Made by a program: the position numbers and the translations under genes
Origin: Deltaproteobacteria bacterium
GTDB lineage: Bacteria; Desulfobacterota; Desulfobulbia; Desulfobulbales; Desulfobulbaceae
DNA: 38,956 nt
NCBI GenBank assembly: GCA_013151365.1
Contig: JAADIK010000021.1
Span: 1 to 38,956, forward strand
Reading direction: 5' to 3'
In this document: piece by piece, positions 1 through 38,956 of the stretch
Position numbering within the stretch: position 1 is the first letter of the stretch
How the letters are laid out: each line of letters opens with the position of its first letter
The notes under the pieces: generated by a model
Told to the model about the DNA's origin: nothing
Databases searched by the model: none
Seen by the model: only the letters and a program-made list of their open reading frames with translations

Positions 1-2
1 TG

Positions 3-458
3 TATTCATCAATCGAAGAGGTGTACAGCCAAGCGGTTCTGGGCGTGCTTCGCTTCCCCTTCGTGGCCCAGCCGTTTCTGGAGGAGTGCCGCGATGTCCG
101 GGTCGTAATGCTGGGGGACACCGTGGACGCGTACCAGCGGCACAATCCGCACAACTTCCGCCATAATCTTCATTGCGGCGGCACCGGGTCGCCCTGGGAC
201 TTGAGCGTGGAGCAGGCCGAATTCTGCCATGAGGTCATGGCGCGGGCCGATTTTCCATATGCCCACATCGACTTGCTGATATCGCCCTCAGGCGATTTCC
301 GGCTCACGGAAATAAACCTGCGCGGCGGACTGCGCGGCGCCCGGCTTTGCCAGGATGATTATGATCGGGAGGTTGAGAAGATTCATGCCCGGCTCGTTGC
401 CGGCCGGTTGCAACATAGCGTTGCCGCACGAATAGAACAGAGAAAGGACCCCGGCTGA
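3..458 (+). CDS. ATP-grasp/RimK-like domain protein, C-terminal part (5' end outside window)
   Basis: Frame is open from nt 3 with no upstream stop; contains ...ADFPYAHIDLLISPSGDFRLTEINLRGGLRGAR..., resembling the ATP-grasp C-terminal metal-binding 'EINxRGG' region. Confidence 0.55.
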   Translation, partial: YSSIEEVYSQAVLGVLRFPFVAQPFLEECRDVRVVMLGDTVDAYQRHNPHNFRHNLHCGGTGSPWDLSVEQAEFCHEVMARADFPYAHIDLLISPSGDFRLTEINLRGGLRGARLCQDDYDREVEKIHARLVAGRLQHSVAARIEQRKDPG

Positions 459-493
459 TCGGTGATCAACACGATGGTTGTGGGTCCGGCTGG

Positions 494-527
494 AAAAAAA
501 GAGGAAGGTTGCCATGCAACCTTCCTC
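494..527 (-). terminator. Rho-independent terminator downstream of dsrC (minus strand)
   Basis: Perfect 12-bp stem GAGGAAGGTTGC/GCAACCTTCCTC with a 3-nt loop, followed on the minus strand by TTTTTTT. Confidence 0.85.
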
Positions 528-555
528 GTAAACTTCAAGATGTCCTTGCTACTGA

Positions 556-879
556 TTAGACGCAACCAGTCGGTTTGGGCAGGCCGGCCATCTTACATGC
601 TCCCTTGCCAGGTCCGCTGGGGAACAGCTCGTAGATACGTTTCAGGGGGAAACCTGTGGTCTTGGAAAGGATACGTACCATCGGGGCAATGCCGTTCTTT
701 TTGTAGTACTCCTGGAGGGCATCGATGACTTTCTGGTGCTCATCGGTCAACTCACTGATTCCTTCAGTGCTTTTGACGTAATCGACCCAGCCTTCATCCC
801 ACTCGTCCATACCATTGGCGAGAAATCCGTCTTCATCAACATTATAGGATTTACCGTTGTGTTCGATAACTGCTGCCAT
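556..879 (-). CDS. dsrC: DsrC/TusE family sulfur carrier protein
   Basis: 107 aa; C-terminus GACKMAGLPKPTGCV carries the two conserved DsrC cysteines, with the last one penultimate. Confidence 0.93.
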   Translation of the reverse strand: MAAVIEHNGKSYNVDEDGFLANGMDEWDEGWVDYVKSTEGISELTDEHQKVIDALQEYYKKNGIAPMVRILSKTTGFPLKRIYELFPSGPGKGACKMAGLPKPTGCV

Positions 880-994
880 GTTTTCCTCCTTGGTGCAAAG
901 TCATAATTGATTTGATTTTTCCCCTATAAACAGAGTGTGAAATATTTACTATAGCACAACTCCTTTGTCAAGTATACGGCCTGTTTTTTTTAAA

Positions 995-1014
995 ATGAAT
1001 GGTCAATCATTCAT
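995..1014. promoter_or_regulatory. Perfect inverted repeat ATGAATG-N6-CATTCAT, candidate repressor operator
   Basis: 7-bp perfect arms in the divergent dsrC/ppiD intergenic region. Confidence 0.4.
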
Positions 1015-1145
1015 GTTCCCGGTAAGCCTTGCATTTTTCACTGGCAAGTTAGCCCGATTTTAGGGTATTGATAGCCATCATTTTTAATTTTCGTACCACT
1101 GGTACGTATTTGCCTTTTGTTTATTATTTAAGGAGCAGACAGATT

Positions 1146-3035
1146 ATGCTGACTATGTTACGGAAACAGGCCCAGTCCACGGTGATCCAGATCATGGTGC
1201 TGGCCATTATAATTGTCTTCGTCTTTTGGGGAGTCGGCACCAATTTCATGAACAAGCGCAACTCTGTTGCCGTGGTGAATGGAGAGGACATCCCGGTCCG
1301 GGATTTTCAGAGCAGCTATGACCGGGCACTGGAGAATTATCGTCAGCAATTCGGCGGTTCAATTCCCCGGGACATCCTCAAAAAAATGGACTTGAAACGC
1401 CAGGTCCTGGGCCAGCTCATCAGGGGGGAGCTGCTGCGGCAGGGCGGCCGTGCTATGGGGATTCCCGTCAGCAAGCTGGCCATCCAGCTGAAAATCAAGA
1501 ATATGCCTGTTTTTCAGCAAAACGGCCGGTTTGACATGAAACGCTACAAGGCCGTGCTGGCTCAGAACCGAATGACCCCGGCCTCGTTTGAAGAGGGCCT
1601 GCGTCACGACCTGCTGATCCAGCGGGTCAGCGACAGTATTCGCAGCTTCGCCCTGGTCGACGACAGCGAGGTACAAAGCCGGATCGATTATGCCAACGAG
1701 GAAGTGAAGCTGGCCTATGTCGTTATGAAGGGGGAGGATTTTCAGGACAAGGTTGAAGTGAAAGACAAGGATCTCGCGGCCTGGTACGAACGGCACAAGG
1801 AAGCTTATCTCCCCGAACCGCAGATCCGGCTCAAGTATCTCTACTTTGATTTTGACCGGTATATGAACAACATCAAGCTCGCCGACGGTGCGGTCAAAGC
1901 GCGGTACGAGGCGGAGAAGGCAAAATTCATAGTACCGGAGCAGCGTCATGCCCTCCATATCTTTTTCAAGGTCTCCCGGACGGCCGGCAACCAGGTGCGC
2001 GAGGCCGAGAAGAAGAAAGCGGAAGCGGTCTTGAAACTGGTCCGGGGCGGGATGGATTTTGCCGCGGCGGCCAGGAAATACTCCGAGGGACCGACCGCCG
2101 CCACCGGCGGCGACCTCGGCTTTTTCAGCCGCGGCCGGATGGTCAAGTCTTTTGACGATGTGGTTTTCAGCCTGAAGCCCGGCGAAATAAGCGGGGTTGT
2201 CGAGTCACCATTCGGCTATCATATCATCAAGCTGGTGGCGGTGCGGCCGGCATTCATCCGTTCCTTTGACCAGGTCAAGGGCGAAATAGCGGCCGCCATG
2301 AAGCGGCAGCAGGCGAAAGCGCAGGCGTTTAAACGCGCCTCCGCCGCCTATGAAGACATTATTCGTTCCGGCAGTCTCAAAAAGTACAGTCAGAGTAACA
2401 AGAGCGAGAAAGTCATCGAAACGGGTTATTTTACCCGCAGTGCGCCGCCGAAAACAATTGTCGCCGACCCGAAGTTTCTGCAGACGGCCTTTCGCCTGAA
2501 AAAGGGAGAACTCAGCTCCCTGGTCGAGACCGGCAAGGGCTATGCCATCCTGTTCGTCGATGATATCCGGGAGCCGGTGGTGCCCGCCCTGAAGACTGTC
2601 CGCGACCGGGTGGAGGCGGATTACCGGAAGGAAAAGGGGGTTGAGCTGGCCCGGCAGGCGGCCCGGTCCCTCTTGAAGGCGGCCCGCGAGAAGAAAGGAC
2701 TTGCCGCTGTCGTGAGCAAAACCGCCCGGCTGCAGGAGTCGGGTTATCTGAAACGTTCCGCCGCCGGAAACGGCATCCCGTCCCAGGTGGTTGTTCAGGC
2801 CTTTTCCCTGTCGTTGAAAAATCCTCTGCCCAAGGAACCGGTGGCCGTCGGCAGTGAATTTTATGTCTTTCAACTGAAAGAGAGACGGGAGGGGGCGGCG
2901 AAAATCAACGAAGCCCAACGTCGGCAGTTGAAAGCCCGGCTTCTGGCCTCGACCCAGAGCCGTCTGCTCATGGATTGGCTTGCGTATATGCAGAGCAAAT
3001 CCAAAATCTGGACCAATTCGCAGATCCTGCAGTAG
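1146..3035 (+). CDS. ppiD: SurA N-terminal/PpiD-like membrane-anchored peptidyl-prolyl isomerase
   Basis: N-terminal TM segment (MLTMLRKQAQSTVIQIMVLAIIIVFVFWG), SurA_N-like region, parvulin rotamase motif (ALHIFFKV...ARKYSEGPTAATGGDLGFFSRGRMVKSFDDVVFSLKPGEISGVVESPFGYHIIKL). The ORF track starts upstream at 1068; ATG 1146 is the better start. Confidence 0.85.
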   Translation: MLTMLRKQAQSTVIQIMVLAIIIVFVFWGVGTNFMNKRNSVAVVNGEDIPVRDFQSSYDRALENYRQQFGGSIPRDILKKMDLKRQVLGQLIRGELLRQGGRAMGIPVSKLAIQLKIKNMPVFQQNGRFDMKRYKAVLAQNRMTPASFEEGLRHDLLIQRVSDSIRSFALVDDSEVQSRIDYANEEVKLAYVVMKGEDFQDKVEVKDKDLAAWYERHKEAYLPEPQIRLKYLYFDFDRYMNNIKLADGAVKARYEAEKAKFIVPEQRHALHIFFKVSRTAGNQVREAEKKKAEAVLKLVRGGMDFAAAARKYSEGPTAATGGDLGFFSRGRMVKSFDDVVFSLKPGEISGVVESPFGYHIIKLVAVRPAFIRSFDQVKGEIAAAMKRQQAKAQAFKRASAAYEDIIRSGSLKKYSQSNKSEKVIETGYFTRSAPPKTIVADPKFLQTAFRLKKGELSSLVETGKGYAILFVDDIREPVVPALKTVRDRVEADYRKEKGVELARQAARSLLKAAREKKGLAAVVSKTARLQESGYLKRSAAGNGIPSQVVVQAFSLSLKNPLPKEPVAVGSEFYVFQLKERREGAAKINEAQRRQLKARLLASTQSRLLMDWLAYMQSKSKIWTNSQILQ

Positions 3036-3054
3036 CGTCTTCAATCAACCGGCG

Positions 3055-3092
3055 GCCGGCCCTGCTTCCTGTCCTGCGCGAACAGGGCCGGC
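3055..3092. other. GC-rich hairpin in the ppiD-SNF2 intergenic region
   Basis: GCCGGCCCTG ... CAGGGCCGGC, 10-bp perfect stem, no T-run. Confidence 0.4.
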
Positions 3093-3277
3093 GCCTCTGC
3101 CGGCTAAGGCCGTGAGCGGCGGGCGTATCGCCGTCCTGCGGCCGGTAGCCGGCCTCCGGTTTCCCGCTCCGGCCTTCATCCCGGCTCCCTGACTGTTACT
3201 TTTTTGTTAAATAAAAAGGCGATCCGTGGTAATGTGTGACGATTGGTTTTTTTGGCTATTACTATCCCGGATGATTC

Positions 3278-6200
3278 ATGATCTCAGAAGAACAAGACCA
3301 CCAGAACGACATTGCCGCCTATGATACCCTTGCGCCCTTTGAACGTCATCTCCTGCAACTGATCTCCGTTATCTACGAACCGGTTTCGGTTTCTTTTCTG
3401 TTCAATTGCCTGGCCCGGCCCGATGCCCCTTTCCCGGACGAGCCCCGGCCGTCCAAAGATGAATTCCGGCTGATTATCTCCCGTCTGCACGCTGCCGGTC
3501 TGTTGAACGAGGGGAATCGCTGTCCTGCAACCCTGGCGGAACGGCTGACCAGGGAGGCGGTGAAAAACGGTCTGTTCGGCGAGCTGGCCGAGTTTGTCGA
3601 GCGGGAGGCCTCGGTTTCCTATATGTACGGCAAGCTGTCGACCCGCTGCTGGCGGGCCATGCGGCAGTTTCGTATCGGTGTCTACAGCGGCAATTTTGAT
3701 AAAATCGACCAGGCCCTTGCCTTCATTAACGAGCAGTGTACGGAACTGGCGGGCAAGGAGCCGCCGGCGGTTATCGTCGCTGCCAAGGACTTTGACGCCA
3801 AGTGGTTCGGCGGTCTGCCGCGCTCCATGCAGTTTTTTCTCCTGAATCAAATCTGTCATTACAGTGCTGAACATCTGCAACATTACGGGCCGGTGCTTGA
3901 ATATCTTGAAAAAGAATCGGCCATGGACCATGACCCTGACGAACTGGTGCCGTTCCATCGTCTGCTGGCAACGTATCTTCTCCTGCAGGGCCGTTTTGCC
4001 GATCTGCAGGGATTATTGCAGAAACACGGCGCTTCTTTCGAGGGGGCGGGTTTTCAGGGCACGCTTGCTTTTCTCCTCGGTGATACCGGCCGGGCCATTA
4101 CCCTGTATGAGCAGGATCTGAAGCTGCAACAGGAATATTCCGGCCGGCAGGACAATTTTTTCTTCGGCCTGCCGGGCCTGTTTTTCCTGCTGGCCCTGCT
4201 TGACCGGAACCAGGATGGAGACCGGGCCGCCATCCGCCGCCATATTGCGACCGTGATGGATTTATTCCGGGGCTGTCCCGAGGAGACCTCGTTTCGTTTT
4301 ATCGATGCGGTCGTCCGCTCGGCCGGCAGCGACATGCCAGACATGATGGTGCTCACCGAACAACTGAAAGCCGAAAATCGTTTTCCGACCACGCTGTTTG
4401 CCGTATTGTCACTGTACTGGATCGGGGTCGAGATCCCGGATGATTTTCAGGCGTCGCTCGTTACCCTCTATCAGGATGGGCTGGCCAATGATTTCCTGTG
4501 GCCGGCCATGGAGGCGGCCCGGCTGCTGGGCGAACTGGGGGACGGGAATGCAAAATACGGCGAGGCGGCGGAGGGGTTGCGCCGTGATCTTGGCTGCCGG
4601 ACCATCGTCAATATCATCGAACCGCAGGGTTCGTGGAAACACAGTCTGCAGGAGCTGATCAGTATTACCAGCCGGGTCCGCGAATCGGAACAGACCACCA
4701 GGCTTGTCTGGCTGGTTGATTACCGGGACGGTGTTCTGCAGATTACCCCGAAGGAGCAGATGAAGAAGGCCGACGGCGGCTGGAGTAAGGGCCGGTCCAT
4801 TGCCCTGAGCCGCCTGGCGGCCCCCGGGGAGCTGGATTTCCTGACCGCGCAGGATCGCCGCATCTGCTCCGCCCTGTGGCTGAACAGCGAGGTGTCGACG
4901 AAGATCAGCGGTTATTGCTTTGACCTGGATGTCGCCTTGCCGGCCATGGTCGGCCACCCCCTTATCTTTCTCGAAAAATCGGTTTATACCCCGGTTGAGT
5001 TGCTTGCCGGCGAGCCCGAGCTGCTGGTGGAGCAGCAGGGCAGCTTTCTTTTTATTCGTTTTACCCAGGATATCGGCGAGGGCAAGGTCGCCGTCTGGCA
5101 GGAAACCCCGACCCGTTTCCGGATTATTCTCGTTGATGACAATCATCGCCGGGTTGCGGGAATTACGGGGCGCGACGGTCTGCGGGTCCCCATGAGCGCC
5201 AGCCGGCAGGTCCTGGATGCCATCGGCAACATCGCCTCGTTTATGACCGTGCATTCATCCATCGGCATTGATTTGAAGAGCCAGCGGGCCGAGGTCGTCG
5301 AGGCCGATTCGACCATCCATGTCCACCTGATCCCCTATGGCACCGGTTTTCGCCTGGAGATGTTTGTCCAGCCTTTTTCCCGGGTCGGGCCGTATTTAAA
5401 GCCGGGCGTGGGCGTGGCCAATCTCATGGCCGAGGTCAACGGTCGTCGGCAGAAAACGCGGCGTAACCTCAAGCTGGAGGAAGAAAAGGCCAGGGAAGTC
5501 GAGGAAAGCTGCCCCATTCTTGATCTGGCCATTGACATGGAGGAGGAAAACGACCGGGAATGGCACCTGATCGACCCGGAAGAATGCCTCCAGATCCTGC
5601 TGGAGCTTGATGAAATCCGTGACCGGGTTATCCTGGAATGGCCGGAAGGAGAAAAGCTGGCCGTCTATCGCCAGGCCGGGGTCAACCAGCTGAACCTGAA
5701 CATCCGTACCAGCCAGCAGGATTGGTTCGCCCTGAGCGGCAGGCTGGAGATCGACCAGGACGAGGTCATCGAACTCAAAACGCTCCTTGAAAAGGTGCGG
5801 GCGGCGCACAGTCGTTTCATTCCCATGGGCGACGGCCAGTTTCTGGCCCTGACCCAGGAGTTTCGCAAACGCCTTGATGAACTGATCCTGGTAGCCGACA
5901 ACGAGGCGGCTGACAGCGGCGACGAACTGTTTGTTCATCCCCTGGCCGCCCTGGCGCTTGACGGTTTGACCACCAAGGCGAAGACCACGGTCGACGAGGG
6001 CTGGCGGCGACAACTGCGGTCCATCAAGGAAAGCCAGGAAATGGTGCCGGAGGTGCCCTCGACCCTGCAGGCGGAACTGCGGGACTATCAGATCGATGGC
6101 TTTGTCTGGATGACCAGACTGGCGCATCTCGGGATCGGCGCCTGCCTGGCCGACGACATGGGACTGGGCAAGACCTTGCAGACCCTGGCGGTTATCCTCC

Positions 6201-7444
6201 ACCTGACTCATAAGGGGCCTTCCCTGGTGGTGGCGCCGACTTCGGTCTGCATGAACTGGGAACACGAGATCAACCGTTTCGCGCCGACACTCAGAATTCA
6301 TTCCCTGAGCGGCGTTGACCGGCGGAATATGGTCAAGGGCCTGGGCAAATTTGATATCCTGATTACCAGCTACACCCTGTTGCAGCAGGAGGTCGAATTG
6401 CTGGAGGCGGTCCCCTGGCAGATCGTCGTTCTGGACGAGGGACAGTCGATCAAAAATTCCGCGACCAAGCGTTCCAAGGCGGCCATGAGGCTCAAGGGAA
6501 AATTTTGCCTGATTACCACCGGCACGCCGATTGAAAACCATCTCGGGGAACTCTGGAACCTGTTCCGGTTTATCAATCCCGGCCTGCTCGGATCGTATAA
6601 ACAGTTTAACGCCCGCTTCGGTATTCCCATCGAAAAGCATCATGACCGGGACGCCCGTATGAGGCTGAAGAAGATCATCCGGCCCTTTATGCTGCGCCGG
6701 ATCAAGTCCCAGGTGCTCGACGAGTTGCCGCCGCGCACCGAGGTGACCCTGCGGGTGGAGATGAGTCAGGAAGAGATTCATTTTTACGAGGCCATCAGGC
6801 GTCAGGCCCTGGAAAATATCGAAGGCAGCTCGGAGAAGTCCGGGCGCCACCTGCAGATATTGGCCGAGATCATGCGCTTGCGCCGGGCCTGCTGCAATCC
6901 CCGGCTGATCATGCCGGAAACCAAGATTCCCTCGAAAAAACTGGAAGTTTTCGCCGAACTCGTGGATGAACTGCTCGGCGGCCGCCATAAGGCCCTGGTT
7001 TTCAGCCAGTTTACCGGCCACCTGGCCCTGATCCGTGAATACCTTGACAACAAGGGGATTGTCTACAAATATCTTGACGGGACCACGCCGACCAGGGAGC
7101 GGCAGCAACAGGTCGAATCCTTTCAGGACGGCGAGGGCGATCTCTTCCTGATCAGTCTCAAGGCCGGCGGGCTGGGGCTGAACCTGACCGCTGCCGACTA
7201 TGTGATTCATATGGATCCCTGGTGGAATCCGGCGGTGGAGGACCAGGCCGCGGACCGGGCTCACCGGATCGGCCAGAAACGGCCGGTCACCGTGTACCGG
7301 CTGGTTACGGCCAATACCATTGAAGACAAAATCGTCCGCCTGCATCAGGAAAAACGGGACCTTGCCAATTCGCTGCTTGAGGGGGCCGATGTCAGCGCCC
7401 GGATCAGCGCCGCCGAATTGCTGGAGTTGATAAGAGAGAGCTAA
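3278..7444 (+). CDS. SNF2-family DEAD/DEAH box helicase with long N-terminal region
   Basis: 1388 aa; Walker A LADDMGLGKTLQTL, motif II VLDEGQSIKN, TTGTPIENHLGELW, helicase C motifs VFSQFTGHL, SLKAGGLGLNLTAADYVIHMDPWWNPAVEDQAADRAHRIGQ. Confidence 0.93.
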   Translation: MISEEQDHQNDIAAYDTLAPFERHLLQLISVIYEPVSVSFLFNCLARPDAPFPDEPRPSKDEFRLIISRLHAAGLLNEGNRCPATLAERLTREAVKNGLFGELAEFVEREASVSYMYGKLSTRCWRAMRQFRIGVYSGNFDKIDQALAFINEQCTELAGKEPPAVIVAAKDFDAKWFGGLPRSMQFFLLNQICHYSAEHLQHYGPVLEYLEKESAMDHDPDELVPFHRLLATYLLLQGRFADLQGLLQKHGASFEGAGFQGTLAFLLGDTGRAITLYEQDLKLQQEYSGRQDNFFFGLPGLFFLLALLDRNQDGDRAAIRRHIATVMDLFRGCPEETSFRFIDAVVRSAGSDMPDMMVLTEQLKAENRFPTTLFAVLSLYWIGVEIPDDFQASLVTLYQDGLANDFLWPAMEAARLLGELGDGNAKYGEAAEGLRRDLGCRTIVNIIEPQGSWKHSLQELISITSRVRESEQTTRLVWLVDYRDGVLQITPKEQMKKADGGWSKGRSIALSRLAAPGELDFLTAQDRRICSALWLNSEVSTKISGYCFDLDVALPAMVGHPLIFLEKSVYTPVELLAGEPELLVEQQGSFLFIRFTQDIGEGKVAVWQETPTRFRIILVDDNHRRVAGITGRDGLRVPMSASRQVLDAIGNIASFMTVHSSIGIDLKSQRAEVVEADSTIHVHLIPYGTGFRLEMFVQPFSRVGPYLKPGVGVANLMAEVNGRRQKTRRNLKLEEEKAREVEESCPILDLAIDMEEENDREWHLIDPEECLQILLELDEIRDRVILEWPEGEKLAVYRQAGVNQLNLNIRTSQQDWFALSGRLEIDQDEVIELKTLLEKVRAAHSRFIPMGDGQFLALTQEFRKRLDELILVADNEAADSGDELFVHPLAALALDGLTTKAKTTVDEGWRRQLRSIKESQEMVPEVPSTLQAELRDYQIDGFVWMTRLAHLGIGACLADDMGLGKTLQTLAVILHLTHKGPSLVVAPTSVCMNWEHEINRFAPTLRIHSLSGVDRRNMVKGLGKFDILITSYTLLQQEVELLEAVPWQIVVLDEGQSIKNSATKRSKAAMRLKGKFCLITTGTPIENHLGELWNLFRFINPGLLGSYKQFNARFGIPIEKHHDRDARMRLKKIIRPFMLRRIKSQVLDELPPRTEVTLRVEMSQEEIHFYEAIRRQALENIEGSSEKSGRHLQILAEIMRLRRACCNPRLIMPETKIPSKKLEVFAELVDELLGGRHKALVFSQFTGHLALIREYLDNKGIVYKYLDGTTPTRERQQQVESFQDGEGDLFLISLKAGGLGLNLTAADYVIHMDPWWNPAVEDQAADRAHRIGQKRPVTVYRLVTANTIEDKIVRLHQEKRDLANSLLEGADVSARISAAELLELIRES

Positions 7445-7494
7445 TGCTGGCGATGCCCACAACCCAAATCAACTTCCAGCGTATCTGTTTCCAG

Positions 7495-7643
7495 GCTGTT
7501 AGGTTATAGGCTGTAGGCTGTTAGACTGTAGGCTGTTAGGGTAGGGCTAATAGCCTTCAGCCTAAGCAACCTGCTGGTTTTACATAAATAAAACATGATC
7601 AATTTTCTTGTTTTTTTATGACGGAAATTCAGGAGTAAGGCAC
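7495..7643 (-). repeat. Repeat family C, left copy (inverted relative to 15635..15787)
   Basis: Reverse complement GTGCCTTACTCCTGAATTTCCGTCATAAAAAAACAAGAAAATTGATCATGTTTTATTTATGTAAAACCAGCAGG... aligns almost base-for-base with 15635 onward. Confidence 0.85.
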
Positions 7644-7647
7644 GAAG

Positions 7648-8964
7648 ATGATTATTCGGACAGTACATGTTGATACCGAGGCGGGGCAGGAACTGGTCAG
7701 AAAACTGCGCGACAGGTTCAGTTTTGCGGATAACGACTGCCGGAACGCGGTGACGGAGATCCTGGACCGGGTGCGGCGGGAAGGTGACGCGGCCGTTGCC
7801 GCCTATGGCGCCCGGTTCGATGCGCCCGGGATGACGGTTGAAAAGCTGCGGGTCACGGAAGATGAATTCGTCCGGGCCGAGGCCGGGGCGGACGACGACT
7901 TCCGCCGGACCCTGAGTTTCGCGGCCGGGCGGATTCGCGCCTTCCATGAGCGGGAGATGGAGGATTCCTGGCTCTTGACCCGTGACGACGGTACCGTGAC
8001 CGGGCGGCTGGTGCGGCCCGTGGATTCGGCCGGACTCTATGTCCCCGGAGGGCAGGGCGGTTCAACCCCCCTGGTCTCCTCGGTCCTGATGAACGGGATT
8101 CCCGCCGCCATTGCCGGGGTCGGCCGCCGGGTCATGGCGACCCCGCCCGACCGGGAAGGTAATATCAGCCCGGCCCTGCTGCTGGCGGCCCGGGAGGTCG
8201 GGATTACCGAGGTCTACAAGGCCGGATCGGCTTGGGCCATCGGGGCCTTCGCCTTCGGCACGCAGTCGATTCCGGCGGTCGATGTCATTGTCGGCCCGGG
8301 CAATCAGTTCGTCACCGAGGCCAAGCGGCAGGTCATGGGCCGGGTGCGCATCGACATGATCGCCGGGCCCAGCGAGGTCCTTATCGTGGCCGATGAGGAG
8401 GCCGATCCGGCCTTTGTCGCCGCCGACATGCTGGCCCAGGCCGAGCACGATCCCCAGGCCCTGGCCCTGCTGGTCACCACGAGCGAGGCCCTGGCGGCGC
8501 AGGTCGTGGTCGAGCTGGAGAACCAGGTCGCGCAGCTCGACCGCCGGGACATTGCCCGGACCTCCCTGGAGAAGAGAGGGGCGGTCCTTGTTGTTGCCGA
8601 CGTCGGGCAGGCGATCGAGCTGGCCAACGAGATCGCCATCGAGCATCTGGAGCTGCAGGTTCGGGAACCCTGGCAATGGCTGGCCCGCGTTCGTCATGCC
8701 GGCGCCGTTTTTCTCGGTCCCTATACACCGGAGGCGGCCGGTGATTACGTGGCCGGCCCCAACCATGTACTGCCGACCATGGGTACGGCCCGCATCTCAT
8801 CGGCCCTGGGCGTGGAAACCTTTCTCAAGAAAAGCTCGATCATCTCCTATTCGCGCCAGGCCCTAATAAATGATGCGGAGCATATTCAGCGCCTGGCCGC
8901 CCTCGAGGGGTTGACCGCTCATGGCCGGTCGGTCGCCGTCCGGGTCGAGAAGAGCCGGGGGTGA
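7648..8964 (+). CDS. hisD: Histidinol dehydrogenase
   Basis: 438 aa; GLYVPGG, AGVGRRVMATPP, VDVIVGPGNQFVTEAKRQVMGRVRIDMIAGPSEVLI, AEHDPQA. Confidence 0.96.
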   Translation: MIIRTVHVDTEAGQELVRKLRDRFSFADNDCRNAVTEILDRVRREGDAAVAAYGARFDAPGMTVEKLRVTEDEFVRAEAGADDDFRRTLSFAAGRIRAFHEREMEDSWLLTRDDGTVTGRLVRPVDSAGLYVPGGQGGSTPLVSSVLMNGIPAAIAGVGRRVMATPPDREGNISPALLLAAREVGITEVYKAGSAWAIGAFAFGTQSIPAVDVIVGPGNQFVTEAKRQVMGRVRIDMIAGPSEVLIVADEEADPAFVAADMLAQAEHDPQALALLVTTSEALAAQVVVELENQVAQLDRRDIARTSLEKRGAVLVVADVGQAIELANEIAIEHLELQVREPWQWLARVRHAGAVFLGPYTPEAAGDYVAGPNHVLPTMGTARISSALGVETFLKKSSIISYSRQALINDAEHIQRLAALEGLTAHGRSVAVRVEKSRG

Positions 8965-8970
8965 GCTGCT

Positions 8971-9645
8971 GTGGAGCGGGAAAATTCGGCAGCGGCAGAG
9001 CTTCTCGACCGGGGGTTGGAGCAGCTCGGCATCGGGCTTGACGACCACGCCCGCCGCCGCCTGTTACTTTACTGCGAAGAGCTGCGGAAGTGGAACCGGA
9101 AAATCAATCTCATTGCCCGGAATACATCGCTGCCGGATATTATTGAAAAGCACTTCCTTGATTCCCTGACCCTGTTGCCGGTGCTTGGCGAGGTGGCCCC
9201 CGGCTCCGGCCCGCTTCTCGATGTCGGCAGCGGCGCCGGTTTCCCCGGCCTGGTGGTTAAAATCGCCGGTCCTGCCCGGCGGGTCCTGCTGCTGGAGCCG
9301 CGTCAGCGGCGCAGTGTCTTTCTCCGCCACATCATCCGCACCCTGTCCCTGGAAGGAATCGAGGTCTCGACCGCCCGGGTCGAAGACGACGATACCCGGC
9401 ATGGTTGCGAGTATTTTTCAGTCATAACCGGCCGCGCGGTTGCCGATGTGGCCGGGTTCCTGGAAATGGTCGCTCCCCGTGTCGGCCCGGCAACCATTGT
9501 CGCCTGCATGCAGGGGCCGACCGGAAAACAGGGCTGGCGGCAGGGCTCACTGGCCGGCGGCCTGCGTTGTCTCGGCTGGCGTGAGATCGTTCTGCCCTTT
9601 TCCGGGTCCCGGCGGTTTATCCTGCTTTTTCAAGCAATCCACTGA
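8971..9645 (+). CDS. rsmG: 16S rRNA (guanine(527)-N(7))-methyltransferase
   Basis: 224 aa, GTG start; KWNRKINLIARNT, HFLDSLTLLPVL, LLDVGSGAGFPGLVVKI, ITGRAVADVAGFLEM. Confidence 0.9.
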   Translation: MERENSAAAELLDRGLEQLGIGLDDHARRRLLLYCEELRKWNRKINLIARNTSLPDIIEKHFLDSLTLLPVLGEVAPGSGPLLDVGSGAGFPGLVVKIAGPARRVLLLEPRQRRSVFLRHIIRTLSLEGIEVSTARVEDDDTRHGCEYFSVITGRAVADVAGFLEMVAPRVGPATIVACMQGPTGKQGWRQGSLAGGLRCLGWREIVLPFSGSRRFILLFQAIH

Positions 9646-9691
9646 CATACCATATCCCGTAAGGGGCACCGGCAAGAAGAGCGGGGCAACT

Positions 9692-11431
9692 TTACGTATG
9701 CTGAATGCGACTGGTCCGGTGTTCATGCAGCCGGGCGAGATCGGCTTCGGTCCAGGAAAAGTCGCCGGCAATGGGATCGCGCTGCAGGAATTCGTCCAGG
9801 GCGATCCGTACCCGGAGAAGAGGATCGACGAAATCGGCGTGGATTTCCTGCTGCTTCCGGGTGGCGGTGAGAAAATCGATCCGCGACTGCATCCGGCTGA
9901 CAAAGCGGTCCACGTAGGCGGGGTCGGAAATCTTCGGCACGAAGCGGCGGTCGTAGCCGCCGCCGAAAGAGCCCTTGCGGGGCAGGGAAACCATCTTGCC
10001 GGGGATGATCCGCCAGGGAGTGAACTCGAGTTCGCCGCCGGTCAGGGTCGGCAGGATCCGGTCCCGGCTCAAGGGCAGGGAGATATCCTCGCCCAGGAAG
10101 TCGCCGGTGTTCAGGATCACGGTCTGCGGCTGAAACAGTTCCAGGAAGAGCTGGAACATGCGGCATTCGGTATTCAACCGCCAGGCCCGGAAAGGCTGGG
10201 CAAACGGCTCGATCACCAGTTTGAACTGATCGGCCAGGTTTTTCAGACTTTCGGCCAGGGAGCGCTTGGTCATCAGGCTGGCGCCGAAGGCGACGAACAG
10301 GGCCGGGTCGTTGATCAGCGAGATCGGCGGCAGGGTATCGTCCTTCATGACCAGGCTGACGATGTCCACCTTGTCATAGCCGTTCACCGAGTTGGCCGGC
10401 CGTTCCTGGATCACCCGGCCGTTGGCCACCAGCCGGTCGCCGGGCACTACGTCGAGGCCGCGGCCGGTTTCCACCAGGCCCATGTTGTAGAAGACCAGGC
10501 CCCGCTCCGTGGTCTCATCGCCCAGCTCGTCGCCGTCGGTCTTGTTGAAGAAGGTGGGTTCGAGAACGATCACCCGGCCGGTGACCATACTGATCACGAA
10601 GGCGTCGTCATGGGCGATGGATTCGGCGTGCCGGGACAGCGAACTTTTGCCGCTGCCGGACAGGGCGATGATGATCACCGTCTTGCCGTTGATCACGCAG
10701 ATCGCGCCGTGGATGGGGAGGAAGCGGCGGAGCTCGGTGCCGGGCACCCGTTCGTGAATGGCGGCGTGCCAGATCAGGGTCAGAAAGCCCTTTTTGATTT
10801 CGCCGAAATAGGGCAGGCCGAGCACGAAGATGGTCTTGTCCTCCCGGTCGATGATCACCAGGCCGTGGGGATAGTCGGGATGGCGCCAGTCGGGATCGTA
10901 GACCATCAGCAGGTCGGGGCAACCCAGGGGTTCGCTTTCCCGGTAAAATGTCTCGTGGGCCGGTGAAACGAGGGCCTGGAAGTTGAGGAGGAAGGAGAGG
11001 GCGGCCAGCGGGTAATTCCGGTTGCCGACGAAATGCAGACCCACGCAGAATTCGGGATCGAGGCCCGAATAGGCCCGGCAGGAAAACGAACCTCCGGCCT
11101 GCAGGCCGAGGGCCGCTTCCCGGGCCAGGCCGGCCAGGCGTTTTTGCTCTTCGGCATCCGCCTCATGCCAGAAATGCCGCGCCTTGGTGGTCCGGCCCAC
11201 CGGATTGCCGTGGTTCCAGAGCAGTTGTTTGGCGCCCGGTTGCAGGCCGAAGGCGGCAGGATTTTTCACCGGCCGCCAGAGCTGCGTGACGTTGGGCTGG
11301 GTCAGGGCCAGGTCGTACAGGTGCCGGGGTTCATTGATCGTCTCGTTGTTCGCGGCAAGCGTGAGCTTGGCCGCCAGACGCAGCGGTCCGGCGAAATCGA
11401 GTTCCTCTTGCTCAAAACCGATGGTGGACAT
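9692..11431 (-). CDS. Divergent phosphoenolpyruvate carboxykinase (ATP)-like protein
   Basis: 579 aa; FGEIKKGFL (KK), LPIHGAI (His), P-loop ALSGSGKSSLS, IAHDDAF (DD) match the order of ATP-PEPCK active-site motifs. Confidence 0.75.
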   Translation of the reverse strand: MSTIGFEQEELDFAGPLRLAAKLTLAANNETINEPRHLYDLALTQPNVTQLWRPVKNPAAFGLQPGAKQLLWNHGNPVGRTTKARHFWHEADAEEQKRLAGLAREAALGLQAGGSFSCRAYSGLDPEFCVGLHFVGNRNYPLAALSFLLNFQALVSPAHETFYRESEPLGCPDLLMVYDPDWRHPDYPHGLVIIDREDKTIFVLGLPYFGEIKKGFLTLIWHAAIHERVPGTELRRFLPIHGAICVINGKTVIIIALSGSGKSSLSRHAESIAHDDAFVISMVTGRVIVLEPTFFNKTDGDELGDETTERGLVFYNMGLVETGRGLDVVPGDRLVANGRVIQERPANSVNGYDKVDIVSLVMKDDTLPPISLINDPALFVAFGASLMTKRSLAESLKNLADQFKLVIEPFAQPFRAWRLNTECRMFQLFLELFQPQTVILNTGDFLGEDISLPLSRDRILPTLTGGELEFTPWRIIPGKMVSLPRKGSFGGGYDRRFVPKISDPAYVDRFVSRMQSRIDFLTATRKQQEIHADFVDPLLRVRIALDEFLQRDPIAGDFSWTEADLARLHEHRTSRIQHT

Positions 11432-11498
11432 GTCGCTACCTCTTGCTTGACGGTGCGGGAAAACTCCACCGCTCCCGTGATGACTTTATGTAACTATC

Positions 11499-11623
11499 CT
11501 GAATCCGTTCTCGGGTGCCCCGCAGGGCGGCGCGGTGAAGACCATAAAATGATTTTATTCAGCAATAATGTAATAAATTTCACATATTGCATGGAGCGTC
11601 ACCTCAAGCCGTCACGGATTCAG
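11499..11623 (-). repeat. Repeat family A, internally deleted MITE-like copy
   Basis: Bounded by CTGAATCCG ... CGGATTCAG; reverse complement aligns with 36003..36219 but lacks the central hairpin. Confidence 0.8.
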
Positions 11624-11674
11624 GACTATGATACCCCTTTTTCCCGGACCGGGGGAGGGGCTATGGTCGCTTCT

Positions 11675-13972
11675 TCAATCCTTGGCCCGTTTCGGGATTT
11701 TATGGAAAATTCGACTCAGCTCAACGATATTATAGGGCTTGACGGCCACGGCGGTGAAACCGTATTCCTTGAAATTGGCCATGATCGGGCTGCTGGAATA
11801 GCCGCTCGAGACAATGGCTTTAACATCGGGGTCGATTTCCCGCAGTTTTTTGATGGTTTCCTCTCCGCCCATGCCGCCGGGGATGGTCAGGTCAAGGATG
11901 ACGTAGCCAAAGGGGCGGCGGTCTTTCATCGCTTGCCGGTAGAGCCGGACCGCCTCCTGCCCGTCCGGGGCGAAAGCGACCTCGTAACCGAGTTCGGTCA
12001 GCATCATGCCGGCGACCTCGCGCACATCCTGGTCGTCATCCATGATCAGGACGCTGCCGCTTCCCTGCTGAATGTCCTCCTGCTCATGGTCTTCGGAAGC
12101 TGTCTGCTCGGCCGAGGCCGGCAGATACATGACAAAGGTCGTCCCGGCATTTTCCCTGGAAAATACCTCGATAGCGCCGCCATGGCGGTTGACTATGGAA
12201 TAAACGGTTGCCAGTCCCAGGCCGCTGCCGGCCTCCTTGGTGGTAAAGTAGGGGTCGAAAATCAGGGGCAGGTGTTTCTCGGCAATGCCGACGCCCTGGT
12301 CCCGGATGGCTACCTTCACATAGTCGCCCGGGGGCAGGGGAACGGTATTGTGCGGCCGGAGCGTACAGTTTTCCGCGGCGATGGTGATGGTCCCGCCCTT
12401 GGGCATGGCCTGGTCGGCATTGATGATCAGGTTGTTGATCGCCTGGCTGATCTGGCCGCCGTCCGCCTCGACGGAGCGGAGATCCGGCTTGATCTCGAAC
12501 TGGTATTTGGTGTTGGAGCCGCGCAGGGCAAAGGTAACGGACTCCCTGAGCAGTTCTTCGATCGAAATGATTTTTTTGACGGGCGCCCCGCCCTTGGCAA
12601 AGGTGAGAAGCTGCTGGGTCAGCCCCTTGGCTTTCATGACGGCTGTTTCCGCCTTGACCAGCCGTTCATCAACGGTCGAGCCCGGGCCCGCGGTTATCCT
12701 GGCCAGTGAAATGTTGCCGAGGATGGCGGCCAGCAGGTTGTTGAAATCATGGGCGATTCCGCCGGCCAGCAGACCGATCGACTTCAGCTTGTCCAGCTTG
12801 GTTATCTCGGACTCCATTTTTCTTTTTTCCGAGATGTCCCTGAAGACCAGGACAACTCCGAGGATTTTGCTTTTACTGCTGAAAATCGGCGCCGCGCTGT
12901 CGGCAATAAAGCGTTCCCAGCCGTCCCTGGCGATCAGGACGGTGCCGGGGGTGACGTCAACGGTCTGACCGCTTGCGATAACCCCGCTTACCGGATTTTC
13001 CAGCCGTTTCCTGGTCGCATAATCCACAATGTGAAAAACCTCTTCCAGGGGCCGGCCGACCGCCTCCTCATAACTCCAGCCGGTGAGGTCTTCCGCCACC
13101 CGGTTCAGCAGTTGGATATCGCCATTGAGGTCGGTCGTGATAACGCCGTCGCCGATGCTCTGCAGGGTGATGGCCAGGCGTTCTTTTTCCATGGCCAGCG
13201 AGTCCTCGGCGATCTTGCGGAGGGTAATATTCTGAAAGCTCTCGACGATGCCGATCAGTTCGTTCTCGGCATTGCGGAAGGGCTTGGCCGTAATGATAAA
13301 ATAGCTCTTTTGGCCTGATTCGTTGATTTTCAAACAGTCGGCGACAACCAGGTCTTTGCCGGCGACGATTTGTCTTATCGGACAGCTTTCGGTATGGCAT
13401 GCGGAACCCGGCCGGGAATCATAGCACAACATCTTGCCCCCGCCGTCGCCCGGCCCTTCGAACAGGGAATAGTAGGCATCGTTGGCCTTGATGATTTCGT
13501 AGTTGACATTGGTGATGCAGATGGGAATGGAGCTGTTGAATATATTTTCAATGATTGCCTTGGACTGCCGCAGCTCTTCCTCGGTCTGGATCCGCTCCTT
13601 GATTTTTTCTTCAAGATCCCGTGTCGTTTCACGCAGGTTTTCGTTGACGTTGGCGATTAAGGTCCGGTTCCGGTCGAGCTGATCAATGGTTTCCCGGCTG
13701 AGGCGGATAATGAGCAGGACAAACAGAGAACCGCACAGGAAAACCAGGGTGGTAATGAGTTCGAGAAAATAATCGATTCCGGTCAGCTTGATGACAATGA
13801 AGGCGCAGTAACCTAAGAGGAAAAACCACATGAAACGGGTGACAAGAGACCATTTGCCGCGGAATTCCGGGGCAACGGTTTTATTTATTTTCAGGCTGGT
13901 CCTGATGGCGATGGCCATGATCAACGCCCCGACACAGACCAGGAATATGGAGAGATAGTGAAAGGTGATCAT
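11675..13972 (-). CDS. Hybrid sensor histidine kinase (TM, PAS x2, HisKA, HATPase, REC)
   Basis: H-box GGIAHDFNNLLAAILGNISLAR, N-box NNLIINADQAM, G-box GSGLGLATVYSIV, C-terminal REC (MDDDQDVREVAG... VILDLTIPGG ... VAVKPYN). Confidence 0.93.
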   Translation of the reverse strand: MITFHYLSIFLVCVGALIMAIAIRTSLKINKTVAPEFRGKWSLVTRFMWFFLLGYCAFIVIKLTGIDYFLELITTLVFLCGSLFVLLIIRLSRETIDQLDRNRTLIANVNENLRETTRDLEEKIKERIQTEEELRQSKAIIENIFNSSIPICITNVNYEIIKANDAYYSLFEGPGDGGGKMLCYDSRPGSACHTESCPIRQIVAGKDLVVADCLKINESGQKSYFIITAKPFRNAENELIGIVESFQNITLRKIAEDSLAMEKERLAITLQSIGDGVITTDLNGDIQLLNRVAEDLTGWSYEEAVGRPLEEVFHIVDYATRKRLENPVSGVIASGQTVDVTPGTVLIARDGWERFIADSAAPIFSSKSKILGVVLVFRDISEKRKMESEITKLDKLKSIGLLAGGIAHDFNNLLAAILGNISLARITAGPGSTVDERLVKAETAVMKAKGLTQQLLTFAKGGAPVKKIISIEELLRESVTFALRGSNTKYQFEIKPDLRSVEADGGQISQAINNLIINADQAMPKGGTITIAAENCTLRPHNTVPLPPGDYVKVAIRDQGVGIAEKHLPLIFDPYFTTKEAGSGLGLATVYSIVNRHGGAIEVFSRENAGTTFVMYLPASAEQTASEDHEQEDIQQGSGSVLIMDDDQDVREVAGMMLTELGYEVAFAPDGQEAVRLYRQAMKDRRPFGYVILDLTIPGGMGGEETIKKLREIDPDVKAIVSSGYSSSPIMANFKEYGFTAVAVKPYNIVELSRIFHKIPKRAKD

Positions 13973-13998
13973 AAAAAGATTTTACGGTTAACTTTTGC

Positions 13999-14151
13999 CT
14001 GAAGCCGTGAGCGTTCGACAACGGTGCGGCTGCGCCGTTGCCGGGTGTTCCGCATGGCGGCACGATGAAGACCGGAAAATACGTTTATTCGGCGATAATG
14101 CGATAGATTCAATAAGTCGATGGAGTATCCCTCAAGCCGTTACTGATTCAG
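13999..14151 (-). repeat. Repeat family A, internally deleted MITE-like copy
   Basis: CTGAAGCCGTGAGCGTTCGACAACGG ... CCTCAAGCCGTTACTGATTCAG; same family as 36003..36219. Confidence 0.75.
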
Positions 14152-14492
14152 GTTTTGGTTGTTCCGGTCTGCTCATTGCGGCTGAACGTTTTTTCAACCC
14201 GCGGCAGAGGTTAATGATAAAAAAGATTAATGTCGGATTCTTAGCTGTAATTTCATAAATTGTCAAAGCAATATTCAGCAGAGGGCGCAATGGCAGGTCC
14301 GACTTTGTGGTGTTCGGGAGATCAGGATCGGCAGCCGCATCTTGATCTTGTTTTCGATTATTCAGCCTGTTACGGGTTACGGGAAAATGCCTCCGGTCCG
14401 GCGATACATGGAAAAGACAACTATTACTGGTCAAAACCTTTATGATTTGATAGATTGATCCATTTTCGGTATTGCTATTGCAAATATTATAA

Positions 14493-15634
<1,142 letters not shown>

Positions 15635-15635
<1 letters not shown>

Positions 15636-15787
15636 TGCCTTACTCCTGATTTTTTGTCATAAAAAAACAAAAAAAATGATCATGTTTTATTTATGTAAAC
15701 CAGTAGGTTGTTTAGGCTATAGGCTATTAGCCCGACCCTAACAGCCTAACAGCCTAACAGCCTAACAGCCTACAGCCTACAGCCTAA
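15635..15787 (+). repeat. Repeat family C, right copy, with AACAGCCT/ACAGCCT tandem tract
   Basis: GTGCCTTACTCCTGATTTTTTGTCATAAAAAAAC...CCCTAACAGCCTAACAGCCTAACAGCCTAACAGCCTACAGCCTACAGCCTAAT; inverted partner at 7495..7643. Confidence 0.85.
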
Positions 15788-15829
15788 TACATCGCCCGCA
15801 TTAGAACTTTGTCAAGCACCAACGGACGG

Positions 15830-16777
15830 ATGAAGATGACGGAACAAAAAAACATCCTGCTGTTTGCCAACCAGGCGTCGCAGGAGCTGGCCGGCCGGGT
15901 GGCGGTCGAGCTGGCGATTCCCCTGACGCAGATGGTCATGAAACGGTTTGCCGATGGTGAAGTGTACCATGCCTTCCCCTGCGATATTTCCGGCCGGGAT
16001 ATCATCATCATCGCGGCGACCCCCGATGACGCCGCTCATCAGGAACTCGTTGATCTGATCTCCGGCTGCCGTTACTGGAACAGCGGCTCCGTCAACGTGG
16101 TGATCCCCTATCTCGGTTATTCGACCATGGAGCGGGCCCGGCCGGAATCCGGCGAGATTCCCAAGGGCATTACCCGCACCCGGCAGATTTTTCGCAGCCG
16201 TCCCGACTATGTGGCCTTTGTCGATCTGCATTCCGAGGCGGTGTCGCACGCCCATGCCGGCGAAATTCGCACCCGGCATGTGTGGACCGAGAGCCTGGCG
16301 GCCCGGAAGATTAAAAAAATGGGCCTGAGCGACTACGTGCTGGTGTCGCCTGATTACGGGTTCAGCAAACGGGTGGCCCGGCTGGCCGGCCTGCTCGACT
16401 GTCCTCATACGGCCGCCAACAAGGACCGCTACGATGTGGACCGGACCATTGTCGGCCAGATGTCCAGCGCGGTACGGGGCAAAACGGCCATTATCTGCGA
16501 CGACATGATTCGCACGGGCGGTTCCATGCTGCAGACCGTTGATCGCTGCTACGAGGCGGGCGCGGTCGAGGTCATGATCCTGGCAACCCACCTGGTGCTG
16601 GCCGGTGACGCCCGCGTCCGGTTCCGGGCTCGGGGGATCGACCGGATTATCGGCACCGACACCTTCCCGGGCCGGCACAGTGACGATCTACTCGATATTT
16701 TTTCCGTGGCGCCGTTGATTGCCCGGGAACTGATTCATTATCTTCGAATTGAAAATTTTTTTGAGGCGGCGGAGTAA
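15830..16777 (+). CDS. Ribose-phosphate pyrophosphokinase-like protein (divergent)
   Basis: [50 protein letters not shown]-loop [15 protein letters not shown]. Start ATG 15830 or 15836. Confidence 0.8.
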
Positions 16778-16781
16778 CAGT

Positions 16782-17900
16782 ATGAAAAAAGTGGGAATTG
16801 TAGGCTGGCGGGGCATGGTCGGCTCGGTCCTGATGGAACGGATGCGGCAGGAGGATGATTTTCAGGGGTATGAGGTCCGCTTTTTTTCCACCTCGCAGGC
16901 CGGAGAAGCGGGTCCGGAGATAAACGGCGTCAGCCATGAGCTTCTTGACGCCCATGATACCGGATTGCTGCGGGAGCTGGACGTTATCCTGTCCTGCCAG
17001 GGCGGCGGCTACACCGGTGCGGTCTATCCCGAGCTGCGTAAAAACAACTGGCAGGGGTACTGGCTCGATGCGGCCTCGACCCTGCGGATGAAAAAAGATT
17101 CGGTCATTGTTCTTGACCCGGTGAACCGGCGGATGATCGAACAGGCCCTGGCCGATGGAGTCAAGGACTATATCGGCGGCAACTGTACGGTATCGCTGAT
17201 GCTCATGGCCCTGGGAGGGCTGTTTGCCAAGGGCTGGGTCGAGTGGCTCACCGCCATGACCTACCAGGCCGCCTCCGGGGCCGGGGCTAAAAACATGCGG
17301 GAACTGGTCAGTCAGATGCGCTGTATCGGCGAGGCTGCGGCGCCCCTGCTCGACGACCCGGCCACGGCCATCCTGGATATCGACCGCAAGGTTATCTCCA
17401 CCCTGCGCAGTGCGGCCTTCCCGGTCGAGAATTTCGGTACGGCCCTGGCCGGCAGCCTGGTGCCCTGGATCGACCGGCCCATGGAGAACGGTCAGACCCG
17501 GGAAGAATGGAAAGGGGGGGCTGAAACCAACAAGATCCTCGGCCTCCGGGACCAGGCGATTCCGGTCGACGGCTGCTGCGTGCGGGTCGGTTCCATGCGC
17601 TGTCACAGCCAGGCCTTCACCGTCAAGCTGAAGCGGGACATTCCCCTGGCCGACATCGAGGCGGCCATCGCCACGCATAACGACTGGTGCTACCTGGTTG
17701 ACAACAGCAAGGAAGAGACGCTCCGGGAACTGACGCCGGCCCGGGTGACCGGGACCCTGGATATCCCGGTGGGCCGTCTGCGTAAGCTCGGTATCGGCCC
17801 GGAGTACCTGACCGCCTTCAGCGTCGGGGATCAGCTCCTGTGGGGGGCGGCGGAACCGGTGCGGCGGATGCTGAAAATTATTCTTGATTATATCGGTTAA
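16782..17900 (+). CDS. asd: Aspartate-semialdehyde dehydrogenase
   Basis: [38 protein letters not shown] (catalytic Cys), [32 protein letters not shown]. Confidence 0.95.
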
Positions 17901-17956
17901 ACTCGGGAGCCCTTTTTTTCTCCGGGCCGGGCGGGCGGAGATTCGTCCCTGACGGT

Positions 17957-18664
17957 TCAGTGATGGAGAATGCCGTCTTTCAGGGTCAGGCAGCGGTCCA
18001 TGGCCCCGGCCAGCTCCAGGTTGTGGGTAACCATGACGACCGAGAGCGACAGGGAGCGGCTCATGTCGCGTAACAGGTCGAAAATGCGCTGGCCGCCGGC
18101 TGAGTCAAGATTGCCGGTCGGTTCGTCGGCCAGGAGCAGGGTCGGCTGCATGACCAGGGCCCGGGCCAGGGCAACCCGCTGTTGTTCGCCGCCGGACAGT
18201 TCGCCGCAGCGGTGGTGCCCCCGGTCGGTGAAATTGATCTGGTCGAGGATCTCCTGCGCCTGTTTCTTCAGTTCTCTCTTTTTTTGTCCCCGAATCATCC
18301 CCGGCATCATGATGTTTTCCAGGGCGGTAAATTCCGGCAGCAGATGATGAAACTGGAAGATGAAGCCGATGTTCCGGTTCCGGTGCCGGCTGATCTCCGC
18401 TTCGTTTAAAGCGGCCAGGTCGCGGCCCTCGAAAAGCAGCCGCCCCCGGTCCGGCGTATCCAGGGTGCCCAGGATCTGCAATAACGTGGTCTTGCCGGAA
18501 CCCGAGGCCCCGACAATGGCGATCATCTCGCCCCGGCGCACCCTCAGGTTCACGCCGCGCAAGACCTCGACCGTGCTGGTGCCGCTGACGAATGACTTGT
18601 GAATGTCCTCGGCCTCGAGGACGATCCGGCCGGCGGTGCTTGTTTCTGCCGCTGTATTACTCAT
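17957..18664 (-). CDS. lolD: Lipoprotein-releasing ABC transporter ATP-binding protein
   Basis: Walker A VGASGSGKTTLLQILG, LSGGEQQRVALARAL, LLADEPTGNLD; overlaps the upstream permease gene by 8 nt. Confidence 0.88.
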   Translation of the reverse strand: MSNTAAETSTAGRIVLEAEDIHKSFVSGTSTVEVLRGVNLRVRRGEMIAIVGASGSGKTTLLQILGTLDTPDRGRLLFEGRDLAALNEAEISRHRNRNIGFIFQFHHLLPEFTALENIMMPGMIRGQKKRELKKQAQEILDQINFTDRGHHRCGELSGGEQQRVALARALVMQPTLLLADEPTGNLDSAGGQRIFDLLRDMSRSLSLSVVMVTHNLELAGAMDRCLTLKDGILHH

Positions 18665-19880
18665 AGGTCAGGGCCTCGGCCGGTCGGATCTTTGACGCCT
18701 TCCAGGAAGGGTACAGGGTGGCAGCCAGGGTAATGAGTACCGCCGATACGGCAATGATGGTGACATCGCTCGGCACCACCTGGATGGGCAGGGTGGACAT
18801 GGGATAGACGTTACGGGGCAGTTCGATTAATTTGTAGCGTTTGAGGAAGGCGCAGAGGCCGAGGCCGCCCATAACTCCGAGCAGGGTGCCGGTCAGGCCG
18901 ATTACCGCGCCCTGGTAAAAGAAGATGCGCATGATGGACCCGGTTGTCGCGCCCATTGATTTGAGAATGGCAATGTCGCGGGTTTTTTCCATAACCACCA
19001 TGACCAGCGCGCTGATAATGTTGAGCGCGGCCACCAGGATAATCAGGTCAAGGGCGATGAAAATACCGGTTTTCTCCAGTTTGAGCGCGGCAAAGAGATT
19101 CCGGTTGATCTGCATCCAGTCGCGGACCGAATAGCCCCGGCCAAGCTGTTTCCTGATTCTGGCGGCGATGTTGCCCGCCTGGTCGATATCGGTGACCCGC
19201 ACCTCGAGCCCGTCCACCCCGCGCGTCATGCCGGTCAGGCTGCGGGCCGTGTTCAGGCTGATAAAGGCCAGGGTCGAGTCATACTCGAACATTCCGGTTT
19301 CAAAGATGCCGATGACTTTGCAGGTGCGGATCATGGGGAGGATGCCCATGGGCGAGAGCGGGCCGTTCGGCGATATAAGCCTGATCCTGCTGCCCCGGCC
19401 GACGTCGAGCTGCCTGGCCAGTTCCCGGCCGAGAACGATCCCGGGGCGGCCCTTGGTCCGGTCCAGGTTTTTCAGGCGGCCGGCCTTCATATCCTTGCCG
19501 ATATTGATGACCCGCTCCGCGCTCTTGGGATCAATGCCTCGCAGGACCACGCCGGTGGAGTTATGGTTGGAGGTGATCAGGGCCTGGCCGTAAATATACG
19601 GGGCCGCCGCCGCCACCCCTTTTATCTTTTCCACCCGGCGGACCAATTCTTCCGGATCGTCGATATTGCCGCCATATCGCTGGACCAGGATGTGGGCATT
19701 GATGCCGATGATCTGGTCACGCAGACCTTCGGTGAAACCGGTGTACACCGCCAGCACCACGATGAGCGCCAGTACCCCGACCGCCACCCCGACAACCGAG
19801 ATCAGGGAGATCAGGGAGACGAATTTCTGCTTGCGTTTGGCCCGAAGATACCGGCGGCTGACAAACCATTCAAATGACAT
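18657..19880 (-). CDS. lolC: Lipoprotein-releasing ABC transporter permease (LolC/E family)
   Basis: 407 aa; MSFEWFVSRRYLRAKRKQKFVSLISLISVVGVAVGVLALIVVLAVYTGF, C-terminal YPSWKASKIRPAEALTYE. Confidence 0.9.
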   Translation of the reverse strand: MSFEWFVSRRYLRAKRKQKFVSLISLISVVGVAVGVLALIVVLAVYTGFTEGLRDQIIGINAHILVQRYGGNIDDPEELVRRVEKIKGVAAAAPYIYGQALITSNHNSTGVVLRGIDPKSAERVINIGKDMKAGRLKNLDRTKGRPGIVLGRELARQLDVGRGSRIRLISPNGPLSPMGILPMIRTCKVIGIFETGMFEYDSTLAFISLNTARSLTGMTRGVDGLEVRVTDIDQAGNIAARIRKQLGRGYSVRDWMQINRNLFAALKLEKTGIFIALDLIILVAALNIISALVMVVMEKTRDIAILKSMGATTGSIMRIFFYQGAVIGLTGTLLGVMGGLGLCAFLKRYKLIELPRNVYPMSTLPIQVVPSDVTIIAVSAVLITLAATLYPSWKASKIRPAEALTYE

Positions 19881-19942
19881 GGAGGTTAGCGTTAAATCCC
19901 TGGAAAATTATTCAACTTTTTTGTGGCGGCAAAATTTGTTCC

Positions 19943-20056
19943 CCCTGCGGGGCGCTCGATAACAGCGCATCTGCCGCGTTGGCAACCGGTTGATATCGCA
20001 GCATGATAACATCGTTGCCGCCCTGCGTCCGCACCGTTCTCGAATGCTCACGGATT
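19943..20056 (+). repeat. Repeat family A, right-half fragment
   Basis: CCCTGCGGGGCGCTCGATAACAGCGCATCTGCCGCGTTGGCAACCGG...CCGCACCGTTCTCGAATGCTCACGGATT matches the second half of 36003..36219. Confidence 0.75.
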
Positions 20057-20333
20057 TTGGCGGCAGGAAAACAAGGTTGTTGCCGAATGTACCCTTTCAC
20101 TCTCAAAGTGTCCACAGAGGAATTGAGCAGCTCGCTTTTTTGCCGTCGGCCGGCGCCCCGGCAGACGATATATCTTTATCGCGTAAATTAAATATGTTAA
20201 GAATCCTGGAAATTCGGAAAACGGGAAACTTCGGCTTTTTTGCCTTGGGGCCGGTCGCAATAATGATGCAAGTCCGGGGTCGGTGTTATTGAAACACCTA
20301 ATCCGCGGTACTTCCCTGTCTCGGTAATCCTCC

Positions 20334-20445
20334 CGGATTCGTGTCGGCTGGAGGCAATAATCTATGCAATATCTGGAATTTATTGCATTATCGTTGAATA
20401 GGCGCATTCTCCGGTCTTGGCCGTACCGCCCTGCGGGGCGGATTT
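20334..20445 (+). repeat. Repeat family A, left-half fragment
   Basis: GGATTCGTGTCGGCTGGAGG...ATGCAATATCTGGAATTTATTGCATTATCGTTGAATAGGCGCATTCTCCGGTCTTGGCCGTACCGCCCTGCGGGGCG matches the first half of 36003..36219. Confidence 0.75.
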
Positions 20446-20510
20446 GTCCGGTTGCTATTTCGACGCCGTAAATGTAAAATAAGAGATCAATTAAATTCAA
20501 AGAGAGGGAG

Positions 20511-21272
20511 ATGGAAGAGAAGACAAAAGTGGTGGCCATCATTCCGGCGCGCTACCATTCCAACCGTTTTGAAGGCAAGCCCCTGGCCCCTATCCTGGGC
20601 AAATCCATGATCCAGCATGTCGTGGAACGGGCAACGGGCCTGGATCTGCTTTCCCGGGTTGTCGTGGCCACGGATGATGAGCGGATAGCCGATGCCGTCC
20701 GGTCCTTTGGCGGCGAGGTGGTGATGACCCGCGCCGACCATGTTTCCGGCACCGACCGGCTGGCCGAGGCGGCCGAACGGCTGGGCATCTCCGAGCATGA
20801 CGTGGTTGTCAATATCCAGGGCGACCAGCCGCTTTTCCCGGCCGAGATCGTGGAACAGGTGGCCCGGCCGTTGCTGGACGACCCGGCCCTGCCCATGTCG
20901 ACCTTGATTTACAAGATTGTCAGGCCCGAAGAGATTCATGATCCCAATCACGTCAAAACGGTATTTGACCGTCATGGAAACGCCTTGTATTTTTCCCGGT
21001 CCGCGATTCCCTTTCAACGGAATCCGGAAGAAAAGATCAGTCCGACATACTACAAGCATCTCGGTTTTTACGCCTACCGCAAAGGATTTCTGTTGACCTT
21101 TGTCGGCCTGCCCGAGGGGGAATGGGAGCATTTTGAAAAGCTTGAACAGCTTCGGGCCCTGGAATACGGCTACGCCATCCGGGTGGTGCTGACCGAGCAC
21201 GATTCCATTGAGGTCGATACGCCGAAAGACATTGAACGGGTCGAAAAGTTTCTGCTGTCGCAGGGCAGCTAA
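20511..21272 (+). CDS. kdsB: 3-deoxy-manno-octulosonate cytidylyltransferase
   Basis: VVAIIPARYHSNRFEGKPLAPILGKSMIQHVVERA, VVATDDERIADAV, GTDRLAEAAERL, VNIQGDQPL. Confidence 0.96.
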   Translation: MEEKTKVVAIIPARYHSNRFEGKPLAPILGKSMIQHVVERATGLDLLSRVVVATDDERIADAVRSFGGEVVMTRADHVSGTDRLAEAAERLGISEHDVVVNIQGDQPLFPAEIVEQVARPLLDDPALPMSTLIYKIVRPEEIHDPNHVKTVFDRHGNALYFSRSAIPFQRNPEEKISPTYYKHLGFYAYRKGFLLTFVGLPEGEWEHFEKLEQLRALEYGYAIRVVLTEHDSIEVDTPKDIERVEKFLLSQGS

Positions 21273-21324
21273 CCAGGTGCGAGACCGCACGCAGCCCGAC
21301 GAACGAATCCAAGGCACGAGTAAA

Positions 21325-21340
21325 ACGCTCACGGATTCAG
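21325..21340 (+). repeat. Repeat family A, terminal fragment
   Basis: ACGCTCACGGATTCAG identical to the right end of 36003..36219. Confidence 0.5.
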
Positions 21341-21417
21341 GGAAATTTCCACGGACACCGGGCTTCGTCCGATAATATTTCTATATTAAGTCACTTAAGT
21401 CACAAAAAGAGGAGAGC

Positions 21418-22344
21418 ATGAAAAATAAAATAACCATAATCGGCGCCGGGAATGTCGGCGCCACCGCGGCGCACTGGGCCCTGGTCCGCAAGCTCGGCAA
21501 TGTCGTGCTGCTTGATGTCATGGAAGGTATTCCCCAGGGCAAGGCCCTGGATCTCTGGGAGTCGGGCCCCTTGCACGGTTTTGCCGGTATGGTCCGGGGT
21601 TCCAACGATTATGCGGACACCGCCGGTTCCGACGTGGTGATCATCACCGCCGGCCTGGCCCGCAAGCCCGGCATGTCCCGGGATGACCTGCTGTCCAAAA
21701 ACGTGGCCATCGTCAAATCATGCGCCGAGGAGGCGGTCAGGCATTCGCCCGACTGTTTCATGATCGTGGTGACCAACCCCATCGATGCCATGGTGCATAC
21801 GGCCTTCAAGGCCGGCGGTCTGGCCCGGCACCGTATCGTCGGCATGGCCGGCGTCCTTGATTCCGCCCGCTACCGAACCTTTCTGGCCGAGGCCATCGGC
21901 GTGGCGCCCCAGGATGTCTATGCGCCGGTCATGGGTATTCACGGCGACAACATGCTGCCCCTTGTTCGTCTGGCCAACGTGGCCGGGGTGCCGGTTACCG
22001 ATCTCCTGCCGGCGGCCGAGATTGAAGAGATAGTCAAGCGGACGCAGATGGGCGGGATTGAAATCGTCAATCATCTCAAAACCGGCAGTGCTTTTTATAC
22101 CCCCGGTCTCGCCGCCGTCGAGATGGCGGAGGCCGTGTTGAATGATACCCGCCGGGTTCTGCCCTGCGCCGCCTATCTTGAAGGCGAGTTCGGGATATCC
22201 GGCTGTTTCCTCGGCGTTCCGGTGGTCCTGGGCGCCGGCGGCGTTGAGCGGATTCTCGAGTTTGCCCTGACCGATGCCGAACGGGCCGCCCTGGAGTTGT
22301 CCGTCCAGGCCGTATCAAAACAGACGGCGGCCACGGGCCTGTAG
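21418..22344 (+). CDS. mdh: Malate dehydrogenase
   Basis: KITIIGAGNVGATAAHWAL, GLARKPGMSRDDLL (MDH-type Arg), VVTNPIDAMVHTAFKAGG, GMAGVLDSARYRTFLAE, GIHGDNMLPL. Confidence 0.95.
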   Translation: MKNKITIIGAGNVGATAAHWALVRKLGNVVLLDVMEGIPQGKALDLWESGPLHGFAGMVRGSNDYADTAGSDVVIITAGLARKPGMSRDDLLSKNVAIVKSCAEEAVRHSPDCFMIVVTNPIDAMVHTAFKAGGLARHRIVGMAGVLDSARYRTFLAEAIGVAPQDVYAPVMGIHGDNMLPLVRLANVAGVPVTDLLPAAEIEEIVKRTQMGGIEIVNHLKTGSAFYTPGLAAVEMAEAVLNDTRRVLPCAAYLEGEFGISGCFLGVPVVLGAGGVERILEFALTDAERAALELSVQAVSKQTAATGL

Positions 22345-22356
22345 AATCCGGGGATT

Positions 22357-24714
22357 ATGGAGAGGGACTCAGGAAAAAAGGTTTTGGCGCAGGTTTTGGA
22401 AACCCTGGCCGGGCGAAACCTGTCATTGCTTGATTTTCTGCCTGACGGCAGCCTGGCGGAAAAAATGATCAGCCTGGTGCTGAGCGGGCCGCCTCCCAGT
22501 CCGTCCTCCAGGCTGACCAACCTGTTCCGGGAATTTTTGCCGCGGTTTTCCGAGGTCGATACCCGTGATCTCAAGGTCGTGATATTCGGCGGCGGTACGG
22601 GCCTTTCCAATATCATCGGCGGCGATTCCCGGCAGGCTGACTGGTGCGCAGCGCCCTTTACCGGGCTCAAGGAGATCTTTCCCCACATCAACAGCATCGT
22701 CTGTGTGACCGACGACGGCGGTTCATCGGGCGAACTGCTCAAGGAGCTGCCCCTGGTAGCCCTGGGTGACCTGCGACATGTTCTGCTTGCCTCCATCCGC
22801 CGGGAGAAAATAAAAGACCGCTATGACCTGGACGATGCCGGCGCCCTCCGGCTCGCCGGTCGGCTGCACTCGATTTTCAATTACCGCTTTACCGGCCGAC
22901 CCGGTTCAGCCGACGAAATGCTTACCGCCGCCGGTCTCGGTCCGGGCCGGTTGCCGCCGCCGCTGGACCTGTTCCTCCGTGAACTGGCCGGCCGGCTGTT
23001 TGCCGACCGCCGCCTGGCTCCCACCCTTGACCGTCCGCAATGCCTGGGGAATTTGCTCCTGGCCAGCGCCATTTACGAGCACCTCGATCCCGCCGCAAGT
23101 AATATCGAGCTGGCGGCTGATGACCAGGCAATCGACGATGCCACCATTCGCGGCCTGGCCGCGCTGTCGTCCCGCCTCGGCGCGCCGGCCCGGGCGGTTC
23201 TGCCCTGTACCGCCACCCCCGCCCAGTTGCAGATCCTGTACGGCAACGGGGTGCTGGCGACCGGCGAGTATAAATCCGGCCATGCCCGGCGGGGTTATCC
23301 GGTTGACCGGGTAATCGTCAGATTTTTCCGGCCTCCCCGTTTGCCGCCCCCGGTCAGCCAGGTCATCGATGAGGCGGATATTATAATCTTTGCGCCCGGC
23401 AGTCTCTACTCTTCCGTTGTCCCCATTCTGCAGGTCCCCGGTCTGGCCGAAAAGGTCAGGGCGAATGACCGGGCCTTGAAACTGCTGGTTGCCAATATCT
23501 GGGTCCAGAAAGGGGAAACCGATGCCGCCCGTGACGCGCCGGAGCGCAAGTTTCATGTCTCCGATCTCATCCGGGCCTATGCCCGGAACATCCCGGGCGG
23601 GGTCGAGAAACTGTTTTCTCACATCCTGGCCCTGGGGCTCGGAGATATCCCGGGCTCGGTCCTGCGGAACTATGCGCTGGAAGATAAGGAGCCTATCTAC
23701 CTGGACCGGCAGCCCTTGCGCGAGATGGGGTTCGAACCGGTGGAGGCCTGCATTTTTTCCAAGGAAATGCTTTCCCGGCGCCGGGTTATCCAGCACGATC
23801 CCGATGCCCTGGCCATGTCGATTCGAACACTTTGGAATCTGAACGTCCATGGCCTGCTTGCCCCGAATCCCCAGGGTACAACCAGCCCCGGCCCGGAGAA
23901 AATCGGCCCCCTTGTCCGGGACGACCTGGTCTTTCCCTGTCAACGCTACCAGTCGATCAGGGCCTGGCTCCGGGGGCTCACCTGGCGACAGATTACCGGC
24001 CGGGCCGGACTGACGCAGTCTCTGCCCGGGGAGGAGCGGTTACGGCTGTTTGAACGCGTCGCCGAGGTGATCTGGCACCACCATGATATTCTGCTGCAGC
24101 ACCTGCAACTCGTGCGGGGCATCATCCTGGTGGATTCCGCCCACTGGCGGCGCTGCCAGCAGTGGGACAATGTCTTTTCCTTTTATGACCCGTTGAACGG
24201 TTGTATTACGATCCGCCGGGACCAGCTTGAAGACCCCGGCCACTTTGAAATGGCCTTTCTCGTGGCCCTTGGCGAGTCGCTGCTCGGCAATTATGCCCGG
24301 GAGAAACGGATGGCGGATATTCACGCCGAAGGAGAGATTGTCGGCCGGGTTTTCCGGCTGACCCTGAGAGAGCCCCGGGACTGCAACAGTTTCCTGGCGG
24401 GCGGCGAGCTGAAAACGTATCTGCAGCTCGCCCGCATGCGCGTCTCGCAAGACAATCCGCTGCTCTATACCCGGCTGGTGAACGGTGAAGAGGGGTTTAC
24501 GCCGCCGGGACTTCTGTTCGGCCTCTTCTATGCCTGGTACCTGGATAACAGGTTCGCCGGTCATATCGAGTATAAGATGTCAATTCTGCGTAACAAGGTT
24601 TCGGACCTGATCCCTGAACAGGTCCGGATCGTCGGCCGCCGGAACGGCCTCACCCGGTTTTTCCGCGAAACGGTGTTCCGGCACCGATGCGCCGTAACCG
24701 AGAACCGGCCATAA
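22357..24714 (+). CDS. YvcK/CofD-family protein (gluconeogenesis factor-like) with long C-terminal extension
   Basis: 785 aa; KVVIFGGGTGLSNII, VCVTDDGGSSGELLKEL, LGDLRHVLLA, DIIIFAPGSLYSSVVPILQVPGLAE; ~280 aa beyond the recognisable domain. Confidence 0.82.
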   Translation: MERDSGKKVLAQVLETLAGRNLSLLDFLPDGSLAEKMISLVLSGPPPSPSSRLTNLFREFLPRFSEVDTRDLKVVIFGGGTGLSNIIGGDSRQADWCAAPFTGLKEIFPHINSIVCVTDDGGSSGELLKELPLVALGDLRHVLLASIRREKIKDRYDLDDAGALRLAGRLHSIFNYRFTGRPGSADEMLTAAGLGPGRLPPPLDLFLRELAGRLFADRRLAPTLDRPQCLGNLLLASAIYEHLDPAASNIELAADDQAIDDATIRGLAALSSRLGAPARAVLPCTATPAQLQILYGNGVLATGEYKSGHARRGYPVDRVIVRFFRPPRLPPPVSQVIDEADIIIFAPGSLYSSVVPILQVPGLAEKVRANDRALKLLVANIWVQKGETDAARDAPERKFHVSDLIRAYARNIPGGVEKLFSHILALGLGDIPGSVLRNYALEDKEPIYLDRQPLREMGFEPVEACIFSKEMLSRRRVIQHDPDALAMSIRTLWNLNVHGLLAPNPQGTTSPGPEKIGPLVRDDLVFPCQRYQSIRAWLRGLTWRQITGRAGLTQSLPGEERLRLFERVAEVIWHHHDILLQHLQLVRGIILVDSAHWRRCQQWDNVFSFYDPLNGCITIRRDQLEDPGHFEMAFLVALGESLLGNYAREKRMADIHAEGEIVGRVFRLTLREPRDCNSFLAGGELKTYLQLARMRVSQDNPLLYTRLVNGEEGFTPPGLLFGLFYAWYLDNRFAGHIEYKMSILRNKVSDLIPEQVRIVGRRNGLTRFFRETVFRHRCAVTENRP

Positions 24715-24719
24715 TCGTT

Positions 24720-27398
24720 ATGCAGATTCGAACCAAGACCATTCTGTCAATGCTGGCCGTCATCCTGGTGCTGTCCGGCGGTTATCTTTATATTTTTATC
24801 CACCAGCAGCAGGAAAACCGGCAGTTGATTATCAACGGCAATAAAATCAGGGCGAGGACCCTGATTACCACGGTTGCCGATCGCCTCAACCAGCAGTACC
24901 GGGGCCGTATCCAGGGTTTAATCTATTCCCGCCGCGATATTGTCCAGCTTTTCGCCGATCGTGAACGGCACCGGCTGTTCAAGGCGATCCTCCCGGTCTT
25001 CAAGCAGCTCCGGCGGGAAGACGGGTATTTCTCTCACATTAATTTTGTCCTGCCGGATAATTCGCTCTTCCTGCAGATAGATAAACCGGGGCAAAGTGAA
25101 GAAGGGTGTGCCTGCTTCCCCAAGGTGACCGACGGTGCTGGTGGTCCCAGGATGTCAAGCGGTTTTGAAGATGACTGCTACGGCCTTGATTTTTTTATTG
25201 TCCAGCCGGTTTTCGAGCGGAAAAAGTATATCGGCAGCATGAGTTTCGGCATCAGGGTCGACGAGTTTCTCGACGCGCTCCGGGATAAACTTGATCTGCC
25301 GGTGGCCCTGCTTCTGACCGGCGCCCGGATTGACAAGGATGCCTTGAAAGACCATGCCGCTCTCCCGGTCGACGGGGGGATGATCTATGCCTACAATGAT
25401 TCTTTTTTTTCCGCAAATGCGCAACGGCTGCATATTCGCAATGAAAATCAGACCATGGACACCGGAAATGGCGTTTACGATATTTTTACCTCGTATGTGA
25501 TAAAAAATATTCAGGGCAAAGAGATCGGCCGGATCATCCTGGCCCTGGATGTGACCAACTTCGTTGAATCCCAGCACCGTGATCTGTTCAGATTGATTGT
25601 GATCACCCTGGCACTGCTTGTTGTTGCCACCTTGATCCTCTATTTCAATTTTAACACGATCCTCGGCCGGATCGGGGAGCTCAACGACAGGCTGCGCGGA
25701 AAAAATGAAGAGCTGCGCAAGGCGGGCGAGCAGCTTGAGGCCCTGGTCGAGAAGAGGACGGCGGAACTCGAAGAGACAAACCGTCATCTCAAAGAGGAGG
25801 TGCGGCGACGGCAGGAGGCCAACCGGGCGCTCCATTGTTCGGTTCATGAGTGGCAAAGCACTTTTGACGCCATCAGCGATCCGGTCACGATCCTTGATCA
25901 GGACATGGTTATCGTCGTCGCCAACAAGGCGGCTCACGAGTTGTTGAGCCCGGACGGCGAGGAGGTGGTGGGCCGGAAATGTTACGCCTTGTTTGCCGCC
26001 GGTTCGGAGCCGTGCCGCAACTGCCCGGCCGCCGCCGCGTCTTACGACGGCACCACCCATGAACAGAAAATGGAGCACAACTATCTCGGCAAAACCTTCC
26101 TCGTCTCCTGCTCCCCTGTTGTTGACGGCAAGGAAATCCTGGGTTTTGTCCATACGGCAAGAGATATCACCCAGGAAAAAAACCTGAAAAAGCAGTTGAT
26201 CCAGGCCCAGAAAATGGAAGCCATCGCCACGCTTGCCGGCGGTATCGCCCACGATTTCAATAACATCCTCGGGGCGATCCTCGGCAATGCCGACCTGCTC
26301 CTGTACCGTATCCCCCCGCCCCGGCAGGATAAGAACGGCGCCCCTGCCGGCGACCCCGGGATCACCCTGCAGGATGTCCGGGTGAATCTGCAGGCGATCA
26401 AAAAGGCGGGCAACCGGGCCAAGGAGCTGGTCAGCCAGATCCTCACCTTCAGCCGGCAGACCCAGACGCAGCGCCGCAATGTCCTGGTTACCCCGGTCAT
26501 CAAGGAGGCGATTAAGCTCCTGCGCGCCTCCCTGCCGGCCAACATCGAGATCAACTTCAGCGTGGATAAGGATATCGACCATATCTATGCCGACCTGACC
26601 AGGGTGCACCAGGTTTTCATGAATCTCTGCACCAACGCGGCCCAGGCCATGAAGGAGAAAGGGGGACGGCTTGATGTCTCCCTGCGGTCGATCGAAGCGG
26701 GGCCGGAGGAGTTGAAGCGCTATCCCGAACTGCAGCCGGGCCGCTACGTGGCCCTGGCTGTTCGGGATACGGGGCACGGCATGAGCAAAGAGGTAATGAA
26801 CCGTATTTTCGATCCTTTTTTTACAACCAGGGACGTCGGCGAGGGGACCGGCATGGGGCTGGCCGTTATTCACGGCATTGTCTCCGCTCATGAAGGGGGC
26901 ATCGATGTTCAGTCCGAAAAGGGCAAGGGCTCGGTTTTTACCGTATTCTTCCCGGCGGTCCAAGAGGCAGACGTCGAGGTGAAAGACGTTGTGCTGGGGC
27001 TGCCCCGCGGCAATGAAAAAATTTTGTTTGTCGATGATAAAGAAGATATTGTAAAAATGAGCACCCGGATGTTAGAGTATCTCGGCTATCAGGTCTATGT
27101 CGCCAGAAGCGGGGACCAGGCCCTGGCCATGATCAAGGCGGAGGCGGCGGACATCGACCTCGTCATCACCGACTACTCCATGCCCGGGATAACAGGGTTG
27201 CAGCTTGCGGAGAAAATAATCAAGATCCGCAAGGATTTGCCCGTTATCCTCTGTTCCGGTTTCAGTGAAGCTGCTATCGTCGATGAGGCGAGCAAGACGA
27301 TTAACTGTAGATTCTTGCCCAAACCGCTTGATATGAATGTCCTCGCCAGGACAATCCGCGAAATTTTATCCGGTCGTGATCAGGGATGCGAGTCTTAA
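24720..27398 (+). CDS. Hybrid sensor histidine kinase (periplasmic sensor, PAS, HisKA, HATPase, REC)
   Basis: N-terminal TM helix, second TM RLIVITLALLVVATLILYFNF, H-box GGIAHDFNNILGAILGNADLL, GEGTGMGLAVIHGIV, REC ILFVDDKEDIV...VITDYSMPG...LPKPLD. Confidence 0.92.
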   Translation: MQIRTKTILSMLAVILVLSGGYLYIFIHQQQENRQLIINGNKIRARTLITTVADRLNQQYRGRIQGLIYSRRDIVQLFADRERHRLFKAILPVFKQLRREDGYFSHINFVLPDNSLFLQIDKPGQSEEGCACFPKVTDGAGGPRMSSGFEDDCYGLDFFIVQPVFERKKYIGSMSFGIRVDEFLDALRDKLDLPVALLLTGARIDKDALKDHAALPVDGGMIYAYNDSFFSANAQRLHIRNENQTMDTGNGVYDIFTSYVIKNIQGKEIGRIILALDVTNFVESQHRDLFRLIVITLALLVVATLILYFNFNTILGRIGELNDRLRGKNEELRKAGEQLEALVEKRTAELEETNRHLKEEVRRRQEANRALHCSVHEWQSTFDAISDPVTILDQDMVIVVANKAAHELLSPDGEEVVGRKCYALFAAGSEPCRNCPAAAASYDGTTHEQKMEHNYLGKTFLVSCSPVVDGKEILGFVHTARDITQEKNLKKQLIQAQKMEAIATLAGGIAHDFNNILGAILGNADLLLYRIPPPRQDKNGAPAGDPGITLQDVRVNLQAIKKAGNRAKELVSQILTFSRQTQTQRRNVLVTPVIKEAIKLLRASLPANIEINFSVDKDIDHIYADLTRVHQVFMNLCTNAAQAMKEKGGRLDVSLRSIEAGPEELKRYPELQPGRYVALAVRDTGHGMSKEVMNRIFDPFFTTRDVGEGTGMGLAVIHGIVSAHEGGIDVQSEKGKGSVFTVFFPAVQEADVEVKDVVLGLPRGNEKILFVDDKEDIVKMSTRMLEYLGYQVYVARSGDQALAMIKAEAADIDLVITDYSMPGITGLQLAEKIIKIRKDLPVILCSGFSEAAIVDEASKTINCRFLPKPLDMNVLARTIREILSGRDQGCES

Positions 27399-27754
27399 TT
27401 GTTGATGATGATGAACAGATCCGGGCGCTGCTCCAGGAGGTAATGGAGTGGGCGGGCTTTGACGTGGCCGTGGCGGAGAACGGCCGGGTGGCCATGCGGC
27501 TTCAGGGACAACAACCCGCCGACCTGGTGATTACCGATTTGATCATGCCTGAACAGGAAGGGCTGGAAACGATCACCAGCCTGAAAAAAATATATAAAGA
27601 CATAAAAATAATCGCCATTTCAGGCGGCGGCCGGATCGGGCCGGAGGCTTATCTGCCGGCCGCCTTGGAACTCGGGGCGGATCGGATTTTCAGCAAACCG
27701 TTTGACGTGCAGGAAATTGTCGCCGCGGTCAGGGCGTTATTGGAAATCCCGTAG
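27386..27754 (+). CDS. Stand-alone response regulator receiver (CheY-like)
   Basis: 122 aa; RVLIVDDDEQIRALL, LVITDLIMPEQEG, IFSKPFD; overlaps the kinase stop by 13 nt. Confidence 0.9.
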   Translation: MRVLIVDDDEQIRALLQEVMEWAGFDVAVAENGRVAMRLQGQQPADLVITDLIMPEQEGLETITSLKKIYKDIKIIAISGGGRIGPEAYLPAALELGADRIFSKPFDVQEIVAAVRALLEIP

Positions 27755-27796
27755 GCGTCTGCTGATGGCCGGCAATGAATTCCCGCGGACCCGGAC

Positions 27797-29644
27797 GTGA
27801 ACCAGGAGAGCACCGCGCAGGCCGGGCAGGGGCGGCCGCCGGCCGGAAAACGGGCGGTCCTGGGACTTGTTCTGCCTATTTTTTTCCGTTATCGCCGCCG
27901 GCTCGCCCTGGGCCTGGTTGCCCTGATCGCCGTCGATTTCCTGCAACTCATTATTCCCCACCTGCTCAAGATCGGCGTGGACGGCCTGGCCGACGGCACG
28001 GCCACCACGAATCACCTGCTGGCAATCGGTGGCCTGATTCTTCTTATCGCCTTTTTTGTGGCGATACTCCGCTTCGCCTGGCGTTACCTGATCGTCGGTT
28101 TTTCCCGGCTGCTTGAGCGCCACCTGCGCAACCGCATTTTTTCCCATATTCTCACCCTGGACCGGCACTTTTTCGAGCGGCGGACAACCGGGGATATCAT
28201 GGCCCACGCCAGCAATGACCTGCTGGCGGTACAGATGGCCTGCGGCATGGGCCTGGTGGCGGCTGTCGACGCCCTGGTCATGTCCTGCGCCGCCATCGGT
28301 TTCATGGTCCACATCCATCTCCGGCTGACCCTGCTGGCCCTGCTGCCCATGCCGCTTCTCGCCCTCTGTACCCGCCTCCTTTCCGCCCGGCTGCATCAGC
28401 GGTTCAATATCGTGCAGGAGCAGTTCTCCCTGCTCACCGAATTCGTCCGGACAACGCTGGTCTCCATCCGCCTGGTCAAGGCCTATACCATGGAGAATCT
28501 GCAGAAGCGCGACTTTGAAAAACTGGGGCGGTCCTATGTCCACAGCAATATCCGGGTGGCGACGATTCAGGGCCTGTTGTTTCCCGTTGCCGGCCTGGTC
28601 GGCAACATGGGCATGCTCCTGGTTCTCTATTTCGGCGGCCGCCTGGTGATTGCCGGCCGCATCAGTCTCGGGGACTTTGTCGCCTTTATCACCTACCTGT
28701 ACATGCTGGTATGGCCGATGATGGCCATCGGCTGGGTGACCAACCTGGGCCAGCGGGGCATGACCTCCCTGGGCCGCATTCACGAGCTTTTGAGCGCCGC
28801 CCCCCGCTTGCAGGACCGGCTCCCGGCAAAGCGGCCCGCGATGCCGGTTCCGGGCTTCCGGCTCCGTGATCTCGACTTTGTCTACCCGGCGGCAACCCAT
28901 CCGGCCCTGCGCCATGTCTCCCTTGACATCGGCCCCGGAATCCTCGGCCTCACCGGCCGGACCGGCAGCGGTAAATCAACCCTTTGCAAGCTGCTGGCCC
29001 GGCTGTATCCGGTTGCGGACGGCTGCCTTTTTTTCGCCGGCAGCGACGTGAACAGTCTCTCCCTTGACGCCGTCCGCAGCCGGATCGGTTATGTGGGTCA
29101 GGAAACGGTACTTTTTTCCGATACCGTGGCCGCCAACATTGCCATGGGACGTCCCGGCGCCTGCCGGGCGGAAATAGAAGAGGCCGCCCGGCAGGCGGCT
29201 ATTCATCACGAGATCCTGCAGCTCCCCAAGGGGTACGAGACCATGATCGGCGAGCGGGGCGTCAAACTCTCGGGCGGGCAGCGACAGCGCCTGGCCCTTG
29301 CCCGGGCCCTGCTGTGCCGGCGGCCGGTTCTCATTATCGATGACGCCCTGTCCGCCCTCGACGTGGAGACGGAATATGCCGTCATCGTCGCTCTCCGGCA
29401 GGGATTGCGGGGCAAAACGGTCCTCATCGTTTCCCAGAGGATCAAGCTGCTGTCGGAAACGGACGAGATCGTGATCATGGAGCAGGGAACCGTTGTCGAC
29501 CGGGGCGGGCATGAAGAGCTTTTCCGGAGAAACGCCTTGTACCGGTTTATGTATGAAAAGCAGCTGCATGAACCGGGCGTGGGGACAAATAACGTAACTA
29601 CGGGGCAATCCGCTTCGTCTTTAAAGCAGGGGATTAATGTATAA
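27797..29644 (+). CDS. ABC exporter, fused TMD-NBD (subunit 1, degenerate catalytic Glu)
   Basis: GLTGRTGSGKSTLCK, KLSGGQRQRLALARAL, Walker B VLIIDDALSALD. Confidence 0.92.
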   Translation: MNQESTAQAGQGRPPAGKRAVLGLVLPIFFRYRRRLALGLVALIAVDFLQLIIPHLLKIGVDGLADGTATTNHLLAIGGLILLIAFFVAILRFAWRYLIVGFSRLLERHLRNRIFSHILTLDRHFFERRTTGDIMAHASNDLLAVQMACGMGLVAAVDALVMSCAAIGFMVHIHLRLTLLALLPMPLLALCTRLLSARLHQRFNIVQEQFSLLTEFVRTTLVSIRLVKAYTMENLQKRDFEKLGRSYVHSNIRVATIQGLLFPVAGLVGNMGMLLVLYFGGRLVIAGRISLGDFVAFITYLYMLVWPMMAIGWVTNLGQRGMTSLGRIHELLSAAPRLQDRLPAKRPAMPVPGFRLRDLDFVYPAATHPALRHVSLDIGPGILGLTGRTGSGKSTLCKLLARLYPVADGCLFFAGSDVNSLSLDAVRSRIGYVGQETVLFSDTVAANIAMGRPGACRAEIEEAARQAAIHHEILQLPKGYETMIGERGVKLSGGQRQRLALARALLCRRPVLIIDDALSALDVETEYAVIVALRQGLRGKTVLIVSQRIKLLSETDEIVIMEQGTVVDRGGHEELFRRNALYRFMYEKQLHEPGVGTNNVTTGQSASSLKQGINV

Positions 29645-31439
29645 TTTCGGTTACAGTGAAGAGGGCCGGGAGGGATCGCTCCGGGACCTGCATATCTGGC
29701 TGAGAATCCTTCGTTACGGTGCCGGGCATCGGCTGGGCCTGGTCCTGGCCGTTCTCCTGTCCCTGGTGGTGACCGGGGCGACCCTGGGGCTGCCCCGCCT
29801 GATGCAGATGGGCATTGACGGATTTATTATGAATACCCACCTGCCAGCGGTGCAGCGCATTGCAGGGCTTGGCCGGATCGCCGTTGTTTACGGCATCCTG
29901 GTCGGGCTTGTTTTCCTGGCCGGTTTTTTTCAGGTGGTGGTCCTGGAGACGATCGGTCAATGGATCATGCATGCCATGCGCCGTGACCTTTACGCCCACA
30001 TGCTGGATCTCGACCTGGCCTTTTTCAACAACCAGGCCGTCGGCCGCCTGGTCACCAGGTTGACCAACGACATCCAGAACATGCATGAAATGTTCACCTC
30101 GGTCATGGTCACGCTTTTCAACGATTTTCTCAGGCTGGCGGGCATCCTGGTGATTCTTTTCCTCATGAACGTCCGGCTGGCCCTGGTCATGTCCGTTTTT
30201 GTGCCGCTGGCCGCCTTGATTACCGTGGTCTTCTCGCGGCTCGCCCGGGAACGGTTTCGCGACATCCGCCGGCAGCTGGCCCGGCTGAACAGCTTCCTCC
30301 AGGAGGCGATCTCCGGCATCAGCGTGCTCCAGCTCTTTGGCCGGCAGCAGGACAGTTTCCGCAAGTTCGACGTGTTGACCAGGGAGTACCAGGACCTGGC
30401 ACTACGACAGATCAAGCTGTTCGGCACCTTTATGCCGATGAGCGAATTCATGAGTTCTGCCGCCATTGCCCTGATTCTCTGGTACGGCGGCGGCGAGATT
30501 ATAAGGCGGGAGATGAGTCTCGGCGAACTGGTCGCCTTTTTTTCCTACATGCGGCTTTTTTTTCAACCCCTGCGGGAACTGTACCAGAAGTATTCCATTG
30601 TCCAGTCGGCCATGGCTTCGGCTGAACGAATTTTCAACCTGCTCGACACTGAAAAAAGGATCGAGGCCCCTCCGGTGCCGGTGGAGCCGGAGAGGATTAA
30701 AGGCGACCTGGTTTTCGACGATGTCTGTTTCGCCTACGAACCGGACCAGCCGATTCTGCGTCATATCAGCCTGACCGTCGCTGCCGGCGAAACCGTGGCC
30801 GTTGTCGGTTCGACCGGCTCTGGAAAGAGCACCCTGATCAACCTCCTGGTCCGTTTTTATGACCCGCAGCAGGGGAGAATCCTGGTCGACGGCCGGGACC
30901 TGCGGGAATACCGGCCGCATGACCTGAGAAGGATCGTCGGCGTCATCATGCAGGATGTCTTTGTCCTGCCCGAGACGCTGCTTGCCAACATTGTCATGGA
31001 TACGGGCCATGATCGTTCCCGGGTCGAGGAGATCATAAGAGAAACAGGCATGGAGCCGTTCGTGGCCGGCCTGCCCGACGGCCTTGACACGCTGATAGGC
31101 GAGGGGTACCTGGATTTTTCCGCCGGGGAAAAGCAGTTGCTCTGCTTTGCCCGGGTCCTGTGCCGTGACCCGGCAATCCTGATCCTTGACGAGGCCACCT
31201 CCGCCGTTGATTCCGAAACGGAAAACATTCTGGAACAGGCGGTTGTCGCCGGTTTCGAGGGCCGGACCTCGCTGATTATCGCCCACCGTCTGTCAACGGT
31301 GCGCCGGGCCGACCGGGTGGTGGTCATGGACCACGGCCGGATTGTCGAGCAGGGGAGTCATGATGAACTGATGGCCGCCGGGGGCGCTTACTCCCGGCTG
31401 GTAACCCTGGATTTGCGGACCAACGGCGCCGGCCGGTAA
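29637..31439 (+). CDS. ABC exporter, fused TMD-NBD (subunit 2, canonical Walker B)
   Basis: VGSTGSGKSTLINLLVRFYDP, signature FSAGEKQLL, Walker B AILILDEATSAVD, AHRLSTVRRADRV; ATG overlaps the upstream stop region. Confidence 0.92.
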   Translation: MYNFGYSEEGREGSLRDLHIWLRILRYGAGHRLGLVLAVLLSLVVTGATLGLPRLMQMGIDGFIMNTHLPAVQRIAGLGRIAVVYGILVGLVFLAGFFQVVVLETIGQWIMHAMRRDLYAHMLDLDLAFFNNQAVGRLVTRLTNDIQNMHEMFTSVMVTLFNDFLRLAGILVILFLMNVRLALVMSVFVPLAALITVVFSRLARERFRDIRRQLARLNSFLQEAISGISVLQLFGRQQDSFRKFDVLTREYQDLALRQIKLFGTFMPMSEFMSSAAIALILWYGGGEIIRREMSLGELVAFFSYMRLFFQPLRELYQKYSIVQSAMASAERIFNLLDTEKRIEAPPVPVEPERIKGDLVFDDVCFAYEPDQPILRHISLTVAAGETVAVVGSTGSGKSTLINLLVRFYDPQQGRILVDGRDLREYRPHDLRRIVGVIMQDVFVLPETLLANIVMDTGHDRSRVEEIIRETGMEPFVAGLPDGLDTLIGEGYLDFSAGEKQLLCFARVLCRDPAILILDEATSAVDSETENILEQAVVAGFEGRTSLIIAHRLSTVRRADRVVVMDHGRIVEQGSHDELMAAGGAYSRLVTLDLRTNGAGR

Positions 31440-31451
31440 GCTGCGGCGCCG

Positions 31452-31520
31452 GTGGCGGCTTACAGGTTTATGGTATGTGAAACCGCCTGCTTGTAACCAC
31501 CGTGAGGTGTTACGAGATAA
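31452..31520 (+). repeat. Repeat family B, right flank copy
   Basis: GTGGCGGCTTACAGGTTTATGGTATGTGAAACCGCCTGCTTGTAACCACCGTGAGGTGTTACGAGATAA is near-identical to 33431..33500. Confidence 0.75.
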
Positions 31521-31535
31521 CTGCCGGCGGACCTG

Positions 31536-32267
31536 TCAGCTGCCGAGGGGTTGTACGTTTCGGCTTCTGATCCTGATAACCGGAAGGGGAAGGAGCGCGC
31601 GCAGGGAGTCGGCCTGCGGGTTTGTCACGCTCTGTTTGATCAGGATAGCGTAAGGCGTCACGTCCCGGCCGTAGTAGGAGGAATTCCATTTGTAACGGGG
31701 GGCGACAACGGCTCCTTCCACGGAAATGCCGCCGTAGGCGCCCTGGGAACGACCAAAGGCCAGGATATCGGCGATCTGCACCTTGGCCGAGCCGCCCACC
31801 GGCCCGGCGGCCACGGCAATGTCGCCGCCCAGCTTGAATTCCGTGGAAAGCATGGCGTTCAGCCCCTTGTCGGTCATGATCATGAAGATCAGTTCCGAGG
31901 CGTCGGCGCCGATCTGGAATCCAAGAGAAACCGAGCCAATGGTGTAGAAGGCGGGATAGCTCCATTTGCCGGTTTTTTCATTCCGGGCCAGCAGGACGCC
32001 GCTGCCGCCGGAGCCGCCGAGGATAAAACCGCCCCGCAGCATCTGCGGGACGATGAAGATCCCCTTGGCCTTGCCGACATTTTCCCGGAACCATGCCATG
32101 TTCGGGTCGGCCATGAAATTCTTGAACACGAATTCGCTTTTGATAACCAGTTCGTCGGGCCGGGAAAAACCGGCCGCCGAAGAGGACGGCGCTGTCGTCA
32201 GCATGGCGGCCGAGACGGCCAGGATAACGAAAACAAGGCGATTTATGATTTTCATGAGGTTTCTCAC
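31536..32267 (-). CDS. Secreted SYLF (YSC84-like) lipid-binding domain protein
   Basis: Signal peptide, then KAKGIFIVPQMLRGGFILGGSGGSGVLLAR...WSYPAFYTIGSVSLGFQIGADASELIFMIM; ATG at 32255 is an alternative start. Confidence 0.85.
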   Translation of the reverse strand: MRNLMKIINRLVFVILAVSAAMLTTAPSSSAAGFSRPDELVIKSEFVFKNFMADPNMAWFRENVGKAKGIFIVPQMLRGGFILGGSGGSGVLLARNEKTGKWSYPAFYTIGSVSLGFQIGADASELIFMIMTDKGLNAMLSTEFKLGGDIAVAAGPVGGSAKVQIADILAFGRSQGAYGGISVEGAVVAPRYKWNSSYYGRDVTPYAILIKQSVTNPQADSLRALLPLPVIRIRSRNVQPLGS

Positions 32268-32559
32268 TTTTTTATTGCTTTTGAAATCCGGTTTTTTCCC
32301 TTTGGCAAAATAATTATTTGTCCGGAAAAGTTTGTATATTCAATTGGTTCAAGATATAATAAAAACAGTAATATATTGAACATTATGTTTTTCTCCGCCC
32401 CTGTCAAGGGTAAAGGATAATCACGGCTGATATTTTTTATTTTGTAACTATTTCTGTTTTGTAACTATTCATGCGGGAGTCGATAACTTTGATTTCCTAC
32501 CGGACCGTAACCGTCCACCTTGTTTCGTGGGCCGGAGAAGATGAGGGAGTGAGCGGCTG

Positions 32560-33327
32560 ATGAAGAGATCGGCATTACTGTTTCTCTTCCTGGTCCTGAC
32601 CGGGCTCGTTGCCGGGCCGCTTTTCGCGCAAACGGCCGATAGTGACCGGGCGCGGGCGATCTTGCGGAAAATCGATGACCTGTGGCGTTCCACCTCGTCC
32701 GTGGCCAGGTTGAAAATGGTTGTCAAAACAGAGCATTATACCAGGACCCTGGTCCTGGACAGCTGGACCAAGGGCAAGGAGAAGTCGCTGGTCCGCATTG
32801 TTTCGCCGCTGAAGGAGGCCGGAACCGTCAGTCTCAAAAACGGCAATACCATGTACACCTACCTGCCCAAGACCGACCGGGTTATCCGCCTGACCTCCGG
32901 GATGATGATGGGTTCCTGGATGGGGAGTCATTTTACCAATGACGACCTGGTCAAGGAATCGCGTCTTGCCGATGATTATTATCCCGAAATCACCTATGAA
33001 GGCGTACTCGACGGCCGGAAGATCATCCGGCTTGCCCTGCTGCCGAAACCGGACGCCCCGGTCGTCTGGGGCCGGATCGTCACCACCGTCCGGGCCGGGG
33101 ATTACCTGCCCCTTGTTTCTCTCTATTATAACGAGGATATGGTCCTGGCCCGGACCCTTACTTTTTCGGATATTCGTGAGATGGGGGGGCGGAAACTGCC
33201 GGTTGTTCTCCGGATGGTCCCGGCCGACAAACCGGGGGAGTATACGGAATTGACCTATGAAGCGATCCGTTTCGGGGTCCCTCTCCGGGACTCGCGGTTT
33301 TCGTTGCTTCAACTCCGCCGGAGGTAA
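32560..33327 (+). CDS. Outer-membrane lipoprotein-sorting-like protein (LolA-like)
   Basis: 255 aa, signal peptide; YTRTLVLDSWTKGKEKSLVRIVSPLKEAGTVSLKNGNTMYTYLPKTDRVIRLTSGMMMGSWMGSHFTNDDLVKESRL. Confidence 0.82.
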   Translation: MKRSALLFLFLVLTGLVAGPLFAQTADSDRARAILRKIDDLWRSTSSVARLKMVVKTEHYTRTLVLDSWTKGKEKSLVRIVSPLKEAGTVSLKNGNTMYTYLPKTDRVIRLTSGMMMGSWMGSHFTNDDLVKESRLADDYYPEITYEGVLDGRKIIRLALLPKPDAPVVWGRIVTTVRAGDYLPLVSLYYNEDMVLARTLTFSDIREMGGRKLPVVLRMVPADKPGEYTELTYEAIRFGVPLRDSRFSLLQLRRR

Positions 33328-33334
33328 GGGGAAT

Positions 33335-33442
33335 GTAAGTCGCCACAGGCACCCCATCTTCACGCAGTTGCTCCCGCCCGCATAGAGGGACTATAGCGAA
33401 CGGAAGCAACTACGCAAATCTGGGGCACCTGTGGCGACTTAC
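33335..33442 (+). repeat. Repeat family B, 108-bp near-perfect hairpin
   Basis: GTAAGTCGCCACAGGCACCCCA ... TGGGGCACCTGTGGCGACTTAC plus inner arms ACGCAGTTGCTCCCG / CGGAAGCAACTACGC. Confidence 0.85.
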
Positions 33443-33500
33443 AGGTTTATGATATGTGAAACCGCCTTATATCCTTGTGAGGTGTTACCGGGAAATTAGT
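33431..33500 (+). repeat. Repeat family B, right flank copy (second occurrence)
   Basis: GTGGCGACTTACAGGTTTATGATATGTGAAACCGCCTTATATCCTTGTGAGGTGTTACC matches 31452..31520. Confidence 0.75.
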
Positions 33501-33501
33501 A

Positions 33502-33525
33502 TCACCTCGAGCCGTCACGGATTCA
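33502..33525 (-). repeat. Repeat family A, terminal fragment
   Basis: TCACCTCGAGCCGTCACGGATTCA matches the terminal 24 bp of 11499..11623. Confidence 0.6.
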
Positions 33526-33537
33526 CGGAGTGAGAAA

Positions 33538-34761
33538 ATGCAGCTTTTGCACCTGGCCTTGAAAAATGTCCTGCGCTCCCGGCATCGAACCTGGGTGACG
33601 ATCGCGGCCATGGCCTTTGCCGGCTGCATCATGATATTTTATGCCAGCCTGCTGCAGGGCTGGTTGCGCTCCATGGAGAGGAATGCCGTGGATATGGAGA
33701 CGGGTGAGTTGCAGATCCATGCCCCCGGTTTTCGTCAGGATCCCGACCTCTATAATGTGATTGTCGACGCGAAGGGCGTGATCAAACGGGCTTCGGCGGC
33801 TGGTTTTATCTGCGCCGGACGGCTGCTGGGCAGCGGTCTGGCTGCCGCGGATGAGAATTCCACCGGCGTGAGTATCATGGGCATAGATCCGGGCGCCGAT
33901 GACCTGGTCACCAGGCTGCACGCCCATGTTCAGGCAGGGCGCTGGCTGTCCCGAAAAGAGAACAACGGCGTGGTCATCGGCAGCAAACTTGCCACTATTC
34001 TTGCCGTGCGGCCGGGGAGTGAACTGGTGCTGGTCAGCCAGGCCGCCGACGGTTCAATGGCCAACGACCTGTACACCGTGCGGGGAGTCCTGCAATCGGT
34101 GAGCCGGGAAGTTGACCGGGGCGGCCTCTTTATGACGGCGGCGGCCTTCCGGGCTTTTTTTGTTTTGCCCGCCGGCGTCCATGAAATCGTTTTGCGGCGT
34201 GCGCTTCGCTCGGAATCCCTGACGGCGGCGACAGGGCGCTTGCGAGCCTTGTTTCCGAACCTTGAGGTGAAAAACTGGCGGCAACTGCAACCCACCCTGG
34301 CCCGGTTGCTCGATCTCTCCAATGTCTCTCTCGTTATCCTGCTGCTCATCACCTATGCCGCGGTCGGGATGCTGACTCTGAACGCCATGCTCATGGGAGT
34401 GTTTGAACGGATTCCCGAGTTCGGGGTCATGAAGGCCCTGGGATTTTCCGGCAGCCGCCTTTTCGGCCTGATCGTCCTGGAAACCGTGATCCAGGTCGCA
34501 ATCGGCGCCGCGCTCGCCCTGGTAACCGGGGTCCCGCTTGCCCTTTATTTCTCGGTTCATCCCCTGGACTTTTCCTTTTTGCTCCGCGGTTCATCAACTA
34601 TTGCCGGTATCGCCTTTGAACCCCGATGGTACTGCGAGGTAACCGGCCACAGTGTCCTTCTGCCGGTCCTTTTTCTGTTCGGCGCGGCCTTGACGGCCAT
34701 CCTCTATCCGGCCGTCAAGGCCGCCATGATCAGGCCGGTCGCGGCCATTCATCACCGGTAG
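33538..34761 (+). CDS. FtsX/MacB-like ABC transporter permease A
   Basis: 407 aa; LHLALKNVLRSRHRTWVTIAAMAFAGCIMIF, periplasmic region, C-terminal FtsX domain with YPAVKAAMIRPVAAI. Confidence 0.88.
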   Translation: MQLLHLALKNVLRSRHRTWVTIAAMAFAGCIMIFYASLLQGWLRSMERNAVDMETGELQIHAPGFRQDPDLYNVIVDAKGVIKRASAAGFICAGRLLGSGLAAADENSTGVSIMGIDPGADDLVTRLHAHVQAGRWLSRKENNGVVIGSKLATILAVRPGSELVLVSQAADGSMANDLYTVRGVLQSVSREVDRGGLFMTAAAFRAFFVLPAGVHEIVLRRALRSESLTAATGRLRALFPNLEVKNWRQLQPTLARLLDLSNVSLVILLLITYAAVGMLTLNAMLMGVFERIPEFGVMKALGFSGSRLFGLIVLETVIQVAIGAALALVTGVPLALYFSVHPLDFSFLLRGSSTIAGIAFEPRWYCEVTGHSVLLPVLFLFGAALTAILYPAVKAAMIRPVAAIHHR

Positions 34762-34769
34762 GCCGAAAG

Positions 34770-36014
34770 ATGATGAAACTGAATAAAATGGCATGGCGAA
34801 CATTGGCCCGCAATAAACGCCGCTCACTGATCACGTCGTTTTCCGTGGCCTTCGGGATCCTTTTGGCCGTTACCTTTACCGGTTCCGGGGATTATTCTTA
34901 TACCAGCATGATTGATACCAGCGCCGTCATGGGGTTCGGCCATGTTTCGGTCGAAGCGGCCGGCTATAACGACCGGCCCGGCCTTGCCCGCAGGCTGACG
35001 GAGGCCGGAGTCGTACGTAAGACCGCCCTCGGCCTGCCCCGGGTTGCCGGCGCCTATGCCCGAATCATGGGACAGGCGATGTTCGCCGCCGGTGCCAAGA
35101 GTGTGGGCGGTGTTTTCATGGCTATCGATCCTCAACTCGAGAAACCGTTGCATAATTTTTTCCTGCGCTCCATTGTCAAGGGCCGGCTCTTTGACGATAC
35201 CAATGGACGGGGGGCCGTAGTCGGCGCCGGGATGGCGGTCAAGCTCAATCTCCGTCTCGGCAAAAAGGTCATTGTTACGGTGACGGATAAAAACGGCCAG
35301 TTGACCAGCGAATTGACCAGGGTCTGCGGCATCTTCAAAACCGGGGACGATTCGGTTGACTCCGGCATGGTCCTGCTGCCCCTGGGCCGGATGCGTCGGG
35401 TCCTGAACTATGGGCCGGATGACGCCACCCTGGTCGCCGTGTATGTGAATGACCTGCGGCAGGTCAAAGGGGTGCGGACTCTGCTTGCCGCAAAGCTTGA
35501 CCATAAGGCGGACCTCGAGATCCTGCCGTGGCAGGAAACCCAGCCGGATCTTGCCGGGCTGATCGCCGTGGATCGCCTTTTCAATTATCTTCTGCAGTTT
35601 CTCGTCGGCCTGGTGATTGCCGCCGGCATCCTGAACACCATGCTCATGAGCGTCCTGGAACGGACCCGGGAATTCGGTATTATGATGGCGGTGGGTATGA
35701 CCCCGAGACAGGTGGTGGGCCTGGTCCTGATCGAATCCTTCTGGCTGGGGGTCCTGGGGCTGCTGCTCGGCGTTATCCTGACCGCTCCCTGGTTTGTCTA
35801 CATGAGCCGGGTGGGAATCGATCTGAGCCGGCACATCGGCCAGGATTACAGCGCCGGCGGGGTTCTGGTCGATCCGGTCATGAAACTGCGGCTCTACAAG
35901 GAGAGCGCTCTGGTCATCCTGTTTGCCGCGTTCGGATTGACCATGGCCGCCGGAGTGTACCCGGCCATACGGGCCGGCAGGACCATGCCGGTTGAAAGTC
36001 TCCTGAATTCGTGA
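34770..36014 (+). CDS. FtsX/MacB-like ABC transporter permease B
   Basis: MMKLNKMAWRTLARNKRRSLITSFSVAFGILLAVTF; MSVLERTREFGIMMAVGMTPRQVVGLVL; YPAIRAGRTMPVESLLNS. ORF track start 34626 lies inside permease A; ATG 34770 preferred. Confidence 0.88.
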   Translation: MMKLNKMAWRTLARNKRRSLITSFSVAFGILLAVTFTGSGDYSYTSMIDTSAVMGFGHVSVEAAGYNDRPGLARRLTEAGVVRKTALGLPRVAGAYARIMGQAMFAAGAKSVGGVFMAIDPQLEKPLHNFFLRSIVKGRLFDDTNGRGAVVGAGMAVKLNLRLGKKVIVTVTDKNGQLTSELTRVCGIFKTGDDSVDSGMVLLPLGRMRRVLNYGPDDATLVAVYVNDLRQVKGVRTLLAAKLDHKADLEILPWQETQPDLAGLIAVDRLFNYLLQFLVGLVIAAGILNTMLMSVLERTREFGIMMAVGMTPRQVVGLVLIESFWLGVLGLLLGVILTAPWFVYMSRVGIDLSRHIGQDYSAGGVLVDPVMKLRLYKESALVILFAAFGLTMAAGVYPAIRAGRTMPVESLLNS

Positions 36015-36219
36015 CGGCTTGAGGTGATGCTTCATGCAATATGTGGAATTTGTTGTATTATATGCTGAATAAACGCATTTTCCGGTCTGCACCGCGCCGC
36101 CCTGCGGGGCGTCCGATAACGGCGCATCTGCTGCGTTGGCAACTCGTTGATATCCACCAGGATAATCAACCTCGTTGCCGCCTTGCATCTGCACCGTTCT
36201 CGAACGCTCACGGATTCAG
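36003..36219 (+). repeat. Repeat family A, fullest copy (217 bp, MITE-like)
   Basis: CTGAATTCGTGACGGCTTGAGG ... CCGTTCTCGAACGCTCACGGATTCAG; termini are inverted repeats and the right half is an imperfect long hairpin. Confidence 0.8.
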
Positions 36220-36242
36220 CAACTGAAAGAGATATAAAAAAA

Positions 36243-36941
36243 ATGCAGAATGCACCGATTGTCCAACTTGAAAAGGTCAGCAAGGTCTATCAACAGGGGC
36301 AGGTTGAAGTGAAGGCGGTGGACAACTTCGATCTGACGGTGCGGGCCGGGGAATTCAGCGTGCTCTGCGGTCCGTCCGGGTCCGGCAAAACCACGATCCT
36401 CAACTTGATCGGCGCCCTTGACGCGCCCAGCAGCGGCCGGGTCTGCCTGGAAGGGCAAAACCTGGCGGAGCTGAACCGGGGGCGGCTCTCAAGGCTGAGG
36501 CGCGACAGGATCGGCTTTGTCTTTCAGTTCTATAACCTGATCCCGGTCCTGACCGCCTTTGAGAATGCCGAGTTTGTCCTGAGTCTGCAGAATGTCCCTG
36601 CGGCGGAGCGGAGGAAACGGGTCATGGCCGTACTCCGGGAGGTGGGCATGGCGGATTATGTCGATCGGCGGCCGGACGAACTCTCCGGCGGCCAGCAGCA
36701 GCGTATTGCCATTGCCCGGGCCGTGGTCTCGGAACCGGCCATCGTCCTGGCCGACGAACCGACGGCCAACGTCGACTCGGCGGCGGCTGATAGGATACTT
36801 GACCTTATGGCCCAACTGAACAGGGAAAAAGGCGTGACCTTTCTCTTTTCGACCCATGATCAACGGGTAATGGACCGGGCCAGACGGTTGATCCGTCTGC
36901 GGGACGGCAGGCTCGAAGCCGATGAGCACCGGGACCGATGA
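36243..36941 (+). CDS. ABC transporter ATP-binding protein (LolD/MacB family)
   Basis: CGPSGSGKTTILNLIGAL, LSGGQQQRIAIARAVV, VLADEPTANVDS. Confidence 0.92.
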   Translation: MQNAPIVQLEKVSKVYQQGQVEVKAVDNFDLTVRAGEFSVLCGPSGSGKTTILNLIGALDAPSSGRVCLEGQNLAELNRGRLSRLRRDRIGFVFQFYNLIPVLTAFENAEFVLSLQNVPAAERRKRVMAVLREVGMADYVDRRPDELSGGQQQRIAIARAVVSEPAIVLADEPTANVDSAAADRILDLMAQLNREKGVTFLFSTHDQRVMDRARRLIRLRDGRLEADEHRDR

Positions 36942-38188
36942 TTTTCCGCTTTGTCCACAGAGGCTGGTTGTTTTTGTTGATTTTGCTTTTTGTGCCGGTG
37001 CCGTCCTCCGCCTTCTATGAGGCTGCCAGGGGTGATAACGGGGTCAGCCTGCGCGGCTTTGTCGATGCGGGAGCCGGGTTGACAAGAAATCCGGCGGATC
37101 ATTCCGCCTATGGCGACCGGGGCGAAACGGTGTGGAACGGAGACCTCCGCCTCCTCGCCAACGCTTGGCTGGGCGGACATTTCCGGGTTGACGCCAATAT
37201 TCTGGAGTATATTCGCTCCGCCCCCTCTCCGGACCCGGCCGGGCTCCGGGGCGACGCCCAAGGCGTTGAGCGAAGCAGCCTTCTCGCCTGGCAGCAGCAA
37301 GACAGCGGCGACCCGGAGGCCGGCCTTGTTTTGGACCGGCTCAATCTCAGGTGGACCGGCGAAAACAGTGAATTGATAGTGGGCCGTCAGCCTGTCAGCC
37401 TGGCCACGACCTTTTTTTTTACGCCCAATGATTTTTTCGCCCCCTTTGCGGCCCGGAATTTTTACCGGGTGTATAAGCCCGGTGTGGATGCTGCCCGCTT
37501 TGACCTACGCCTGTCGGATCTCTCGCAGTTCACGTTAATCGGGGTGCTGGGATATCATGAGGAGCAGGACGCAAGCAACGGCTGGAGCCGGACGCCCGAT
37601 TGGGGGCGCACCTCCCTGGTCGGCCGTCTTACGCGGAATCGCGGCGATTTCGAATGGGGGCTCGTGGCCGGCCGGGTTCGTGATTATCGTGTATTCGGGG
37701 CTTCGTTGCAGGGGGATCTTTTTCACTGGCTGGGCATCCGGGCCGAGGGCCATTATCAGGACACGGAAAAAGATAATCAAAGAAACGGCCTGGAGATCAG
37801 CCTGGGCCTGGAACACCGGTTTGCCGGCAGCCTGACTGCCCGGCTGGAGTATTTTTTTCACGGCAGCGGCTATCATTCCATGGCCGAGGCCGACAGGGCG
37901 CTTATAACGGGAGCGGCGCCTGCCGGTTACCTGGGCCGCAACTACACGGCCTTTGATCTCAGCTATGAATTCTCACCGCTTTTAACCGGCGAATTTCTTC
38001 TGCTCAGGAACTGGACCGACAGTTCCGGACTTTTTTCTCTGTATGCCGTTTATTCCCTGTCCGATGAGTCAGAAATAGCCCTTACGGCGATCCTGCCCCA
38101 GGGCGATGAACCAGTGGCCGCTACGGGTCGCTCCGAATTCGGCTCCTTGCCGGTCCGGTTTTCCCTGGAATACAGATTTTATTTTTAG
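36938..38188 (+). CDS. Outer-membrane beta-barrel-like protein
   Basis: 416 aa, signal peptide ending PSSAF, alternating amphipathic strands, C-terminal SLEYRFYF (terminal Phe typical of OMPs); ATGA overlap with the ATPase stop. Confidence 0.75.
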   Translation: MIFRFVHRGWLFLLILLFVPVPSSAFYEAARGDNGVSLRGFVDAGAGLTRNPADHSAYGDRGETVWNGDLRLLANAWLGGHFRVDANILEYIRSAPSPDPAGLRGDAQGVERSSLLAWQQQDSGDPEAGLVLDRLNLRWTGENSELIVGRQPVSLATTFFFTPNDFFAPFAARNFYRVYKPGVDAARFDLRLSDLSQFTLIGVLGYHEEQDASNGWSRTPDWGRTSLVGRLTRNRGDFEWGLVAGRVRDYRVFGASLQGDLFHWLGIRAEGHYQDTEKDNQRNGLEISLGLEHRFAGSLTARLEYFFHGSGYHSMAEADRALITGAAPAGYLGRNYTAFDLSYEFSPLLTGEFLLLRNWTDSSGLFSLYAVYSLSDESEIALTAILPQGDEPVAATGRSEFGSLPVRFSLEYRFYF

Positions 38189-38189
38189 G

Positions 38190-38690
38190 CTATTGAAGAA
38201 CAGTGATCGGGTCCGTGAATAATTTTGAATTCGGAATCAGTACCTTGTTACTCTCGGAATCAAGCTCCGTATATCGAAGGTCAATAGAAATAACAATGCC
38301 CTCGTAACCTGATATCTTTATACGGTTTCCTATCTCGAACGGTCGATATAGCAATATGAGGACGCCGGAAAGAAGATTGGAGATAGTATCTTTCATAGCG
38401 AAACCAAGCGCAAATCCGGTCAACCCCAGACCGGCCACAAGCGCGGATACATTGATACCTAAAGTTCCGAGCGCGGTAACAATTCCCAAGATAGTGAGTG
38501 TGATACTGCTTGTCCGGGAAAGTAGCGAAGTGAGATTTCCAGCAAATTTCAATCGCTTGGCCGCTTTGGTGATTATTCTCTTTATTATTTTCGCAATAAT
38601 AAAGAAAACGACTAAAATCACTACGACACCGATTACTCTCGGAACCCAGAGGGTCCCGTTTTCAAGCAATATTCGCACTAGATTTTCCAC
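38190..38690 (-). CDS. Small MscS-family mechanosensitive channel
   Basis: 166 aa; LVAGLGLTGFALGFAMKDTISNLLSGVLILLYRPFEIGNRIKISGYEGIVISIDLRYTEL...VLIPNSKLF. Confidence 0.85.
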   Translation of the reverse strand: MENLVRILLENGTLWVPRVIGVVVILVVFFIIAKIIKRIITKAAKRLKFAGNLTSLLSRTSSITLTILGIVTALGTLGINVSALVAGLGLTGFALGFAMKDTISNLLSGVLILLYRPFEIGNRIKISGYEGIVISIDLRYTELDSESNKVLIPNSKLFTDPITVLQ

Positions 38691-38732
38691 AGACGGCTAA
38701 CCTCTGGTTGTTTAAGGAATACTCTACCCTTG

Positions 38733-38786
38733 TATCCGTGAGCGTTCGAGAACGGTATAGATGCAAGGCGGCGACCATGTTTATTA
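38733..38786 (-). repeat. Repeat family A, end fragment
   Basis: ATCCGTGAGCGTTCGAGAACGGTATAGATGCAAGGCGGCGACC is the reverse complement of the right end of 36003..36219. Confidence 0.7.
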
Positions 38787-38788
38787 TT

Positions 38789-38956
38789 CTATCCCAGATC
38801 TTTTAGGGTTCCGTTTTCAATGCTGAAAATCCAGCCGTGAACGGAAAGCTCCTTCCCCTGTTTCCAGGCGTTCCGGACAATATCCGTATTACAGACGTTT
38901 GTGACCTGCTCTTTTACATTTAGCTCACATAGCAAATCCACCTTCTTGCCATGTTC
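38789..38956 (-). CDS. Beta-carbonic anhydrase, C-terminal part (truncated by window edge)
   Basis: Minus-strand frame reads ...GKKVDLLCELNVKEQVTNVCNTDIVRNAWKQGKELSVHGWIFSIENGTLKDLG*; absent from the ORF track because the start lies outside the window. Confidence 0.82.
   Translation of the reverse strand, partial: EHGKKVDLLCELNVKEQVTNVCNTDIVRNAWKQGKELSVHGWIFSIENGTLKDLG

Follow-up and report, generated by a model that had tools for sequence, protein, structure and literature searches.

Insertion sequences of the ISEcp1 group, in the IS1380 family, have CC-ended terminal inverted repeats (TIRs) and a 5-bp target-site duplication (TSD). Among small elements, the Chunjie MITE of Geobacter uraniireducens is ~235 bp long, has TIRs and direct repeats, and is found in dozens of intergenic copies and as an insertion in an operon (reviewed in PMC10969869). 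The ERIC and Correia/NEMIS sequences are small intergenic repeats present in up to hundreds of copies, whose transcripts are predicted to fold into stable stem-loops (PMC10969869, PMC2229807). Here we analyze a repeat family found in a stretch of 38,956 nucleotides (the window, by which we mean the whole stretch of DNA under analysis) that comes from a fragmented 2.18 Mb MAG, 82% complete (G000). The comparisons presented below indicate that this family is very probably an IS1380-type MITE.

The window has one full-length copy of 219 bp, on the minus strand at 36002..36220 (hairpin-first orientation). A preliminary description had placed a 217-bp copy with TIRs at 36003-36219; the copy and its TIRs are real, but each end is one base further out, because the conserved end of the family is CCTGAATCCGTGA and the 5-bp duplications start outside CCTGAATCCGTGA. 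The family TIR has 13 bp, with a mean column identity of 96% over 101 copies of the congener BMS3Bbin14 (G001). In the window copy, one TIR reads CCTGAATTCGTGA on the plus strand (36002..36014), and the other, at 36208..36220, reads GCTGAATCCGTGA on the minus strand, its outermost base having changed from C to G. Between them, all on the minus strand, we find a covarying hairpin of ~100 nt that we call P2 (36109..36207), a mini-hairpin P3 (CCC..GGG) together with the 5′ arm of a stem P4 (CGGC, which pairs with 36015-36018) at 36096..36108, and a variable domain of ~77 nt (36019..36095) that across lineages keeps its length and not its sequence. As had been reported, there is no plausible ORF within the 219 bp: the element is short, non-coding, and without a transposase. 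No promoter or terminator was found when the element was scanned for them.

The copy sits between an FtsX/MacB-like permease gene (34626-36014, upstream) and an ABC ATPase gene. The earlier characterization of all copies as intergenic is nearly right, except that the TIR starting at 36002 provides the TGA stop codon (36012-36014) of the permease gene. The flanks, AGTCT and AACTG, no longer present a target duplication. When the two flanks are joined and compared to relatives, the site is empty in G105 (an uninterrupted match, 1-600 over 592 bp) and in G015 (18-600, nearly the whole stretch uninterrupted), but it is occupied in the congener G001, where the joined-flank match has a 226-bp gap. 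Thus, the insertion is old, which explains the missing target duplication, and it was most likely in place before the two congeners diverged.

Other pieces of the family are found throughout the window. Those that we confirm, either by repeat search and profile or by the hairpin model, are a 127-bp form without P2 (11498..11624, plus strand, hairpin end first; a deletion between CCGT repeats, with TSD ACTAT), an internally deleted copy of 155 bp (13998..14152, plus strand, TSD TTTTG), a half copy with the hairpin end only (19943..20059, minus strand; repeat search, profile, and hairpin model), a half copy with only the other end and the variable domain (20331..20440, minus strand; repeat search and profile), and a 60-bp hairpin-end fragment (38730..38790, plus strand). 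There are also two short end fragments, one at 21312..21341 (minus strand), which is weak alone, and another, CACCTCGAGCCGTCACGGATTCA, at 33502..33526. The 27-base end has 4 matches in the window and none in 100 shuffles, while the 12-mer alone, allowing 2 mismatches, has 14 matches versus 9.3 expected, which is not significant; because of that, only the longer end matches argue for the fragments at ~21325-21340 and 33502-33526.

Other repeats coexist with this one. Another small repeat family (...CACCTGTGGCGACTTACAGG...), unrelated to the first, occurs in the window at 31438-31488 and 33334-33467, and an apparent copy of it lies inside a MITE in G001 (C6:127963-128396), flanked by an apparently repeated ACCTTCGA. 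A dispersed repeat, TTGGGTAAGCAGGCCAACGAATCTATAGTAT...CGCCCGAAGATGGAGTG, is a MITE insertion site, with cases in the regions of C17:13077 and C9:129567 of G001 and in contigs C76, C6, C21, C8, C55, and C124 of G000. The window also has a pair of TAGGCTGT-rich inverted repeats (7499-7646 and 15632-15787), ~150 bp each and ~8 kb apart.

Is this a mobile element? We looked for further genomic copies, and in the window's genome there are at least 40 near-full-length matches with 86-100% identity (40 scored of 270 candidates). A profile search reports 126 matches in a sampled 0.93 Mb of G000 (37 of full length) and 207 in 1.19 Mb of G001 (101 of full length). The congener has 402 exact terminal 12-mers, and none of the reversed pattern. 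Using CCTGAATCCGTGA...TCACGGATTCAGG as the element ends, 79 of 137 full copies have exact, AT-rich 5-bp target duplications, compared to a shuffled mean of 1.0 (maximum of 6), and direct repeats of other lengths show little or no excess. Empty-site alleles, which we also looked for, are many between the congeners, with joined flanks that match uninterrupted and the 5 bp present only once; the site of the window copy, as described above, is empty in two relatives. The standard element keeps to a length of 217-223 bp in all the Desulfobulbales lineages that were sampled (14 genomes of several families), and it almost always has the 5-bp duplication. About 93% of full copies fall between called genes. 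A search of plasmid and phage collections for the element gave no match. The mobile-element reading proposed in the preliminary description is thus supported by copy number, by the 5-bp TSDs, by the empty sites, and by the TIR-matched IS1380 elements in relatives that we present below.

The fold of the element is conserved. RNAalifold proposes a TIR stem, the P2 hairpin of ~100 nt, a 3-bp mini-hairpin, the 4-bp stem P4, and the variable domain of ~77 nt. Pairing is maintained in 98% of the alignment cells, and 15 base pairs have changes on both sides. The number of cells changed on both sides is 47, versus 10.3 ± 2.5 in shuffled controls and 6-9 in slid controls, that is, the covariation is above what the controls produce. 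When searched for with a covariance model, the hairpin turns up in 66 of the 258 genomes of the class sample, all of them in one order by their listed kinship. Outside the class sample, but within the phylum, there are strong matches in one genome at least (G382, with 11); weaker phylum-level matches may or may not be the same element. No family in Rfam 15 matches the element at either curated or lax thresholds. Across lineages, and on one strand, G-U cells outnumber A-C cells (34 vs. 13, p = 0.003, with cells that are not independent), a strand asymmetry of the fold that is only suggestive of a role as RNA.

What could the hairpin be for? We can separate variants that are private to one copy from those common to at least three copies, in a test that assumes a correct alignment and ignores recombination between copies, a sign of which was seen. 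Singleton variants per column are similar along the element (0.58 in the TIRs, 0.47 in paired P2, and 0.58 in the variable domain for G000; 0.54, 0.54, and 0.45 for G001). Variants common to at least three copies are not: per column they amount to 0.15 in the TIRs, 0.08 in P2, and 0.58 in the variable domain for G000, and to 0.46, 0.45, and 1.07 for G001. Relative to the variable domain, shared variants are depleted both in P2 (Fisher p = 1e-4 in G000 and 8e-4 in G001) and in the TIRs (p = 0.02 in G000 and 0.02 in G001), and the depletion in P2 extends to its unpaired positions. Private P2 mutations, on the other hand, are mostly pair-breaking (21/35 and 31/40) and have no strand preference. 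Because the constraint acts on variants that spread and is absent from mutations private to one copy, these results suggest that the hairpin matters for the propagation of the element, and not for the host at each site. In the simplest reading, inserted copies would be unprotected, and the structure, like the TIRs, would be needed by the lineages that spread. On balance, we favor that P2 acts in cis for propagation, either as DNA or as RNA. That a long internal hairpin appears to be as constrained as the ends was unexpected.

A host-site role has been proposed before for Correia/NEMIS and ERIC, and here too the hairpin could be kept because it benefits the host wherever it has landed, for example by acting as an RNase III site, an mRNA stabilizer, or a regulator of operon transcripts. 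The RNA-like fold with its G-U pairs on one strand agrees with such a role, and so does a weak bias among the copies inserted between same-direction genes, of which 50 of 80 have the hairpin on the gene strand (p ~0.03, uncorrected). We regard it as unlikely, though, given that P2 and the variable domain have private mutations at similar frequencies, that those in P2 mostly break pairs and show no strand preference, and that rare G-U and A-C variants are about equally numerous, so that individual copies look unprotected. Even less probable is an origin of the paired changes in template switching between the two arms during replication (quasipalindrome correction), without selection on structure. 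Long hairpins are prone to it, and in many copies P2 is deleted at one and the same short repeat; but template switching would erase internal mismatches, when the internal loops and G-U pairs of P2 persist across families, and the depletion of shared variants in P2 includes the unpaired positions.

One of the size classes bears on the propagation role that we favor for P2. Besides the 219-bp form, there are classes of 244, 127, and 55 bp, each with exact-duplication examples. The 127-bp forms without P2 (25 found, 11 with exact TSDs) may be the product either of their own transposition or of recurrent deletions; in the first case, P2 would not be strictly required. In the 244-bp class, the 5′ arm of P2 carries an insert of 24 bp, and the exact-duplication copies found for this class all belong to G001. 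Grouping the size classes by their variable domain says little about the mobility of the 127-bp forms, since even the 244-bp copies, with their shared 24-bp insert, do not cluster. Minimal forms of 55 bp, little more than the two ends and some with exact 5-bp duplications, can be seen in G001 (C3:206381 and C6:49413) and in G000 (C115:13798, C21:10481, and C167:14411).

The preliminary description had argued that any transposition would depend on a transposase acting in trans, and we looked for one with matching TIRs. The 5-bp duplication together with the CC-ended repeats pointed to the IS1380 family, and a search for IS1380 in relatives found transposases bounded by exactly CCTGAATCCGTGA. 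A genome of the same family (G026) has a complete insertion sequence (L048) of 1650 bp, with a 444-aa transposase, CCTGAATCCGTGA at both TIRs, and TSD TTTTG; the IS1380 assignment is by NF033539 and PF13701. Two genomes combine the MITE with a complete IS1380 element. One is SKS1.bin83 (G203), with exact TIRs at C10:2-13 and 1649-1660 around a 459-aa transposase, and whose sampled MITE copies are 97-98% identical; the other is G066, with one TIR mismatch. The congener G001 has, at a contig end, the first 105 residues of the same transposase subfamily. (The elements of G203 and G066 and the fragment in G001 were placed by coordinates, that of G203 against JAJZRJ loci.) The locus orthologous to 36002-36220 lies ~3.3 kb away from this fragment (C23:7-318), whose position is slightly beyond what would be the end of the window's contig.

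The insertion sequences and the MITE have no sequence in common beyond the 13-bp TIR, and thus the MITE did not arise by simple deletion from the insertion sequences that we have seen. The hairpin model run on their loci gives weak, end-level matches only, and the MITE interior is not derived from them. An IS1380 element in the MITE-rich genome G043 (L046) was rejected as a source, as no matching TIR was found, and other CCTGAATCCGTGA ends in G000 and G001 that might have been hidden insertion-sequence ends were, in those examined, all MITE copies or pieces. Most high-copy MITE genomes have IS1380 fragments or nothing, and in a tally of 258 genomes, MITE and transposase occur together in ~9, versus 7.7 expected by chance. 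This lack of a clear association can be reconciled with a repeated gain and loss of transposases, and is not positive evidence.

From the IS1380-type TIR and TSD, we infer that the mobilizing enzyme is an IS1380 transposase. The MITE, having no transposase of its own, would rely on a DDE transposase of the IS1380 family, provided in trans by an insertion sequence, either co-resident or transient, that has the same CCTGAATCCGTGA ends. The transposase would cut the MITE and insert it into AT-rich 5-bp targets, which become duplicated; insertions would persist almost only between genes, operon interiors included, where the TIR can give a stop codon, and afterwards each copy appears to decay neutrally. 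That a different, unseen transposase family moves the MITE, or that the MITE is now immobile in G000 through transposase loss, is very improbable: in favor are an assembly (82% complete) in which no IS1380 transposase gene was found, many MITE-rich genomes without a complete one, and no pair of full copies above 96% identity in the sampled part of G000, but several independent insertion sequences match in TIR and TSD length, a contig end of the congener encodes the N-terminus of a transposase of that subfamily, and SKS1.bin83 combines a complete element with near-identical MITEs. With an IS1380 transposase as the enzyme, the hairpin could tentatively be seen as a cis module required by the IS1380 DDE system, or one that aids the MITE in hijacking the transposase or host replication. 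If true, IS1380 transposases would have a requirement of a new kind, a structured DNA or RNA part kept order-wide.

Whether the family is active or recently active, as had been suggested from its density, receives a mixed answer. Identical pairs in G001 and the copies of SKS1.bin83 favor it, but the signal is weak in G000, where the full copies of the sampled part (n = 36) have a mean pairwise identity of 88% and a maximum of at most 96%; identical copies could have been lost at the contig ends of this fragmented MAG. The claim is then partly supported, with recent activity shown for relatives and less so in the window's genome. In another MAG, C14-07 (JARGFN; L204-L206, L212, L230, and L264), many contigs stop within ~35-60 bp of the element's end, which is what recent activity would produce, with near-identical copies interrupting the assembly.

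The IS1380 link, the 5-bp TSD, and the covarying hairpin are additions of the present analysis to the preliminary description. A literature search, with subscription papers largely outside its coverage, found no description of this MITE family, which is not proof of novelty. An IS1380-linked MITE family spans many families of one order, at a density that makes it a main source of genome change in these uncultured, sulfur-cycling lineages. With hundreds of copies available for comparison, one can directly test which MITE parts are important for spreading, and a hairpin of the size of P2, absent from Rfam, is now searchable and testable.

How does the family compare with known systems? The named insertion sequence ISAzo40, of the IS1380 family, has the TIR CCTGAATCCGTGT, identical to that of the MITE at 12 of 13 positions, and its TSD, AGTTA, has 5 bp as in the MITE. 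Unlike the IS1380-family insertion sequences, the MITE has no transposase gene and measures 219 bp versus ~1.65 kb, with only the terminal 13 bp in common. Chunjie, which belongs to another organism and can be compared by description only, shares with it the size range, TIRs, direct repeats, intergenic copies, and operon insertion. ERIC and Correia/NEMIS resemble it in size, copy number, and stem-loops, but they have other hosts and other ends, and the MITE is set apart from them by its 5-bp TSD, its IS1380 link, and a covariation measured across an order.
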